64,000 bases of DNA from Streptomyces sp. WMMB303 (GTDB lineage Bacteria > Actinomycetota > Actinomycetes > Streptomycetales > Streptomycetaceae), in contig NZ_JARKIN010000001.1 in NCBI RefSeq assembly GCF_029351045.1, positions 4,948,501 through 5,012,500 on the forward strand. Direction: 5' to 3'. This document shows, piece by piece, positions 1-64,000 of the stretch. Positions within the stretch are counted from its first letter, which is position 1; each line of letters opens with the position of its first letter. Under the pieces are notes generated by a model. It was not told the origin of the DNA and did not search any database. It saw nothing but the letters and a program-made list of their open reading frames with translations. The translations under genes were made by a program, and so were the position numbers.

Positions 1-1030
<1,030 letters not shown>

Positions 1031-1079
1031 CGGCCCGGCACGGCGCGCTGCCGCACCGGGCCAGGCGGGGACCCTCCGG

Positions 1080-1451
1080 TCATGCGGTGAAGTCCTCGCC
1101 CATGACCGGCCGGATCTCGATCGGCTCGCCCAGTACCTCCACGATCCGCGAGGCGATCTCCACGGCCCGTTCCCGGTCGACCACGTCGATCACGGCGAAG
1201 CTGGCCAGCACTTCCTTCAGCTCGGCGAACGGCCCGTCGGTCGCCGTCGTGCCGTCCGGCGTCCGGTGGACCGTGGTACTGACCGCCGGGTGGCCCAGGC
1301 CCTCGGTGCTGAGGAGTTCACCGGTGTCGAGCAGCTCCCGCTCGATTCTCCGGTAGACGGCGAACGCCGCCAGTGCCTCCGGGGACGGCTCCTCTGCGGT
1401 CGCGGCGTCCCAGGCGGCGGCCGGCGTATAGCCGAGCAGCAGGTACTTCAT
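1080..1451 (-). CDS. YCII-related DGPF-domain protein (ECF42 partner)
   Basis: This 123-residue protein starts MKYLLLGYTP and contains the family signature as TDGPFAELKEVLASF, the DGPF motif that names the group. The fold is a small YciI-like ferredoxin barrel. DGPF proteins are regularly encoded beside ECF42 sigma factors, and one follows directly downstream here. Their biochemical role is not settled; a link to sigma-factor activity is inferred from gene context only. The stop codon overlaps an unrelated short ATG frame, and the sigma gene starts 49 bases later. The family call is secure, the role unknown. Confidence 0.88.
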   Translation of the reverse strand: MKYLLLGYTPAAAWDAATAEEPSPEALAAFAVYRRIERELLDTGELLSTEGLGHPAVSTTVHRTPDGTTATDGPFAELKEVLASFAVIDVVDRERAVEIASRIVEVLGEPIEIRPVMGEDFTA

Positions 1452-1492
1452 CGCGGTTGCCTTTCACTCTCGTCCGGTGATGGTAGAGCGGG

Positions 1493-2125
1493 TCACGGGG
1501 TGCGCCGCAGGGATGTCGCGACGACGGTTGTCCAGGTGAAGGCGACCAGGCCGTTGACGGCGATCTGGACACTCATGTGCTCCTGTGACATGGGCAGGAC
1601 CAGAACGAGCGCGGCGACGGCGTTCAGTACGGCCGGAAGTGCCGCACGGCGGCGCGCGCACCGCACGGCCAGCACGACGGCGGCGACGGCGAGCGCGGTG
1701 AAGGCGACGGCGGCCGAGACCGAGTGCGCGATCCCGTGCCAGGACATTTCGGCGACCGGCCGGTCCGGGGTGTCCGGCGGGAAACCGTTCTCCGGGTCCA
1801 TGGTGAAGGCTCCCGCGGCGATCAGCCCGGCGCCGAAGATCCCGACGCAGACCGGCAGCGCCCGCCGCCCGACTCCGTCGTGGAGCGTGTGTCCGATGCC
1901 GGCGGCCAGTGCGAGACCGCCGAGGCCCGCGAGCACGAACGTGGCGATCTGGATCCAGCCGAGACCGCCGGTGGCGAGCTGACTGATGGGGTGCCGGGTG
2001 ATGTCGAAGCCCGTACGGGTGAGCATCTGGGTGACGGCGGACGCGGCGAAGACCGGCCCGGCGAGAGCTCCGGCGGCCAGCAGACGGTCCGGGTTGCGGG
2101 CGGTGGCGACAGCGGGGGCGGTCAT
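1493..2125 (-). CDS. DUF998-family integral membrane protein
   Basis: The frame extends to ATG 2188, but ATG 2125 is preceded by a strong AAGGAGGA ribosome site six bases away, so I use 2125 (210 residues, MTAPAVATARNPDRLLAAGA). About six hydrophobic segments alternate with short polar loops (for example ATFVLAGLGGLALAAGIG and AVAFTALAVAAVVLAVRCA), as in DUF998. The motif around ITRHPISQLATG is typical of the family. Function is unknown. It is divergent from the small protein at 2275; the roughly 150 bases between them must hold both promoters. Confidence 0.8.
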   Translation of the reverse strand: MTAPAVATARNPDRLLAAGALAGPVFAASAVTQMLTRTGFDITRHPISQLATGGLGWIQIATFVLAGLGGLALAAGIGHTLHDGVGRRALPVCVGIFGAGLIAAGAFTMDPENGFPPDTPDRPVAEMSWHGIAHSVSAAVAFTALAVAAVVLAVRCARRRAALPAVLNAVAALVLVLPMSQEHMSVQIAVNGLVAFTWTTVVATSLRRTP

Positions 2126-2274
2126 GGCTTCCTCCTTGACAGGTCTCGCGGACACCTCGTCGCCGGGGCCGGGATCTCGACACGGCATTCATGTGACCTG
2201 CCTCACTGGTGTTCGGCGTCGAGGACGGGTGGGCGGCTCCGAGGTGACCGCAAGACCCCATCGAGGAGGACGAG

Positions 2275-2700
2275 ATGTCTGAGACCATTCCGCCGAGCGC
2301 CGAGCTGCGGGCCCTGGACCGCCTGGCCGGCACCTGGGCGGTCACCGGCGGAGCGGAGGGAACCGTGCGGTACGAGTGGATGCCCGGCCGGTACTTCCTG
2401 ATCCAGCACGTGGAGCTCACGCAGTTCGGCGAGCAGGTCACCGGCATGGAGCTGATCGGGAACCTGCGCCCGTTCGGCGAGCCGACCGGTGCGGACGTCG
2501 TGTCGCGGTACTACGACTCGACCGGCAACACATTCGACTACGTCTACGAGCTGGTCGGCGACAAGCTCACCATCTGGGCCGGTGCGAAGGGCAGCCCGGC
2601 CTACTACGAAGGAACGTTCAGCGCCGACGGCACCACCGCGACCGGCGACTGGGTCTACCCCGGCGGAGGCGGATACACCTCGACCATGACGCGGATCTGA
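2275..2700 (+). CDS. Small soluble DUF1579-like protein
   Basis: A 141-residue cytosolic protein with a good ribosome site (GAGGAGGA, then ATG). The sequence is rich in beta-strand-like stretches (WAVTGGAEGTVRYEWMPGRY, DKLTIWAGAKGSPAYYEGTF) with a LDRLAGTW opening. That pattern resembles DUF1579 or lipocalin-like small-ligand barrels, in which a residue pair near GTW begins the barrel. No catalytic motif or signal peptide is visible. It is convergent with the TetR gene, with a strong hairpin between them. Function is not assigned and the family name is tentative. Confidence 0.7.
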   Translation: MSETIPPSAELRALDRLAGTWAVTGGAEGTVRYEWMPGRYFLIQHVELTQFGEQVTGMELIGNLRPFGEPTGADVVSRYYDSTGNTFDYVYELVGDKLTIWAGAKGSPAYYEGTFSADGTTATGDWVYPGGGGYTSTMTRI

Positions 2701-2729
2701 CCCCCGGCACGCGGCAGACCGTACGAGCG

Positions 2730-2778
2730 GCCCGGCGCCTGGCGACGTCCCCGAGCGGACTGTCGCCAGGCGCCGGGC
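2730..2778. terminator. Bidirectional terminator hairpin
   Basis: A perfect 17-base inverted repeat (left arm 2730-2746, right arm 2762-2778, loop of 15) lies between the convergent genes ending at 2700 and 2921. There is no T tract, which is common for Streptomyces terminators. Confidence 0.75.
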
Positions 2779-2920
2779 TCGCTGCCCGGAGGCCGGTGGG
2801 GCCTCCCCGGGATGGAGCAGGGCGGTGGGACCGTCGGGACCGTTGGGCTCCGGCCGGCCCACGAGGTCGAAGACGCTCGAGCACCACCCGCCGTCTCAAA
2901 ACTGTCTCACAAAGAGACCT

Positions 2921-3631
2921 TTATTTTTTGAGATGCCGGTACACCGTGGCGCGGGACACACCGAGCCGTGCGGCGATGGAGTCGACCGTGTGCTCACCGG
3001 ACGCGTGCAGCTGACGGGCCAGCGCCGCATCCGCCTCGCTCACCGCCCTGGGGCGCCCGCCGCCTGCCCGCCGGGCGTCGGGCCCGGACTCCGGGAGCAG
3101 CCGCCACGCCCCGGCGAGGAGGTGGCCCCGAAGCTCCTCGTTGGAGAGCTGCGGCATGAGCGCGACAGGGTCGGTGACGGCTGAGACAGCCTGCGCGACG
3201 GCGATGCGCTCGGGGATCCCCGCACCCGAGCCGGCCCCCACCTCGATGCCGTGCTCCATCGTCCGCAGCAGCCGGCTGAAGGAGTCCGAAGGTGTGGCGG
3301 GCAGCTCTCGCAGCAGCGTGACCAGGGTGTTCCTATACCGCAGGAACACATCGAGCCACCCTGTCACCAGGGTGCCGCGCACGGCCGCGATCCCCCCGGC
3401 CTCCAGCTGGCCGAGCGCGTCTCCCAGCACCTGTTCCAGTTCGCTCGTCATCGGATCCAGCAGGTCTCCGAGGATCTGCGCCTTGGAGGAGAAGTGGTAG
3501 TACAGCGCAGCCTTGGTGATCCCCACGCGGTCGGCGACCTCCTGCAGCGCCGTCGCGTGGTAGCCGCGCTCGACGAACAGCTGTTCCGCCTCGTGCAGGA
3601 TCCGCTCGCGCGTGGTCGTCCGCTGGTCCAT
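2921..3631 (-). CDS. TetR-family repressor fused to a C-terminal Hin-type helix-turn-helix
   Basis: Residues 1-60 are a canonical TetR DNA-binding domain ([20 protein letters not shown], then [18 protein letters not shown]). The middle is a ligand-binding helical core. Residues 192-236 form a second, different HTH of the Hin/resolvase kind ([20 protein letters not shown], then [18 protein letters not shown]). So one polypeptide carries two DNA-binding modules. The gene is divergent from an ABC exporter, and two matching palindromes occupy the intergenic region, so it probably represses itself and the exporter. The start has an AGGGGAAAG ribosome site. The inducer is unknown, presumably a substrate of the exporter. 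Confidence 0.9.
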
Positions 3632-3644
3632 TTTCTTTCCCCTG

Positions 3645-3690
3645 CTTACCTCTGGTCAGTTCTGCGCTACGCTCTACTTACCAGAGGTAG
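3645..3690. promoter_or_regulatory. Paired palindromic operators for the divergent TetR/ABC promoters
   Basis: Two near-identical palindromes lie between the divergent starts: TTACCTCTGGTCA at 3646-3658 and TTACCAGAGGTAG at 3678-3690. Each has an ACC-N3-GGT core, and each is close to the reverse complement of the other. Core centres are 32 bases apart, about three helical turns, so two dimers could bind one DNA face. Assignment to the adjacent TetR protein is inferred from position. Confidence 0.7.
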
Positions 3691-3713
3691 GCAGAACGGC
3701 AAGGAGCTTTGCA

Positions 3714-4670
3714 ATGCTGACCAACGTCCCGTCGCCGGGTGGTGATCCCGGTGTCGCGATCAGTATCCGCGACCTGGTGAAGACTTTCGGGGACACGACG
3801 GCCCTCGACCGCCTCCGGCTGACGGCCCGCTCCGGAGAGGTCCACGGCTTTCTCGGGCCCAACGGTGCCGGCAAGTCCACCACCATCAGGGTTCTGCTCG
3901 GACTGCTGCGCAAGGACTCCGGCCAGGCCGCTCTGCTCGGTGGCGACCCGTGGAACGACGCGGTCGAACTGCACCGGCGGCTGGCGTACGTGCCCGGCGA
4001 CGTGAATCTGTGGCCCAATCTGACCGGTGGAGAGGCGATCGACCTGCTGGGTTCCCTGCGCGGCGGACTCGACGACACCCGCAGGCGGGAACTCCTGGAG
4101 AAGTTCGCCCTCGACCCGGGCAAGAAGATGCGGACCTACTCCAAGGGCAACCGGCAGAAGGTCGCACTGGTGGCCGCGTTCTCCTCCGACGTGGACCTCT
4201 ACATCCTGGACGAGCCCACGTCCGGACTGGATCCGCTGATGGAGGCCGTCTTCCAGGAGTGCGTCCAGGAGCTCCGCCGAGCCGGCAAGACCATCCTGCT
4301 CTCCAGCCACATCCTGGCCGAGGTCGAGAAGCTGTGCGACCGGGTGAGCATCATCCGGGAGGGCCGGACGGTCGAATCGGGCACTCTCTCCGAGTTGCGC
4401 CACCTCACCCGCACCTCGCTCAAGGTCGAGACCGAGACAGCCCCCGCGGACCTCCGGTCGCTGTCCGGGGTGCACCAGCTCGTCGTGGACGGCCACCACG
4501 CCGAGTTCGAGGCGGACACCGCCCGACTCGGTGAGATCCACCGTTACTTGGCCTCGCTCGGCGTCCGCTCACTGACAAGCACTCCCCCGACACTCGAAGA
4601 GTTGTTCCTGCGGCACTACGGCGACCAGTCGGCCGACGAGCCCGCCGAGACGGCGGTCGGTGCACGATGA
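3714..4670 (+). CDS. ABC exporter ATP-binding protein
   Basis: I start at ATG 3714 (AAGGAG ribosome site at 3701); the frame's upstream ATG would lie inside the repressor gene. The 318-residue protein has Walker [10 protein letters not shown] (about residues 48-56), Walker [14 protein letters not shown] and H-loop SSH. The signature loop reads YSKGNRQKV instead of the usual LSGGQ; this variant is common in DrrA-like drug exporters. The C-terminal part has the DrrA-type regulatory extension. It couples to the permease encoded four bases later (ATGA overlap). The likely role is ATP-driven export of a hydrophobic or antibiotic-like compound across the membrane. Confidence 0.92.
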
Positions 4671-6295
4671 GCGCGCTCACGGGTACCGGAGTACTGACCC
4701 GGCTGGCGCTGCGGCGTGACCGCCTCCGACTGCCGCTGTGGGTGGCGGGCCTCGCGGCGCTGTTCGCCTCCATCGGCAACAGCATCTCCGGCCTCTACGA
4801 CTCCGACGCCGCACGGCTGGAGAACGCCCAGGTCCGCGCGGACAACGTGGTCACCCGCGCGTTCACCGGCCCGGCCCCCGGCGCCGGCTCAGGAGCGTTG
4901 ACCGTCTCCGAGGGCCTCGTCTTCACCTGTGTGCTCGTCGCCCTGATGAACATCCTGCTCGTGGTGCGGCACACCCGGCAGAACGAGGAACTCGGACGGG
5001 CCGAACTGGTCGGATCCACCGCTGTGGGGAGGCACGCCGGTCTGACCGCCGCCCTGCTGCTCGCGGCGCTGGCAAACGTCGCACTCATCGTGCTCAGCAC
5101 CCTCGCCCTGCTCGGCACGGGGATGCCGGTAGGAGGGTCCGTACTGGTCGGAGTGGCGCTCGGCACGGTCGGCATGGCCTTCGCGGGCCTCACCTCGATC
5201 GCCGCCCAGCTGACCGAGAGTGCCCGCGCCGCCGGCGGACTCGGCGGGCTCCTCCTCGCCACCGCCTTTCTGCTGCGCGCCGCGGGTGACGCCTTCGGGA
5301 ACACGGCATCGGACAAGGTGACGGTCGACCCCGCCTGGCCGAGCTGGATCTCCCCGCTGGGCTGGGGACAGCAGCTGCGCCCCTACGGAGAGAGCCGGCT
5401 GTGGCCCGTGGCGCTGCTGCTGCTCTGCACCGCCGTCAGTGTGCTGATCGCCGTACAGCTGAGCGTCCACCGGGACGTCGGCACCGGAATGCTTCCCGCA
5501 CGGCGCGGCGCGGCCCGTGCGCGTTCCTCGCTGCTCAAGCCGATCGGGCTGGTCTGGCGCCTGCAGCGCGGCCTGCTGCTCGGCTGGGTCGTGGGCATCG
5601 CCGTGTTCGGCGCGGTCTTCGGCGGCATCGGCGACCAGGTCGAAGACCTCTTCAGCAGCGAGGAGAGCGCACAGTTCGTCCGCGACCTGGGGGGCGAGGG
5701 AGACCTGGTGAACGCGTACTTCGCCGGGATGATGGGACTGCTCTCGGTGGTGGTGGCCGGATTCACCGTCCAGTCACTCGTCCGGCTGCGCTCCGACGAG
5801 GAGAACGGACCGACCGAGGCCGTCCTGACGACGGCCGTGAGCCGGACGCACTGGGTGCTGGCGCACGCGTTCGTCGCCCTGCTGGGCACGGCACTGGTCC
5901 TGGCCGGACTCGGGCTGAGCACGGGGCTGGCCTACGGCGCCGTCTCGGGCGACCTGACGGGAGCTTTGGGAGACCTGCTCGAGACGACGCTCGCACAGCT
6001 CGCCCCCACCGCAGTTCTGGCGGGCTTCGCGCTGGCGGCGTTCGGAGTGCTGCCACGCGGTGCGGCGACCGTGTCCTGGGCGGCGTTCGCCGTCTGCCTG
6101 GTGATCGGGCAGTTCGGCACCCTGCTGGACCTGCCGGACAGTCTGATCGGCATCTCGCCCTTCACCCACCTGCCCGACCTTCCGGCCGAGTCGCTCACCG
6201 CGGCTCCGGTACTGGCCATGTCGGCACTGGCCACGGTGCTCGCCGCGGTGGGCGTGGCCGGCTTCCGCCGACGCAGCCTCGTGCTCGGTGGCTGA
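4667..6295 (+). CDS. ABC-2 type multidrug/antibiotic exporter permease
   Basis: This 542-residue membrane protein has about twelve hydrophobic segments in two halves, matching the TnrB-type family annotated as exporters of polyketide antibiotics. The start overlaps the ATPase stop as ATGA, indicating translational coupling and a joint complex. An extended soluble stretch ([20 protein letters not shown]) in the second half is typical of the family. The substrate cannot be read from sequence. Regulation should come from the divergent dual-HTH TetR repressor. Confidence 0.88.
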
Positions 6296-6429
6296 GCAGC
6301 CTCTGGAGGAGAGTCCGATTGAAGAGCGTCGCGACCTCACGTGGGCCGGCCCTCCCTGCCCTCGACCGGGATCAAGCGCCTGCCATCCCCCTCCCCACAC
6401 CGGAACGACCGGCGAACCGGCCCATGACA

Positions 6430-6471
6430 GGTGAAAACTCAGATCGAGCGCTTCCGACCTGAGCTTTCACC
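6430..6471. terminator. Hairpin terminator between convergent genes
   Basis: Arms GGTGAAAACTCAG (6430-6442) and CTGAGCTTTCACC (6459-6471) pair with one mismatch around a 16-base loop. The hairpin lies between the exporter permease and the FG-GAP gene, which converge. The remaining bases of 6296-6527 show nothing else. Confidence 0.65.
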
Positions 6472-6527
6472 GAGTCACCCGCGGAGACCGCCCCGGTTGC
6501 GCCGGACGCTCCTCCGACACAACCGGG

Positions 6528-8072
6528 TCAGCGCATCGAGCTTCCGAACCGCGCTCCGCTCACGGGCGCGTCGAGATCGCTCGGCCCGAAGGAAGCGGCG
6601 CTGTCCGTGGTGACGCCCGTAGCCGTGCCGCGAAGCGACCACACGGCGCCGGAGGAGTCGTTCTCCTTCGTCGACGAAACGTTGACGTCACGGTGTCCGT
6701 CACCGTCGACGTCCAGGAGTGCGCAGGCCGCGCCGAACTCGTCGTTCTCCTCGGCGACTCCGGGCACGCCCGGGCTGTCCTGGTCGAGCAACTGGCTGCC
6801 CTTGCCCGTGACGCCCGTCCCGGCACCGTGCAACAGGGCGATCGCGCCCGCGTCGTTGGTGTCCCCGCTGCCCTTCCAGCGGATGCCGAGGGCGACCTCG
6901 GCGCGACCGTCGCCGGTCACATCCGCGACGGAGACGCAGGAGCCGAGCATCTCGCCGGATGAAGGCGCCTCGCCGGGGAAGCCCTCGAGGCTCTGGTCGA
7001 ACGTCTGCCGACGGCTGGAGGACAGGCCCTCCTTCGTGCCGAAGACGACCGTGACCTCGTCGAACAGGTCACTTCCGGCACTCACCACGAGGTCGTCGAA
7101 CCCGTCGCCGTCCACGTCGCCCGCGTCCATGTCCCCGCCGCCGTCGGTCGGACCGGTGGAGACGGTGAAGCCGGAGGGGCTGCCGAGGAGGGCGTCGCTG
7201 CTGTACACGCCGTCGCCCTCGTAACGCCGGAAGACGAGATCCTGCCGGCCGTCGCCGTTGACGTCGGCCACCCCACGGGCCGTCGAAGGGCCGCTGATCG
7301 AGGTGGCGCTGTTGTTCTCGTCGTCCCACTCGGACCGGTCCAGGAAGTCGAGCTTCTCGGCCGGGGTTCCGGAACGGGTCACAGGCCCCTTCCATAGGGC
7401 CGCGGGCTGCTCGACCGGGTCGTCTCCGCTCGTCCCCGGGTCGCCCAGCAGGGCGAGGTCGGCCTTCTTGTCGCCGTCGAAGTCGCCGATCTGCGGCGTC
7501 GTCCCGAATCCGGGTATGGCCGTGCCGCCGGTGAGCCCCTTGGCCGAACCCCACAGGACGACGCTGCCGGCCGAGGCGTCGGCCGAGCCGATGATCAGGT
7601 CGGCGTACCCGTCACCGTCCAGGTCCCCCTTGCTGAAGGACTTCCCGAACTGCTGCCCGGCCGCGGCCGCCCCCGGCACACCGCTCGTCGAACGGCTCAC
7701 CAGCTGCTTGTCCGAGGTGTCGAGGCCCTGGGCCGAACCGTAGGTGACAGCCACATAGCCGGCCTTCGCCTTGCCGCCGACGGTTCCTCCGGGGGCACCG
7801 CTCACCAGGTCCGCGTAACCGTCCCCGTTGAGGTCCTCCGCCACCTCGGCCTGCTGCACCGCCGGCTCCTCTGCTCGCTCCGCGGCACCCGCCTGCTGCG
7901 GGTGGGCGAACATCCCGGTGGTCAGCCCACCGACGGTCGCCATCACGAGGGCGGCTCCGATGGTCGTGAGACGGGCTGCCGATGTTCTGCGGGCAGAGCC
8001 CCACCACGCTCGGCCCGGCGTTCTCCAAAGCTCATCCGCTGCTTCCCTCGCATCCGGTCGGTTCCACGTCAC
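6528..8072 (-). CDS. Secreted FG-GAP repeat protein (beta-propeller, integrin-alpha-like)
   Basis: Seven FG-GAP blades are visible, each with a DxDGDG-like calcium loop: DLNGDGYADL, DLDGDGYADL, DFDGDKKADL, DVNGDGRQDL, DVDGDGFDDL, DVTGDGRAEV and DVDGDGHRDV. Together they would form a seven-bladed calcium-binding beta-propeller. A basic stretch followed by LTTIGAALVMATVGGLTTG looks like an export signal ending near QAGAA. No catalytic domain is fused. The start is uncertain: the frame is open to 8288, but GTG 8072 puts a plausible signal peptide near the N-terminus (514 residues). Extracellular binding or adhesion is the family-level guess. No operon partner is apparent. Confidence 0.82.
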   Translation of the reverse strand: MTWNRPDAREAADELWRTPGRAWWGSARRTSAARLTTIGAALVMATVGGLTTGMFAHPQQAGAAERAEEPAVQQAEVAEDLNGDGYADLVSGAPGGTVGGKAKAGYVAVTYGSAQGLDTSDKQLVSRSTSGVPGAAAAGQQFGKSFSKGDLDGDGYADLIIGSADASAGSVVLWGSAKGLTGGTAIPGFGTTPQIGDFDGDKKADLALLGDPGTSGDDPVEQPAALWKGPVTRSGTPAEKLDFLDRSEWDDENNSATSISGPSTARGVADVNGDGRQDLVFRRYEGDGVYSSDALLGSPSGFTVSTGPTDGGGDMDAGDVDGDGFDDLVVSAGSDLFDEVTVVFGTKEGLSSSRRQTFDQSLEGFPGEAPSSGEMLGSCVSVADVTGDGRAEVALGIRWKGSGDTNDAGAIALLHGAGTGVTGKGSQLLDQDSPGVPGVAEENDEFGAACALLDVDGDGHRDVNVSSTKENDSSGAVWSLRGTATGVTTDSAASFGPSDLDAPVSGARFGSSMR

Positions 8073-8396
8073 ATGCGGTCGCAAGCCTCGACGGCCCTCC
8101 TGAGAGCCGAGTTGCCTCTCCCCCTCCAGGAGGACTGCCGGTCGAGAGCGCTGGTCCGCTACACCGGATGAGATGACGACCGGCCGCAAAATGTTCACGG
8201 GATTCTGCCCCCGCTCGGCACAGCGGACAGTCGCAGTGCACTCGCACAGCGGCGGGGCACCAGGACGACAGGGCAACCGGCCCCACACACCGTCGGCGCC
8301 GGCTCGGAACCCTCACCGACGGTTCGGCCGCGAGACGGTGGAACCGCCCCCGACGAGGGTGTTGCCCGCGACGGCTGCCACGTGCTGCGGACCGGA
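8073..8396. other. Intergenic region upstream of the FG-GAP gene
   Basis: About 320 bases lie between the glycosidase stop and the likely FG-GAP start. It must carry the FG-GAP promoter. No convincing repeat, operator or small gene was seen. Part may be coding if the FG-GAP protein starts upstream of 8072. Confidence 0.4.
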
Positions 8397-10862
8397 CTAC
8401 GTCGCCTCGGTGAGAAGCGCAGTCGAGGCGCCCATGTGCAGGCGCCGGGTGTGATCGACCGCGCGCACCGGCCCGGTCAGCGTGACCGGAACCGTGAAGC
8501 GCGGGTCGGTGCTCGATGTGCCCAGCCGCAGTTCGAGGTCCCCAGGCTCGATGATCCGGTGACCCTCGCGGCCCGTGAAGGAGGCGAGGTCCGCCGGGAT
8601 CGCCATGTTCACCCGGGCTGCCCGGCCCGGATCCAGGTCGAGGCGCACATATCCGACGAGGCGCTGCACCGGCTGGACCACGGAGGCGACCGGCTGGTGA
8701 AGATATACCTGCACCACTTCGACGCCCTTCCGCACACCGGTGTTGCGGACGGTGCAGGAAAGAGCGAACTCCCCTTCTGTGGATGTCCGTCCGCACTGCA
8801 CTTGCAGATCGCTCCACTCGAAGTCGGTGTACGTGAGACCGTGGCCGAAACCGAATGCCGGGGTCGGGTCGATGCTGGACACCTCGCTGGAATGACCGAG
8901 CCGCGCCGCCAGGTATGTGGAGGGCTGCGCTCCCGGACCGCTCGGGACACCGACGGGCAGACGGCCGGACGGTTCGGTGCGGCCGCTGAGAAGCGAGGCG
9001 ATGGCCCTCGTGCCTTCCTCACCGGGGAAGAACGACTGCACGATCGCGGCTGCCTCGTGCACCGCACGCCCAAGGGCGTAGGGGCGTCCGGCGAGCAGGG
9101 CCACGACGACAGGGGTGTGCGTGTCGAGGAGCGCATCGAGCAATTGCTGCTGGACACCGGGGAGGGCCAGGTTCTCGGCATCGCATCCTTCCCCGCTCGT
9201 TCCGCGCCCGAAGAGGCCGGCGCGGTCGCCCAGGGCCACGATCACAAGATCTGCTCCCCTGGCCAGCTCTGCTGCCTCCTCGATTCCGCCGGTGTCCGTG
9301 CCGTCGATGTCGACGCCCTGCGCGGCGACGATCTCGCTGCGGGGGAACTCCGCCGCGCATGCCGCACGCAGGGTGGGCAGTTCGATGCCCGGTGGGGTGC
9401 CGGGGTGCCGGTTTCCGACATGGACGGGGAAGGAGTAGCAGCCCAGGACCGCCGTCGGATTCTCGGCGTTGGGCCCGATGACCGCGATACGGGCAGGCGC
9501 GTCGCCGCTCGAGCCCGCCGCGAGGGGCAGAGTACCGTCATTGCTCAGCAGGACGAGGGCCTGTTCGGCAACCCGACGAGCGAGCTTCCGGTTCTCACCG
9601 GTGTCGAGACAGACCGTTCCGCGCAGTGCGTCAGGGGTGCCTCCTGCGGAACCGTCCGCCTGTTCGGCTGCGCAGAGCACTGGCGGCACCGGATTCCAGC
9701 TCGCGTCGAGCAGCCCCAACTGAACTTTCTGGACGAGCACTCGGCGTACTGCACGATCCACCAGTTCCTCGGATACGAGCCCCTGGGCAATCGCGTCCGT
9801 CAACGGGCCGCCGAACGCCTTGACGGTGGGCAGCTCCACATCCACGCCCGCGTCGAGTGCCGCCCCGGCCGCTTCCCCGAAGGATGCCACGACGCCGTGC
9901 AGGGTTTTCAGGAACGCGATGCCGAAGTAGTCGGCGACCACGGTCCCCTCGAAGCCCCAGGTGTCGCGGAGCAGACCGGTCAGCAGCTGTCCGTCGGCCG
10001 CGGAGGGGATTCCGTCGGTGTCGGTGTAGGCGTGCATGACCGAGCGGACGCCGCTCTCGCGCACGGCCATCTCGAACGGGGGCAGGATGACATCGGCCCG
10101 CTCGCGCGCCCCCATGGCGACGGGGGCGAGGTTGCGGCCCGCCCGCGAGGCGGAGTAGCCGGCGAAGTGTTTGAGCGTGGCGACGACCCCGGCCGACTCC
10201 AGTCCTCGTACGTAGGCCGTGGCGATGGTGCCCACGAGGTACGGGTCCTCGCCGATGGTCTCCTCGACGCGGCCCCAGCGCACGTCGCGTACGACGTCCA
10301 GGACCGGGGCGAGTCCCTGGTGCACGCCGACGGAACTCATGTCACGGCCGATCGCGGCGGCCATCTCGTGGATCAGCTCCGGATGGAAGGTGGCGCCCCA
10401 GGACAGTGGTACCGGGTAGGCGGTCGCACCCCAGGTGGCGAAGCCGGCAAGGCACTCCTCGTGCGCCAGTGCCGGTATGCCGAACCGGTTCGCGCGCACG
10501 ATCCGCTGCTGGGTACGGAGGAGCGAGAGAGCACCGACGCCGGGGTCGACCGGGGCTGTTCCGAACGGGCGGGTCAGCTGTCCGAGGCCGTGCGGAAGCA
10601 GGTCGTCGAAGGCGACGGCCTCCTCCATGTCGTGCTGGAGCGGGGCGACTTCGCCTCCCTCGTCGGACGCACCCACCCAGACGCCGAAGAGCTGGGAGAC
10701 CTTCTCCTGGAGGGTCATGGCGGCGATCAGGGCGTCAGCTCGGTCCTCGGGGGTGCGGGCTGGATCGTGCCAAGGCCCGGTGCCATGGTCCGCGGCCCCG
10801 GAGCTCGGTGTCCGGGGAGCGGCGGTCGTCGGCGCACCGGTGTTGTCCATGTTGGTGGTCAC
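8397..10862 (-). CDS. Glycoside hydrolase family 3 beta-glucosidase/xylosidase
   Basis: A GH3 barrel begins near RADALIAAMTLQEKVSQLFG, with GLAPVLDVVRDVRWGRVEET, the substrate-loop KHFAGYS and the nucleophile Asp in GTVVADYFGIAF. A (alpha/beta)6 sandwich domain follows, then a C-terminal fibronectin-III-like domain (FGFGHGLTYTDFEW). There is no signal peptide, so it acts in the cytoplasm on imported oligosaccharides. GTG 10862 overlaps the upstream permease stop as GTGA, giving 821 residues; ATG 10850 is the alternative. It is the last gene of a binding protein-permease-permease-hydrolase operon. The layout resembles the xylobiose (bxlEFGA) loci of streptomycetes, but cellobiose or another beta-glycoside is equally possible. 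Confidence 0.93.
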   Translation of the reverse strand: MTTNMDNTGAPTTAAPRTPSSGAADHGTGPWHDPARTPEDRADALIAAMTLQEKVSQLFGVWVGASDEGGEVAPLQHDMEEAVAFDDLLPHGLGQLTRPFGTAPVDPGVGALSLLRTQQRIVRANRFGIPALAHEECLAGFATWGATAYPVPLSWGATFHPELIHEMAAAIGRDMSSVGVHQGLAPVLDVVRDVRWGRVEETIGEDPYLVGTIATAYVRGLESAGVVATLKHFAGYSASRAGRNLAPVAMGARERADVILPPFEMAVRESGVRSVMHAYTDTDGIPSAADGQLLTGLLRDTWGFEGTVVADYFGIAFLKTLHGVVASFGEAAGAALDAGVDVELPTVKAFGGPLTDAIAQGLVSEELVDRAVRRVLVQKVQLGLLDASWNPVPPVLCAAEQADGSAGGTPDALRGTVCLDTGENRKLARRVAEQALVLLSNDGTLPLAAGSSGDAPARIAVIGPNAENPTAVLGCYSFPVHVGNRHPGTPPGIELPTLRAACAAEFPRSEIVAAQGVDIDGTDTGGIEEAAELARGADLVIVALGDRAGLFGRGTSGEGCDAENLALPGVQQQLLDALLDTHTPVVVALLAGRPYALGRAVHEAAAIVQSFFPGEEGTRAIASLLSGRTEPSGRLPVGVPSGPGAQPSTYLAARLGHSSEVSSIDPTPAFGFGHGLTYTDFEWSDLQVQCGRTSTEGEFALSCTVRNTGVRKGVEVVQVYLHQPVASVVQPVQRLVGYVRLDLDPGRAARVNMAIPADLASFTGREGHRIIEPGDLELRLGTSSTDPRFTVPVTLTGPVRAVDHTRRLHMGASTALLTEAT

Positions 10863-11680
10863 TTTCCTCCGACCCCCATCAGCCCCTGAACCAGGGCACG
10901 ACGAGCGAACAGGTAGACGAGCAGGATGGGGAGCATGGACAGGACGACCGCGGCGAGCAGACCGGGAGTGTCGACGCCGTGCTCGGTCTGGAACTCGTAG
11001 AGCCCCAGGGTGATCACTTTGGTCTCGGCGGACTGTGTCAGCACCAGGGGGAAGAGGAAGCCGTTCCACGCCTGGAGTGCGGAGAAGACGATGATCGTCG
11101 CGAGGCCGCTTCTGGACAGTGGCAGCACCAGTTGGAAGAAGATCCGTCGTGACGAGGCGCCGTCCACCGTCATGGCCTCGTACAGGTCGGGGGTGATGTC
11201 CCGCATCACCCCGGTGAGGATCAGGGCGCACACCGGCATGGCGAAGGCCGCCGTCGGGAGGATGACGCCGATGAGGTTGTCGTAGAGACCGGCCTCGCTG
11301 ATGACGAAGAACATCGGGACGATGACTGCCTGCGAGGGGATCGCCAGGCCCAGGAGGAACAGCCGGAAGACCGTGGAGGCGATCCGGCCCCGGCTTCTGA
11401 CGATCGTGTACGCCAGTGGCGGGACGAGGAGGAGGACGATTCCCACCACGCAGGCCGTGACGATGACGGTGTTGAGGAAGTACTGCGCGAAGCCGCTGTT
11501 GAGGTCCTTGATGTAGTTGTCGAGCGTGAGGTGCTCGGGGAAGGCCAGTGGGCCGTTCGCTGCGTAGTCGGGGCGCGACTGGAACGTGGCGATCAGCATC
11601 ACGTACAGCGGCAGGCCCACCACGAGGAGCCAGAGGCCTGAGCCGAAGCCGGCGAGGTGGTTGGGACGGCTCTTGCTCAC
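10859..11680 (-). CDS. Carbohydrate ABC transporter permease (MalG-type)
   Basis: GTG 11680 overlaps the upstream permease stop as GTGA and gives 273 residues; the longer open frame is not used. Six membrane segments are visible. The inner-membrane EAA loop reads EAMTVDGASSRRIFFQLVLP, matching the consensus EAA---G---------I-LP that docks on the ATPase. It pairs with the MalF-type permease encoded just upstream. No ATPase is encoded in the operon, so a shared MsiK-type ATPase elsewhere in the genome is expected, as for other Streptomyces sugar importers. Confidence 0.93.
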   Translation of the reverse strand: MSKSRPNHLAGFGSGLWLLVVGLPLYVMLIATFQSRPDYAANGPLAFPEHLTLDNYIKDLNSGFAQYFLNTVIVTACVVGIVLLLVPPLAYTIVRSRGRIASTVFRLFLLGLAIPSQAVIVPMFFVISEAGLYDNLIGVILPTAAFAMPVCALILTGVMRDITPDLYEAMTVDGASSRRIFFQLVLPLSRSGLATIIVFSALQAWNGFLFPLVLTQSAETKVITLGLYEFQTEHGVDTPGLLAAVVLSMLPILLVYLFARRALVQGLMGVGGK

Positions 11681-12648
11681 AGTCCCTCCATGGTGCTGCG
11701 CATCTTGTCGTAGCCCGAGAGTCGCGCGACGATCAACGAGATCAGTGTGGAGACGAGAACCAGGAGGAGGGCGATGGCGGATGCCGATCCGTAGTCGAAG
11801 CTCTTGAACGCCTTCTGGTACATGTAGTACGCACTGATGGTGGTGTCGCTCCCCGGCCCGCCCTGGGTCAGGATGAGCACGGTGTCGAAGGTCGTGAGCC
11901 CGCCGACCACCATGAGAATCGTCGAAGTGATGATCGCGTTGCGTAGCTGCGGCAGGGTGACATGGAAGAACTGCCGCACACGTCCGGCACCGTCGATCTC
12001 CGCCGCCTGGTAGAGCACCGGCGGCACCGCGCGCGCCGCGCCTTGATAGATCAGCGTGTGCAGCGGGGTGAACTGCCAGGTGCTGACGAAGACCAGGACG
12101 GCGATCGCGCTGGACTGCGTCCCGAACAGGTTTCCGTCGCCGAACAACCAGGGCACCTGCGCGGGGACCCCGAGGTTGGGGTCGAGAAGGGCGCGCCACA
12201 GTACGGACACCGCCGCGATGGAGAGCAGCAGCGGGACGACGTAGATGGCGGACAGGACGGCCCGGTTGCGCTGGTGCCCCGCCGCCCAGACTCCGAGCAG
12301 GATGCTCAGCGCGGTCTGGACGATGACGCCGAGCGCGGTGATCAGGACGCTCAGCCAGAGGCTCTTGGCCATGAGGGGATCGTCGAGGAGCGTCCGCCAG
12401 TTGGCGAGGCCGACGAACTCCGGATCGCTCAGACCGTCCCAGGCCGTGAAGGACAGCACAGCGACCATGATGAGCGGGATGATGGCGAAGAGGCCGAAGA
12501 AGACAGCTGCGGGGGCCGCCCAGAGCAGTCCCGGACGGCCCGCTCCGTAGCGGGACGGGGTGGCCTTCCTGACCGTCCCGTTGTTCTTCCGGGGGATGGC
12601 GGTTCGGGTCATGTCATGGGTTCCGGGTTCGGATTCGGATGCGCTCAC
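11677..12648 (-). CDS. Carbohydrate ABC transporter permease (MalF-type)
   Basis: A 323-residue protein with a hydrophilic N-terminal tail and six membrane segments starting at PGLLWAAPAAVFFGLFAIIP. The EAA loop reads QAAEIDGAGRVRQFFHVTLP. The GTG start overlaps the binding-protein stop as GTGA; an internal ATG at 12612 is possible. It forms the heterodimeric sugar channel with the next gene's product. The complex should import an oligosaccharide captured by the lipoprotein encoded first in the operon. Confidence 0.93.
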   Translation of the reverse strand: MSASESEPGTHDMTRTAIPRKNNGTVRKATPSRYGAGRPGLLWAAPAAVFFGLFAIIPLIMVAVLSFTAWDGLSDPEFVGLANWRTLLDDPLMAKSLWLSVLITALGVIVQTALSILLGVWAAGHQRNRAVLSAIYVVPLLLSIAAVSVLWRALLDPNLGVPAQVPWLFGDGNLFGTQSSAIAVLVFVSTWQFTPLHTLIYQGAARAVPPVLYQAAEIDGAGRVRQFFHVTLPQLRNAIITSTILMVVGGLTTFDTVLILTQGGPGSDTTISAYYMYQKAFKSFDYGSASAIALLLVLVSTLISLIVARLSGYDKMRSTMEGL

Positions 12649-13946
12649 GAGGTCGGCAACGCCTGCATCGCCTCGATGAAGGTGTTCTCGTCCGTCGAGC
12701 CGTTGAAGAACTGCTGGAGGGCCCGGTACATCGCGGTGGCCGCCGACTGGGGGTAGGCCTGGTCCCAGGAGAGCTGGAAAGCCGGGGCGTTCTCGACCAT
12801 GTCGTACTGAAGCTTCGCGAACTTCGGGCTGGCGGCGGTGTCCAGGAACTGTTCGGTGTTCGTCGTGGTGGGCAGGTTGCCGATACCGAGCTGCGCCTTG
12901 ACGAACTGGTCCGAGTACATGAGCTTCAAGAACTCGGCGACGGCGTCCGGGTGTTTGGTCTTCTTCAGCACCGAGTAGAAATTGTTGGTATTGCCGACGA
13001 GGTTGTCCCGATTCCCCTTGCCCCCCTCGACGGCGGGAAAGGCGCCGTATCCGAGGTCGCTCTTCGCGAACTCAGGGTGCGCGTCCTGCTGTGTCGAGTA
13101 CTCCCAGGAGCCCATCAGCTCGAAGCCGGCTTTGCCGGCTGCCAGGAGCGTCGGGGAGCCCTGGTCGGTGAACTTGACCGAGTCGTAGTTGGTGCCGAAG
13201 GCCCCGGCATCGACCAGTTCCCTGATCTTGCCCAGTGCCTTGCGGCTGTCCGGGCTCGCCCAGGCACTCTTGTCGCCGTCCAGGGCCTTCTGGAAGAGCC
13301 CCGGGCCGGCGATGCGGTCGTAGAGGTACTCGAACCACATCAGGGTCGGCCAGCGGTCTCCGCCGCCCAGTGCGATCGGGGTGACACCGTCGGCCTTCAG
13401 CGCCTCGACCGCCTCCAACAGCTCGTCCCAGGTCTTCGGGGGCTGAACGCCCGCCTTCCTGAGGACCTCGCCGTTGTTGAACAGCAGCACAGGCTGCGTG
13501 CCGCGCATGGGGATCCCGTAGGACTTGCCGTCGACCACGGCACTGTTGAACACCGACGGCAGGAACTTCGCCTTGAGGTCGGGGTTTTTGGCGACGAAGG
13601 GGTCCAGTGGGAGCAGCAGACCTGCGTCGACGAACGGCTTGATGCTGCCACCGCCCCAGTTGAAGAAGACGTCCGGGGCCTGCTTGCTCCTGATGATCGT
13701 CTGCAGCTTCGCCTGATAGTCGGCGCCCGGGATCGTGTCCAGGACGACCTTCACCTCCGACGTCTTGTTGAAGGTGGCGACGAGCTCTTTCTCGACCTTG
13801 TTCGCGGCGTCCCCGTAGACCAGGACGTGGATGGCGTCATCGCCGGCCGCGTCGGAGCCTCCTCCGCATCCGGACAGGGATACCACCAGGGCCAGCGCCG
13901 CACCACCGACGAGAACGGTCCGGGAGAACCGTGCGCGTTGCTTCAT
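12645..13946 (-). CDS. Extracellular sugar-binding lipoprotein of an ABC importer
   Basis: The 433-residue protein begins with a lipoprotein signal (MKQRARFSRT, hydrophobic core, lipobox LSGC with lipidated Cys27). The body is a family 1 solute-binding protein: IHVLVYGDAANKVEKELVAT near the N-terminus, then QAPDVFFNWGGG and the C-terminal TNTEQFLDT region. Anchored outside the membrane, it delivers sugar to the two permeases. It is the first gene of the operon and lies behind a promoter with LacI-type operators. A GH3 enzyme at the operon end suggests a beta-linked oligosaccharide as ligand. Confidence 0.94.
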   Translation of the reverse strand: MKQRARFSRTVLVGGAALALVVSLSGCGGGSDAAGDDAIHVLVYGDAANKVEKELVATFNKTSEVKVVLDTIPGADYQAKLQTIIRSKQAPDVFFNWGGGSIKPFVDAGLLLPLDPFVAKNPDLKAKFLPSVFNSAVVDGKSYGIPMRGTQPVLLFNNGEVLRKAGVQPPKTWDELLEAVEALKADGVTPIALGGGDRWPTLMWFEYLYDRIAGPGLFQKALDGDKSAWASPDSRKALGKIRELVDAGAFGTNYDSVKFTDQGSPTLLAAGKAGFELMGSWEYSTQQDAHPEFAKSDLGYGAFPAVEGGKGNRDNLVGNTNNFYSVLKKTKHPDAVAEFLKLMYSDQFVKAQLGIGNLPTTTNTEQFLDTAASPKFAKLQYDMVENAPAFQLSWDQAYPQSAATAMYRALQQFFNGSTDENTFIEAMQALPTS

Positions 13947-13958
13947 CGACCCGCCTCT

Positions 13959-14029
13959 CGAAACTGTTTCGGAGTACTTTCCGAAACTTCTTGACTGGGG
14001 ACGCTAGGACTCGGCATCTGGGGGGTCAA
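13959..14029 (-). promoter_or_regulatory. Sugar-operon promoter with LacI-type operators
   Basis: On the minus strand a -35 TTGACC (14029-14024) and -10 TAGCGT (14006-14001) are separated by exactly 17 bases and point at the binding-protein gene. Just downstream is the perfect palindrome CGAAACTGTTTCG (13959-13971). A second inverted pair, GTTTCGG and CCGAAAC, lies at 13966-13972 and 13981-13987. Palindromes with a GAAAC half-site are typical LacI-family operators. Binding by the divergent LacI protein is inferred. Confidence 0.75.
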
Positions 14030-14098
14030 CCCTCGGTCATCGCGTTATCCAAGCGTTACCTTCCGGCGCCGCTCGGACCGTGCTCTATGCTCCTGGGC

Positions 14099-15118
14099 AT
14101 GCGCGATGACGAGGAGACGGGCCGCATCACTCTGGCGCAGGTTGCCGAACGGGCAGGCGTCTCCATCTCGACAGTTTCGAAAGTCCTCAACGGGAGACAG
14201 GATGTGGCGGCCCCCACCCGTATGAAGGTGGAACACCTGCTGGAGGCCTACGCGTACCGACGCACCACACGGTCCGCCGGCGAGGCGCCCCTCATCGAGA
14301 TCGTGTTCCACGAGCTGGAGAGCATCTGGGCGATGGAGCTGATCCGGGGAGTGGAGAACATCGCCAAGGTCCACGACGCCGGAGTCGTCCTCACCGAGAG
14401 CGGAACCCGCCACGCGCCCGGCCCCGACTGGACGGAAGCGATGCTCCAACGTCGACCGCTCGGCGTCATCCTGGTCCTCTCCACCCTGCCCGACGAAGTG
14501 AAACAACAACTCAGGGCGCGTTCCATCCCGTTCGTCATCGTCGATCCGGCGGGCGACCCGGACCCCGACGTGCCCTCGGTCGGCTCCGCCAACTGGAACG
14601 GCGGCCTGGCTGCCACCCGCCACCTCATCGAGTCGGGACACCAACGCATCGGGATCGTCACCGGACCCGAGGACATGCTCTGCTCCCTGGCACGCCTGGA
14701 CGGCTTCCGCTCGGCCATGTCGATGGGAGGATTGGAGGTGGACCCCGAACTCGTCATGTTCGGTGACTTCCATGTGGAGGGCGGATACGAGCGCGCCGCC
14801 GAGATGCTGGCCCTGCCCCAGCGGCCCACCGCGATCTTCGCCGGCAGCGACCTCCAGGCACTCGGCGTGCTCGAAGCCGCCCGGGTCCAGGGCCTGCGCG
14901 TCCCCCACGATCTGTCCGTGGTCGGCTACGACGACGTGTCCATCGCCCGCTGGGCCAGCCCGGCTCTGACCACGGTCCACCAGCCGCTGCGCCAGATGGC
15001 GGAGGAGGCCACCCAGATGCTGATGCGGCTACGGGCCCAGGAGCCGGTGGCCACGCGACTGGAACTGGCCACGAGCATGGTCGTACGCAACAGCACCGCG
15101 CCACCCCCGCCGGTGTGA
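14099..15118 (+). CDS. LacI-family transcriptional repressor of the sugar operon
   Basis: ATG 14099 (339 residues) puts the HTH ITLAQVAERAGVSISTVSKV close to the N-terminus, as usual in this family; ATG 14087 is possible and neither has a clear ribosome site. The hinge region and a periplasmic-binding-protein-like effector core follow (RIGIVTGPED, then PTAIFAGSDLQALGVLEAAR and DLSVVGYDDVSIARW). It is divergent from the importer/hydrolase operon. It most likely represses that operon until an imported sugar binds. The extended frame to 13931 would overlap the operon's first gene and is rejected. Confidence 0.9.
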   Translation: MRDDEETGRITLAQVAERAGVSISTVSKVLNGRQDVAAPTRMKVEHLLEAYAYRRTTRSAGEAPLIEIVFHELESIWAMELIRGVENIAKVHDAGVVLTESGTRHAPGPDWTEAMLQRRPLGVILVLSTLPDEVKQQLRARSIPFVIVDPAGDPDPDVPSVGSANWNGGLAATRHLIESGHQRIGIVTGPEDMLCSLARLDGFRSAMSMGGLEVDPELVMFGDFHVEGGYERAAEMLALPQRPTAIFAGSDLQALGVLEAARVQGLRVPHDLSVVGYDDVSIARWASPALTTVHQPLRQMAEEATQMLMRLRAQEPVATRLELATSMVVRNSTAPPPPV

Positions 15119-15189
15119 AGGACCCCGAACCTCATGCGGCAGAGTCTGGCCCGCATCCCGCGTACCGCTTCCTGAACCTGATCCCGCCC

Positions 15190-15579
15190 TTACCGCACGA
15201 CGACGGGGACCCAGGCCGACAGGTGCTTGGCGATGGCCGGTACCTCGGTGTTGTCCTGCGCGACGTCCTCGACGAACGGACCGGCGGTGGGGACGGGCGG
15301 CGGCGCGGTACCCGCACTGACGCCGTTGAACCGCAGGAAGACGCGCATGGCGAGCCAAACGGTGCGCTTATTGCCGTCGATCAGCGCGTGGTTGCGGGCG
15401 ACGGAGTGCAGCAGCGCCGCGCCCTTCTCGTGCAGTGTGGGGTACAGCTCGGCTCCGAACACGTTTGTCCGGGGCCGCTCGACCGCCGACACCAGAAGGC
15501 CCATGTCACGCACACTGTGCTCGGTACCGTTGACCGTGCGGGCGACGACCAGGATCTCGTCGATCCGGATGTGGCGCAC
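15190..15579 (-). CDS. Doc-type toxin (Fic/Doc family)
   Basis: A 129-residue protein of typical Doc length. The catalytic loop is HALIDGNKR (His64 to Arg72), matching the Doc signature HxFx(D/E)GNKR that transfers phosphate to EF-Tu in the model system. The upstream helical region (VRDMGLLVSAVERPRTNVFG) and C-terminal helix (VPAIAKHLSAW) are also family-typical. It starts six bases after the antitoxin-like gene. The catalytic residues all look intact, so the toxin is probably functional. It converges on the LacI gene. Confidence 0.87.
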   Translation of the reverse strand: MRHIRIDEILVVARTVNGTEHSVRDMGLLVSAVERPRTNVFGAELYPTLHEKGAALLHSVARNHALIDGNKRTVWLAMRVFLRFNGVSAGTAPPPVPTAGPFVEDVAQDNTEVPAIAKHLSAWVPVVVR

Positions 15580-15585
15580 GCCGGT

Positions 15586-15783
15586 TCACTCCAGGTAGTC
15601 CAGGATCTCCGCGTCGCTGTCCATCAGCTCGGCCAGGACGTCGTCGACCTTCAGCTCCGCCCGGTCCTGAGCGTCACGGATGGCCTCGACAGCGAGTTCC
15701 TGCTTGCTGCGGCCCTCAGCCCACCCGGCATCCGACCCCCAGTTCAGGCCCCCTTCCCCACCGGCTCCAGAATGGCCACGCAC
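15586..15783 (-). CDS. Antitoxin of the Doc pair, N-terminally truncated
   Basis: The last 46 residues (WAEGRSKQELAVEAIRDAQD to the end) look like the helical part of a ribbon-helix-helix antitoxin that precedes doc in actinobacteria, including the acidic tail DVLAELMDSDAEILDYLE that would bind the toxin. The expected N-terminal beta-strand, which makes the DNA-binding ribbon, is missing. It is replaced by a Gly-rich stretch read from the 3' end of the methyltransferase gene in another frame. Possible starts are ATG 15783 or CTG 15747, which overlaps the upstream stop as CTGA. Toxin neutralisation may survive; DNA autoregulation probably does not. Confidence 0.55.
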   Translation of the reverse strand: MRGHSGAGGEGGLNWGSDAGWAEGRSKQELAVEAIRDAQDRAELKVDDVLAELMDSDAEILDYLE

Positions 15784-17087
15784 TCCACATGGTGCGTCAT
15801 CGGAAACAGGTCGAAGGCGCGCAGGAAGCGGGGGCGGTAGCCGGCGGTGGCGAAGTAGGAGAGGTCGCGGGCGAGGGCGGCCGGGTCGCAGGCGACGTAG
15901 GCGATACGGCGCGGGCCGAGTGCGGTGATCTGGTCGACGATGTGCTTGCCCGCGCCGGTCCGGGGCGGGTCGAGGACGACGAGGTCGGCCTCGGTGATGC
16001 CGGTACGCGGCAGGACCTTGTCGACCTTGCCGTGCTCGATGCGCACCCGGGGGAAGTCCTCGAGGTTCTTGCGGGCGTCCGCTACCGCCCGCTTGCCCGA
16101 CTCGATGCCGAGCACCGCGCCCTTCTCGCCGAGGCGGTCGGCCAGCGCTCCGGCGAACAGGCCGACGCCGCAGTACAGGTCCAGTGCCGTCTCGCCCTTG
16201 CGGGGGGTGAGGCCGCGCATCACGGCGTCCACCAGGACCTCGGCGGCGCGGGGGTGGACCTGCCAGAAGCCGCCCTCACCGATGCGCCAGGTGCGTCCGT
16301 CGGCGCGCTCGCGGACGAAGTCGCGGCCGTGGACGCGGTGTACGGCGCGGTCCTTCTCGCCCACCCGGAGGACGGAGACCTCGCGGTTCAGCTCCACGAG
16401 GGGCAGCCGGCCGCCGGGGCGGGGGGTGAGGACGACCTGGCGGTCCGCGGAGCCGGTGGCGGCGATGGCGTCGACGGTGGCGATCTGCGGCCACTCGCGG
16501 TCCTCGATGCCGAGCTCCTCGACCTCGGGCGCGGCGATCAGGCAGTGGTCGATGCGCTGCACCTCGTGCGAGCGGTGCTTGAGCAGTCCGGCGTGACCGT
16601 CGTCATCGATGGTGTAACGCATACGGGTGCGCCAGGCCGGGACCTCGCCAGGGGCGACCTTGTCGCCCGGGGCGGGCTCGACCGTGCCGTCCCAGGAGAC
16701 GTCCTCGGGGGTCAGCCCGGCGAGCCGCTGGAGCTGTTCGGTGAGCACGTCGGCCTTGAGGCGCCGCTGGGCGCCGGGCTTGACGTGCTGCCAGTCGCAG
16801 CCGCCGCAGCGCCCGGGGCCCGAGAAGGGGCAGGGTGCCTCGACGCGGTCCTTGGCCGGTTCCAGGATGTCGACGGCGTCGGCCCGCAGGAAGCGCGAGT
16901 CGGTGCGGCCCTCGGTCACCCGGGCGACGACCCGCTCGCCGGGCAGCGTGTGCCGGACGAAGAGCACCTGGCCGCCACCGGTACGGGCGACGCAGTGGCC
17001 GCCGTGCGCCACCGGGCCGACCTCGACCTCGTACTCCTCCCCCACCAGGGAGGGGGCGAGCTCTTCGGACGCGCTGGCTTCGGGCAT
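15744..17087 (-). CDS. TrmA/RlmD-family RNA (uracil-5)-methyltransferase
   Basis: The 447-residue protein has an N-terminal TRAM RNA-binding domain (about residues 15-70). A [4Fe-4S] cysteine cluster follows (Cys86, Cys94, Cys97 in CPFSGPGRCGGC, plus a later Cys in RIDHCLIAAP). The C-terminal Rossmann domain carries the SAM loop DLYCGVGLFAGAL, the LDPPRTGAGK motif and the catalytic cysteine in YVACDPAALARDL. It methylates a uridine C5 in rRNA or tRNA; the exact site cannot be decided. It follows the KimA-type permease on the same strand by about 130 bases. Confidence 0.93.
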   Translation of the reverse strand: MPEASASEELAPSLVGEEYEVEVGPVAHGGHCVARTGGGQVLFVRHTLPGERVVARVTEGRTDSRFLRADAVDILEPAKDRVEAPCPFSGPGRCGGCDWQHVKPGAQRRLKADVLTEQLQRLAGLTPEDVSWDGTVEPAPGDKVAPGEVPAWRTRMRYTIDDDGHAGLLKHRSHEVQRIDHCLIAAPEVEELGIEDREWPQIATVDAIAATGSADRQVVLTPRPGGRLPLVELNREVSVLRVGEKDRAVHRVHGRDFVRERADGRTWRIGEGGFWQVHPRAAEVLVDAVMRGLTPRKGETALDLYCGVGLFAGALADRLGEKGAVLGIESGKRAVADARKNLEDFPRVRIEHGKVDKVLPRTGITEADLVVLDPPRTGAGKHIVDQITALGPRRIAYVACDPAALARDLSYFATAGYRPRFLRAFDLFPMTHHVECVAILEPVGKGA

Positions 17088-17220
17088 CGGGGCGTGGCTC
17101 CAAACGACTGGAAGAACTGAGGAACGGCTGGGCGACGACGGGAACGGGAGGTCCGGGGCGCCGCGCGGCGGGATGCGGGTCCGGCCGAGCGGGCGGGCCG
17201 CCGGGCCGCAGCCGCCGAGT

Positions 17221-19341
17221 CTACTTCCCGCGCTGCCGGGTCAGGCTCCCCGGCGGCCCGGACCCGTTCCCGGGGCCCTTGCCGCCTTTGCCGCCCTTGC
17301 CGCCGTCCTTCTGGGACTTCCGCGGCTGGATGACGGGACCGCGGCGCACGGAGCCGGGCGCGTTCCACTGCTCGCGGCGCCTGGCCCGCTTCTTGGCCAG
17401 CTCGGAGGACTCCAGCTGATAGGGCACCGAGGTGACCATGACGCCGGGTGTGAACAGCAGCCGGCCCTTGAGCCGCAACGCGCTCTGGTTGTGCAGCAGG
17501 TGCTCGTACCAGTGGCCGACCACGTACTCCGGGATGAAGACGCTCACCACGTCGCGGGGCTGCTCCTGGCGCAGCCGCTTCACGTAGTCGATGACGGGGC
17601 GCGAGATCTCCCGGTAGGGCGAGTCGAGGATGGTGAGCGGGATGTCGATGCCACTCTCCTCCCACTCCCTGCGGAGCTGCTCCGTCTCGTCCTGGTCCAT
17701 GTTGACGGTGACGGCTTCGAGGGTGTCGGCGCGCAGCAGCTTGGCGTAGCGCAGGGCGCGCAGCGTGGGTTTGTGGATCTTGGATACGAGCACGAAGGAG
17801 TGCACCCGCGAGGGGCGCAGCTTCGCCTCGGTGGGGTCCTCGGCCGCCAGTTCCTCGGACACTCCGTCGTAGTGCCGGCGGATGGCGGTCATCACGACGT
17901 AGAAGAGTCCCATGCCGACCAGGGAGACCCACGCGCCGTGGGAGAACTTCGTCACCAGCACCACTACCAGCACCAGCCCGGTGAAGAAGGCTCCGAAGGT
18001 GTTGATGGCGCGGGAGCGGTGCATGCGGTGGCGGTGCGCGGAGTCGGTCTCCGTGCCGAGCAGCCGGTTCCAGTGCCGGACCATGCCGATCTGGCTGAGG
18101 GTGAAGGAGACGAACACGCCCACGATGTAGAGCTGGATCAGGCGGGTGGAGTCGGCCCCGTAGACGACCACGAGTATGATCGCGGCGCCGGCGAGCAGCA
18201 CGATGCCGTTGGAGAAGGTGAGCCGGTCGCCGCGGGTGTGCAACTGCCGCGGCAGGTAGCGGTCCTGCGCCAGGATGGAGCCCAGCAGCGGGAAGCCGTT
18301 GTAGGCGGTGTTGGCGGCCAGGAACAGTACCAGCGCGGTGGCCGCGGCCAGGTAGACGAAGGGGAGCGTCCCGTCGCCGAAGACCGCGGCCGCCACCTGG
18401 GAGATGACGGGGTTCTGGGTGTAGTCGGCGCCCGCGGGCCGGCCGTCGATCAGCAGGTCCTTGGCCGGGTTCTCCGCCATCCGCACCTTGGTGGCCAGCG
18501 CCAGCGCGATGATGCCGCAGAACATGGTGACCGCCAGCACGCCCATCAGGGCCAGGGTGGTGGCGGCGTTCTTCGACTTGGGCTTGCGGAAGGCGGGCAC
18601 CCCGTTGCTGATCGCCTCGACGCCGGTGAGCGCCGCACAGCCGGAGGAGAAGGCCCGCAGCAGGAGGAAGGCCAGCGCGAACGCGCCCAGGCCGGACTGT
18701 TCGGTGTGGATCTCGTAGTCGGCGGTGGGGGCGCGCATCTCGTCGCCCAGGATGACTCCGCGCACCACCCCCCACACGAGCAGCCCGAAGACGCCCGCGA
18801 CGAAGCAGTAGGTCGGTACGGCGAACAGCTTGCCGGACTCGCGCACGCCCCGCAGGTTCATCAGCGTCAGCAGCACGATCACGGCGACGGCGCAGAACGT
18901 CTTGTGCTCGACGACGAACGGGATGGCCGAGCCGAGGTTCTCGACCCCGGAGGAGATCGAGACCGCCACGGTGAGCACGTAGTCGACCAGCAGTGCGCTG
19001 GCGACCGTCAGGCCCGCCCGGCGGCCGAGGTTCGTGGTCGCGACTTCGTAGTCCCCGCCCCCGCTCGGATACGCCCGGACGTTCTGCCGGTAGGAGGCCA
19101 CCACCGTGAACATCAGCACGACGACCGCGACCGCGATCCACGGGCTGAAGCTGTAGGCGGAGGCCCCCGCCACCGACAGGACCAGCAGCACCTCGCCCGG
19201 CGCGTACGCCACCGAGGACAGCGGGTCTGAGGCGAAGACGGGGAGGGCGAGACGCTTGGGAAGGAGCGTCTCGGCGAGCCTGTCGCTGCGCAGCGCCCTC
19301 CCGAGGAGAAGTCGTTTCGGTACGTCGGTCATCCTGGACAC
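17221..19341 (-). CDS. KimA-type potassium permease (APC superfamily)
   Basis: The 706-residue protein has twelve membrane segments and a long cytosolic C-terminus. Signatures recalled from Bacillus KimA are present: SDPLSSVAYAPGE (with Asp39 and Tyr46 in the K+-site positions), AYPSGGGDYEVA, LLVDYVLTVAVSIS, AFSSGCAALTGVEAISN and GDRLTFSNGI. The C-terminal universal-stress-like domain ends with HNQSALRLKG and VMVTSVPY, also as in KimA, where this domain binds c-di-AMP. The role is therefore probably high-affinity K+/proton uptake, not amino-acid transport. Divergent RCK genes next door support this. It starts at ATG 19341 or 19332. Confidence 0.82.
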   Translation of the reverse strand: MSRMTDVPKRLLLGRALRSDRLAETLLPKRLALPVFASDPLSSVAYAPGEVLLVLSVAGASAYSFSPWIAVAVVVLMFTVVASYRQNVRAYPSGGGDYEVATTNLGRRAGLTVASALLVDYVLTVAVSISSGVENLGSAIPFVVEHKTFCAVAVIVLLTLMNLRGVRESGKLFAVPTYCFVAGVFGLLVWGVVRGVILGDEMRAPTADYEIHTEQSGLGAFALAFLLLRAFSSGCAALTGVEAISNGVPAFRKPKSKNAATTLALMGVLAVTMFCGIIALALATKVRMAENPAKDLLIDGRPAGADYTQNPVISQVAAAVFGDGTLPFVYLAAATALVLFLAANTAYNGFPLLGSILAQDRYLPRQLHTRGDRLTFSNGIVLLAGAAIILVVVYGADSTRLIQLYIVGVFVSFTLSQIGMVRHWNRLLGTETDSAHRHRMHRSRAINTFGAFFTGLVLVVVLVTKFSHGAWVSLVGMGLFYVVMTAIRRHYDGVSEELAAEDPTEAKLRPSRVHSFVLVSKIHKPTLRALRYAKLLRADTLEAVTVNMDQDETEQLRREWEESGIDIPLTILDSPYREISRPVIDYVKRLRQEQPRDVVSVFIPEYVVGHWYEHLLHNQSALRLKGRLLFTPGVMVTSVPYQLESSELAKKRARRREQWNAPGSVRRGPVIQPRKSQKDGGKGGKGGKGPGNGSGPPGSLTRQRGK

Positions 19342-19410
19342 GCAGAGGATCGTATGCGGTCAGTCGTGCGATGCTGAGACGGCCCGCTGTACGGGACGAA
19401 GGGACGGGCG

Positions 19411-20070
19411 TTGCACATTGTGATCATGGGCTGCGGGCGAGTGGGAGCAGAGCTCGCGCAGACCCTGGAGCGACAGGGCCACACGGTCGCGGTCATCGAC
19501 CGGGACCCCACCGCGTTCCGGCGCCTCGGCTCGGGGTTCGGCGGACGCCGGGTCACGGGGATCGGCTTCGATCAGGACACCCTGCGCGAGGCCGGCATAG
19601 AGGAGGCGGGGGCGTTCGCCGCGGTCAGCAGCGGCGACAACTCCAACATCATCGCGGCCCGGGTGGCACGTGAGATGTTCGGCACAAAGCATGTGGCCGC
19701 GCGGATCTACGACCCGCGGCGTGCGGAGGTCTACCAGCGCCTCGGCATCCCCACCGTCGCGACGGTGCGCTGGACCGCGGACCAGATGCTGCGCCGGCTG
19801 CTGCCGTCCGGCTCGGAGCCGCTGTGGCGGGACCCGAGCGGTGCCGTGCAGCTCGCCGAAGTGCACACCTCCGCGGCGTGGGTCGGCGAGCGGGTCAGCC
19901 GGCTCCAGGAGGAGGCGGGAGTGCGCATCGCTTTCCTCACCCGGCTGGGCGAGGCCATACTGCCGACGTCCCAGACGGTGCTGCAGGAGGGCGACCTGGT
20001 GCATGTGATGATGCGCTGCGACGAGGTCGCAAAAGTAGAGGAAGTCTTCGCCGTGGGGCCGGAGTCGTGA
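19411..20070 (+). CDS. TrkA-like potassium-channel regulatory protein (RCK), first copy
   Basis: A TTG start at 19411 gives 219 residues beginning with a Rossmann nucleotide-binding site (HIVIMGCGRVGAELAQTLER, then VAVIDRD). The C-terminal half is a TrkA-C (RCK_C) domain, which in related proteins senses c-di-AMP. It has no membrane part and must gate a partner transporter. The second RCK gene follows 85 bases downstream and the KimA-type permease is divergent, so they probably act together. NAD(H) or ATP binding in the N-domain is expected from the family. Confidence 0.9.
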   Translation: MHIVIMGCGRVGAELAQTLERQGHTVAVIDRDPTAFRRLGSGFGGRRVTGIGFDQDTLREAGIEEAGAFAAVSSGDNSNIIAARVAREMFGTKHVAARIYDPRRAEVYQRLGIPTVATVRWTADQMLRRLLPSGSEPLWRDPSGAVQLAEVHTSAAWVGERVSRLQEEAGVRIAFLTRLGEAILPTSQTVLQEGDLVHVMMRCDEVAKVEEVFAVGPES

Positions 20071-20155
20071 ACGGCACGCGGGCGGCAGCAGAGCCGCGCC
20101 GGGGCAGGACGCACGCACTCCGCCGGACGGGCGGAGAAGCGAACCAGGGGAACGC

Positions 20156-20818
20156 ATGAGAGTGGCGATTGCCGGGGCGGGCGCGGTGGGCCGCTCCGTC
20201 GCGGGCGAGCTGTTGGAGAACGGGCACGAGGTCCTGCTCGTCGACAAGGCGCCGACAGCCATCTCCGTCGAGCGGGTTCCCCAGGCGGAGTGGCTGCTGG
20301 CGGACGCGTGCGAGATCACCTCGCTGGACGAGGCGGCGCTGGAGCGCTGCCATGTGGTGATCGCCGCAACGGGTGACGACAAGGTCAACCTGGTGATCTC
20401 GCTGTTGGCCAAGACGGAGTACGGGGTGCCCCGGGTGGTGGCCCGGGTCAACAACCCGAAGAACGAGTGGCTGTTCAACGAGTCGTGGGGGGTGGATGTC
20501 GCCGTCTCGACTCCGCGCCTGATGTCGGCTCTGGTGGAGGAGGCCGTCAGCGTCGGCGACCTGGTGCGGCTGCTGCGCTTCTCGCAGGGTGATGCGAACC
20601 TCGTGGAGCTGACGCTGCCGCCGGAGTCCACGCTGGCGGGCACGCGTGTGGGTGATGTGAGCTGGCCGGAGGACACCGCTTTGGTGACGATCATCCGCGG
20701 CTCCCGGGTACTGACGCCGGATCCGGACGACGTGCTGGAGGCGGGAGACGAGCTCCTCTTCGTGGCCGCTCCCGCACGCGAGGAGCAGCTCGAGGAACTG
20801 CTCTCGACCCGCGGGTGA
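20156..20818 (+). CDS. TrkA-like potassium-channel regulatory protein (RCK), second copy
   Basis: A 220-residue paralogue of the preceding gene: MRVAIAGAGAVGRSVAGELL carries the GxGxxG nucleotide site, then VLLVDK and a TrkA-C domain near TLAGTRVGDVSWPED. An AGGGGAA ribosome site precedes ATG 20156. The two copies differ throughout, so they may form a hetero-oligomeric ring or serve different transporters. The pair together with the KimA-type gene forms a compact K+ regulatory locus. A hairpin after the gene marks its end. Confidence 0.9.
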   Translation: MRVAIAGAGAVGRSVAGELLENGHEVLLVDKAPTAISVERVPQAEWLLADACEITSLDEAALERCHVVIAATGDDKVNLVISLLAKTEYGVPRVVARVNNPKNEWLFNESWGVDVAVSTPRLMSALVEEAVSVGDLVRLLRFSQGDANLVELTLPPESTLAGTRVGDVSWPEDTALVTIIRGSRVLTPDPDDVLEAGDELLFVAAPAREEQLEELLSTRG

Positions 20819-20879
20819 CCCCGCGGTGTCGGCCCGCCGGTGCCGGCCCCCGCGGGTGCGGGGCGCGCTCGCCGGGGAC

Positions 20880-20918
20880 GGAAGCCGCGGGCTGAGGCGT
20901 CTGCCGTGGGCGGCTTCC
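20880..20918. terminator. Hairpin terminator after the RCK pair
   Basis: Arms GGAAGCCGC (20880-20888) and GCGGCTTCC (20910-20918) are perfectly complementary with a 21-base loop. The hairpin sits between the convergent RCK and DUF3048 genes. Confidence 0.6.
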
Positions 20919-20952
20919 GCGGTGGCTCGGCGCGCGGACGCGAGCGGCGCGG

Positions 20953-21954
20953 TCAGCCCTTCTTCACCAGCGCGACCCACACCTGACCGCGCGCGAAGGG
21001 CAGCCGCTCTCCGCCGTCCGCCCGGGTGAAGGTGGTGCCGTCGCTCGCCGAGGGGCGCGACCAGTGTGCTTCGTACGCCGTGCCGTCCCGCAGCACCAGG
21101 GCGTCGCCGGAGCCGACGGTCTCGGTGTAAGGGGTGACGCTGCCGGAACTGTCGTGGAAGCGGGACGGGCGGACGGTCACGTACTGGATCACGACGGTGG
21201 CGGGGGCGAGCCGTCCGCCCTCGCGGGCGCGTGCCGGGGATCCGTCCATCGCCACCAGCCAGCGGCCCCGGTCGCCGGACCAGGTGAAGGTGAAGCGGGC
21301 CCCGGGGTAGCGGACGGTGTGCCGGTCGGTGGCCCGGCCGCCGCCGGGTGCGGACCCGAAGCGGTAGCCGATGTCCCGGGGCGCGGAGGCGCCGTCGGCG
21401 GCCTGCTCGGCGCGGCGCGCCTTGAGACAGAGGTTGTGCGGGACCCGGCGGCCCGGGTCCCGCTCGTAGCCGTCGGACAGCTCGCCGGGCGGCAGCAGCC
21501 GCAGCGGTGCCGCCTCCAGGGTCGGCAGGAGTTTGCTCTGCACGCCGGAGAACGCCAGGGCCGGCTCGCCGAACTGGCGCAGCAGTTCGATGTCGGATTC
21601 GCGGGCGCTGCGCACCGGGCCGACGGTGGCGGGGACGTCGGAGGCGAAGACGGCCAGGATGCGGCTGAGCCCGGCCTCGACCTGCTCGGTGTAGACGATG
21701 TCGGCATGGTCCAGACCGTTCTGCGGGCGGGCCGCGGCCACGTTGTCGACCTTCACGGCCAGCACCCGGCCGCTCTTGTGCCCTTCGCCGGTGAACGGGG
21801 ACGTGTCGCCCTCGTCGTCGGAGCCGCACGCGGCGAGGGTGCCCGAACCGAGCGCCGCGGCGGTCGCCAGGGCGGTCCGCAGCACGCTCCTGCGTACCCT
21901 GTGCGGGGCCGCTCCGTCCGTGGGCGTCCCGGGCCGCAGGGTGGATTCGTCCAT
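20953..21954 (-). CDS. DUF3048-domain lipoprotein
   Basis: ATG 21954 gives 333 residues with a twin-arginine-like stretch (RVRRSVLRTALA) and a lipobox LAAC (Cys43), so it is exported and lipid-anchored. The DUF3048 N- and C-terminal domains are recognised from VLAVKVDNVAAARPQNGLDH, ADIVYTEQVEAGLSRILAVF and ATVGPVRSARESDIELLRQF. In other Gram-positives this family is YerB. The biochemical role is unknown. The longer frame to 22203 runs into the neighbouring gene and is rejected. Confidence 0.88.
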   Translation of the reverse strand: MDESTLRPGTPTDGAAPHRVRRSVLRTALATAAALGSGTLAACGSDDEGDTSPFTGEGHKSGRVLAVKVDNVAAARPQNGLDHADIVYTEQVEAGLSRILAVFASDVPATVGPVRSARESDIELLRQFGEPALAFSGVQSKLLPTLEAAPLRLLPPGELSDGYERDPGRRVPHNLCLKARRAEQAADGASAPRDIGYRFGSAPGGGRATDRHTVRYPGARFTFTWSGDRGRWLVAMDGSPARAREGGRLAPATVVIQYVTVRPSRFHDSSGSVTPYTETVGSGDALVLRDGTAYEAHWSRPSASDGTTFTRADGGERLPFARGQVWVALVKKG

Positions 21955-22096
21955 GGCGCCTCGCCTCCGTGTCGCCGTGCGCGTCGCGGAGATCCTTCCC
22001 CGCGGCGGCGAGGAGGGTGCGGCAGGCGGTCCGGTTGGCCCGTTCAGCCGGAGCGCGGGGCGAGCGCGTGCGCGTCGACGGCGGCGCCGGCGCGGT

Positions 22097-22897
22097 TCAG
22101 CGGCGGTGCCGGCCGGTCGTGCCCGCCTCCGCCGTGGCGGCCTGCGCGGCGGCCTTCTCGGCCTTGGCCGCTTCCTCCTCGGCCTCCAGCTCGGCGATGA
22201 CATTGATCGGCGGCGGCGCCTTCGCCAGGAAGATCCAGGTGAGGTAGACGGCCAGCAGGAACGGCGGGATCTTCAGGATGACGGTGACCCAGCCGAACTG
22301 GGTGGTCTCGCCCCAGAAGTAGAGCGGGAAGAGCACGGCCGACTTGCCGAGCAGGATGAATCCCCAGGCGTAGCTCGCCTTGGTGTACGCCTTCTTGCGG
22401 CCGGGGTTGCGCTTGCGCCAGGAGAGGTTCTCCTTGAACACCGGACCGAGCACCAGGCCGAGCAGCGGCACGCCCGCCATGGCGGTGACGAGGTAGGCGA
22501 GCGCCAGGCCCAGCGTGTAGAGCATGCCCGGCAGGTAGAAGTCCTTGGCGTTGCCCGTCATCATCGCGAAGAGCACGCCGAAGCCGACGCCGAAGATCCC
22601 GCTGAAGGCGTGCTTGACGGTGTCCTTGCGCAGCAGCCGGAAGACGACCATCACACCGGAGAGCACCAGCGCTGTGATCGCGGCGGTGTGGATGTCCTTG
22701 TTCACCGTGTACATCGCGATGAACACCAGGCCAGGCACCGTCGTCTCGACCAGGCCCCGCACCCCGCCGAACGCCTCGAACAGCGCCGCTTCCGTGACGG
22801 CCTGCGATCCGTTCTCCTCCGGGGCCTGCGAGCCGGTCCCGCCGGCCGGCCGGTCGTCCGGCTCCTGCGCTTCGGTCCGCTTGTCGGGAAGGGTCAC
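22097..22897 (-). CDS. DUF3159 membrane protein
   Basis: The 266-residue protein starts at GTG 22897, three bases after the OB-fold gene's stop. It has a hydrophilic N-terminus, about six membrane segments and an Ala/Glu-rich charged C-terminal tail (ELEAEEEAAKAEKAAAQAAT). The signature FEAFGGVRGLVETTVPGLVF is typical of DUF3159. Function is unknown. Tight spacing with the OB-fold gene indicates a two-gene operon that is conserved in actinobacteria. Confidence 0.88.
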   Translation of the reverse strand: MTLPDKRTEAQEPDDRPAGGTGSQAPEENGSQAVTEAALFEAFGGVRGLVETTVPGLVFIAMYTVNKDIHTAAITALVLSGVMVVFRLLRKDTVKHAFSGIFGVGFGVLFAMMTGNAKDFYLPGMLYTLGLALAYLVTAMAGVPLLGLVLGPVFKENLSWRKRNPGRKKAYTKASYAWGFILLGKSAVLFPLYFWGETTQFGWVTVILKIPPFLLAVYLTWIFLAKAPPPINVIAELEAEEEAAKAEKAAAQAATAEAGTTGRHRR

Positions 22898-22900
22898 CCG

Positions 22901-23305
22901 CTACTCCTGTCCGAGGGGTCGCAGCTCGTACTTCGGGTTGAACATGACGGGGCGGCCGTGGTTGACGGTGATCCGCCCCCAGGCGATCAGCTTGCGGCCC
23001 GGCTCGATCCCCGCGATGGAGCGGCGGCCCAGCCAGACGACGTCCAGCGAGGCCGACCCGTCGAACAGCTCGGCCTCCAGGGTGGGCACTCCGGCGCGTG
23101 GCCGCAGCGTCACGGTGCGCAGCGTACCGGTTACCCGCACCATCTCGCGGTCGGAGCATTCGGAGATCCGGGCACAGCCGGTGTCCTCGGCTTCCTCACG
23201 CAGCTCGGCCGAGCGCAGGTCCTCCTCCGAGGAGGAGAGCCGTTCCAGGAACCGTCGGAACCGCCCACTTCCCGTGCCCCGCTGCTCTCGGGTGGCGCCA
23301 GTCAT
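22901..23305 (-). CDS. Small OB-fold nucleic-acid-binding protein
   Basis: I start at ATG 23305 (134 residues, MTGATREQRGTGSGRFRRF); the frame extends to 23356. The OB-fold strands are visible in REMVRVTGTLRTVTLRPRAG, LEAELFDGSASLDVVWLGRR and GRKLIAWGRITVNHGRPVMF, ending with a YELRPL tail. This matches the small anti-codon-type OB proteins paired with DUF3159 in actinobacteria. It likely binds single-stranded nucleic acid, but the partner is unknown. Confidence 0.85.
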   Translation of the reverse strand: MTGATREQRGTGSGRFRRFLERLSSSEEDLRSAELREEAEDTGCARISECSDREMVRVTGTLRTVTLRPRAGVPTLEAELFDGSASLDVVWLGRRSIAGIEPGRKLIAWGRITVNHGRPVMFNPKYELRPLGQE

Positions 23306-23386
23306 AACCGCCAGGGTACCGCCGGACGGCGGCGCGTCTCCCCCGCCCGTCGGCACGTCGTATACCGGGGCGCCGGACTCGCCTGC

Positions 23387-24073
23387 TCACATCTCGAAGC
23401 GGTAGCCCATGCCGGCCTCGGTCACGAAGTGCCGGGGGTGCGAGGGGTCCGCCTCCAGTTTGCGGCGGAGCTGGGCCATGTAGACGCGCAGGTAGTTGGT
23501 CTCGGTGCCGTAGGAGGGGCCCCAGACCTCCCTGAGCAGCTGCTTCTGGCTCACCAGCCGCCCGGGGCTGCGGACCAGCACCTCCAGCAGGTGCCACTCG
23601 GTCGGGGTGAGCCGTACGTCGCCGCCGTCGCGGTGCACCTTCTTCGCCGCCAGGTCGACGGTGAAGGTCCGGGTCTCGATGACCCCGGATCCGTCCGGCA
23701 TCCCGGCCGGGGGCTCCGCGCGCCGGACGGCGGCGCGCAGCCGCGCCAGCAGCTCGTCCATGCCGAACGGCTTGGTGACATAGTCGTCGGCTCCCGCGTC
23801 CAGCGCCTCCACCTTCTCGTCGGAGGTCTGCCGCGCGGAGAGCACCAGGATCGGCACCCGGGTCCAGCCGCGGATGCCGTGGATGACGTCCACGCCGTCC
23901 ATGTCGGGCAGGCCCAGGTCCAGGACGACGGCGTCGGGATGCCGGTCGGCCGCCATGCGCAGCGCGGTCGCGCCGTCGTGCGCGGCGTCCACCTCGTATT
24001 TGCGCGCCTTGAGGTTGATCACGAGGGCGCGGACGATCTGGGGTTCGTCGTCGACCACGAGCACCCGGTGCAT
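23387..24073 (-). CDS. kdpE: Response regulator KdpE
   Basis: A 228-residue OmpR-family regulator: receiver domain with phosphoacceptor Asp52 (VVLDLGLPD) and switch Lys in DDYVTKPFG. A winged-helix DNA-binding domain follows (RLTPTEWHLLEVLVRSPGRL and TNYLRVYMAQLRRKLE). ATG 24073 has a GAGGAAG ribosome site. It is the last gene of the kdp operon, downstream of its sensor KdpD. It should activate kdp transcription under K+ limitation; repeats at 31642-31710 are candidate targets. Confidence 0.95.
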   Translation of the reverse strand: MHRVLVVDDEPQIVRALVINLKARKYEVDAAHDGATALRMAADRHPDAVVLDLGLPDMDGVDVIHGIRGWTRVPILVLSARQTSDEKVEALDAGADDYVTKPFGMDELLARLRAAVRRAEPPAGMPDGSGVIETRTFTVDLAAKKVHRDGGDVRLTPTEWHLLEVLVRSPGRLVSQKQLLREVWGPSYGTETNYLRVYMAQLRRKLEADPSHPRHFVTEAGMGYRFEM

Positions 24074-24102
24074 TCTTCTTCCTCTCGATTCCGTTGTACC
24101 GC

Positions 24103-26745
24103 TCAGGCGCCGGAGCGCTGCGACTGGAGCTGCGGTCTGCCGGTGCCGGCCGGCAGCCGGCCGCGCGCGGGTCCACGGCCGTGCGCCGCGCGCAGAGTGA
24201 GCACCATGGTCATGCCACCCCCGGGGGTGTCCTCGGCCTCCAGCGTGCCGCCCATCGCCTCGGCGAAGCCGCGGGCGACGGCCAGGCCGAGGCCGACCCC
24301 GGCACCGCCGGGTGCGTCGCCATAGCGCTGAAAGGGTTCGAAGATGCGGTCCTTGTCGCTGTCGGGCACCCCGGGGCCGCGGTCGGTGCAGCGCAGCTCG
24401 ACCCGGTCGGCCAGCGCGCTCGCGCGCACCAGCACCTTCTTCCCCTCCGGGCTGTACTTGACCGCGTTCTCCACCAGGTTGGCGACCGTGCGCTCCAGCA
24501 GCCCCGGATCGACGGCGACCAGCGGCAGCGCCTCGGCGACGGCCAGCCGCACGCTGCCCTCGGGCACGCCGCCCAGAGCCTTGGGCACGACCTCCTCCAG
24601 GCTGATGTCCTTGATGTGCGGCCGGACGGTGCCGGTGTGCAGCCGGGACATGTCCAGCAGATTGCCGACGAGGTTGTCCAGCCTGTCCGCGCCCTCCTCG
24701 ATCGCCCCCAGCAGCTCCGCCTCGTCCTCCGCCGACCACTGCACGTCGTCGGAGCGCAGCGAGGAGACGGACGCCTTGATGGCCGCCAGCGGGGTGCGCA
24801 GGTCGTGCGAGACGGCGGCCAGCAGCGCGGTGCGGATCCGGTTGCCCTCGGCCAGCTCGCGGGCCTGTTCGGCCTCGCCCAGCAGCCGCTGCCGGTCGAG
24901 CACCCCGGCGGCCTGTGCGGCGAACGCGGCGAGCACCCTGCGGTCCTCGGCGGGCAGCACCCGCCCGGAGAGCACCAGCATCATGCTGTCGCCGACCGGC
25001 ATGTCCGTCTCGCCGTCCTCCGGCGCGGCCAGCCGCTTGCCGGAGCCCGTGGTGCCGACGCTGCCCGCGCAGGTCCAGGCGGCCCGCTCGGCGGTGCGCT
25101 CCAGCAGGGCGACACCGTCCATGGCGAAGGTCTCCCTGACCCGCTCCAGGAGCGCCTCCAGGCTGGGCCCGCTGCCCGGGCCGCCGCCCGCGTGCGGGGC
25201 CTCGCCGCGCAGCACGCTGCCCGCCAGCGCGGAGAGGATCTCCGACTCGGCGCGCAGCCTGGCCGCCTGCTGGGTGCGCCGGGCCGCCACGTCCACCACC
25301 GAGGCGACGGCCACGGCGACGGCGAAGAAGACGGCGAGCGAGACGACGTTGCGGCCGTCGCTGATGGTCCAGGTACGGACCGGCTCGGTGAAGAAGTAGT
25401 TCAGCAGCGCCGAGCAGACCGCGGCGGAGGCCAGCGCCGGCAGCAGTCCGCCCACGAGTCCGGCGGTGACCGTGAGCACCAGGAAGAGCAGCACGTCGTT
25501 GGCGAAGCCGATGCCCGGCTCGGTGGCCAGCATCAGGAACGTCAGCAGCACGGGAGCCCCGAAGGCGGTCAGCCAGCCGGCGACGACGCGCGCCGTGCCC
25601 AGCCGGGCCGCCCGGGTGCCGGGCAGCCCGCGCCCCCGGGCGACCTCCTCGTGGGTGACGATGTGCACGTCCAGGTCCGGTCCCGAGTCCCGGGCGACGG
25701 TGGCGCCGACCCCGGGTCCGAACACGTACTGCCAGGTCCGGCGGCGGGAGGAGCCGAGCACGATCTGGGTGGCGTTGTGGCCCCGCGCGAACTCCAGCAG
25801 GGCCTGGGGGATGTCGTCGCCGATGACGTGGTGGTACGTACCGCCCAGGTCCTCCACGAGGGTGCGCTGGACGGCGAGTTCCTGCGGGGAGGCGGGGGTG
25901 AGGCCGTCGGCGTGGGAGATGTGGACGGCCAGGATCTCGCTGCCCGAGCCCTTGGCGGCCATCCGGGCGGCGCGGCGGATGAGGGTGCGGCCCTCGGGAC
26001 CGCCGGTGAGCCCGACGACGATCCGCTCGCGGGCCTGCCAGGTGGTGCGTATGCGGTGCTCGGAGCGGTACTGCTGGAGGTACTCGTCGACCCGGTCGGC
26101 CGTCCACAGCAGGGCCAGTTCGCGCAGGGCGGTCAGGTTGCCGGGCCGGAAGTAGTTGGACAGGGCCGCGTCGACCTTGTCCGGGGCGTAGACGTTGCCG
26201 TGCGCCATCCGGCGGCGCAGCGCCTGTGGCGACATGTCGACCAGTTCGATCTGGTCGGCGCGCCGCACCACCTCGTCGGGCACGGTCTCGCGCTGCCGGA
26301 CGCCGGTGATGGACTCCACCACGTCGCCGAGCGACTCCAGGTGCTGGATGTTGACGGTGGAGACGACGTCGATCCCCGCGGCGAGCAGTTCCTCGACGTC
26401 CTGCCAGCGCTTGGCGTTCCGGGAGCCGGGCACGTTGGTGTGGGCCAGTTCGTCCACGACGGCCACGGCGGGGCGGCGGGCGAGCACCGCGTCGGTGTCC
26501 ATCTCGGTGAGGTCCGTGCCGCGGTGTGTGGTCCCGCGGCGCGGCACCTGCTCCAGCCCGTGCAGCAGCGCCTCGGTCCGCGGACGGTCGTGGTGCTCGA
26601 CGAACCCGACCACCACGTCGGTGCCCCGCTCCATCCGGCGGTGCGCCTCGGAGAGCACGGCGTAGGTCTTGCCGACGCCGGGCGCCGCGCCGAGGAAGAC
26701 CCGCAGCCGTCCCCGCCGCCGCTGCTGCTGCGTTCCGGACACCAT
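24103..26745 (-). CDS. kdpD: Turgor/potassium sensor histidine kinase KdpD
   Basis: From ATG 26745 the protein has 880 residues. It has a KdpD N-terminal domain with Walker A (FLGAAPGVGKTYAVL) and LAHTNVPGSRNAKRWQDVEE, and a universal-stress-like domain. Four closely spaced membrane segments follow, then a GAF-like region, the His-kinase dimerisation motif AAVSHDLRTPLAA and the ATPase lid (LVENAVKYSPEG, GAGVGLGLAVARGF). GTG 26760 is an alternative start. It senses low K+ or osmotic stress and phosphorylates KdpE. About 240 bases with a strong hairpin separate it from kdpC. Confidence 0.95.
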   Translation of the reverse strand: MVSGTQQQRRRGRLRVFLGAAPGVGKTYAVLSEAHRRMERGTDVVVGFVEHHDRPRTEALLHGLEQVPRRGTTHRGTDLTEMDTDAVLARRPAVAVVDELAHTNVPGSRNAKRWQDVEELLAAGIDVVSTVNIQHLESLGDVVESITGVRQRETVPDEVVRRADQIELVDMSPQALRRRMAHGNVYAPDKVDAALSNYFRPGNLTALRELALLWTADRVDEYLQQYRSEHRIRTTWQARERIVVGLTGGPEGRTLIRRAARMAAKGSGSEILAVHISHADGLTPASPQELAVQRTLVEDLGGTYHHVIGDDIPQALLEFARGHNATQIVLGSSRRRTWQYVFGPGVGATVARDSGPDLDVHIVTHEEVARGRGLPGTRAARLGTARVVAGWLTAFGAPVLLTFLMLATEPGIGFANDVLLFLVLTVTAGLVGGLLPALASAAVCSALLNYFFTEPVRTWTISDGRNVVSLAVFFAVAVAVASVVDVAARRTQQAARLRAESEILSALAGSVLRGEAPHAGGGPGSGPSLEALLERVRETFAMDGVALLERTAERAAWTCAGSVGTTGSGKRLAAPEDGETDMPVGDSMMLVLSGRVLPAEDRRVLAAFAAQAAGVLDRQRLLGEAEQARELAEGNRIRTALLAAVSHDLRTPLAAIKASVSSLRSDDVQWSAEDEAELLGAIEEGADRLDNLVGNLLDMSRLHTGTVRPHIKDISLEEVVPKALGGVPEGSVRLAVAEALPLVAVDPGLLERTVANLVENAVKYSPEGKKVLVRASALADRVELRCTDRGPGVPDSDKDRIFEPFQRYGDAPGGAGVGLGLAVARGFAEAMGGTLEAEDTPGGGMTMVLTLRAAHGRGPARGRLPAGTGRPQLQSQRSGA

Positions 26746-26954
26746 GCCCCCTATTGTCACCGCTTTCCGTTCCTGGTCATGCGGCGCGGGCGGGGCCGGG
26801 CGTCAGGGTTCCGTATGGATCGCTCGGCGGGCACCGGGCGCTGGGGCCCGGCCGCGGGCAGGCAGTCGGCGCCTGCCCGCGGGTCCGCCCCGGCCCCGCC
26901 GCAGTGGGCGGGCCGGGACGGACCGGGTGCGGGAGCCCGCGCGGCGGGGAGGCC

Positions 26955-26978
26955 GGGGCGGGGCTCCCCGCGGAGCCC
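26955..26978 (-). terminator. Hairpin between kdpC and kdpD
   Basis: A perfect 10-base stem (GCGGGGCTCC with GGAGCCCCGC) closes a CCGC loop six bases after the kdpC stop. It could reduce read-through from kdpFABC into kdpDE or protect the 3' end of the transporter message. Bases 26746-26954 hold no recognisable gene. Confidence 0.6.
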
Positions 26979-26983
26979 CGCGG

Positions 26984-27577
26984 TCAGCGGGACGCTGCCG
27001 CGGCGCGCACGGCCACGTTCAGCTTCAGCACGTTCACATGTTCCTCGCCCAGGAATCCGGCGCCGCGGCCCTCCGTGTGCGCGGCCACCAGAGCGCGCAC
27101 CGCCTGCGCGGGCAGCCTGTTGGCCCGGGCGACCCGCGCGCTCTGGATCTTCGCGTACCGGGGAGAGATGTGCGGGTCGAGGGCCGATCCGGAGCCGGTC
27201 ACCGCGTCGGGGGGCACCACTGCGGGCGGCACCCCGTTCAGCTCGGCGACCTTGCGCCGGGCCTCCCGTACGGACGCGACCAGCCGCGGGTCGCTCGCGC
27301 CGAGCTGACCGGACCCGGTGGCGCGCGGGTCGTAGCCGGAGTGCGAGGGGCGGCCGTGGAACCACTTCCGCCCGCGCCACTGCTGGCCGATCAGGGCCGA
27401 ACCGACCTCCTCGCCCGCCACCCGCACCGGGGAGCCGTTCGCCTTCTCGGGGAAGGCGGCCTGGGCCACACCGGTCACCGCCAGCGGGTAGAGGACCCCG
27501 CACAGGACCGTCAGTGCGAGCAGGGCGCGGCCGGCGGCCCAGCCGAGCCGGGCGGCGTTGCGTACAGCTGTGTTCAT
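26984..27577 (-). CDS. kdpC: Potassium-transporting ATPase subunit KdpC
   Basis: A 197-residue protein with one N-terminal membrane segment (ALLALTVLCGVLYPLAVTGV). An external domain carries the family motifs SALIGQQWRGRKWFHGRPS, SGSGSALDPHISPRYA-like TGSGSALDPHISP and VARANRLPAQAVRALV. KdpC stabilises the K+-bound KdpFABC complex. Its start is five bases after the kdpB stop, so it belongs to the same operon. Confidence 0.95.
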   Translation of the reverse strand: MNTAVRNAARLGWAAGRALLALTVLCGVLYPLAVTGVAQAAFPEKANGSPVRVAGEEVGSALIGQQWRGRKWFHGRPSHSGYDPRATGSGQLGASDPRLVASVREARRKVAELNGVPPAVVPPDAVTGSGSALDPHISPRYAKIQSARVARANRLPAQAVRALVAAHTEGRGAGFLGEEHVNVLKLNVAVRAAAASR

Positions 27578-27582
27578 CTCGC

Positions 27583-29732
<2,150 letters not shown>

Positions 29733-29733
<1 letters not shown>

Positions 29734-31394
29734 CAGGAGAGTCCCTCCGCGAGCGGCCCCAGAGCCAGGGCCGGGAAGAAGGTGAGTCCGGTGACGATCA
29801 GCACGGAGCCGACCAGCAAGCCGGAGAAGAGCGGCTTTTCGGTGCGCAGGGTGCCTGCCGTGACGGGCACCGGCGCCTGCCGGGCCAGCGAACCGGCCAG
29901 CGCCAGGACGCACACCATCGGCAGGAACCGGCCGAACAGCATGCACAGGCCCAGCGTGGTGTTGAAGAACGGCGTGTCCGCGCCGAATCCGGCGAAGGCG
30001 CTGCCGTTGTTGTTGGCGGCCGAGGTGTAGGCGTACAGCACTTCGCTGAAGCCGTGCGCCCCGATGTTGGTCATCGCCCGCTCGCCGTCGGGCAGTGCCA
30101 TGGCGAGCGCGGTGCCGCCCAGTACCAGAGCGGGAGTGCTCAGCAGAAAGCAGGCCGCGTACTTGATCTCGCGGGTGCCGACCTTCTTGCCCAGGTACTC
30201 GGGCGTGCGGCCGACCATCAGCCCGGCGAGGAAGACGGCGATGACGGCCATGATCAGCATGCCGTACAGCCCGGAGCCGACCCCGCCCGGTGCGATCTCT
30301 CCGAGCATCATGCCCAACAGCGCCACCCCGCCGCCGAAGGCGGTGTAGGAGTCGTGGAAGGAGTTGACGGCGCCGGTCGAGGTCATCGTCGTGGAGGCGG
30401 CGAACAGTGCGGAGGCGCCCGCTCCGAAGCGCTGCTCCTTGCCCTCGGCGGCGCCACCGGCGAGCTGGGCCGCCGTGCCCTGGTGCGCGAACTCGGCGGC
30501 GGTGATCGCGGCGACCCCGGCGAGCCAGATGACGCCCATCGCGGCGAGGACCGCGTACCCCTGGCGCACGTTCCCGACCATCGTGCCGAACGTTCGGGTC
30601 AGGGAGAACGGGATGACGAGGAGCAGGAAGACCTCCAGCAGGTTGCTGAAGCCGTTCGGGTTCTCGAAGGGGTGTGCGGAGTTGGCGTTGAAGAAGCCGC
30701 CGCCGTTGGTGCCCAGTTCCTTGATGGCCTCCTGGGAGGCGACGGGTCCGCCCGGGATGTGCTGGGTGGCTCCGGAGAGGGTCTGCACCTCGTGCATCCC
30801 GGCGAGGTTCTGCACCACGCCGGTCGCCACCAGGGCGAGCGCGCCGAGGAACGCGACCGGCAGCAGGATGCGCACCACTCCGCGCACCATGTCGGTCCAG
30901 AAGTTGCCCAGTTCCCCGGTGCGCGACCGGGCGAAGCCGCGGACGAGGGCGATGGCGACGGCCATCCCCACGGCGGCCGAGACGAAGTTCTGCACCGCCA
31001 GCCCGGTCAGCTGCACCAGATGGCCCATGGCGGACTCGCCCGCGTAGGACTGCCAGTTGGTGTTGGTGACGAAGGAGGCGGCGGTGTTGAACGCCTGGTC
31101 CGGGTCGAGTGCGCGGAATCCGAGGGACAGCGGCAGCCTGTCCTGGAGCCGCTGCAGGGCGTAGAGGAAGAGCACTCCGGCGGCCGAGAAGGCCAGCACC
31201 GCGCGGATATAGGCGGGTGCGCGCATCCCGGCGTCCGGGTCGGTGCCGACGCAGCGGTGGACAAGCCGCTCGACGCGCAGATGCCGGTCGGACCGGTAGA
31301 CGGCGGCCATGTAGTCGCCGAACGGCCGGTGCACCAGCGCGAGCGCCCCGACGAGCGCCACCACCTGGAGCACAGCTGCGAGGGATGTACTCAT
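29733..31394 (-). CDS. kdpA: Potassium-transporting ATPase channel subunit KdpA
   Basis: The 553-residue membrane protein has ten segments and the four selectivity-filter-like loops of the SKT superfamily, including [13 protein letters not shown] and [20 protein letters not shown]; a later one is [14 protein letters not shown]. It binds and conducts K+, coupled to the P-type ATPase KdpB. The start is six bases after the kdpF stop. Length and motifs agree with a functional protein. Confidence 0.96.
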
Positions 31395-31400
31395 CGGCGC

Positions 31401-31490
31401 TCAGAACCTCTCCGGGAAGAGCAGGGCGCAGACGAGGTAGCCCAGCAGCGCGAGGGCCACCATGAGCCCCGCGGCGTTCTCGGCGCTCAC
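31401..31490 (-). CDS. kdpF: Potassium-transporting ATPase small subunit KdpF
   Basis: The 29-codon frame from GTG 31490 reads [19 protein letters not shown] then [10 protein letters not shown]. It is one membrane helix ending in the KdpF-typical LLFPERF tail. KdpF is a lipid-like stabiliser of the KdpABC complex. The start codon overlaps the stop of the microprotein gene upstream (GTGA), and kdpA follows six bases later. Confidence 0.9.
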
Positions 31491-31570
31491 AGCCGGTCCA
31501 TCCCTCTGGCGACGAGCGACAGCAGTGCGAAGACCGCGACGGTGGTGGCGGCGAAGGCCAGATCGGCCAT
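31487..31570 (-). CDS. Uncharacterised 27-residue membrane microprotein heading the kdp operon
   Basis: ATG 31570 has an excellent AGGAG ribosome site seven bases upstream. The frame reads [20 protein letters not shown] then ARGMDRL, a single predicted membrane helix followed by a basic tail. Its stop overlaps the kdpF GTG start (GTGA), so the two are translationally coupled. It is not KdpF, which is encoded next. It may be another small subunit of the Kdp complex or a leader peptide whose translation controls kdpF. Function is inferred from context only. Confidence 0.75.
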
Positions 31571-31641
31571 CGTGTGCTCCTGGTGAGTAGGTTGTGCTGA
31601 CCCACCCAGAAAACCCCCGCCGACGGCGTACGCCCCGGGCG

Positions 31642-31710
31642 TTGACGTCCCTCATACACGTCCGGGGGCGCTCTTGACGGGGCCCATACATCCTTGACGC
31701 GGTCCCTACG
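31642..31710. promoter_or_regulatory. Three direct repeats upstream of the kdp operon (candidate KdpE sites)
   Basis: Three copies of a 17-base element occur on the plus strand: TTGACGTCCCTCATACA (31642-31658), TTGACGGGGCCCATACA (31674-31690) and TTGACGCGGTCCCTACG (31694-31710). The start-to-start spacings are 32 and 20 bases, near three and two helical turns. They sit 70-140 bases upstream of the operon's first start codon. Direct repeats suit an OmpR-family regulator such as KdpE; the assignment is inferred. Confidence 0.6.
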
Positions 31711-31765
31711 CGCCTGCCGCGACTCCGCACGCGCTCGCGGCGGGTCGCACGACAAGCACGACAAG

Positions 31766-31792
31766 AAGGCCGGGCCCGACGGGCCCGGCCTT
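31766..31792 (-). terminator. Rho-independent-type terminator after the DUF3710 gene
   Basis: A perfect 12-base stem (31766-31777 with 31781-31792) has a three-base loop. On the minus strand it follows the DUF3710 stop and is trailed by TTCTTGT, giving a weak T tract. It insulates the kdp promoter from upstream transcription. Confidence 0.8.
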
Positions 31793-31809
31793 CGCAGCAG
31801 CACGCCGCG

Positions 31810-32595
31810 CTAGCGCACCTCGGAGATCTCCGGGCCACGCTGGAGCTTGTCGAGGCCGCCCGCGAACCGGGAGCCTTCTTCCACCGTCTCCTGCTGCACT
31901 CCGTCCGGCACCATCTGCGCGTCCTCGGGCAGCTTCAGGACGATGGGGTCGCGCGGCGCCATCGGCCCCTCACCGCGCACCACGACCGTGTCCCGGAAAA
32001 TCTGCTCCAGCACACCGGCCGCCTCGGGCTGGACCGCGCCCTGGCCGGAGATCACCCCGCGCAGGAACCATCGCGGTCCGTCCACCCCGACGAACCGGAC
32101 GACCTGCACGCCGCCCGTGCCGTCCGGCAGCTGCACCGGGACCTGCGCCCGCAGCTCCCAGCCCAGCGGCCCCTCGGCCTCGTCGATGACGCCGCCCTGC
32201 TGGGTGATGCCGGAGGCGATCTCCTCACGCACCTCGTCCCAGATGCCCTCGCGCTTGGGCGCGGCGAACGCCTGGAGCTGGACGGCGCTGTCCTGCAGCA
32301 CGACGGTCGCCGCGACGATCGCGTCACCCGCGACCTCGACCCGCAGCTCCATGCCCTCGACGCCGGGGATGAACAGGCCGCCCAGGTCGACCCTGCCGGA
32401 GTCGGGCTCGGTGACCTCCTCGATGTCCCAGGGACCGTCCGGACGGGGCGCCGGAGGCAGCTTGACCCGGGTCTCTCCGGTGTCGGCTTCGGCGTCCGCG
32501 CCGTCCTGCGGCTCGTCCTCGCCTTCCTGTTCCGTCTCGAACTCGTCCGAGGTGCCCGTGGGCTCTTCGCTCTTCTTGCGACGACGTCCGAACAC
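31810..32595 (-). CDS. DUF3710 protein
   Basis: The 261-residue protein has a basic start MFGRRRKKSEE, an acidic disordered stretch to about residue 40, then the DUF3710 domain (GPWDIEEVTEPDSGRVDLGG, FIPGVEGMELRVEV). No membrane segment or catalytic motif is apparent. It starts one base after the dut stop, as in many actinobacteria. Function is unknown; a link to dUTP metabolism rests only on neighbourhood. Confidence 0.9.
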   Translation of the reverse strand: MFGRRRKKSEEPTGTSDEFETEQEGEDEPQDGADAEADTGETRVKLPPAPRPDGPWDIEEVTEPDSGRVDLGGLFIPGVEGMELRVEVAGDAIVAATVVLQDSAVQLQAFAAPKREGIWDEVREEIASGITQQGGVIDEAEGPLGWELRAQVPVQLPDGTGGVQVVRFVGVDGPRWFLRGVISGQGAVQPEAAGVLEQIFRDTVVVRGEGPMAPRDPIVLKLPEDAQMVPDGVQQETVEEGSRFAGGLDKLQRGPEISEVR

Positions 32596-32596
32596 G

Positions 32597-33166
32597 TCAC
32601 TGTCCTCTCAGGTCGGAAGCTCGATCGGCACCGACCGCAACGTAATCCTTCTGCTGTGCGGCTGTCTGCAGGGTGACGCCCGACGCGTCGGCGGCCGCCG
32701 ACCGGGCCTGGCGGTCCGCCGCGTGGCCGCCCGTGGAGCCGAAGCCGCCCGCGGCGCGCACCGAGTCGGGCAGCTCCTCGACCTCGCGGAAGCGGACCTT
32801 CTCCACCTGCTGGACGACGAGTTGGGCGATACGGTCGAACCGCTCGAACCGCACGGTCTCGCGTGGATCGAGATTGGCCACAATCACCTTGATCTCCCCA
32901 CGGTACCCGGCATCGACCGTTCCCGGTGCATTCACCAGCGAGACGCCGCAGCGGGCCGCAAGGCCGGAGCGCGGGTGGACGAAGGCCGCGTAGCCGTCCG
33001 GGAGGGCGAGCGAGATCCCGGTCGGCAGGACGGCCCGCTCCCCGGGGGCCAGTTCCGCGCCCTCGGTGGTCACCAGATCGCAACCGGCGTCCCCCGGATG
33101 CTGGTAGGCGGGCACGGGCACCTGGGGGTCGGTACGCCGCAGCAGGATCTCGACACCGTCGCTCAC
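32597..33166 (-). CDS. dut: dUTP pyrophosphatase (dUTPase)
   Basis: GTG 33166 overlaps the thioesterase stop (GTGA) and yields 189 residues. All five trimeric dUTPase motifs are present, including AGCDLVTTEGAELAPGER, PRSGLAARCGVSLVNAPGTV with YRGEIKV, and the C-terminal arm RAAGGFGSTGG. The enzyme hydrolyses dUTP to dUMP and pyrophosphate, keeping uracil out of DNA and feeding thymidylate synthesis. A tail of about 40 Ala/Asp/Gln-rich residues after motif 5 is longer than in most homologues. Confidence 0.95.
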   Translation of the reverse strand: MSDGVEILLRRTDPQVPVPAYQHPGDAGCDLVTTEGAELAPGERAVLPTGISLALPDGYAAFVHPRSGLAARCGVSLVNAPGTVDAGYRGEIKVIVANLDPRETVRFERFDRIAQLVVQQVEKVRFREVEELPDSVRAAGGFGSTGGHAADRQARSAAADASGVTLQTAAQQKDYVAVGADRASDLRGQ

Positions 33167-33765
33167 GGGTTCACCTCGAAGGCACGCGCGCGCCTGACCT
33201 GGTCGGGGTCGTCCATGGCCGCGTGGATCTCCTCCTCGCGGCCGTTCTCGACGAAGTGCTCGACCTTCACCTCTATGAAGACGGCGTCCGCGCGCACGGC
33301 CACCGGCCCCTCGGGACCACCGATCCGGCCGGTGGCCGTCGAGTAGATCTTGCGCCCGTGCACCGCGGTCGTACGGGCCTCCAGATACAGGAGCGTGTCC
33401 ACGGGGACCGGGCGCAGGAAGTCGGTCTCCAGCCGCCCGGCCACGGCGATCACGTGCATCAGCCAGCCCAGCGAGCCCAGGGTCTCGTCCAGCGCGGTGG
33501 TCAGCACGCCGCCGTGGGCGAGGCCGGGCGCTCCCTGGTGGGCCGGCTTGACGGTGAACTCGGCGGTGACGCTGACGCCCTCCCCGGCCCGCGCCGCCAG
33601 GTGCAGGCCGTGCGGCTGCCCGCCACCGCAGCCGAAGCACATGCCGTAGTGGGCACCGAGAGGGGTACCGGGCTCGGGTGCCTCGGAGTGGCGCACCGGC
33701 GGCACGGCGTCCGGCGGCGGCACCAGCGAGGTCTTCGGGGAACTGGGGGGGTTGACTGCACTCAC
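33163..33765 (-). CDS. PaaI-type hotdog thioesterase
   Basis: From GTG 33765, 200 residues. After a Pro-rich leader, the CFGCGGGQPHGLHL motif opens a hotdog domain with the active-site HGGVLTTALDETLGSL stretch. Such enzymes hydrolyse acyl-CoA thioesters; the substrate is unknown. It is the first gene of a run with dut and DUF3710 on the minus strand. Its start lies about 60 bases from the divergent DUF3093 gene. Confidence 0.85.
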   Translation of the reverse strand: MSAVNPPSSPKTSLVPPPDAVPPVRHSEAPEPGTPLGAHYGMCFGCGGGQPHGLHLAARAGEGVSVTAEFTVKPAHQGAPGLAHGGVLTTALDETLGSLGWLMHVIAVAGRLETDFLRPVPVDTLLYLEARTTAVHGRKIYSTATGRIGGPEGPVAVRADAVFIEVKVEHFVENGREEEIHAAMDDPDQVRRARAFEVNP

Positions 33766-33822
33766 GGGTGCAGACCTTACCGCCGTGCGGGGCGCCGGGG
33801 GGCGCCGTGCCAAGCTGGACAC

Positions 33823-34290
33823 ATGGTTGCCCCCACCGCGCTCCACGACGAGCGCCTCACCGCTCCCCGGTCCTGGTGGCTGATCGCCGCCGGAATGGGG
33901 GTGGCCTGCGCGCTGATGCTCTTCCCCTTCGGTCCGCTGCCGCTGCTGTGCGGCCTGGTGGGGGGCGGCGCGTCGGCAGCCGTATGCGTGAGCAGCTACG
34001 GCAGCGTCCGGGTGCGGGTGGTGGCGGACTCGCTGATCGCCGGGGACGCGCGGATTCCCGTGTCGGCGCTCGGGGAGGCCGAGGCGCTGGACGCCGGCCA
34101 GGCACGCGCCTGGCGTACGTACCAGGCCGACACACGGGCGCACATGCTGCTGCGCGGCTACGTCCCGACAGCGGTGCGGGTCGAGGTGACCGATCCGCAG
34201 GACCCGACGCCGTACGTGTACCTCTCCACGCGGCATCCGCAACGGCTGGTGGAGGCACTGCGTTCGGCCCGCGAGTCGGCCGTCTCCTAG
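33823..34290 (+). CDS. DUF3093 membrane protein
   Basis: ATG 33823 gives 155 residues. Two adjacent membrane segments (WWLIAAGMGVACALMLFPFG and LPLLCGLVGGGASAAVCVSS) are followed by a small soluble domain with AWRTYQADTRAHMLLRGYVP and YVYLSTRHPQRL, typical of DUF3093. It is divergent from the thioesterase-dut operon. Function is unknown; the family is confined mostly to actinobacteria. Confidence 0.85.
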   Translation: MVAPTALHDERLTAPRSWWLIAAGMGVACALMLFPFGPLPLLCGLVGGGASAAVCVSSYGSVRVRVVADSLIAGDARIPVSALGEAEALDAGQARAWRTYQADTRAHMLLRGYVPTAVRVEVTDPQDPTPYVYLSTRHPQRLVEALRSARESAVS

Positions 34291-34352
34291 CCGGCATCGG
34301 CCGTCTCCCGATTCGGGGGCCGCCATTCTCCTCGACCGGGGGGCAGGCCCGG

Positions 34353-35126
34353 TCAGACGCGGTGCGGACCGGGCGCGCCGGCGCGCAGATCGGCCCGGAC
34401 ACGCTCGGCGAGCCGCGCGGTGTCCCTGCGGTTCAGCACGGCGCCGGCGGCGGCTCCGATCAGGAACGGGGCGAGGTTCGGGAGGGTGCGCAGGGTGCGC
34501 TTCGTGATCTGCTGCCGCAGTCTGCGGCGCAGCTCCCCGTTCATGGCCGTGCTCAGGGTGGCGGGGCGGGTGAGTTCCACGCCCCGTTCGGAGGCCCAGG
34601 CGCTCAGGTAGGCGGCGGCCCGTTCGCGGACGGTGCCGGGCGCCCGGCGGCCGTAGACCTCGTGCAGTTCGGCGATCAGTTTCAGCTCGACACCGGCGAC
34701 GCCGACGATCTCGGCGGTCAGCTCGGCGGGCAGGGCCGGAGGTACCGGCAGCATCGCGGCGCCGCCGACTCCCGCGCCCACGGCGGCCGCGCTCCGGCCG
34801 GCTCCGGCCACCAGTCGGTCGGCCAGCTCCTCGGTGCTCAGCCCGGGGAACTGGCTGCGGAGGGTCGCCAGGTCCCTCACCGGCACCCGCGGGGCGAGTT
34901 CGATGACACCCTCGGTGACCGCGCGTACATACATCTGCGTACGCGTCCGGATCCGCCGCACGGCGCCGCCGGGCCGCGGTCCGGGGCCGGGCGGTGTCCC
35001 GCCGGGCGGCACGACCGGGCCGTCGGTGCCCGGCGCGGCGCCCTCGGCACCGCACTCGAGCGGCACGAGCGAGGCCGACCGGTCATGAGGGCCTCGCTCG
35101 TCGTCACGTGCGCCTTCGACTGCCAC
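34353..35126 (-). CDS. Conserved hypothetical protein, possibly EcsC-like
   Basis: A 257-residue protein with a disordered Pro/Gly-rich N-terminus (to about residue 58), then helical segments including GAGVGGAAMLPVPPALPAEL, the ELKLIAELHEVYGRR stretch and a C-terminal NLAPFLIGAAAGAVLNRRDT. The alternation of amphipathic and Gly/Ala-rich helices recalls EcsC-family proteins. I am not certain of the family. It follows the DUF4193 gene on the same strand by 17 bases and may share its transcript. The N-terminal start could be internal. Confidence 0.65.
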   Translation of the reverse strand: MAVEGARDDERGPHDRSASLVPLECGAEGAAPGTDGPVVPPGGTPPGPGPRPGGAVRRIRTRTQMYVRAVTEGVIELAPRVPVRDLATLRSQFPGLSTEELADRLVAGAGRSAAAVGAGVGGAAMLPVPPALPAELTAEIVGVAGVELKLIAELHEVYGRRAPGTVRERAAAYLSAWASERGVELTRPATLSTAMNGELRRRLRQQITKRTLRTLPNLAPFLIGAAAGAVLNRRDTARLAERVRADLRAGAPGPHRV

Positions 35127-35143
35127 GGCAGTCGGTCCGCTGC

Positions 35144-35443
35144 TCAGGCCGCGCAGTCGCGGCAGATCGGCTGGCCGTTCTTCTCCGCGGCGAGCTGGGA
35201 GCGGTGGTGCACCAGGAAGCAGTTCATGCAGGTGAACTCATCCGCCTGGCGGGGCAGCACCCGGACGGACAGCTCCTCGTTGGAGAGGTCCGCTCCGGGC
35301 AGCTCGAGACCCTCGGCCTGCTCGAACTCGTCCACGTCGACGTTGGTCGCGGACTTGTCGTTCCGCCGGGCCTTCAGCTCCTCGATGCTGTCTTCGTTGA
35401 CTTCGTCGTCGGTCTTGCGTGGAGTGTCGTAATCCGTAGCCAT
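35144..35443 (-). CDS. DUF4193 small acidic zinc-ribbon-like protein
   Basis: ATG 35443 with a GAGGGGGAGAG ribosome region gives 99 residues. The N-terminal half is acidic (DDEVNEDSIEELKARRND). The C-terminal half holds CMNCFLVHHRSQLA and CRDC, a four-cysteine site likely to bind zinc. The family is highly conserved in actinobacteria and of unknown function. A transcription-associated role has been suggested for similar acidic zinc proteins, but nothing here proves it. Confidence 0.88.
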   Translation of the reverse strand: MATDYDTPRKTDDEVNEDSIEELKARRNDKSATNVDVDEFEQAEGLELPGADLSNEELSVRVLPRQADEFTCMNCFLVHHRSQLAAEKNGQPICRDCAA

Positions 35444-35920
35444 GTCGCTCTCCCCCTCTGGGTGTCTGTGGTGTCTCCAGCGCACGTAACGCGTGAGAGG
35501 CCGGACTTGTGCCCGACCCGAGGCGGAGATTTTGCCTCACATCAAGGTCTGTTACTCAATCGACACCCAACGGCACCCCTGAAGAGGTGATCATGTCGGA
35601 TGTCGAGGAGGACCATAGACGGTCCCCGGCGGTGCTCCGCACACACTCCGCACCGGCCATCCGGGGTACTGCCCACGATCTCCACCTGCGGAAACCTGGA
35701 TTTTCCGGGTTTTCTTCCCGTTCGGCGACCCCGGTCCGGGACCATCCGAAAATTCGCATGTGTGATCGATCACAACCCGGCCGCAGGCAGCGATAAGTGT
35801 CCCCGATTCCGCATATAGCGAACGGAGTGCCGACTACACCGGGGTGTTTTCGGTCACTTTTCGTCACCTCCATGATCCTTCGCCCTTCCTGCGAGGCTTC
35901 GCGGCGCACCCCGCCACCAC
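35444..35920. promoter_or_regulatory. Long intergenic region with a perfect 14-base palindrome
   Basis: This 477-base region is less GC-rich than its surroundings and no frame in it looks coding. It contains the perfect palindrome TGTGATCGATCACA (35761-35774), which resembles Crp/Fnr-type half-sites with GTG-N6-CAC spacing. Downstream lies CGATAAG, which could be part of a promoter, and there is a short hairpin around GGAAACCTGGATTTTCC. It should hold the DUF4193 promoter and the end of the cutRS message. A small RNA is possible but unproven. Confidence 0.5.
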
Positions 35921-37240
35921 TCAGAGCGGCAGCGTCACCCGCATCACCAGGCCGCCGTCCTCGCGCGGTACGGCCGAGACCGCACCGCCGTGCGCCCGCG
36001 CGACCGAGCGCACGATCGACAACCCGAGCCCGACCCCCTTGTCACTGCCCGTCCGCTCCGTACGCAGACGCCGGAACGGCTCGAAGAGGTTGTCCACCTC
36101 GTAGGCCGGGACGACGGGTCCGGTGTTCTCGACGCTGAGCACCGCCTGCCCCGGCTGGGCCTCCGTACTGACCGAGACCCATCCGCCCGCACGCAGGTTG
36201 TAGCGCACGGCATTCTGCACCAGGTTCAGTGCGACGCGCTCCAGGAGTACCCCGTTGCCCTGTACATATGTGGGCTGCCGTACTCCGCGCAACTCGACGC
36301 CCTTGGTCTCGGCCTCTCCGCGGGCCTGCTCGACCGCCTGCGAGGCCACCTCGGCCAGATCCACCGGCTTGCGGTCCACCAGCTCGTTCTCGCTCCGTGC
36401 GAGCAGCAGCAGCCCCTCCACGAGCTGCTCGCTGCGCTCGTTGGTGGCCAGCAGCGTCTTGGCCAGCTGCTGCAGCTCCGGCGAGGCGTCCGGATCGGCG
36501 AGCTGCACCTCGAGCAGCGTCCGGTTGATCGCCAGCGGGGTGCGCAACTCGTGCGAGGCGTTGCCCACGAAGCGCTGCTGCGCGGTGAAGGCACGCTCCA
36601 GCCGGTCCAGCATGTCGTCGAAGGTGTCGGACAGCTCCTTGAGCTCGTCGTCCGGGCCCTCCAGCTCGATCCGCTTGTGCAGGTCCGAGCCCGCCACCTG
36701 GCGTGCGGTGCGGGTGATGCGGCCCAGCGGCGAGAGCACCCGGCCCGCCATCACGTACCCGAAGGCGAACGCGGCCACGGCGAGCCCGAGCAGCGCGAGC
36801 AGGGAGCGGCGCAGCAACCCGTCCAGTGCCATCCTGCGCTGCGCCTCCGCGCACTCCGACAGGCGTTGCATGAACACATCGCTGGGGAGTGTTCCGGTCA
36901 GCCCCTGGCAGTCAGAGGTCGGCTGGACCTCCCCGTTGAGGATGCGGAACGAGACATGGCTGGCGTCGTCCAGCGCCTGCGCCGCCAGCAGATAGATGAT
37001 CGTCAGCAGCAGCATCCCGGCGATCAGGAACATTCCGCCGTACAGCAGCGTGAGCCGTATCCGGATGGTGGGGCGCAGCAGGGGCAAGGACCGGGGGGTC
37101 TCGCGCGGGTCCCAACTCGGTTTGGGGGGTGTGCGCGGCGGGGCGCCGCCGGAGCGGTCGCCCGCCTCCGGGCCGGCGGCACCGGGGGTCCCCCGGGAAG
37201 CGGGGGAACCCGGGGATTCGGGAGAAGTGGAAGGGGCCAT
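35921..37240 (-). CDS. cutS: Sensor histidine kinase CutS
   Basis: The 439-residue kinase has a Pro-rich N-terminal tail, a first membrane segment (LLYGGMFLIAGMLLLTIIYL), a short external loop with two cysteines (DCQGLT and LSECAEAQ) and a second membrane segment. HAMP, the phosphoacceptor motif NASHELRTPLA and the ATPase boxes (LVQNAVRYNLRAGG, GVGLGLSIVRSVARAHGG) follow. It starts five bases after the CutR stop. The gene pair and its position between DUF4193 and the inositol phosphatase match cutRS of streptomycetes, which controls secretion stress and affects antibiotic production. The external cysteine pair could sense redox or disulfide state. Confidence 0.88.
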   Translation of the reverse strand: MAPSTSPESPGSPASRGTPGAAGPEAGDRSGGAPPRTPPKPSWDPRETPRSLPLLRPTIRIRLTLLYGGMFLIAGMLLLTIIYLLAAQALDDASHVSFRILNGEVQPTSDCQGLTGTLPSDVFMQRLSECAEAQRRMALDGLLRRSLLALLGLAVAAFAFGYVMAGRVLSPLGRITRTARQVAGSDLHKRIELEGPDDELKELSDTFDDMLDRLERAFTAQQRFVGNASHELRTPLAINRTLLEVQLADPDASPELQQLAKTLLATNERSEQLVEGLLLLARSENELVDRKPVDLAEVASQAVEQARGEAETKGVELRGVRQPTYVQGNGVLLERVALNLVQNAVRYNLRAGGWVSVSTEAQPGQAVLSVENTGPVVPAYEVDNLFEPFRRLRTERTGSDKGVGLGLSIVRSVARAHGGAVSAVPREDGGLVMRVTLPL

Positions 37241-37245
37241 CGACG

Positions 37246-37899
37246 TCAGATCCGGTACCCCGCGCCCGGCACGGTGACGATCACCGGTGGCTCACCGAGC
37301 TTGCGGCGCAGCGTCATCACCGTCACCCGCACCACATTGGTGAACGGGTCGGTGTTCTCGTCCCACGCCTTCTCCAGGAGCTGCTCGGCGGAGACCACAC
37401 TGCCCTCGCCCCGCATCAGCACCTCCAGCACCGCGAACTCCTTGGGCGCCAGCTGGATCTCCCGGCCGTCCCGGGAGACCTCGCGGCGCCCCGGGTCCAG
37501 CCGGATGCCGGCCCGCTCCAGCACCGGCGGGAGGGCTGTGGTCGTGCGCCGCCCCAGCGCCCGCACGCGGGCCGTCAGCTCGGAGAAGGCGAAGGGCTTG
37601 GGCAGGTAGTCGTCGGCGCCCAGCTCCAGGCCCTCGACCCGGTCGCTGACGTCCCCGGAGGCGGTGAGCATCAGCACCCGGGTGGGCAGCCCCAGCTCCA
37701 CGATCCGGCGGCAGACGTCGTCCCCGTGCACCAGCGGCAGGTCCCGGTCGAGTACGACGACGTCGTAGTCGTTGATGTCGACGCGCTCTTGCGCCGCCGC
37801 CCCGTCGTAGACCACATCGACGGCCATGGCCTCTCTGCGGAGGCCCGTCGCCACGGCATCGGCGAGCAGCTGCTCGTCCTCGACGACGAGTACGCGCAC
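37246..37899 (-). CDS. cutR: Response regulator CutR
   Basis: GTG 37899, preceded by GGAAGGAA, gives 217 residues. The receiver domain has phosphoacceptor Asp51 (VVVLDRDLPLVHGDD) and GADDYLPKPFAF. The OmpR-type winged helix includes LAPKEFAVLEVLMRGEGSVV and NVVRVTVMTLRRKLGEPP. The longer frame to 38358 is not used because the ribosome site and receiver domain fix the start. Direct repeats about 145 bases upstream suggest autoregulation. Confidence 0.88.
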   Translation of the reverse strand: MRVLVVEDEQLLADAVATGLRREAMAVDVVYDGAAAQERVDINDYDVVVLDRDLPLVHGDDVCRRIVELGLPTRVLMLTASGDVSDRVEGLELGADDYLPKPFAFSELTARVRALGRRTTTALPPVLERAGIRLDPGRREVSRDGREIQLAPKEFAVLEVLMRGEGSVVSAEQLLEKAWDENTDPFTNVVRVTVMTLRRKLGEPPVIVTVPGAGYRI

Positions 37900-38039
37900 G
37901 GCGCTGTTCCTTCCCTGGATACGGATGGGGGATCGTGCTCCCCATCGTGCCCCGGAACCCGGTAAATCGACGGTAAGAGCAGAGGTGGGAGGCCGGGCGC
38001 GCACTCCGGCACGAGCCGCCGGCACATTTTCGGGGCGGT

Positions 38040-38057
38040 TGAGGTTTCTCTGAGGTT
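38040..38057. promoter_or_regulatory. Candidate CutR box upstream of cutR
   Basis: Two perfect TGAGGTT repeats start at 38040 and 38051, exactly 11 bases (one helical turn) apart; on the minus strand this reads AACCTCA-N4-AACCTCA. Tandem repeats with 11-base period are the usual binding mode of OmpR-family regulators. It lies between the divergent cutR and 53-residue genes. Identity of the binder is inferred. Confidence 0.55.
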
Positions 38058-38214
38058 CCGGTTGGGGAGGACCTGAGCACCACCCACGATCACGCCCTGT
38101 GCGCAGGGTGCCACGACGCACCTCCGACGCAGTCCGGGGACCACGCCGTGATCGGGCACGCACCACTTCCCTCGGCACACCCCGTGCCACCGACCCGCGA
38201 CGAGGGGGCACACC

Positions 38215-38376
38215 ATGGACGCATTCACCGCAGGCATCCTGCAGCGTATACGGACCACCGAGTCCGACCTGCACCGCGCACGTGAATCCGGCGACGACTT
38301 CCTCGTGGACGTCGAGCAGTCGGAGCTGGAGGACCTCCGCCGCCTGGCCGCCGAGCACGGCGTGCAGGTCGCCTGA
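38215..38376 (+). CDS. Conserved 53-residue helical protein
   Basis: ATG 38215 begins MDAFTAGILQRIRTTESDLH, continuing as ARESGDDFLVDVEQSELEDL and a C-terminal RRLAAEHGVQVA. It is highly charged, predicted to be a helical hairpin, and too short for routine ORF calls. Its codon use is typical of the surrounding genes, and it is followed directly by a strong terminator. A similar small gene sits at this place beside cutR in other streptomycetes, as far as I recall. Function is unknown. Confidence 0.78.
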   Translation: MDAFTAGILQRIRTTESDLHRARESGDDFLVDVEQSELEDLRRLAAEHGVQVA

Positions 38377-38398
38377 GGACCCTTTCGAGCCCCGCTCA

Positions 38399-38435
38399 GG
38401 TGATGCGGCCCCCCGGTCCGGGGGGCCGCATCACC
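38399..38435. terminator. Strong bidirectional terminator
   Basis: A perfect 16-base stem (38399-38414 with 38420-38435) and a five-base loop lie between the 53-residue gene and the convergent phosphatase gene. Confidence 0.85.
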
Positions 38436-38444
38436 GTTCCCGGG

Positions 38445-39305
38445 CTACTCCGCGCCCGCCGTGCCGTTCGGCTGGTCGTGCCAGGCACCCAGCTCCTCCA
38501 GCAGCGGCTGGAGGACTTCGAAGACCCCCGGCGAAGCGGCGACGGTGAGATCGCCGTCGGCGGGCAGCCCCGGGCGGCCGCCCGTGCGGGCACCGGCCTC
38601 CCGCGCGATGAGATCCCCCGCGGCCAGATCCCACGGGTTGAGACCGCGCTCGTAGAAGCCGTCCAGCCGCCCGGTGGCGACGTCGCACAGGTCGATGGCG
38701 GCCGAGCCGCCGCGGCGGATGTCGCGCACCCGCGGCACCAGTTCCTGGGCGACAGCGGCCTGGGCCACCCGCCGCTCCCTGATGTAGCCGAATCCGGTGC
38801 CGATCAGTGCCTGGTCCAGCGGCGGGGACGGGCGGCATCGCAGGCGTCGGCCGTCCAGCTGGGCGCCCTGCCCGCTGACCGCCTGCCAGGTCTCACCCCG
38901 CACCGGTGCCGCCACCACACCCACGATCCGCTCGCCGTGGTACTCGGCGGCGATGGAGACGGCCCAGTCGGGACGTCCGTACAGGTAGTTGACGGTGCCG
39001 TCGACGGGGTCGATGACCCAACGGACACCGGAGGTGCCCTCGCTGACGGCGCCCTCCTCACCGAGGAAGCCGTCCTGCGGACGGTGCTCGGCCAGGAATC
39101 CGGTGATCAGCCGCTCGGAGGCCAGGTCCATCTCGGTGACCACGTCGATGGGGCTGGTCTTGGTCGCCGCGACGCCCAGGTCGGCCGGGCGTCCGTCGCG
39201 CAGCAGGGTGCCCGCGCGGGCGGCGGCCTCCTGGGCGAGAGCGAGCAGCTCGGCCTTGAGCGCGTCGTCGGCGGGTTCGGATGCGGACTGCGGGGTGTCG
39301 GTCAC
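38445..39305 (-). CDS. Inositol monophosphatase family protein
   Basis: GTG 39305 with an AGGAG site gives 286 residues. Metal-binding motifs are complete: FLGEEG, WVIDPVDGTVNYLYG (DPxDGT) and GLNPWDLAAGDLIAREAG (WDxAAG). These coordinate the Mg2+ ions for phosphate hydrolysis. The substrate could be inositol phosphate (phosphatidylinositol or mycothiol precursors), histidinol phosphate or a nucleotide; it cannot be told apart here. The ferrochelatase gene is the next upstream gene on the same strand, 93 bases away. Confidence 0.9.
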   Translation of the reverse strand: MTDTPQSASEPADDALKAELLALAQEAAARAGTLLRDGRPADLGVAATKTSPIDVVTEMDLASERLITGFLAEHRPQDGFLGEEGAVSEGTSGVRWVIDPVDGTVNYLYGRPDWAVSIAAEYHGERIVGVVAAPVRGETWQAVSGQGAQLDGRRLRCRPSPPLDQALIGTGFGYIRERRVAQAAVAQELVPRVRDIRRGGSAAIDLCDVATGRLDGFYERGLNPWDLAAGDLIAREAGARTGGRPGLPADGDLTVAASPGVFEVLQPLLEELGAWHDQPNGTAGAE

Positions 39306-39398
39306 GTGTGTCGATGCTCCTGTCGTGTTGACCGGGTACCGGCGCGGCGGTGAGCCGGGGCGGGCGGTCGGGCGCGCCGGGATCCGGGCGCGGGACTC

Positions 39399-40559
39399 TC
39401 ACAAGGGCGGTGCGTCGGCACCTGCCGCGGCCGGCTTCGGCGTCCGCGCCGGGCAGCAGCCGACCGGGCACACATCGTGGCTCGGCCCGAGCGCACCCAG
39501 CGCGCAGCGGGCGGGCGCCTCGCCCCGCTCCGTGGCGGCGCGCTCCAGCACCAGCTCCCGCACCGCGGCGGCGAATCGCGGGTCGGCACCCACCGTGGGC
39601 GAGCGGCGGGCGGGCAGGCCCAGCTCGGACGCCTTGTCCAGGGCCTCGGTGTCCAGGTCGTAGCGGACTTCCATGTGGTCCGAGACGAAGCCGACCGGCA
39701 CCATCACCACCCCGGGCACGCCGGCGCCGTGCAGCTCCGCCAGGTGGTCGCAGATGTCCGGCTCCAGCCACGGTACGGAGGGCGGGCCGCTGCGCGACTG
39801 GTAGACGAGGCTCCAGGAGTGCCGTACACCGGTGCGTTCCCGGACGGCCTCGGTGATCAGTTCGGCGGCGTCGCGGTGCTGTGCGACGTAGGCGCCGCCG
39901 TCGCCGTGCTCCTCGACGGGGCCGGAGGTGTCGGCCGCGGCGGTGGGGATGGAGTGCGTGGTGAAGGCGAGGTGCGCGTCGTCGCGCACCTCGGCGGGGA
40001 GATCGTCCAGACAGGCGAGCACACCGTCGACCACGGGTTCGAGGAAGCCCGGGTGGTTGAAGTAGTGGCGCAGCTTGTCCACCCGGGGCGGGCGCAGCCC
40101 CTCCTCCCGCAGCGCCGTCAGCGACTCGGCGAGGTTCTCCCGGTACTGGCGACAGCCCGAGTAGGAGGCGTACGCGCTGGTCGCCAGGGTGAGCACCCGT
40201 CGGTGGCCGTCACGGACCAGCTCGCGCAGGGTGTCGGTGAGATACGGCGCCCAGTTGCGGTTGCCCCAGTAGACGGGCAGCTCGAGTCCGTGTGCGGCGA
40301 AGTCCTCACGGAGCGCCGCCAGCAGGGCCCGGTTCTGCTCGTTGATCGGGCTGACCCCGTCGAAGAGGTAGTAGTGGCGGCCCACCTCTTCGAGGCGTTC
40401 GGTGGGGATGCCGCGTCCCCGGGTGACGTTCTGCAGGAACGGGACGACGTCGTCCATCCCTTCGGGGCCGCCGAACGAGAGCAGCAGCAGCGCGTCATAG
40501 GGGGCCGGGGAGGAGTCCGGTCCGGGGTCGGGGGGTTCGGTGGGCAGCGCGTCGGACAT
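39399..40559 (-). CDS. hemH: Coproporphyrin/protoporphyrin ferrochelatase with [2Fe-2S] cysteines
   Basis: The 386-residue enzyme inserts Fe2+ into porphyrin. Hallmarks are [34 protein letters not shown], the catalytic His in FTTHSIPTA and the Glu in [15 protein letters not shown]. Cys136 (SGCRQY) and a C-terminal cysteine group (Cys352, Cys364, Cys368, Cys369 in [10 protein letters not shown]) are the expected ligands of the actinobacterial [2Fe-2S] cluster. Actinobacteria mostly use coproporphyrin III as substrate, so the name cpfC may fit better. The Pro-rich N-terminal tail is disordered. Confidence 0.93.
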
Positions 40560-40763
40560 GCCTCGATCTTCCCATCCGGGGGACGCGGCGGGCGCCCGGC
40601 CTCCGCTGCGCGGCGCACTGTCGGATGCGTGTGCGAGCCGTGAGTATCATCCCTCTCCAACTGGTGAACACCCGCCGGTGCGGGGGCGTCGGCGGTCGTG
40701 GTGCGTTCCTGGCCCCGGCCGCGCTCTCGGACGGAGCGCCGCGGCGAGAGGGGACGGTCACAG

Positions 40764-42110
40764 ATGAGCGGGCGATCGGGTGTGCGGTCGACGGCGGACG
40801 GCCGGGCGGGAACGTGGCGGAACTGGGCGGGCAATGTGGTGGCCGCCCCCCGGCGGACCGTCTCGCCCTCGACCACGGAGGGGCTGGCCGAGGTGGTGCG
40901 CCGCGCGGCCGCGGACGGGCTGCGGGTGAAGGCGGCGGGCACCGGCCATTCGTTCACCGCCACCGCCGTCACGGACGGGGTGCTCATCCGGCCCGAGCGG
41001 CTGACCGGGGTGCGCGCCGTGGACCGGGCGGCGGGCACGGTCACCGTGGCGGCGGGTACTCCGCTCAAGGTGCTGAACGCCGCGCTGGCCGCCCGGGGCC
41101 TGTCGCTGACGAACATGGGCGACATCATGGAGCAGACCGTCTCGGGGGCCGTCAGCACCGGCACCCATGGCACGGGCCGCGCCTCGGCCTCGATCGCGGC
41201 GCAGATCACCGAGCTGGAGCTGGTGCTCGCCGACGGCTCCGTGGTCCGCTGCTCGGCGGAGGGGACGCCGCAGGAGCGGGCCCTCTTCGCCGCCGCGCGG
41301 ATGGGGCTGGGGGCGCTGGGCGTGGTCAGTGAGATCACCTTCGCGGTGGAACCGGAGTTCCTGCTGACCGCGCGGGAGGAGCCGATGCCGTTCGACCGGG
41401 TCGTCGGCGAGTTCGATCAGTTGGTGGCCGAGAACGAACACTTCGAGTTCTACTGGTTCCCGCACACCGAGAGCTGCAACACCAAGCGCAACAACCGCAG
41501 TACGGGCCCCGCGGCTCCGCTCACCCCGCTGCGGGGCTGGGTCGACGACGAGTTGCTCTCCAACGGCGTCTTCCGGGCGGCCTGCGCACTCGGCAGGGCG
41601 ATACCCGCCACCGTGCCCGGGGTCGCCCGCGTCTCCAGTCGCGCGCTGTCGGCACGCAGCTACACCGACATCCCGTACAAGGTCTTCACCAGTCCGCGCC
41701 GGGTGCGCTTCGTGGAGATGGAGTACGCGATACCGCGGGCCGCGCTGGTGGAGGTGCTGCGCGCGCTGAAGGCGCTGGTGGAGCGCTCGGACTTCCGGGT
41801 GAGCTTTCCCGTGGAGGTGCGTACCGCGCCCGCGGACGACCTCACCCTGTCGACGGCGAGCGGCCGTGAGACGGCGTACGTGGCGGTGCACATGTACCGG
41901 GGCGCACCCCACGAGGCGTACTTCAGCGCAGTGGAGCGGATCATGACGGCGCACGCCGGCCGCCCGCACTGGGGGAAGCTGCACAGCAGGGACGCGGAAT
42001 ATCTCGCCGGGGTGTATCCGCGCTTCGAGGAGTTCACGGCCCTGCGTGACCGGCTGGATCCGGACCGGGTCTTCGGCAACGACTACCTGCGGCGCGTGCT
42101 GGGCGACTGA
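40764..42110 (+). CDS. FAD-dependent D-arabinono-1,4-lactone/alditol oxidase family protein
   Basis: ATG 40764 with a GAGGGGA ribosome site gives 448 residues. The VAO-type FAD domain includes VKAAGTGHSFTATAVTDG; His62 is the likely site of covalent flavin attachment. SGAVSTGTHGTGRASASIAA is the second FAD motif. The C-terminal ALO domain ends PHWGKLHSRDAEYLAGVYPR and DPDRVFGNDYLRRVLG. It would oxidise a sugar lactone or polyol with O2 to give H2O2. It is divergent from hemH. The exact substrate is open. Confidence 0.9.
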   Translation: MSGRSGVRSTADGRAGTWRNWAGNVVAAPRRTVSPSTTEGLAEVVRRAAADGLRVKAAGTGHSFTATAVTDGVLIRPERLTGVRAVDRAAGTVTVAAGTPLKVLNAALAARGLSLTNMGDIMEQTVSGAVSTGTHGTGRASASIAAQITELELVLADGSVVRCSAEGTPQERALFAAARMGLGALGVVSEITFAVEPEFLLTAREEPMPFDRVVGEFDQLVAENEHFEFYWFPHTESCNTKRNNRSTGPAAPLTPLRGWVDDELLSNGVFRAACALGRAIPATVPGVARVSSRALSARSYTDIPYKVFTSPRRVRFVEMEYAIPRAALVEVLRALKALVERSDFRVSFPVEVRTAPADDLTLSTASGRETAYVAVHMYRGAPHEAYFSAVERIMTAHAGRPHWGKLHSRDAEYLAGVYPRFEEFTALRDRLDPDRVFGNDYLRRVLGD

Positions 42111-42188
42111 CCTCCCCGTGCCCGGCACGGGGAGGCGAGCAGGACGGCGGGCCGTGCCGAACATCCGGAGCGATGTGCGGCACGGCCC
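42111..42188. terminator. Two hairpins between convergent genes
   Basis: The first hairpin pairs CCTCCCCGTGCC (42111-42122) with GGCACGGGGAGG (42124-42135). The second pairs GGGCCGTGCCG (42149-42159) with CGGCACGGCCC (42178-42188). They separate the convergent oxidase and membrane-protein genes. Confidence 0.75.
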
Positions 42189-42215
42189 GCCGAACTGCGG
42201 GTCCCGGCCGGAGCG

Positions 42216-43439
42216 CTAGTCGGCCTGCTGCCCCTGCGGGAGATCGGCGCCGCTGCCGGAGTCTCCGGTCTCTCCCTGACCGGTGCCCGCACCGCCGTCC
42301 TGGCCACTGTCCGGGCCGCTGTCACCGGTGCCGGTGTCGCCGCTGCCGGAGTCTCCGCCGTCGTCGGTGCCGTCCGACCGGGAGGGAGACGGCTCGGGAG
42401 TCGGCGTCGATCCGCCACCGGTGTCGCCGGAGTCGTTCTGTCCGCTCTCGCCGCCGTTCCGGTCGCCCGGATCGGCCGACTGCCCGGAGTCGGACGGGTC
42501 GGTGGTCGGGCGTTGCCCGTCCGGCGTCCCGTCCCGGTCCGGACTCGCCGGGGGTGCGTCCGGGGAGTCGTCCGTGGACGCGTCGTGGCCCGGCCGGAAC
42601 ACGTCGCTGAGGGAGGTGCCCTTCCCGCCGGAGACGCTGTGGCCGGAGAGCGCCTCGTACAGCGTGATGCCGCCGATCGCGATCACGAACACCAGCACGG
42701 CGGGCAGCAGGGTGCGCCGCCGACCGCGCCATTTGGTGCCGTGGATGGTGGCCTCGGTGAACTCTCCGTCACCGGGGGTGCCTTCGGCGGCCACCGCCCC
42801 GACCCGCGCGGGCGCGGAGCGGTCGGCGCCGTCCAGCGGCCGGGTGGCGTCCGCGGGGTGCGGTGCGCGCGACGGGTCCTGGCTGCGCAGTACGCGGGTG
42901 GCGTCCGCGTCCCGGGGCGGGACGGCTCCCGGCCCGGAACGCAGCGCCCTGGTCAAGTCGTCGGGCCGCAGCGCCCGGGTCGGGTCCGCGGCGTCGGGCT
43001 CCGCGCCGGATCCGGTGCCGCTACTCACCGCCCCCTGCCCCCACGAAGTGGTGACGGGCCCGGAGCCGTGCAGCACGTCGGCGTTGTGGACGGCCTGGCC
43101 GGCGTGCCCGCCCTCGTCGTCCTTCCAGCCCGCTGCCGGGTCCCGGACCGGGACCTGCCGGGCCTTGGGCGGCACCGTGACTTCCTTGATCTGTTCGCCG
43201 GTCCTGCTGAAGAAGTGCTGGAAGACCGGCCCGCCGCTGGTCGCGACGAGGCTCATCACACCGGCGCCCAGGAAGGTGCCGTACACCCCGAGTTGTCCGG
43301 CGGCGAACGCTGCCACCACCGCGGCCACCGCGCTGCCCAGCACCTGGGCGAGGCTCAGCTCCAGCCGTTTTCCACTCCTGCTCTCCTCCTGCTCGGGGGC
43401 TCCCTTGCTGGATATGGATTGCTTGTCGCTCTTGTCCAT
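42216..43439 (-). CDS. Three-helix membrane protein with repeated TRxLR motifs and Ser/Asp/Gly-rich external tail
   Basis: Not recognised as a named family. Of 407 residues, 31-49 and 52-68 form a membrane hairpin. Residues 80-240 are hydrophilic and probably cytosolic, with spaced repeats DPTRALR (from 152), DLTRALR (from 161), DATRVLR (from 179) and DATRPL (from 198). Residues 243-262 form a third membrane segment. Residues 265-407 are low-complexity Ser/Asp/Gly/Pro and would be outside. The repeated threonine motifs look like possible Ser/Thr-kinase or FHA docking sites. It is divergent from sepH. Some hold-together role at the envelope is conceivable; no function is assigned. Confidence 0.75.
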   Translation of the reverse strand: MDKSDKQSISSKGAPEQEESRSGKRLELSLAQVLGSAVAAVVAAFAAGQLGVYGTFLGAGVMSLVATSGGPVFQHFFSRTGEQIKEVTVPPKARQVPVRDPAAGWKDDEGGHAGQAVHNADVLHGSGPVTTSWGQGAVSSGTGSGAEPDAADPTRALRPDDLTRALRSGPGAVPPRDADATRVLRSQDPSRAPHPADATRPLDGADRSAPARVGAVAAEGTPGDGEFTEATIHGTKWRGRRRTLLPAVLVFVIAIGGITLYEALSGHSVSGGKGTSLSDVFRPGHDASTDDSPDAPPASPDRDGTPDGQRPTTDPSDSGQSADPGDRNGGESGQNDSGDTGGGSTPTPEPSPSRSDGTDDGGDSGSGDTGTGDSGPDSGQDGGAGTGQGETGDSGSGADLPQGQQAD

Positions 43440-43899
43440 TTACCGCCCTTGATCGCACACTCCAAGCACTGTGCACGATTAGGGGACTTTCGAGCGAAGG
43501 CCAGGGTTCCATTTCGGGTGGTTCTGTGACGCTTCCCACCCCCGTATCCAGGCCAAATGGACTCTTGGGGCGTCAACTCCCTTACTCCGGAGCAACTTCG
43601 GTGGCGCGGCGGTCCACCCGGGTGGCCCTAATGGAGTAGTGTGACGAGCCCTGGTCTCGGTTCTGACCCGGCGCTGGCTGCACACGGTGACCACCTCGGT
43701 CACTGTGCGTTGTGAGGAGGTAACCGTGCCGTAGCGGCGGTTCCGGGCAGTTCCACACGATTCGAACAACGATCTGGAAACAGCCTCGGACCCCGAGGAA
43801 GTCGGCAAGGTTGTGGCAGGCTGCACCCGGGCAGGCCACACTCGTCTAGCGGGAGCAGCGACGCACGTGACGTCGGCAGGCACCACCCGGGAGGTCCCC
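43440..43899. promoter_or_regulatory. Divergent promoter region and sepH leader with a start-stop mini-frame
   Basis: About 460 bases separate the membrane-protein and sepH starts. It has a 12-base palindrome CCACCCGGGTGG (43614-43625), a nearby TAGTGT that could be a -10 element, and an inverted repeat GTGACC/GGTCAC (43687-43692 and 43698-43703). A strong ribosome site GAGGAGGT (43714-43721) is followed by GTG CCG TAG (43726-43734), a two-codon frame. The rest shows no coding frame. Confidence 0.5.
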
Positions 43900-45009
43900 A
43901 TGCCCGAACTGCGTGTCGTGGCCGTCAGCAACGACGGCACACGACTGGTGCTCAAAGCTGCCGACAGCACGGAATACACGCTTCCGATCGACGAGCGGCT
44001 GCGCGCCGCAGTCCGGAACGACCGGGCGCGGCTGGGCCAGATCGAGATCGAGGTGGAGAGCCACCTGCGGCCTCGGGACATCCAGGCGCGGATAAGAGCC
44101 GGTGCCTCCGCCGAGGAGGTCGCCTCCCTCGCCGGAATCCCGGTCGACCGGGTACGCCGCTTCGAGGGCCCGGTGCTCGCCGAGCGCGCCTTCATGGCCG
44201 AGCGCGCCCGCAAGACCCCGGTGCGCCGCCCCGGCGAGAACGTCGGCCCACAGCTGGGCGAGGCCGTCGCCGAGCGGCTGCTGCTGCGCGGCGCCGACAA
44301 GGACTCCGTGCACTGGGATTCCTGGCGGCGCGACGACGGCACCTGGGAGGTGCTGCTCGCCTACCGCGTCGCGGCCCAGCCGCACTCCGCGACCTGGACC
44401 TACGATCCGCCACGCCGCCTGGTGCAGGCGGTGGACGACGAGGCCAGGGCGCTGATCGGCGAGACCGACGACACCCCGGAGCCCAGCTTCCCGTTCGTGC
44501 CCCGGATCGCCCGGCTGCCGCGCGAGCGTCCGGAACGCGGCGAGCGCTCCGGGCGGCCCGAGCTGGAGCCCGCCGCGCCGGCGCCCGCGCCCGGCGACGA
44601 GGACGACCAGGCGCTGTCCGACGCCGAGGACGGCTCCGGCACCCCGGACTCGCTGACCAGCCTGCTGGAGGCGGTGCCCAGCTTCCGGGGCGACCTGGTC
44701 GTCCCGGAGGCGCAGCCGGGTGCGGTGGAGGACGAGGACGAGGAAGCCGCCGCCGCTGTGGCCGGGAGCGCCGCGAGCGAGCGGGACCGCGAGGAGGAGC
44801 AGGAGGCCGTGGAGCCGCCTGCCCCCGCAGCCAGCGCCGGTTCCGCCTACGCGGACGTGCTGATGCCGCGCTCGGTGACCGCGCACCGGGACCGGCTCAA
44901 GGGCAACACCGACCGGCAGGCGGAAGCCGACGGGGTCCGCCCGGGCCGCCGAGCCGCGGTGCCGAGCTGGGACGAGATCGTCTTCGGCACCCGCCGCAAG
45001 AAGGAGTAG
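43900..45009 (+). CDS. sepH: Cell-division protein SepH (DUF3071)
   Basis: ATG 43900 behind GGGAGGT gives 369 residues. The N-terminal DUF3071 domain (MPELRVVAVSNDGTRLVLKA to about residue 190) contains a helix-turn-helix-like GASAEEVASLAGIPVDRVRR. A long acidic, disordered linker follows, then a conserved C-terminal peptide SWDEIVFGTRRKKE. SepH binds FtsZ and promotes assembly of Z-ring filaments in Streptomyces; the HTH-like part is used for protein interaction. A start further upstream is open but lacks a ribosome site. Confidence 0.9.
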   Translation: MPELRVVAVSNDGTRLVLKAADSTEYTLPIDERLRAAVRNDRARLGQIEIEVESHLRPRDIQARIRAGASAEEVASLAGIPVDRVRRFEGPVLAERAFMAERARKTPVRRPGENVGPQLGEAVAERLLLRGADKDSVHWDSWRRDDGTWEVLLAYRVAAQPHSATWTYDPPRRLVQAVDDEARALIGETDDTPEPSFPFVPRIARLPRERPERGERSGRPELEPAAPAPAPGDEDDQALSDAEDGSGTPDSLTSLLEAVPSFRGDLVVPEAQPGAVEDEDEEAAAAVAGSAASERDREEEQEAVEPPAPAASAGSAYADVLMPRSVTAHRDRLKGNTDRQAEADGVRPGRRAAVPSWDEIVFGTRRKKE

Positions 45010-45045
45010 GCGGCGCATCGGGCCCCGGGTCCGGCCGACGCGCGC

Positions 45046-45075
45046 CCGGGGGCGGTCCGAGCAGACCGCCCCCGG
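45046..45075. terminator. Terminator between sepH and the sulfurtransferase
   Basis: Perfect 12-base arms CCGGGGGCGGTC and GACCGCCCCCGG (45046-45057, 45064-45075) have a six-base loop and lie between convergent genes. Confidence 0.8.
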
Positions 45076-45120
45076 CTCTGTCCACCACGGCAGGTGGCCA
45101 CGCCGCGGGAAGGGGTGTGC

Positions 45121-45990
45121 TCAGCCGCGCTCCGGCCCGGTGGCGACCGGGCGGCCTCCCCCGGCCGTCCACTCGCTCCAGGAGCCCACGTACAGCGCCG
45201 CCTCGATCCCGGCGAGCTGGAGGGCCAGCACTTCCTGGGCCGCGGAGACCCCGGAGCCGCAGTAGACGCCGACCTCCGTACCCGGTCCGGCGCCCAGCGC
45301 CGCGAAGCGTTCCGCGAGGGCGTCCGGGGAGCGGAAGGTGCCCGCGTCGGTGAGGTTCTCCGTGGTGGGGGCCGAGACCGCGCCCGGGATGTGCCCCGCC
45401 ACCGGGTCGAGGGGCTCGACCTCTCCGCGGTAGCGCTCCGCCGCGCGGGCGTCCAGCAGTACCCCGCGCCGGGCCAGGGCCGCGGCCTCGTCCGCGTCCA
45501 GGGACGGCAGGCCGCCCGGGGCGGGCGTGAAGTCGCCGGGCACCGGTTCGGGGACCGTGGTGCTGAGCGGCAGCGGCTCCCCGCTCCCGGGGTCGCGGTG
45601 GCTCCGCCAGGCCGCCAGGCCCCCGTCCAGCACTCTGACGTCGGGGTGGCCCGCCCAGCGGAGCAGCCACCAGCAGCGGGCCGCGGCCCAGCCGCCGCCG
45701 GGACCGCCGCCGTCGTAGACGACCACGGGGCGGTCCGCTGTCACTCCCGCGCGCCGCATCGCCGAGCCGAAGACGTCCGGTGCGGGCAGCGGGTGCCGGC
45801 CGGTTCCGGCCCCCGCCGGAGCGGCGAGCTCGCTCTCCAGGTCGATGTAGACGGCACCGGGCAGATGGCCCGCGCGGTAGGCGGGCAGGCCGGGCGGGTC
45901 GCCGGGCTTGTAGCGCACGTCGAGCAGCACGGGTGCGGCGCCTGCTGCGAGGTCGTCGGCGAGCGCCGTTGCGGAGATGATGGCTGTCAT
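45121..45990 (-). CDS. Two-domain rhodanese sulfurtransferase
   Basis: ATG 45990 gives 289 residues with two rhodanese domains. The first (VLLDVRYKPGDPPGLPAYRA) is catalytically silent, while the second carries the active cysteine in VGVYCGSGVSAAQEVLAL. It transfers sulfane sulfur from thiosulfate or 3-mercaptopyruvate to a thiol acceptor. Substrate preference is not certain from the CGSGVSA loop. The longer open frame to 46203 lacks a start signal. Confidence 0.9.
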   Translation of the reverse strand: MTAIISATALADDLAAGAAPVLLDVRYKPGDPPGLPAYRAGHLPGAVYIDLESELAAPAGAGTGRHPLPAPDVFGSAMRRAGVTADRPVVVYDGGGPGGGWAAARCWWLLRWAGHPDVRVLDGGLAAWRSHRDPGSGEPLPLSTTVPEPVPGDFTPAPGGLPSLDADEAAALARRGVLLDARAAERYRGEVEPLDPVAGHIPGAVSAPTTENLTDAGTFRSPDALAERFAALGAGPGTEVGVYCGSGVSAAQEVLALQLAGIEAALYVGSWSEWTAGGGRPVATGPERG

Positions 45991-46215
45991 GGCGCCATCC
46001 TCGCGCAGGCCCGCTCCCCCCGGGGTCCAGGGGTCGGTGACGGCACACGGATCGGGGATTCTCCACCGGAAGCGGCAACAGCGGCGCGGCCGGGAAGCGC
46101 GGCACGGCGGATGGTGACAGCATCTGCACTGGCGAGTAGTCACGACGCCGCGGCAACGAGGCCGCGGCACTTCCACCCGCACGACCGCATCGATGATGGT
46201 CAAGGAGCGAAGCAG

Positions 46216-47010
46216 ATGACCGAGGCAGCGACTCGGCTACGGCACACGCCCGGCGCGCCCGCGTGGGCGAGTCTGATGGTGCATGGACTGGACGCCGGCA
46301 AGGAGTTCTACCAGGGCCTGTTCGGCTGGGAGTTCCGGGCCGGGCCGCGGCAGCTCGGCCCGTACGTGCGCGCGGTCGCGGCGGGGCACGAGGTCGCGGG
46401 GCTGGGCAAGAAGGCGGACGGCAGGCAGCTCCCGGTGGCGTGGCTGCCGTATCTGGCGACCGACGACGCGGATGACACGGCCTCCGCGGTCCGTTCGTAC
46501 GGGGGTACGGTCGCGGTGGGCCCGCTGGACGCGGAGCAGGCGGGGCGGATGGCGATCGTCTCCGATCCGCACGGGGCCCCGTTCGGACTCTGGCAGGACA
46601 CGCACGTGCCGGGGCTGGGCACCGCGCCGCGCGGGACGGCGGGGGCTCCGGTGTGGTTCGAACTGGTCACTCGGGAGACGGGCCGGGTGGTCAAGTTCTA
46701 CCAGGCGGTGTTCGGTTACGACGTGCGGAGCGTCGAGGCGCCGGGCGCCGACTATCTGACGCTGTGCGTGGCGGGCGTTCCGGTGGCGGGCATCCAGGGC
46801 GTGGGGGACGCGCTGCCGCGGGACCGGGGACCGCACTGGCGTACGTACTTCGCGGTGGGGGATCCGGACGGAATGGCGGGACGCGCCGCGAAGCTGGGCG
46901 GCGGTGTGGTGCGCGGCCCCGGCGACTCACCGTACGGGCGCGTGGCGACGCTGGCGGACCCGGAGGGCGCGCACTTCAGTGTGATCCGGCCCGCCGCAGC
47001 GGATCGCTGA
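46216..47010 (+). CDS. VOC (glyoxalase-type) superfamily protein, two domains
   Basis: ATG 46216 with AAGGAG gives 264 residues made of two VOC repeats. The first begins WASLMVHGLDAGKEFYQGLF and ends DPHGAPFGLWQ. The second begins PVWFELVTRETGRVVKFYQA and ends DPEGAHFSVIRP. Fused VOC domains of this kind occur in Streptomyces hydroxylase-like proteins; metal ligands are incomplete, so it may bind a small molecule without catalysis. Its last 35 bases overlap the convergent thymidine kinase gene. Confidence 0.85.
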   Translation: MTEAATRLRHTPGAPAWASLMVHGLDAGKEFYQGLFGWEFRAGPRQLGPYVRAVAAGHEVAGLGKKADGRQLPVAWLPYLATDDADDTASAVRSYGGTVAVGPLDAEQAGRMAIVSDPHGAPFGLWQDTHVPGLGTAPRGTAGAPVWFELVTRETGRVVKFYQAVFGYDVRSVEAPGADYLTLCVAGVPVAGIQGVGDALPRDRGPHWRTYFAVGDPDGMAGRAAKLGGGVVRGPGDSPYGRVATLADPEGAHFSVIRPAAADR

Positions 47011-47689
47011 GCCCGCGCCCCGGCGGCACCTTCGCCCCGGCGGGTTCGTCCACCGGGAGGACGTCGGGCGAGAGCGCGCCCGCCCCTGCCGTGGCGGCCG
47101 TCAGCCGTCTGCGGTGGTGGCGCCTGCACAGGACTTCGTAGCCGACTTCACCACTGGGCTCTCCCACGTCCCCCACGACCACCTGGGCGCCCTCGACGAC
47201 CATGCGGCCCCCAACGGTACGTGCATTGTGCGTGGCGCGGGCGCCGCACCAGCACAGCGCCTCCACCTGGAGGGTCTCCATCCGGTCGGCCAGTTCCATC
47301 AGCCGCTGGGAGCCGGGGAAGAGGCGGGTGCGGAAGTCGGTGGCGATACCGAACGCGTAGACGTCGATCCCCAGATCGTCGACGACGCGGGCGAGCTGCT
47401 CGACCTGCTCGGGCGAGAGGAACTGCGCCTCGTCCACGATCACGTAGTCGGTGCGGCCGCCCGAGGTCAGGTGGCGGACCAGGTGCCGCTGGAAGTCGAG
47501 TTCCTCCGCTACCTCCACGGCCTCGGCGACCAGGCCGAGCCGGGAGGAGAGCCTGCCGGTGCCCGCGCGGTCGTCCCGGGTGAAGATCATGCCCTGCAGG
47601 CCGCGCGCCGAGCGGTTGTGCTCGATCTGGAGCGCGAGCGTGCTCTTTCCGCAGTCCATCGTTCCGGAGAAGAACACCAGCTCTGGCAT
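46976..47689 (-). CDS. tdk: Thymidine kinase (type II)
   Basis: ATG 47689 gives 237 residues. The P-loop reads FFSGTMDCGKSTLALQ, and the second nucleotide motif is YVIVDEAQFL. The zinc-ribbon region includes CWCGARATHNAR and a later Cys-Arg-Arg-His, and the lasso has GGRMVVEGAQVVVGD. The enzyme phosphorylates thymidine for salvage, complementing the dUTPase encoded upstream in the window. The C-terminal 30 residues are outside the conserved fold and overlap the VOC gene on the other strand. Confidence 0.93.
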   Translation of the reverse strand: MPELVFFSGTMDCGKSTLALQIEHNRSARGLQGMIFTRDDRAGTGRLSSRLGLVAEAVEVAEELDFQRHLVRHLTSGGRTDYVIVDEAQFLSPEQVEQLARVVDDLGIDVYAFGIATDFRTRLFPGSQRLMELADRMETLQVEALCWCGARATHNARTVGGRMVVEGAQVVVGDVGEPSGEVGYEVLCRRHHRRRLTAATAGAGALSPDVLPVDEPAGAKVPPGRGLSDPLRRAGSH

Positions 47690-47771
47690 GGGGGGTCGGG
47701 CCCTTTCTCGGTTCGGGTTCCTCGGGCGTGGGCACATGGGGGGGCCGGGCGGGCGCACCGGACGCGGTGCG

Positions 47772-49019
47772 TCAGGTGCGGACCTCCAGCAGCGGGACGA
47801 GCTGCTCCGCTGACGTTGCCGAGCCGTGCATCCCGATCAGCTCGGATTCCTTGGGTTCGCGCCGGGTCGCCACCACGGCGACGTCGGCGCGCATCGCGGC
47901 GATCACGTCGCCGATCCTGCCCCGCACCCGCGGTTCGACCCCGGGGCCGAACCAGCCGAGGTCGGTGGCCTCTTCGCGGGTGGCGACCCACGCCTGCTCG
48001 GCCAGCACCTCGCGCCAGACGGCGTACACGTCGCCCGCCGCGCCGGGGACCGCGTACACGTGCCGCATCCGGCCCTCGCCGCCCAACTGCGCGACCCCGG
48101 CGCTCAGCTCCCAGTCCTCGTCGAAGTCGATCCGCGCCTCGGGCCCCGGCGGGATGTCGACCATGCCGTGGTCGGCGGTGACGTAGAGCGCCGAGCGCGG
48201 GGGCAACTGCTCCGCGAGGCGCTGCGCGAGCCGGTCGACGTACATCAGCTGGCCTCGCCAGGCGTCCGAGTCCATGCCGTAGCGGTGCCCGTTCCCGTCC
48301 AGCTCCGCGTAGTAGGTGTAGACGAGGGTGCGGTCCGCGGCGGCGAGGCGCTCGGCGGCCAGATCCATCCGGTCCTCGGCGGAAAGCCGCCCCAGGAAGG
48401 TGCCCCCGGAGAGGGCGATCTTGGTGAGCGGCGTGTGCTCGAAGTGCGGCGCCGTCACCTGGCAGACCTCCACCCCGGCGGCCGCCGCCTGCTGGAAGAC
48501 GGTCGGGTACGGCTGCCAGACGTGCGGCTCGGTCCAGGGCTGCCAGCGGAGTTGGTTCATCAGCGCGCCGGTGGCCGGATCCAGCGCGGTGTATCCGGGC
48601 AGTCCGTGCTCCCCGGGGACCCGGCCGGTTCCCACCGAGGCCAGCGAGGTGGCCGTGGTGGAGGGGAAGCCGGAGGTGATCGGCTCGCCGGTGCCGGCGG
48701 TGGAGCCGGCGAGCAGCGAGGTGAGGAACGGCGCCTCGTCGGGGTGCGCTCTGAGCGCTTCCCAGCCCATCCCGTCCACGAGGAACACGCAGGCGCGGTC
48801 CGCGGGCGGGAGCCGCAGCCCGGCGGCCAGGCCGGGAACGCCGAGCCCGGCGGCCACGGACGGCAGCAGGTCGGACAGCGAGCCGGAGCCGTAGCGCGGG
48901 ACGGGCGCCGTGCGCGGGTCGAGCGGGCCGTCCGGCCCGGCGCCGCCGTACCCGGCCCCGCCGGGCGGCGTGGGCGCGCCCGGGGCCCGGAGCGGGTGCG
49001 GGATGTTCTCAGCGGTCAC
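47772..49019 (-). CDS. Alkaline-phosphatase-superfamily phosphodiesterase/nucleotide pyrophosphatase
   Basis: GTG 49019 overlaps the DUF5998 stop as GTGA. The 415-residue protein has a Gly/Pro-rich N-terminus. The metal-site motifs follow: VFLVDGMGWEAL, TSGFPSTTATSLAS with the nucleophile Thr, YAELDGNGHRYGMDS and YVTADHGMVDIP. This is the type I phosphodiesterase/nucleotide pyrophosphatase pattern. It hydrolyses a phosphodiester or nucleotide, substrate unknown. No signal peptide is visible. Confidence 0.9.
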   Translation of the reverse strand: MTAENIPHPLRAPGAPTPPGGAGYGGAGPDGPLDPRTAPVPRYGSGSLSDLLPSVAAGLGVPGLAAGLRLPPADRACVFLVDGMGWEALRAHPDEAPFLTSLLAGSTAGTGEPITSGFPSTTATSLASVGTGRVPGEHGLPGYTALDPATGALMNQLRWQPWTEPHVWQPYPTVFQQAAAAGVEVCQVTAPHFEHTPLTKIALSGGTFLGRLSAEDRMDLAAERLAAADRTLVYTYYAELDGNGHRYGMDSDAWRGQLMYVDRLAQRLAEQLPPRSALYVTADHGMVDIPPGPEARIDFDEDWELSAGVAQLGGEGRMRHVYAVPGAAGDVYAVWREVLAEQAWVATREEATDLGWFGPGVEPRVRGRIGDVIAAMRADVAVVATRREPKESELIGMHGSATSAEQLVPLLEVRT

Positions 49020-49618
49020 TGCGGGGGTCCGACCCGGGTGGTTCCGGCGGTGGCCTCGGACAGCGCCTGCGCGAAGGCGAGGGTCTGGCGGACGGTGTCG
49101 GGGCCGTCGCCGGCCTCGCTGACCCGCAGCGAGAGGTCGTCGGCCGTGGCGGACCCGGTGTAGCCGTGGTCGGCCTCGCAGTTGGGGTCGCCGCAGGTGG
49201 CCGGCTCCATGTCGAGCCGGGAGACGGCGCCCCAGCCGATGGTGAGGACGACCTCGCGGGGCAGGGTGCCCGGCGTGTAGGACTCGGGGTTGGCCACCAC
49301 CCGGGAGAGCACCACGGAGGAGATCCGCTCCAGCTTCACCGACTCGGTGGAGGTGGTGGCGTAGGGCGAGGGCGAGGTGCCGTCCGCCGCCTGCTCGTCG
49401 GTGTGGCTGACAAGGAAGCGGGTGCGGGTGAGCACCAGGACCGTGACGTGACGGCGGACCTCGTTGGAGTCGAACGTCGTCTCCTGGTGCACAAGGTATG
49501 AGGCCACGGGCTCGCCACCCACCGCCGCCTCGACGGCCTCGGCTACGAGGGCCGGGTAGTAGCCGCTGCGTTCGATCGCCTCACGCAGCCCCTGCGTCGT
49601 CGTACCGGTCTTCGCCAT
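49016..49618 (-). CDS. DUF5998 protein
   Basis: ATG 49618 gives 200 residues. The sequence has many beta strands with a repeated Arg/Val pattern (HVTVLVLTRTRFLVSHTDEQ), and CGDPNCEADHGYTG is a possible metal-binding loop. It precedes and overlaps the phosphodiesterase gene, so the two are translationally coupled. This pairing is conserved in actinobacteria. Function is unknown. Confidence 0.85.
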   Translation of the reverse strand: MAKTGTTTQGLREAIERSGYYPALVAEAVEAAVGGEPVASYLVHQETTFDSNEVRRHVTVLVLTRTRFLVSHTDEQAADGTSPSPYATTSTESVKLERISSVVLSRVVANPESYTPGTLPREVVLTIGWGAVSRLDMEPATCGDPNCEADHGYTGSATADDLSLRVSEAGDGPDTVRQTLAFAQALSEATAGTTRVGPPQ

Positions 49619-49689
49619 GACAGCCATCCTAAGGGCCGTACGGCGGGCTCGGCCCGGCCCGCTCCCCCCGGTACGCCCCCGCCGCGCCG

Positions 49690-52434
49690 TCAGTACGCCG
49701 GAAGCCTGCGCGCTCCCAGGTCGGGGCGCCTTCCCGGGTCGGCGACACGGACGGAGGCGCTCAACACTGTCACACCACGCGGCGCCACCACCACCGGGTC
49801 GAGCTCGACCGCGACCACCTGCGGATGATCGTCCATCAGCAGCGAGACCCGCAGCAGCACCTCCTCCAGCGCGGCGGTGTCCGAGGGCTCGGCCCCCCGC
49901 CAGCCGAACAGCAGCGGCGCGGAGCGGATCGCGCGGACCAGTCCTGCCGCCTCCTTGTCCGTGACGGGCACCAGCCGGTGCGCCGTGTCGCCCAGCAGCT
50001 CGGAGGGCGGACCGGCCAGCCCGAAGGAGAGCACGGCGCCGATGGCCGGGTCCAGGGTGCCGCGGACCAGGGTGCCCACGCCGCGCGGAGCCATCGCCTG
50101 CACGACCGGGCGCAGCTCCTCGGGGGCGCCGAGTCCCTCGATGAGCTCCCGGTAGGCCCGGCGCAGCCCGTTCTCGCCCGCGATGTCCAGCCGCACGCCG
50201 CCAAGGTCGGCCCGGTGCCGCAGATGCGGGGCCGTGGTCTTGAGCGCGACCGGGAAGCCGAGGGTGCGGGCCGCCTCGACGGCCGTGTCGGCGTCCGGAG
50301 CCGCGAGTGTGGGCTGTACCGGGATGCCGTAGCTGAGCAGCAGGCGGGCCGCTTCCTCGTCGGTCAGGGCCCGGCCGCGGCCCGCAGCGGCCGGCGTCGC
50401 GTCGGCCAGCAGCGCGGTCGCCGCGGACTCGTCCACGTCGAGGTCGGGCACCTTGCCGGGGCTGCCGGCCTCCGCGCGCCAGCGCGCGTAGCGCACCGCC
50501 TCGGCCAGAGCGCCGGAGGCGCGCTCCGGGGTCGGGTAGGAGGGCAGGCCGCGCTGGGCGAGCGCTTTCTGCAGTCCCTCCATCGCCAGGTGGATGACCG
50601 CGACCGGCTTGCGCGGGGCGCCCTCGGCCGCGGCGCCCTCGACGGCCTCCCGCAGCGCGTCGGCGAGGGCCTCGACATGCCCGCCGGGCGGCATGCGGGG
50701 CTCGGCCGCTCCGGCGCTGTCCGGCAGCTCCGTCGGCACGGTGGGGACCACGGTGACCAGCACGGCGTCCGCGGCCGGGTCGACGAGCGCCGTACGCAGC
50801 GCCCGGCCGAACGCGCCGGGCCCCGCCGAACCGGGCAGTGCCACGACCGGACGCGGCTGCAGCCCGTCGGTGAGGCAGGCGTCGTAGGCCAGCAGGCTCA
50901 TCGCGTCGGTGTTGCCGAGGATGCCGACCCGCGGGCCCGCCGGGGGCGGCTGCTCGATCAGGAGCACCCCGGTGTCCAGCAGCTCGGTGAAGGTGTCGAC
51001 CATCAGGACGCCCGCCTGGCGCAGCAGCGTGCGGACCGTGGCGTCCGGGGTGCGCGCCGCGGGCGCCGCGTGGCCGGGCGGTGGCGTGCTGCCGCGCTGC
51101 CGCGCGCCCTTGACGACGACGACCGGCTTGCGGGCTGCGGTGCGCCGGGCGAGCCGGGTGAATTTGCGCGGGTTGCCGATGGATTCCAGGTACATCAGAA
51201 CGACGTCGGTGGCCTCGTCCTCGTCCCAGTGCTGCAGGAGGTCGTTCCCGGAGACATCGGCGCGGTTGCCCGCCGAGACGAAGGAGGAGGGTCCGATGCC
51301 CCGCCGGTCCAGACCGTCGAGCAGCGCGATGCCGATGGCCCCGGACTGGGTGAAGACGCCGATTCCGCCGCGCTCGGGCATCCGCAGCGCCGGGGTGGCG
51401 TTCAGCCGCACGTCCTCACCGGTGTTGATCAGTCCGAGGGCTCCGGGGCCGATCAGTCGCATGCCGTAGGAACGGGCGAGCCGGACCAGCTCGCGCTGCT
51501 CGTCCCGGCCGACCCCCTCGGAGAGGACGGCCAGCCCCTGCACGTCCGCCTCGCCGCACTCCGTGACCGCCCGGTGGAGCTGGTCCGCGGGGACGGCCAG
51601 CACGGCCAGGTCGACGTGCTCGGGGACGTCCCGCACCGAGCGGTGGGCCGAGACCCCGGCCGGTGGCACGGCTTCCCGCGGGTCCAGCGCGTGGTTGACG
51701 GCGTGCAGGCGCCCGGCGAAACCGCCGGCGCGCAGGCTGTCGAGCACCGCGCGCCCGGCGCCGCCGGGACTGCGGCTGACCCCGACGACGGCGACGGAGC
51801 CGGGGGCCAGGAGGCGCGCGACGGAGCGGGCCTCGGCGCGCTGCTCGCGGGCCCGCATGACGGCCAGCGAGCGCTCGGTGGGTTCCAGGTCGAGGGTGAG
51901 GCGGACCGCCCCGTCCTCGAAGCTGCGCTTCTGGAAGTAGCCGGCGTCCGTGAACACCTTGATCATCTTGGTGTTGGCCGGCAGCACCTCGGCGGCGAAG
52001 CGGCGGATGCCGCGCTCCCGGGCCACGGCACCGATATGTTCGAGGAGAGCCGAGGCCACTCCTCTGCCCTGCTGGTCGTCGCGGACCAGGAAGGCGACCT
52101 CGGCCTCGTCGGCGGGCTCGCTCGCGGGGCGGCCGAGGTCATCGATGCGGTCATAGCGCACGGTCGCGATGAACTCACCGCCGATGGTCGCCGCGAGGCC
52201 GACGCGGTCGACGTAGTCGTGGTGCGTGAAGCGGCGCACGTCGCGGTCGGACAGCCGTGGGTAGGGCGCGAAGAAGCGGTAGTACTTGGACTCGTCCGAC
52301 ACCTGCTCGTAGAAGCTGACCAGGCGCTCCGCGTCGTCCGGGGCGATCGGCCGCACCCGGGCCGTACCGCCGTCGCGCAGCACGATGTCCGCTTCCCAGT
52401 GGGCCGGGTAGGCGCGCTCCTCGGGACTCGGCAT
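49690..52434 (-). CDS. patA: Protein lysine acetyltransferase: N-terminal GNAT fused to an NDP-forming acyl-CoA synthetase-like region
   Basis: Of 914 residues, roughly 15-190 are a GNAT domain (VAFLVRDDQQGRGVASALLE, with the acetyl-CoA loop Gln-Arg-Gly-Val-Ala). A CoA-binding domain (ARLLAPGSVAVVGVSRSPGG), ligase domains (IGVFTQSGAIGIALLDGLDR) and a C-terminal ATP-grasp domain (LALKTTAPHL-like VALKTTAPHLRHRADLGGVR) follow. This order, GNAT first, is the reverse of enterobacterial Pat. It is the layout described for Streptomyces lividans PatA, which acetylates acyl-CoA synthetases. I expect the same role of metabolic-enzyme acetylation. The catalytic state of the synthetase part is unknown. 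Confidence 0.85.
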   Translation of the reverse strand: MPSPEERAYPAHWEADIVLRDGGTARVRPIAPDDAERLVSFYEQVSDESKYYRFFAPYPRLSDRDVRRFTHHDYVDRVGLAATIGGEFIATVRYDRIDDLGRPASEPADEAEVAFLVRDDQQGRGVASALLEHIGAVARERGIRRFAAEVLPANTKMIKVFTDAGYFQKRSFEDGAVRLTLDLEPTERSLAVMRAREQRAEARSVARLLAPGSVAVVGVSRSPGGAGRAVLDSLRAGGFAGRLHAVNHALDPREAVPPAGVSAHRSVRDVPEHVDLAVLAVPADQLHRAVTECGEADVQGLAVLSEGVGRDEQRELVRLARSYGMRLIGPGALGLINTGEDVRLNATPALRMPERGGIGVFTQSGAIGIALLDGLDRRGIGPSSFVSAGNRADVSGNDLLQHWDEDEATDVVLMYLESIGNPRKFTRLARRTAARKPVVVVKGARQRGSTPPPGHAAPAARTPDATVRTLLRQAGVLMVDTFTELLDTGVLLIEQPPPAGPRVGILGNTDAMSLLAYDACLTDGLQPRPVVALPGSAGPGAFGRALRTALVDPAADAVLVTVVPTVPTELPDSAGAAEPRMPPGGHVEALADALREAVEGAAAEGAPRKPVAVIHLAMEGLQKALAQRGLPSYPTPERASGALAEAVRYARWRAEAGSPGKVPDLDVDESAATALLADATPAAAGRGRALTDEEAARLLLSYGIPVQPTLAAPDADTAVEAARTLGFPVALKTTAPHLRHRADLGGVRLDIAGENGLRRAYRELIEGLGAPEELRPVVQAMAPRGVGTLVRGTLDPAIGAVLSFGLAGPPSELLGDTAHRLVPVTDKEAAGLVRAIRSAPLLFGWRGAEPSDTAALEEVLLRVSLLMDDHPQVVAVELDPVVVAPRGVTVLSASVRVADPGRRPDLGARRLPAY

Positions 52435-52603
52435 GAGGCCAGCGTACGGCGGAGGGAGGGCGCGTGCTCAGGGGTGTCCGGAGGCGTCGTATCGTCGGCG
52501 GCCGGAGCACCGTCTCCCGGGGACGCCGTCGCGGTTCACGGAGGACTCGGGCGACCGTGCAAGACTGGTCTAGACAACCTCGTACGACTCGAAGGGCAAC
52601 ACC

Positions 52604-52885
52604 ATGGTTGAGCGCCGCGTCACCGTCGGCTGGGCCGAGGGGCTGCACGCCCGCCCCGCCTCCATCTTCGTCCGCGCCGCGTCGGCGACCGGAGTGCCGG
52701 TCACCGTCCGGAAGGCCGAGGGCACTCCCGTCAACGCGGCCTCGATGCTCGGCGTACTCGGCCTCGGCGCCGAGGGCGGCGAGGAGATCGTCCTGGCCTC
52801 CGAGGCGGACGGCGCGGAGGCGGCTCTGGACAGGCTGGCCAAGCTGGTCGCGGACGGGCTGGAGGAGCTTCCGGAGACGGTCTGA
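52604..52885 (+). CDS. ptsH: Phosphocarrier protein HPr
   Basis: A 93-residue HPr with the phosphorylated histidine in GLHARPAS (His15) and a serine equivalent of the regulatory site (Ser47 in NAASMLGVLGL). It shuttles phosphate from EI to EII permeases. The context, between the acetyltransferase and the M23 gene, matches the single ptsH locus of streptomycetes. It is transcribed alone and is followed by a very strong terminator. Confidence 0.96.
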   Translation: MVERRVTVGWAEGLHARPASIFVRAASATGVPVTVRKAEGTPVNAASMLGVLGLGAEGGEEIVLASEADGAEAALDRLAKLVADGLEELPETV

Positions 52886-52940
52886 GCAGCTGGCCGGCCC
52901 CGGCCCCCCGCGGCCGCCGAAGCGGGCGGCACCGCAGGCC

Positions 52941-52986
52941 GCATGCGGCAAGCCCCCGGTCCGGTCACCGGGGGCTTGCCGCATGC
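52941..52986. terminator. Very strong bidirectional terminator
   Basis: A perfect 20-base stem (52941-52960 with 52967-52986) with a six-base loop separates ptsH from the convergent M23 peptidase gene. Confidence 0.9.
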
Positions 52987-53008
52987 GGTGCTGAGAGGGA
53001 CTTCGGCC

Positions 53009-53830
53009 TCAGACCTTCACACCGTGCTTGCGCAGGTAGGCGACCGGGTCGATGTCCGAACCATAGTCGGGACCGGTGCGGGCCTCGAAGTGCAGATGGG
53101 GGCCGGAGGAGTTGCCGGTCGAGCCGGAGAGCCCGATCTGCTGACCCGAGGTGACCTGCTGGCCGACCGAGACGCCGATCGAGTTGAGGTGGCCGTACTG
53201 GGTGTACGTGCCGTCCTTGTGCTTGATCACGATGTTGTTGCCGTAGGCACCGCCGTTCCCGGCCTCCACGACCTCACCGGCGGCCACCGAGTGGACCGGG
53301 GTGTTCATCCCCGCGTGGAAGTCGATCCCGGTGTGGCTGCCGGACGACCACATGCCGCCGCCCTGCTGGTAACCGGTCGAGACATAGGAGCCCTCGACGG
53401 GCAGCACATAGGCGTTGAGCTTCGCACGCTCGGCCTCCCGCGCCGCCTTGCGCTTGGCCTCGCGCTCCTTCTCCGCTTTCTCGGCCGCCGCCTTGCGCCG
53501 GGCCTCGTCGGCCTTCCGCTTGGCCTCCGCCTTCGCCTCGGCGGCCGCCTCCTTGGCCTCGGACTCGGCCTTGGCCTGCTCGGCCCGGAGGGCCTGCGCG
53601 GACGCCTGCTCGTCCAGCGTCTTCGAGATCGGGCCGCCGACGGCCTCGCTCACCTCGGCGTTCTGCTGGAGCGGCGCGGTGTTCTGCCCGCCGCTCGCGG
53701 CGAAGGCGGGGGAGGCGATGGACCCGACGACGCCCACGGTGGCGAGGCCGGCTATACCGGCCGCCCCGCCCGCGGTCCTGCGGGCCTTGCTCGGACGCCT
53801 GTGCTTGCCGGTGGCACGGGTGAACGCCAT
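53009..53830 (-). CDS. Secreted M23 (LytM) peptidoglycan endopeptidase
   Basis: The 273-residue protein has a signal peptide cleaved near PAFA-A (after residue 44). A long Ala/Lys/Glu-rich coiled coil spans about residues 75-135, and a C-terminal LytM domain carries the zinc ligands HTGIDFH and GPHLHFEA with the YGHLNSIGVSVGQ loop. It cuts peptide cross-bridges in peptidoglycan, probably during growth or germination, like other Streptomyces hydrolases. Expression should be governed by the c-di-AMP riboswitch in its leader. ATG 53830 has only a weak ribosome site directly upstream (GGAAAGGAG lies about 12 bases away). Confidence 0.93.
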   Translation of the reverse strand: MAFTRATGKHRRPSKARRTAGGAAGIAGLATVGVVGSIASPAFAASGGQNTAPLQQNAEVSEAVGGPISKTLDEQASAQALRAEQAKAESEAKEAAAEAKAEAKRKADEARRKAAAEKAEKEREAKRKAAREAERAKLNAYVLPVEGSYVSTGYQQGGGMWSSGSHTGIDFHAGMNTPVHSVAAGEVVEAGNGGAYGNNIVIKHKDGTYTQYGHLNSIGVSVGQQVTSGQQIGLSGSTGNSSGPHLHFEARTGPDYGSDIDPVAYLRKHGVKV

Positions 53831-53854
53831 AGGGAGGCGTACTCCTTTCCTTCC

Positions 53855-53995
53855 TTCTCGCCTACCGGGTTAGCTGACGGGTTCGGAGCAGGAAGGTCTC
53901 CTACGGACCGCCTCTTGCGAGGCCGTCCGATTCACCCCAATGGGACGTGGGTCCCCGGTCCCCCTCGGCCGCTGCCTCGGGGATTCGGCGATCGC
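53855..53995 (-). ncRNA. c-di-AMP riboswitch (ydaO/yuaA type) in the leader of the M23 gene
   Basis: Reading the minus strand, the leader holds the conserved blocks of this riboswitch in order: ATCGCCGAATCC, GGGGACCCA, TTGGGGTGAATCGG, CCTTCCTGCTCCGAACCCG, then TCAGCTAACCCGGTAGGCGA and AAGGAAGGAAAGG. These match the ydaO consensus as I know it. It is an off-switch: c-di-AMP binding would lower expression of the hydrolase. A promoter candidate lies upstream, TTGCCG (54072-54067) and TAGCGT (54048-54043), with 18 bases between. In Streptomyces the class is known on cell-wall hydrolase genes such as rpfA. Confidence 0.93.
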
Positions 53996-54142
53996 GGTCC
54001 GTCGGCCGCGGGTGCGGTCACTTCTGACGGACAGCGGCAACGACGCTAATCGGGGCCAACTCCGAGCGGCAAACGAATCCCTGGCTTTGTCACGTACGCC
54101 ACACTCCAACTCACCAGCAACCGCAACGAAAGCGGACATCAC

Positions 54143-54179
54143 AAAGGGCCCGGAAGGAGCAATTCCTCCTCCCGGGCCC
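54143..54179 (-). terminator. Rho-independent terminator of the M16 operon
   Basis: Arms GGGCCCGGAAGGAG and CTCCTCCCGGGCCC (54146-54159, 54166-54179) pair with one mismatch. On the minus strand the hairpin is followed by TTTGTGA. It ends the M16 operon before the divergent-leader region of the M23 gene. Confidence 0.8.
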
Positions 54180-54215
54180 CACTTCCGCCCCCCGACCGAC
54201 GCCCGTCGGCCGGGC

Positions 54216-55655
54216 TCAGCCGCCGGTGACCACCTTGACTTCGCCGATGCCCAACTCCCGGACCGGATCGGCGATCTGGGAAGCGTCACCGACGAGCACC
54301 GTCACCAGCCGGTCGGCCGGCAGCGCGCTGACGGCCGCCGCCGTGGCCTCCACCGTGCCTGTCTCGGCCAGTTGGGCGTAGAGCCGGCCCTGGTAGTCGT
54401 CGGGCAGGTGCTCCTCGACCTGATCGGCCAGCGTCTCCGCGACGGCCTGGGCCGTCTCGTAGCGCAGCGGAGCGACCCCCACCAGGTTCCGCACGGCCAC
54501 GTCCCGCTCCTCGTCGGTCAGCCCCTCCGCTGCCAGCGTCCGCAGCACCTGCCACAGATCGGCCAGCGCGGGACCGGTCACGTCCGTGGCCACCGAGCCG
54601 CTGATGGCCAGCAGCGCGGCCCCGCTGCCGTCCTCAGCCGAACGCAGCACATGCCCGAACGCGCGGACCCCGTAGGTGTAGCCCTTCTCCTCGCGCAGCA
54701 CCCGGTCCAGCCGCGAGGTGAGGGTGCCGCCCAGGCAGTAGACGCCCAGCAGCTGCGCGGGCCACACCCGGTCGTGCCGGTCCGCCCCGACCCGTCCGAT
54801 CAGCAACTGCGTCTGCACCGCACCGGGCCGGTCCACGATGACGACCCGGCCGGTGTCGTCCGCGGTGATCGGCGGCATCGCACGCGAGTCGACCACAGCG
54901 CCCGTCCAGCCGCCCAGCGTCTCGGCGAGCGCCGCCTCGACGCCGCCGTCGCGGAGCCCGTCCAGATCGCCGACCACCACGGCGGTCGCCGTCGCGGGCC
55001 GCACATGGGCCTCGTAGAAGGCCCGTACCGCGGCCGCGTCGATGCGCCGCACCGTCTCCTCGGTGCCCTGCCGGGGCCGCGACATCCGCGACTCGGCCGG
55101 GAACAGCTCGCGGGAGAGCTCCTTGGCCGCGCGGCGGGCGGGGTTGGCCAGCTCGTGCGGGATCTCGTCCAGCCTGTTGGCCACCAGCCGTTCGATCTCG
55201 CTGTCGGGGAACGCCGGGGCACGCAGCGCGTCCGCGAGCAGCCCCAGCGCCTTGCGCAGCCGCGAGACGGGCACCTCGAGCGACACCCGCACACCGGCGT
55301 GGTCGGCGTTCGCGTCGAGCGTGGCACCGCAGCGCTCCAGCTCGGCGGCGAACTCCTCCGCCGTGTGCTTGTCCGTGCCCTCGCTCAGTGCCCGGGCCAT
55401 GATGGTGGCGACGCCGTCCAGCCCCTCCGGCTCGGCGTCCAGCGGCGCACGCAGATCCACCTCGACGGCCACGACCTCCTGGCCGGGCCGGTGGCAGCTC
55501 AGCACCGTCAACCCGTTGGAGAGCGTGCCGCGCTCGGGGGTGGGGAAAGCCCACGGCTTGGGAGCACCCCCGGCCGGCCGGGGGTGGAACTCCATGCTCT
55601 CGCCTGCCGCCTCCGCGATGCCCGCGGGGCTCGTGCTCGCCGGTGTCTCGCTCAC
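54216..55655 (-). CDS. M16-family peptidase-like protein, catalytic motif missing
   Basis: GTG 55655 overlaps the stop of the other M16 gene (GTGA). The 479-residue protein has the M16 fold (LSNGLTVLSCHRPGQEVVAV, then RMSRPRQGTEETVRRIDAAA), but the zinc motif HxxEH is replaced by VATIMARALSEG. It is therefore inactive alone and should be the structural partner of the active M16 gene upstream. Such heterodimers form a clam-shell chamber. Confidence 0.9.
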   Translation of the reverse strand: MSETPASTSPAGIAEAAGESMEFHPRPAGGAPKPWAFPTPERGTLSNGLTVLSCHRPGQEVVAVEVDLRAPLDAEPEGLDGVATIMARALSEGTDKHTAEEFAAELERCGATLDANADHAGVRVSLEVPVSRLRKALGLLADALRAPAFPDSEIERLVANRLDEIPHELANPARRAAKELSRELFPAESRMSRPRQGTEETVRRIDAAAVRAFYEAHVRPATATAVVVGDLDGLRDGGVEAALAETLGGWTGAVVDSRAMPPITADDTGRVVIVDRPGAVQTQLLIGRVGADRHDRVWPAQLLGVYCLGGTLTSRLDRVLREEKGYTYGVRAFGHVLRSAEDGSGAALLAISGSVATDVTGPALADLWQVLRTLAAEGLTDEERDVAVRNLVGVAPLRYETAQAVAETLADQVEEHLPDDYQGRLYAQLAETGTVEATAAAVSALPADRLVTVLVGDASQIADPVRELGIGEVKVVTGG

Positions 55656-56974
55656 TGCCCGGTCTCCTCGTCGTCGTTCGCCAGCGGTTCGTACACGAGC
55701 ACGGCACGGTTGTCCGCGCGCAGCCGCTCCGCCGCCACCTGCCGCACCTCCTCGCGGGTCACTTCCAGTACCCGCCGCACCGCGGTGAGCGCGAGCTGAG
55801 GGTCACCGAAGAGCACCGCGTACCGGCACAGTTCGTCGGCCCGGCCGCCGACCGTGCCGAGCCGGTCCAGCCACTCGCGCTCCAGCTGGGCCTGGGCCCG
55901 CTCCATCTCCTCCTCGCTGGGCCCCTCCTCGGCGAACCGGCGCAGCTCCTCGTCGACCGCCGCCTGGATGTCGGCGGTCTCCGCACCGCTGGAGGCTTTG
56001 ATGTCCAGCCAGCCCAGCGAGGGCGCGCCCGCCAGCCGCAGCAGGCCGAAGCCGGCCGCCACCGCGGTGCGGTCGTGCCGCACCAGCCGGGTGTAGAGCC
56101 GGGAGGACTCACCTCCGCCGAGCGCGGTCAGCGCCAGGTCGGCGGCGTCCGCCTCCCGGGTGCCGTCGTGCGGCAGACGGTAGCCGTTCATCAGCGCGCG
56201 GGAGGGCACGTCCTCCTCGACGACCTCCCGCTGCTCCTCCCCGACCGGGTCCGGGAGCGCGCCGTCCCGCGGCGGACGCTTGCCGTCGTGGCCGGGGATG
56301 GAGCCGAAGTACTTCTCGATCCAGGCCAGCGTCGTGTCCGGGTCGATGTCGCCGACCACCGAGAGGACGGCGTTGTTGGGCGCGTAGTAGGTGCGGAAGA
56401 ACTCCCGCGCGTCCTCCAGGGAGGCCGCGTCCAGATCGGCCATGGAGCCGATCGGGGTGTGGTGGTAGGGGTGGCCCTCGGGGTAGACCATGGCCGTCAT
56501 GCGCTCGAACGCGGTGCCGTAGGGCACGTTGTCGTAGCGCTGGCGGCGCTCGTTCTTGACCACGTCCCTCTGGTTCTCCATGGACTCCTCGTCCAGCGCG
56601 GCCAGCAGCGAACCCATCCGGTCCGCCTCCAGCCACAGGGCGAGCTCCAGCTCGTGTGCGGGCATCGTCTCGAAGTAGTTGGTGCGCTCGAAGCTGGTCG
56701 TGCCGTTGAGCGAGCCGCCCGCACCCTGCACCAGCTCGAAGTGCCCGTTGCCCTCGACCTGCGCCGAGCCCTGGAACATCAGGTGCTCGAAGAGGTGGGC
56801 CAGGCCGGTGCGGCCCTCGGCCTCGTGGCGGGAACCGACGTCGTACCAGAGGCAGACAGCGGCGACGGGGGTCAGATGATCCTCGGAGAGCACCACCCGC
56901 AGGCCGTTGGCCAGCCGGTGCTCCGTCGCTGTCAGCCCACCGGTGGCCGGCGGGGGCGTGGCCGTGTGACCCAT
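55652..56974 (-). CDS. M16-family zinc metallopeptidase (active subunit)
   Basis: ATG 56974 gives 440 residues. The inverted zinc motif HLFEH is intact (GRTGLAHLFEHLMFQGS) and the distal Glu lies in SMENQRDVVKNERRQRYDNV. It degrades short peptides, as in the processing-peptidase/insulinase family. It is translationally coupled to the inactive partner downstream. The longer frame to 57076 has no ribosome site. The gene is divergent from parC. Confidence 0.93.
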   Translation of the reverse strand: MGHTATPPPATGGLTATEHRLANGLRVVLSEDHLTPVAAVCLWYDVGSRHEAEGRTGLAHLFEHLMFQGSAQVEGNGHFELVQGAGGSLNGTTSFERTNYFETMPAHELELALWLEADRMGSLLAALDEESMENQRDVVKNERRQRYDNVPYGTAFERMTAMVYPEGHPYHHTPIGSMADLDAASLEDAREFFRTYYAPNNAVLSVVGDIDPDTTLAWIEKYFGSIPGHDGKRPPRDGALPDPVGEEQREVVEEDVPSRALMNGYRLPHDGTREADAADLALTALGGGESSRLYTRLVRHDRTAVAAGFGLLRLAGAPSLGWLDIKASSGAETADIQAAVDEELRRFAEEGPSEEEMERAQAQLEREWLDRLGTVGGRADELCRYAVLFGDPQLALTAVRRVLEVTREEVRQVAAERLRADNRAVLVYEPLANDDEETGQ

Positions 56975-57095
56975 GGGCGTGGAGTCCCTTCGCTCGCGGG
57001 GGTCCCGGCCCGACGCCGGGAACTGCCGCCGCGCGCGTCTCACGCGACCGGCGGCCCTGTCACTGTATGCAACCACGCCGACAAGGTGCGAAGTT

Positions 57096-57167
57096 CCCGT
57101 ACGGTCTACCGAGCGACCGCCCTGTCAGTGCGGCGGTCCACAATGGTCGACCGGGGCCCGTACGGTC
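57096..57167. repeat. Two direct repeats between the M16 and parC starts
   Basis: CCCGTACGGTC occurs at 57096-57106 and again at 57157-57167, 61 bases apart, each containing the palindrome CCGTACGG. Position in a divergent promoter region suggests a regulator site. No known regulator is recognised. Confidence 0.4.
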
Positions 57168-57246
57168 GGCCGACCGCAGGTCCCGTAACCCGTCACAGCC
57201 GACAGCACAAGAGCGACAGCACGAAGCCGAAGGAGCCGCAGCCGCG

Positions 57247-59706
57247 ATGGCCCGCCGCAGTAAAAGCCGTACACCGGCACCGGAGCCGGGAGAGGACTTC
57301 GAGGAGCGCATCGTCGACATCGACGTCGTCGACGAGATGCAGGGCTCCTACCTGGAGTATGCGTATTCGGTCATCTACTCGCGCGCGCTCCCCGACGCCC
57401 GCGACGGGATGAAGCCCGTGCAGCGCCGGATCCTGTACCAGATGCACGAGATGGGGCTGCGCCCCGACAGGTCGTACGTGAAGTGCGCGCGCGTGGTGGG
57501 CGAGGTGATGGGAAAGCTCCACCCGCACGGCGACTCCCCCATCTACGACGCGCTCGTGCGCATGGCGCAGGACTTCTCGATGCGCCTGCCGCTGGTGGAC
57601 GGGCACGGGAACTTCGGGTCGCTGGGCAACGACGACCCGCCGGCGGCGATGCGGTACACCGAGTGCCGTTCCGCGCCGGCCGCCGGACTGATGGTCGAGT
57701 CGATCGACGAGGAGACGGTCGACTTCGGCGCCAACTACGACGGCAGCGAGGAAGAGCCCGTCACGCTGCCGGCCGCCTACCCCAACCTGCTGGTCAACGG
57801 CTCCTCGGGGATCGCGGTCGGGATGGCGACGAACATGCCCCCGCACAACCTGGGCGAGGTCATCGCGGCGGCCCGGCATCTGATCAAGCATCCGGGTGCG
57901 GACCTGGAGACCCTGATGGGTTTCATCCCCGGTCCCGACCTGCCGACCGGCGGCAAGATCGTCGGCCGGGAGGGCATCAAGGACGCGTACGTCTCCGGCC
58001 GCGGCACCTTCAAGATCCGCGCGACGGTGTCGATCGAGCAGGTCACCGCCCGGCGCAAGGGCATCGTGGTCACCGAACTGCCGTTCGCCGTGGGTCCCGA
58101 GAAGGTCATCTCCAAGATCAAGGACCTGGTCAACGCGAAGAAACTCCAGGGCATCGCAGACGTCAAGGACCTCACCGACCGCGAGCACGGGCTGCGACTG
58201 GTCATCGAGGTCAAGAACGGCTTCAACCCCGAGGCCGTCCTCTCCCAGCTCTACAAGCTGACGCCGATGGAGGAGTCCTTCGGCATCAACAACGTCGCGC
58301 TGGTGGACGGCCAGCCCCTCACCCTCGGTCTCAAGGAGCTGCTGGAGGTCTACGTCGACCACCGCTTCTCCGTGGTGCGCCGGCGCAGCGAGTTCCGGCG
58401 CGGCAAGCGGCGCGACCGGCTGCACCTGGTGGAGGGCCTGCTGGTGGCGCTCGTCGACATCGACGAGGTCATCAGAATCATCCGGTCGAGTGAGAACGCC
58501 GCCGAGGCGAAGGCCTCGCTCATCTCCCGGTTCGGCCTCAGCGAGATCCAGACCCAGTACATCCTGGACACTCCGCTGCGCCGACTGACCAAGTTCGACC
58601 GGATCGAGCTGGAGGACGAGCGGGATCGACTCAAGGGCGAGATCGAGCAGTTGACCCGCATCCTGGAGTCGGACGCGGAGCTGCGCAAGCTCGTCTCCTC
58701 GGAGCTCTCCGGCATCGCGAAGAAGTACAGCACGCCGCGCCGCACCGAGCTGCTGGACTCCGCCGAGGCTCCCGTCGTCTCCGTGCCGCTGGAGGTCGCC
58801 GACGACCCCTGCCGGGTGCTGCTCTCCTCCACCGGCCTGCTCGCCCGCACGGCCAACGGCGGAGCCGAGTTCGGCCAGGCCCCCAAGCGCGTCAAGCACG
58901 ACGTGATCGTCTCCGCCGTGCCCGCCACCACCCGCGGCGAGGTCGGCGCCGTGACCTCGGCCGGCCGCCTGTTGCGGCTGCAGGTGGTCGACCTGCCCCA
59001 ACTCCCGGAGACGACCACCTCGCCCAACCTGGCAGGCGGGGCGCAGATCTCGGAGTTCCTCACCCTGGAGTCCGACGAGACACTGATCTGCCTGACGACG
59101 CTGGACGAGTCCTCACCCGGGCTGGCGATCGGCACCCAACAGGGCATCGTCAAACGCGTCGTTCCCGACTATCCGACCAACCGCGGTGAGCTGGAGGTCA
59201 TCACCCTCAAGGACGGCGACCGCATCGTCGGAGGCGCCGAGCTGCGCACCGGTGAGGAGGACCTGGTCTTCATCACCGACGACGCCCAGCTGCTGCGCTT
59301 CCAGGCCGGCCAGGTGCGCCCGCAGGGCCGCCCCGCGGGCGGGGTCGCGGGCATCAAGCTCGCCCAGGACGTGCAGGTACTCTTCTTCGGCGCAGTCGAC
59401 CCGGCCTCCGAGGCGGCGGTGTTCACTGCGGCCGGTGCGGAGGGCACCCTCGACGACTCGCTGAGCACGGCGAAGCTCACCCTGTTCGACCAGTACCCGC
59501 GCAAGGGGCGCGCGACGGGTGGCGTGCGCTGCCAGCGCTTCCTCAAGGGCGAGGACCGGCTGCGGCTGGCCTGGGCCGGCACCACACCCGCCCTGGCGGC
59601 GACCAAGAGCGGCGCCCCCGCCGAACTGCCCGAACCCGATCCCCGCAGGGACGGGTCGGGGCTGCCGCTGAAGAAGCCGGTCGCGGCGGTGGCCGGACCC
59701 GTGTAG
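57247..59706 (+). CDS. parC: DNA topoisomerase IV subunit A
   Basis: ATG 57247 gives 819 residues; an upstream open frame to 57067 covers the promoter. The breakage-reunion domain has [20 protein letters not shown], the quinolone-determining loop [19 protein letters not shown] with Ser97 and Asp101 in the unmutated state, and the catalytic Tyr137 in AMRYTECR. The coiled coil and a C-terminal DNA-wrapping beta-pinwheel follow. It separates daughter chromosomes after replication. A GyrA-like paralogue is the alternative, but the short, degenerate C-terminal repeats and lack of a GyrA box fit ParC. Confidence 0.9.
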
Positions 59707-59931
59707 CAGAGCGTCCGCGGTACGGCTTCGGGAGCACGGCGCCCGGGTCCGGCTGTGGGTACCGGGGCCCGGGCCAAGGCGCGTGGCGCAGCCACCGGCG
59801 CCATCGGCCCTGGCACCGGGCCCGGGCTCTTCGGCGCGCCTCCGGGGGCGGGTCGGCCGGTCCGCCCTTGCCGTCCGCCGCCTGCCGTCCTCGTCCGCAC
59901 CACGCGCCGGTCCGGCCAGGTGGCCGGTACC

Positions 59932-61185
59932 TCAAGGGCCGTACGCGGCGGACTCCGGAACGGCGTCGGGCTCGTCGTACGGGTCGGGCTCGTCGTACGG
60001 GTCGGGCTCGTCGTGCCCGCGGTCGTCCTCCGGAGCGCGGTCGACGAAGCGGAGCACCCCCCACAGGGCCTGCTCGTCCGAGGCGTCGGGGCCGGCGGTG
60101 CAGGCGTGGAGGCCGCGGCGCAGCGCCGCGCCGTCCACACCGGCGCCGATCAGCACCAGCTCCGTCCCGCGTTGCCCGGACGGGGATCTGCGCTGCGGTG
60201 CGAAGCGGAGGAAGCCGCCCACAGCATGCATCTCGTAGCGGTGGTCGGGGTCCGCCGCACCGAAATCCACATAGCCCTTGATCCGGTACAGACCGGGGGG
60301 CCTGGTGTCCAGGAACTCCAGGAAACGGCGCGGATCCAGCGCCCGCTCCGAGGTGAACTCCACCGACTCGTAGTGGTCGTGCAGATGGCCCTCGTGGCTG
60401 CCGCCGGCCCCGCACGGGTTCCCGGCAGTGGGACGCCCGTGCCCGCCATCGGAGTGCCCCTCCTCGACGTGCTCGCCGTCCGAGTACCCGTCGTCCTCAT
60501 CGGTGCCGTACAACAGCGAGTCGAACGAGAGCTGTTCGACAGGCGGCCGCTCACGCCGCACCCGGTCGAACAGCAGCGCCGGATCGACGCGGCCGAAGGA
60601 AGCGGGCATGATGGGCGTGCCGGGACTGATGTGGCGCAATCGGGTACGGAGAGCTTCCCGGTGGTCGTCGGTCACCCGGTCGGCCTTGTTGAGGACGAGC
60701 AGGTCCGCCGCACCGGCGTGGCGCTCCAGTTCGGGGTGGCGGGCCCGGACCGAGTCGAACTCCGCCGCATCGACGACCTCCACAAGACCGCCGTAGACGA
60801 TGTGCGGGCTCGAGCTGGCCAGCACCATCCGGATCAGCGTCTCCGGTTCGGCCACTCCGCTGGCCTCGATCACGATGACGTCCATCCCGGCCGCGGGCCG
60901 CGCGAGCACGTCGAGGACCTCGTCCATGTCGCTGGTGTCCACCGCGCAGCACAGGCAGCCGTCCCCGAGGGACACCATCGCGTCCACCTGGCCCGAGACC
61001 GCCATGGCGTCGATCTCGATGCTTCCGAAATCGTTGACGATCGCGCCGATGCGGGTGCCCCTGGCGGTGCGCAGCAGATGGTTCAGCAGCGTGGTCTTCC
61101 CGGAGCCGAGGAATCCGGCCAGCACGACGACCGGGATCCGGCCGCCCACCGCGCCCCGCCGCGGCCCGGTCTCCGTAACGCGCAC
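59932..61185 (-). CDS. CobW/COG0523-family GTPase (metallochaperone type)
   Basis: GTG 61185 behind AGGAGG gives 417 residues. The P-loop is LAGFLGSGKTTLLNHLL (from residue 22), the metal motif is GCLCCAV (CxCC), the switch is VIEASGVAEPETL and the guanine motif is LVLNKADRV. A His/Asp/Glu-rich middle (GEHVEEGHSDGGHG and GGSHEGHLHDHYE) fits metal binding. The CobW C-terminal domain includes YRIKGYVDFG and RYEMHAVGGFLRF. It likely delivers zinc or another metal to a client enzyme. The C-terminus carries a DEPDPY tandem repeat. No Zur box was identified. Confidence 0.88.
   Translation of the reverse strand: MRVTETGPRRGAVGGRIPVVVLAGFLGSGKTTLLNHLLRTARGTRIGAIVNDFGSIEIDAMAVSGQVDAMVSLGDGCLCCAVDTSDMDEVLDVLARPAAGMDVIVIEASGVAEPETLIRMVLASSSPHIVYGGLVEVVDAAEFDSVRARHPELERHAGAADLLVLNKADRVTDDHREALRTRLRHISPGTPIMPASFGRVDPALLFDRVRRERPPVEQLSFDSLLYGTDEDDGYSDGEHVEEGHSDGGHGRPTAGNPCGAGGSHEGHLHDHYESVEFTSERALDPRRFLEFLDTRPPGLYRIKGYVDFGAADPDHRYEMHAVGGFLRFAPQRRSPSGQRGTELVLIGAGVDGAALRRGLHACTAGPDASDEQALWGVLRFVDRAPEDDRGHDEPDPYDEPDPYDEPDAVPESAAYGP
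59965..60018. repeat. In-frame 18-base tandem repeat in the CobW C-terminus
   Basis: Two perfect copies of GTCGGGCTCGTCGTACGG (59965-59982, 59983-60000) and a third degenerate copy (to 60018) encode repeated Asp-Glu-Pro-Asp-Pro-Tyr. Being 18 bases, copy changes would not break the frame. Bases 59707-59931 after parC hold GC-rich palindromic sequence but no gene. Confidence 0.85.
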
Positions 61186-61417
61186 GCCTGACGAACCTCC
61201 TGCCTCCCGCCGCTACCGGCGGCTTCGCGGCTCCCTTCCGCCGGCCGCGGAACGCGTGCCGATCGTACCGAAGAGGACTCGAGCGTGCTCCGCGCAGGGC
61301 GCTGCCCGGCCCTCCGTCCCGAGCGCGGGCGGGAGGACGTCGCAGCAGCGCGTCGGAGAGGGCGCGAGCGCGCTCCGTACGAGCACGCGGGAGCGCGCCC
61401 GCGCACCCCACTGCACC

Positions 61418-61436
61418 TCAGGTTAGGCTCGCCTGC
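61418..61436 (+). promoter_or_regulatory. Iron box (DmdR/IdeR operator) directly abutting the gene start
   Basis: TCAGGTTAGGCTCGCCTGC matches the recalled consensus TTAGGTTAGGCTCACCTAA at 15 of 19 positions. TAGGCT inside it (61424-61429) would serve as -10, putting the transcript start at about the GTG start codon 61437. Iron-loaded DmdR1 would thus block the promoter. Bases 61186-61417 upstream show nothing else. Confidence 0.75.
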
Positions 61437-62420
61437 GTGAGCACGTGTGCGACTGCCTCCCGGAACCTGCCCGAGCCGCTCGCCGGCACGGCGGCGACAG
61501 CCCGCACCTGGTTGCTGATCGAGCAGCCGGGCCCCTGGGGCAGGAAGGCGCTGACCCAGAGCCGGCTGGACCCGGATCTCGGGCAAGCGCTCGACGCGGC
61601 GGCGGGCGCGCACGGTGGCCGGGTCGCCCTGATCCGCCGTCCCGGACGGCATGCCGAGACCACCACCACCGCGCAGCACCGGGTGTTCCTCGCCCGCACG
61701 GCCCCGGGCGACTCATGGATCCGTACGACAACGCTCCGGGGCGACGGCATGGCGGCGCTGCGCGAACTGGACTTCGCGGCGCTGGACGCCGCTTTCCCGG
61801 ACGCACGATCCGCGCGGTGGAACACCGCACTTCCGGGCCCCGGCTGGGAGCCGTACGAGGGCGATCCCCTCGCCCTCGTGTGCACCAACGGCAGGCGCGA
61901 CCGCTGCTGTGCCGTGCTCGGCAGGCCGCTGGCGGCCGAACTGGTGGCGTCCGGGGGAGCGGACGTCTGGGAGATCACCCATATCGGCGGCCACCGGTTC
62001 GCACCGACCCTGCTGGTGCTGCCCTACGGCTACGCGTACGGGCGGCTCACCGCGACGGCGGTGAAGGGCGTGCTGGACGCTGTCCGGGACGGTCTCGTGC
62101 TGACGGACGGCTGCCGTGGCCGGTCGGCCTGGGACCGTCCGGGGCAGACGGCGGACCTGGCGGTACGTGAGCGCACCGGCGAAGCGGCCGCCCATGCGCT
62201 GACGGTCTCCGCGGTGCGCCGGGAACCCGCCCGGCCCGGCCGCGAGGAGCGGTGCTGGCAAGTGACCGTCACGCACATCGACGGGCGCCATTGGAACGTG
62301 ACCCTGAGCGAGCACGCCGAGGGTCCACCGCTTCCGGCGAGCTGCGGCGCCGCACCGGCCGCACCGGTGCGCATGGACGTGGTCCGGTTCGAGGAACTGC
62401 CGGCCCCGCACACCGCCTGA
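61437..62420 (+). CDS. Sucrase/ferredoxin-like family protein, iron-regulated
   Basis: GTG 61437 gives 327 residues. The family signature includes TWLLIEQPGPWGRKALTQSR, the cysteine motif CTNGRRDRCCAVLGRPLA and the loop HIGGHRFAPTLLVLPYGYAY. The cysteines probably ligate a thioredoxin-like ferredoxin [2Fe-2S] cluster. No ribosome site precedes the start and the iron box abuts it, so translation is probably leaderless. Iron repression suggests a role in siderophore iron release or reduction. The substrate is unknown. Confidence 0.85.
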   Translation: MSTCATASRNLPEPLAGTAATARTWLLIEQPGPWGRKALTQSRLDPDLGQALDAAAGAHGGRVALIRRPGRHAETTTTAQHRVFLARTAPGDSWIRTTTLRGDGMAALRELDFAALDAAFPDARSARWNTALPGPGWEPYEGDPLALVCTNGRRDRCCAVLGRPLAAELVASGGADVWEITHIGGHRFAPTLLVLPYGYAYGRLTATAVKGVLDAVRDGLVLTDGCRGRSAWDRPGQTADLAVRERTGEAAAHALTVSAVRREPARPGREERCWQVTVTHIDGRHWNVTLSEHAEGPPLPASCGAAPAAPVRMDVVRFEELPAPHTA

Positions 62421-62696
62421 AGGCGTCGGCCGGAACGGCGCGGACGGACGAGAACCGGACGTGGCCGTCCGGGAGACCCGGATACCGGGCGGCCGGTGTG
62501 GAGAGTCTTCGAGGGGAGGGGCTCCGTACGGAGGCGAACCCGTCCCCCGCCAGGACGGATCCGGTCGGAAGTGTCACGAAGGCGGCCGGTCGGGAGCGTC
62601 CGCTCCGGTGCGGCCATCGGCACGGGTCGGTACCGTCCGGGGCGTCCTCCGTCCGGGGGATCCGCAGCCCGTCCCCGCCCGCCATGAGGTTGCCCC

Positions 62697-64000
62697 GTGA
62701 CCCACACCGGCACGTCCCCGCTCCGCAGCACCTCCGCCCCAGGGCCGTCCGGCCCCCGCCCACCGGGGCGTCCGCGCCCGCTGCGCGCGCCCGGCTGGCC
62801 CCGACGCGTCTCGTCCCAGGTGCTGCTCGTGCAACTGGCGGTGCTCACTGGAGTGACGGCCGTGGCGACCGGGCTGTTCCTGGCACCGTTCAGCGACCAG
62901 CTCGACGACCAGGCGTCACGCCGCGCACTGGCCATCGCCCAGGCGACGGCGGCGGAGCCGGGGCTGGACGAACTGTTGTCCGACACCGCGGGCCCGCGGC
63001 CGAACGGCCCGGTCCAGCGCCTCGCCGAGCGCGTCCGGCAGGCCACCGGTGCCAGCTACATCGTCGTACTCGACACCCGGGGTATCCGCTGGTCGCACCC
63101 GGAGCCGGACCGCATCGGCCACCAGGTCTCCACCGATCCGGGCCCCACGCTGGCCGGCCGGGAGGTGCACCACATCGACGAGGGCACGCTGGGCAGATCC
63201 GCCCGGGGCAAAGTGCCGCTGCGGAACGCGGACGGAAAGGTCGTCGGAGCCGTCTCGGTCGGCATCGCCTACGACAGCGTGCGCGACCGCTTCACCCGCG
63301 CCCTGCCCGGTCTGCTCGCCTACGCGGGCGGCGCGCTGGGGGTGGGCGCCCTCGCCGCGCTGCTCGTCTTCCGCAGGCTGCAGAAACGCACCCACGACGT
63401 CGCGTTCTCCGACATCACGGCGCTGCTGGCCGAGCGGGAAGCCGTCCTGCACGGCATCCGGGAGGGGGTGGTCGCACTGGACGCTGCCGGACGGCTGCGG
63501 CTGGTCAACGACGAGGCCCAGCGACTGCTCGACCTGGGCCGGCAGCACCTGGGAATGACCCCACACGAGGCGCTGGGCCCCGGCCGCACGACCAGGGTGC
63601 TGGCCGGGGAGGTGCCGGGACCGGATCTGCTGACCGTCAGCGGCGGCCGGGTGCTGGTCGCCAACCGGATGCCCACCGACGACGGAGGCGCCGTCGCCAC
63701 CCTGCGCGACCGGACCGAGTTGGAACTCCTCGGCCGGGAGCTGGACGGCTCGCAGGGACTGATCGACGCGCTGCGCGCTCAGGACCACGAACACGCCAAC
63801 CGGATGCACATCCTGCTCGGACTGCTGCAACTGGGTCTGGTCGAGGAGGCGGTGGAGTATCTGAGCGACGCCGTCGGGGTGCACCGGGCGACGGCCGAGG
63901 AGATCTCCGAGCACATCCGCGACCCGATGCTGGCCGCGCTGCTCGTCGGCAAGGCCACAGTGGCCGCGGAGCGCTCGCTGTCCCTGCGCATCACCCCGGG
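62697..64000 (+). CDS. DcuS/CitA-type sensor histidine kinase (3' end beyond window)
   Basis: GTG 62697 opens a frame running to the window edge. After a Pro-rich N-terminus come a membrane segment (VSSQVLLVQLAVLTGVTAVA), a periplasmic Cache/PAS-like sensor domain (ATGASYIVVLDTRGIRWSHP, then PDRIGHQVS), a second membrane segment (LLAYAGGALGVGALAALLVF) and a cytosolic PAS domain (LHGIREGVVALDAAGRLRLV). The phosphoacceptor region is RAQDHEHANRMHILLGLLQL. This is the citrate/C4-dicarboxylate-sensing kinase architecture. A DctR/CitB-type regulator and a transporter are expected downstream, outside the window. Bases 62421-62696 show no gene. Confidence 0.88.
   Translation, partial: MTHTGTSPLRSTSAPGPSGPRPPGRPRPLRAPGWPRRVSSQVLLVQLAVLTGVTAVATGLFLAPFSDQLDDQASRRALAIAQATAAEPGLDELLSDTAGPRPNGPVQRLAERVRQATGASYIVVLDTRGIRWSHPEPDRIGHQVSTDPGPTLAGREVHHIDEGTLGRSARGKVPLRNADGKVVGAVSVGIAYDSVRDRFTRALPGLLAYAGGALGVGALAALLVFRRLQKRTHDVAFSDITALLAEREAVLHGIREGVVALDAAGRLRLVNDEAQRLLDLGRQHLGMTPHEALGPGRTTRVLAGEVPGPDLLTVSGGRVLVANRMPTDDGGAVATLRDRTELELLGRELDGSQGLIDALRAQDHEHANRMHILLGLLQLGLVEEAVEYLSDAVGVHRATAEEISEHIRDPMLAALLVGKATVAAERSLSLRITP

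Follow-up and report, generated by a model that had tools for sequence, protein, structure and literature searches.

The KdpFABC complex is a textbook K+ pump, and its operon in the window (the whole 64,000-nucleotide stretch of DNA analysed here) raises the question of whether the very small open reading frame at its head is a gene and, if so, what its product might do. The frame lies at 31487..31570 on the minus strand, as do all the window genes named below, and runs from ATG to TGA over 27 codons. It is preceded by an AGGAG ribosome site (31577..31581, minus strand) with a spacer of 6 to the ATG, and its stop overlaps the GTG start of kdpF as GTGA (31487..31490, minus strand). The encoded 27-residue microprotein would form one helix, with a best 19-residue Kyte-Doolittle mean of 2.03. 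The frame, its good ribosome site, its single helix and its GTGA overlap had all been claimed in a preliminary description of the sequence, and each was borne out, as was the claim that kdpF follows directly: the 29-aa product of kdpF (31401..31490, GTG start) exceeds the cut-offs of both PF09604 (32.7 bits; cut-off 21.2) and TIGR02115 (33.0 bits; cut-off 26.85).

The remainder of the operon is conventional in order. kdpA (29733..31394) matches TIGR00680 at 689.9 bits, as well as PF03814, and its stop is overlapped by the start of kdpB (27583..29733; TIGR01497, 992.7 bits), followed by kdpC (26984..27577; TIGR00681, 164.9 bits against a cut-off of 152.55). The sensor kinase gene kdpD (24103..26760) encodes the Pfam domains KdpD, Usp, DUF4118, HisKA and HATPase_c, all above cut-off; the best NCBIfam match of its product is KdpD at 529.7 bits, under the cut-off of 1123. 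A kdpE-type response regulator gene follows (23387..24073), whose best match is the KdpE model NF007820 at 244.6 bits, under its cut-off of 325. A second two-component pair, consisting of histidine kinase and response regulator frames, was noticed by eye at 35921-38358 on the same strand, approximately 4 kb upstream of the kdp operon.

The frame was compared with all frames of 20-40 aa that follow AGGAG, GGAGG, AAGGA or GAGGA on both strands of the 64-kb window (n = 20), among which it alone reaches a 19-residue mean of at least 1.6. As evidence against chance, however, its conservation weighs more than the rarity of such hydrophobicity within the window.

Conservation was assessed in kdp loci from several sources. 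Among near genomes, 46 of 61 carried kdpA and 30 loci were used; among named genomes, 79 of the 80 loci, which are the best matches listed, were used. Locus L085 was left out of all counts, as its kdpA match begins at residue 100, and L147-L164 were left out as repeats of places already covered; L012 and L056 come from one genome, as do L026 and L061. A further sample of 246 genomes, drawn evenly across the phylum, contained kdpA in 45 genomes at 47 places, of which 30 + 15 were read and two fragments (G195 and the second piece of G300) were left out. Loci also came from 27 plasmid records and one E. coli chromosome. Phyla beyond Actinomycetota are represented solely by such records, in 26 loci that were read (E. 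coli and 25 plasmid records); no claim is made for chromosomal Bacillota, Bacteroidota or the gammaproteobacteria at large.

Relatives were collected by a rule demanding exactly 27 codons, a hydrophobic core and a K, R or Q at any of residues 19-24. Such a frame was present in 86 of the first 109 loci, so that the search of other actinobacterial kdp loci for a small frame before kdpF, proposed in the preliminary description, found a conserved 27-codon frame widely. The final collection holds 101 frames including that of the window, L121 having been removed from 102 because its kdpF had been caught instead. Compared with AAGGAGGTG, the ribosome site of these frames matches over five bases in 59, four in 32 and more in 6, and is shorter or lacking in 4. 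The four-base overlap with the kdpF start (GTGA or ATGA) occurs in 95 of the 101, window included; of the other six, the L024 frame is itself a long-tailed kdpF, kdpF starts farther on in L019, L039 and L075, and in L145 and L165 kdpF does not overlap the frame in the four-base manner. Residue 22 is K or R in every one of the 101 frames, though 31 use CGN codons, a count to be read with the K, R or Q that the collecting rule required within residues 19-24. The C-terminus is typically [KR]-G/A-V/C-[DE]-[RK]-L, and the window frame ends G-M-D-R-L. In L084, L094 and L096 (Mycobacterium, including M. asiaticum) and in L125 the frame persists without its C-terminal [KR]xVERL motif, as though the gene were decaying.

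Substitutions in the collected frames bear the mark of coding sequence. For the 39 distinct sequences from outside Streptomyces, dN/dS in frame is 0.57 (CI 0.43-0.72), against 1.35 (1.02-1.86) and 1.30 (0.91-1.94) in the remaining forward frames. For the Streptomyces-like set (56 sequences) the in-frame value is 0.62 (CI 0.34-1.09), which is not significant by itself. When the sequences were grouped slightly differently, values for the three reverse frames ranged over 0.86-1.81 outside Streptomyces, where one of them (0.86) also fell below 1, and over 0.84-2.20 within; those for kdpF were 0.70 and 0.57, respectively.

Profiles provided a second line of evidence. To avoid circularity, these were trained on one group and run on the loci of another in all six reading frames. 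Seeds from other Actinomycetota placed the best match ahead of kdpA in 58 of the 59 Streptomyces-like loci (56 of 57 distinct genomes), with scores of at least 27 bits there and at most 8.3 bits elsewhere. The window locus (L001) is among the 58 recognised in this way; its frame lies on the same strand as kdpA and within approximately 330 bases upstream. The sole miss was L002, where a 26-codon frame that begins MTD, ends GVERR and is without a hydrophobic core overlaps kdpF, and is perhaps a decayed copy. In the opposite direction, 62 of the 80 loci from other Actinomycetota gave an upstream match to a Streptomyces-seeded profile that exceeded any score elsewhere (maximum 6.8 bits). Of the 18 that it missed, L124, L129, L142 and L146 were matched by a profile trained on proteobacteria and Deinococcus, while L096, L113, L116 and L143, none of them seeds, were matched by a pooled profile. 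The frame of L117 was recognised by eye, and by profiles and reading together L106, L119-L123, L135, L141 and L144 either are without the microprotein or hold frames too weak to call.

The same approach was extended across phyla, with loci in which a candidate had already been seen by eye as targets. These were 18 of the 26 non-Actinomycetota loci, comprising 12 alphaproteobacterial, 4 betaproteobacterial and 2 Deinococcus loci. Actinomycetota seeds put the top-scoring match ahead of kdpA in 17 of these 18 loci, with Sphingobium L176 as the miss. Alphaproteobacterial seeds did so in 11 of 12 loci of other groups, six of them deep Actinomycetota, the exception being L142, where a second copy scored higher; seeds from those other groups in turn matched all 12 alphaproteobacterial loci. 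Some single cross-phylum scores are low (5-10 bits), and it is therefore the overall pattern, not each locus, that carries the claim. In 11 loci taken as negatives (eight non-actinobacterial loci, L002, L106 and L141), upstream profile scores were no higher than 1.8 bits. Reading and profiles found no such frame before kdpF in E. coli (L031), nor in Halobacterium, Lactiplantibacillus, Aeromonas, Arsenophonus, a Klebsiella plasmid, Comamonas or Trichormus, which make up 7 of the 25 other non-actinobacterial loci.

Searches of 72,556 plasmid records with tblastn were of uneven reach. The Mycetohabitans peptide matched 31 records, 12 at E ≤ 3e-4 and 19 at E 0.6-10, all of which belong to Mycetohabitans, Caballeronia, Rhizobium or Sinorhizobium; the match lay upstream of kdpA in all nine records for which kdpA coordinates were to hand, and in L177, which was read directly. 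The Streptomyces peptide matched four records, three from Streptomyces and a weak one from Kitasatospora (E 5). The Phyllobacterium peptide matched nothing among the plasmids, its own record included, and tblastn is thus insensitive to such peptides.

Specificity was also examined at the scale of whole genomes. In the 7.1-Mb source genome there is one kdpA and one copy of the microprotein at E ≤ 0.01. Across the 246 genomes at the same threshold, an Actinomycetota profile (A2) matched in 18, beside kdpA in 17 of them, the odd match (E 0.007) being on another contig than the kdpA of that genome. A broad profile (A4) matched in 24, beside kdpA in 22, and its 22 matches at E ≤ 0.001 were all upstream of a kdpA, one of them, a second copy, about 1 kb away. 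In the 201 genomes lacking kdpA, there was no A4 match at E ≤ 0.001 and only two weak ones (E 0.008 and 0.009) inside frames of 464 and 1016 aa, which is about what chance would be expected to give. Seeds of A4 came from 9 of its 22 matched genomes (G000, G054, G146, G149, G205, G226, G235, G277 and G280), leaving 13 that contributed none, and seeds of A2 from 2 of its 17 kdpA-linked genomes (G000 and G054). The two profiles jointly mark 24 of the 45 kdpA genomes, to which reading adds three diverged cases (L186, L188 and L199). In 17 of the 44 kdpA genomes read there was no convincing frame, L121 and L123 being weak candidates, and the second kdpA of G150 (L195) is without the microprotein frame.

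On the cross-trained profiles, dN/dS, the window frame count and the genome-scale specificity taken together, a chance frame was rejected. The preliminary description had made its gene depend on conservation of the protein beyond that of the DNA, and this was found: profiles cross groups and phyla, and dN/dS is below 1 outside Streptomyces, though not significantly so within. An untranslated stretch conserved for its DNA or RNA elements might seem to accord with the Streptomyces values taken alone, but it is extremely improbable in view of the clear in-frame constraint outside that genus, the peptide profiles that work from one phylum to another, and the ribosome site. By these sequence comparisons, the microprotein frame is confirmed as real and conserved as a protein.

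Given its place, the first family to consider is KdpF. The two have much in common, KdpF likewise being a small protein, of approximately 29 aa, with one helix and a gene beside kdpA in this operon, and the two genes overlap. The majority C-terminus of KdpF is P-E-[RK]-F (alignment A3), whereas the microprotein lacks this and mostly ends in [DE]-[RK]-L. A duplicate of KdpF was rejected: neither the Pfam nor the NCBIfam model of KdpF matches the window frame, and the hhalign profile-profile probability to KdpF is 1.8. A duplicated, diverged KdpF doing the same job is accordingly very unlikely; it would account for the similar size, the single helix, the adjacent gene, the acidic-basic-hydrophobic tail in which both often end and the loci that have only one of the two, but both genes occur together and directly overlapping in 95 of the 101 collected loci. 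Elsewhere, KdpF-like frames vary in their own right. In Myceligenerans, Oerskovia, Isoptericola and Cellulosimicrobium (L076, L081, L097, L109 and L110) their C-terminus reads LLR[SG]D[RK]xR rather than PE[RK]F, and in six Actinomycetota loci without the microprotein (L185, L187, L193 and L196-L198) there is a distinct KdpF-like type ending approximately LL[RK][GD]GDxR. In Phyllobacterium (L034, 4156-4329) and Rhizobium (L174, 3154-3309), kdpA and kdpB are separated by unnamed genes of 57 and 51 aa, respectively.

Nor did searches place the microprotein in another catalogued family. The window frame and four relatives from other groups have no Pfam or NCBIfam match at cut-off, sub-threshold matches to TIGR02598, TIGR03065 and HemY_N being taken as chance, and no PDB match was found for the microprotein. 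Annotation tends to overlook it: PLSDB, whose gene table is incomplete, has no entry for it in the Streptomyces plasmid L032, and in two Mycetohabitans records (WP_191287747 and WP_212667346) calls it 'potassium ABC transporter ATPase'. Those proteins are of the same family and position, their genes overlapping kdpF at the end, and the name is an automatic and apparently misleading one; the phrase turned up in a single paper, PMC4909258, which in its available part deals with a saliva integron cassette.

The position of the gene varies across the family. In Deinococcus ficus the microprotein starts at the kdpB stop (GTG at 1140 or ATG at 1152; kdpB ends at 1143) and is followed by kdpF and kdpA; in D. 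radiodurans it is likewise downstream of kdpB, with an ATGA overlap into kdpF; and in L186 it comes after the apparent end of kdpB. In Burkholderia arboris it sits between a kdpF-like frame and kdpA. The two small genes are usually both present, but in two Nocardioides loci (L113 and L116) and in L194 the microprotein gene immediately precedes kdpA, the 330-400 bases read containing no recognisable kdpF. It is thus a single-helix gene by kdpA, which it adjoins directly in those three loci and from which it is separated by kdpF in the window.

These variants bear on the preliminary proposal that the frame encodes either a further subunit of the pump or a leader whose translation controls kdpF. 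A leader would deliver ribosomes to kdpF by stop-start coupling or control the operon by stalling or attenuation. The GTGA or ATGA overlap with kdpF would suit such a role, although coupling and a protein function can go together. Codon use is similarly suggestive: residues 22-23 are encoded by AAG in 58 and GGG in 71 of the 101 collected frames, and AAG GGG gives kdpF a purine-rich ribosome site in many Streptomyces. A precedent of a kind is found in Caulobacter, for which the portions of PMC8552747 available describe a structured 5'-UTR of approximately 100 nt before kdpF, RNA reads that drop abruptly once kdpF ends and an influence of Rho, and suggest attenuation in this region; the comparison is by position only. 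Against this, the peptide sequence is recognisable across phyla, and the operon-head position that a leader would occupy is met in the window but not across the family, as Deinococcus and B. arboris illustrate. No Rfam family reached its gathering score in window positions 31300-32000, where the weak matches listed had E of at least 0.025, and a riboswitch or known RNA leader was rejected on this basis. A frame acting solely as a leader is therefore quite unlikely. Of the two halves of the preliminary proposal, the subunit fits better, because the gene is also found behind kdpB, after a kdpF-like frame and, where no kdpF was seen within the bases read, before kdpA.

The upstream DNA bears on how the frame would be transcribed. 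Imperfect direct repeats at 31642..31712, upstream of the microprotein gene (CTTGACG..., spacing 20 and 32), are a probable, predicted KdpE operator. Similar CGTA.GG...CGTCAA-like repeats, some with mismatches, were found by eye upstream of the frame in 11 loci including the window; in Streptomyces, the predicted operator repeats lie upstream of the microprotein frame and not between it and kdpF. In Mycobacterium smegmatis, 5'-RACE placed the kdpFABC transcript start 120 bp before the kdpF GTG, and the transcript is induced at low K+, according to the accessible portions of PMC5401905. That paper, in the same portions, treats the 120-bp stretch as 5'-UTR; in the sequences of other mycobacteria, through which the comparison is made, the frame lies within approximately 80 bases before kdpF (eight named loci: L079, L084, L087, L093, L094, L096, L103 and L117). 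With the operator predicted upstream of the frame and the M. smegmatis start where it is, the frame would be co-transcribed with the operon.

One locus may point to the sensor. In the Actinomycetota locus L142, numbered with kdpA as the plus strand, a second copy of the microprotein (387-521) overlaps by ATGA a gene for a 247-aa DUF4118 protein (518-1261), the end of which overlaps the first copy (1254-1379), which in turn overlaps kdpF (1376). The second copy outscores the first by 0.6 bits with the proteobacteria/Deinococcus-trained profile. The microprotein could on this evidence be a regulatory membrane peptide that binds the DUF4118 domain of KdpD, or links KdpD to the pump, without being a stoichiometric subunit, and the DUF4118 domain of the window KdpD agrees with such a role. 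We regard this reading as unlikely: a second high-scoring copy occurs in L142 alone among the loci scored, the microprotein lies directly before kdpA in the two Nocardioides and L194, and E. coli has KdpD but not the microprotein. The bolder form of the idea is quite unlikely: in many bacteria outside the E. coli lineage, the conserved helix would join the Kdp pump to the DUF4118 membrane domain of KdpD and thereby give the sensor direct access to the pump's state, through a link absent in E. coli, the textbook case.

An accessory helix of the Kdp pump is, from the sequence evidence, the reading that we favour and consider probable, without great confidence. The microprotein moves with kdpF and kdpA, and either small gene can be absent, which suggests separate jobs in one complex, and it is for this reason that the accessory helix is preferred. 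The frame would be translated into a single-pass membrane protein of the Kdp module, synthesised alongside KdpF and KdpA, the genes overlapping. Its acidic N-terminus would lie outside and its basic C-terminus inside, following the positive-inside rule. It may then bind the membrane part of KdpA/KdpB and stabilise or tune the pump, in the way that KdpF acts from a site of its own. That the Kdp system of E. coli works without the microprotein counts against this reading, as do the other kdp loci lacking a convincing frame, the dN/dS within Streptomyces, the reverse frame with a value below 1 and the mycobacterial loci that have lost the C-terminal motif; in lineages such as E. coli the pump would form without this helix.

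Should the microprotein prove to be a subunit or a regulator, the structural picture of Kdp would have a gap in many actinobacteria, rhizobia, Burkholderia relatives and Deinococcus, and there would be a concrete candidate for what tunes the activity of the pump and the sensing by KdpD. In many bacteria the Kdp pump may possess a partner that went unnoticed because work was done in E. coli, which is without the microprotein. Solved KdpA chains that match the window KdpA come from 25 PDB entries with three sequences of 557 aa, which is the length of E. coli K-12 KdpA, and structures from E. coli could not have revealed the microprotein, given that this organism lacks it.

The preliminary description knew of no described function for such a gene, in agreement with the openly licensed PMC literature as far as its accessible text goes. 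Among openly licensed PMC papers, outside which most subscription papers fall, the searches listed none with a title or opening of the abstract that mentions a conserved small gene before kdpF. The microprotein gene is likewise not described in the available portions of PMC8552747, PMC10903887, PMC9650054, PMC10117765, PMC5741613, PMC11133741, PMC11364881, PMC5401905, PMC5716572, PMC13011467, PMC10117811, PMC6255902 or PMC4909258. Single-helix partners of transporters are known as a kind; neither this microprotein family nor its position within the Kdp module appears to have been described. AcrZ, CydX and similar proteins are small single-helix partners of larger membrane complexes. The microprotein would act in like manner on the Kdp pump, a likeness of kind in which no sequence relation is claimed.
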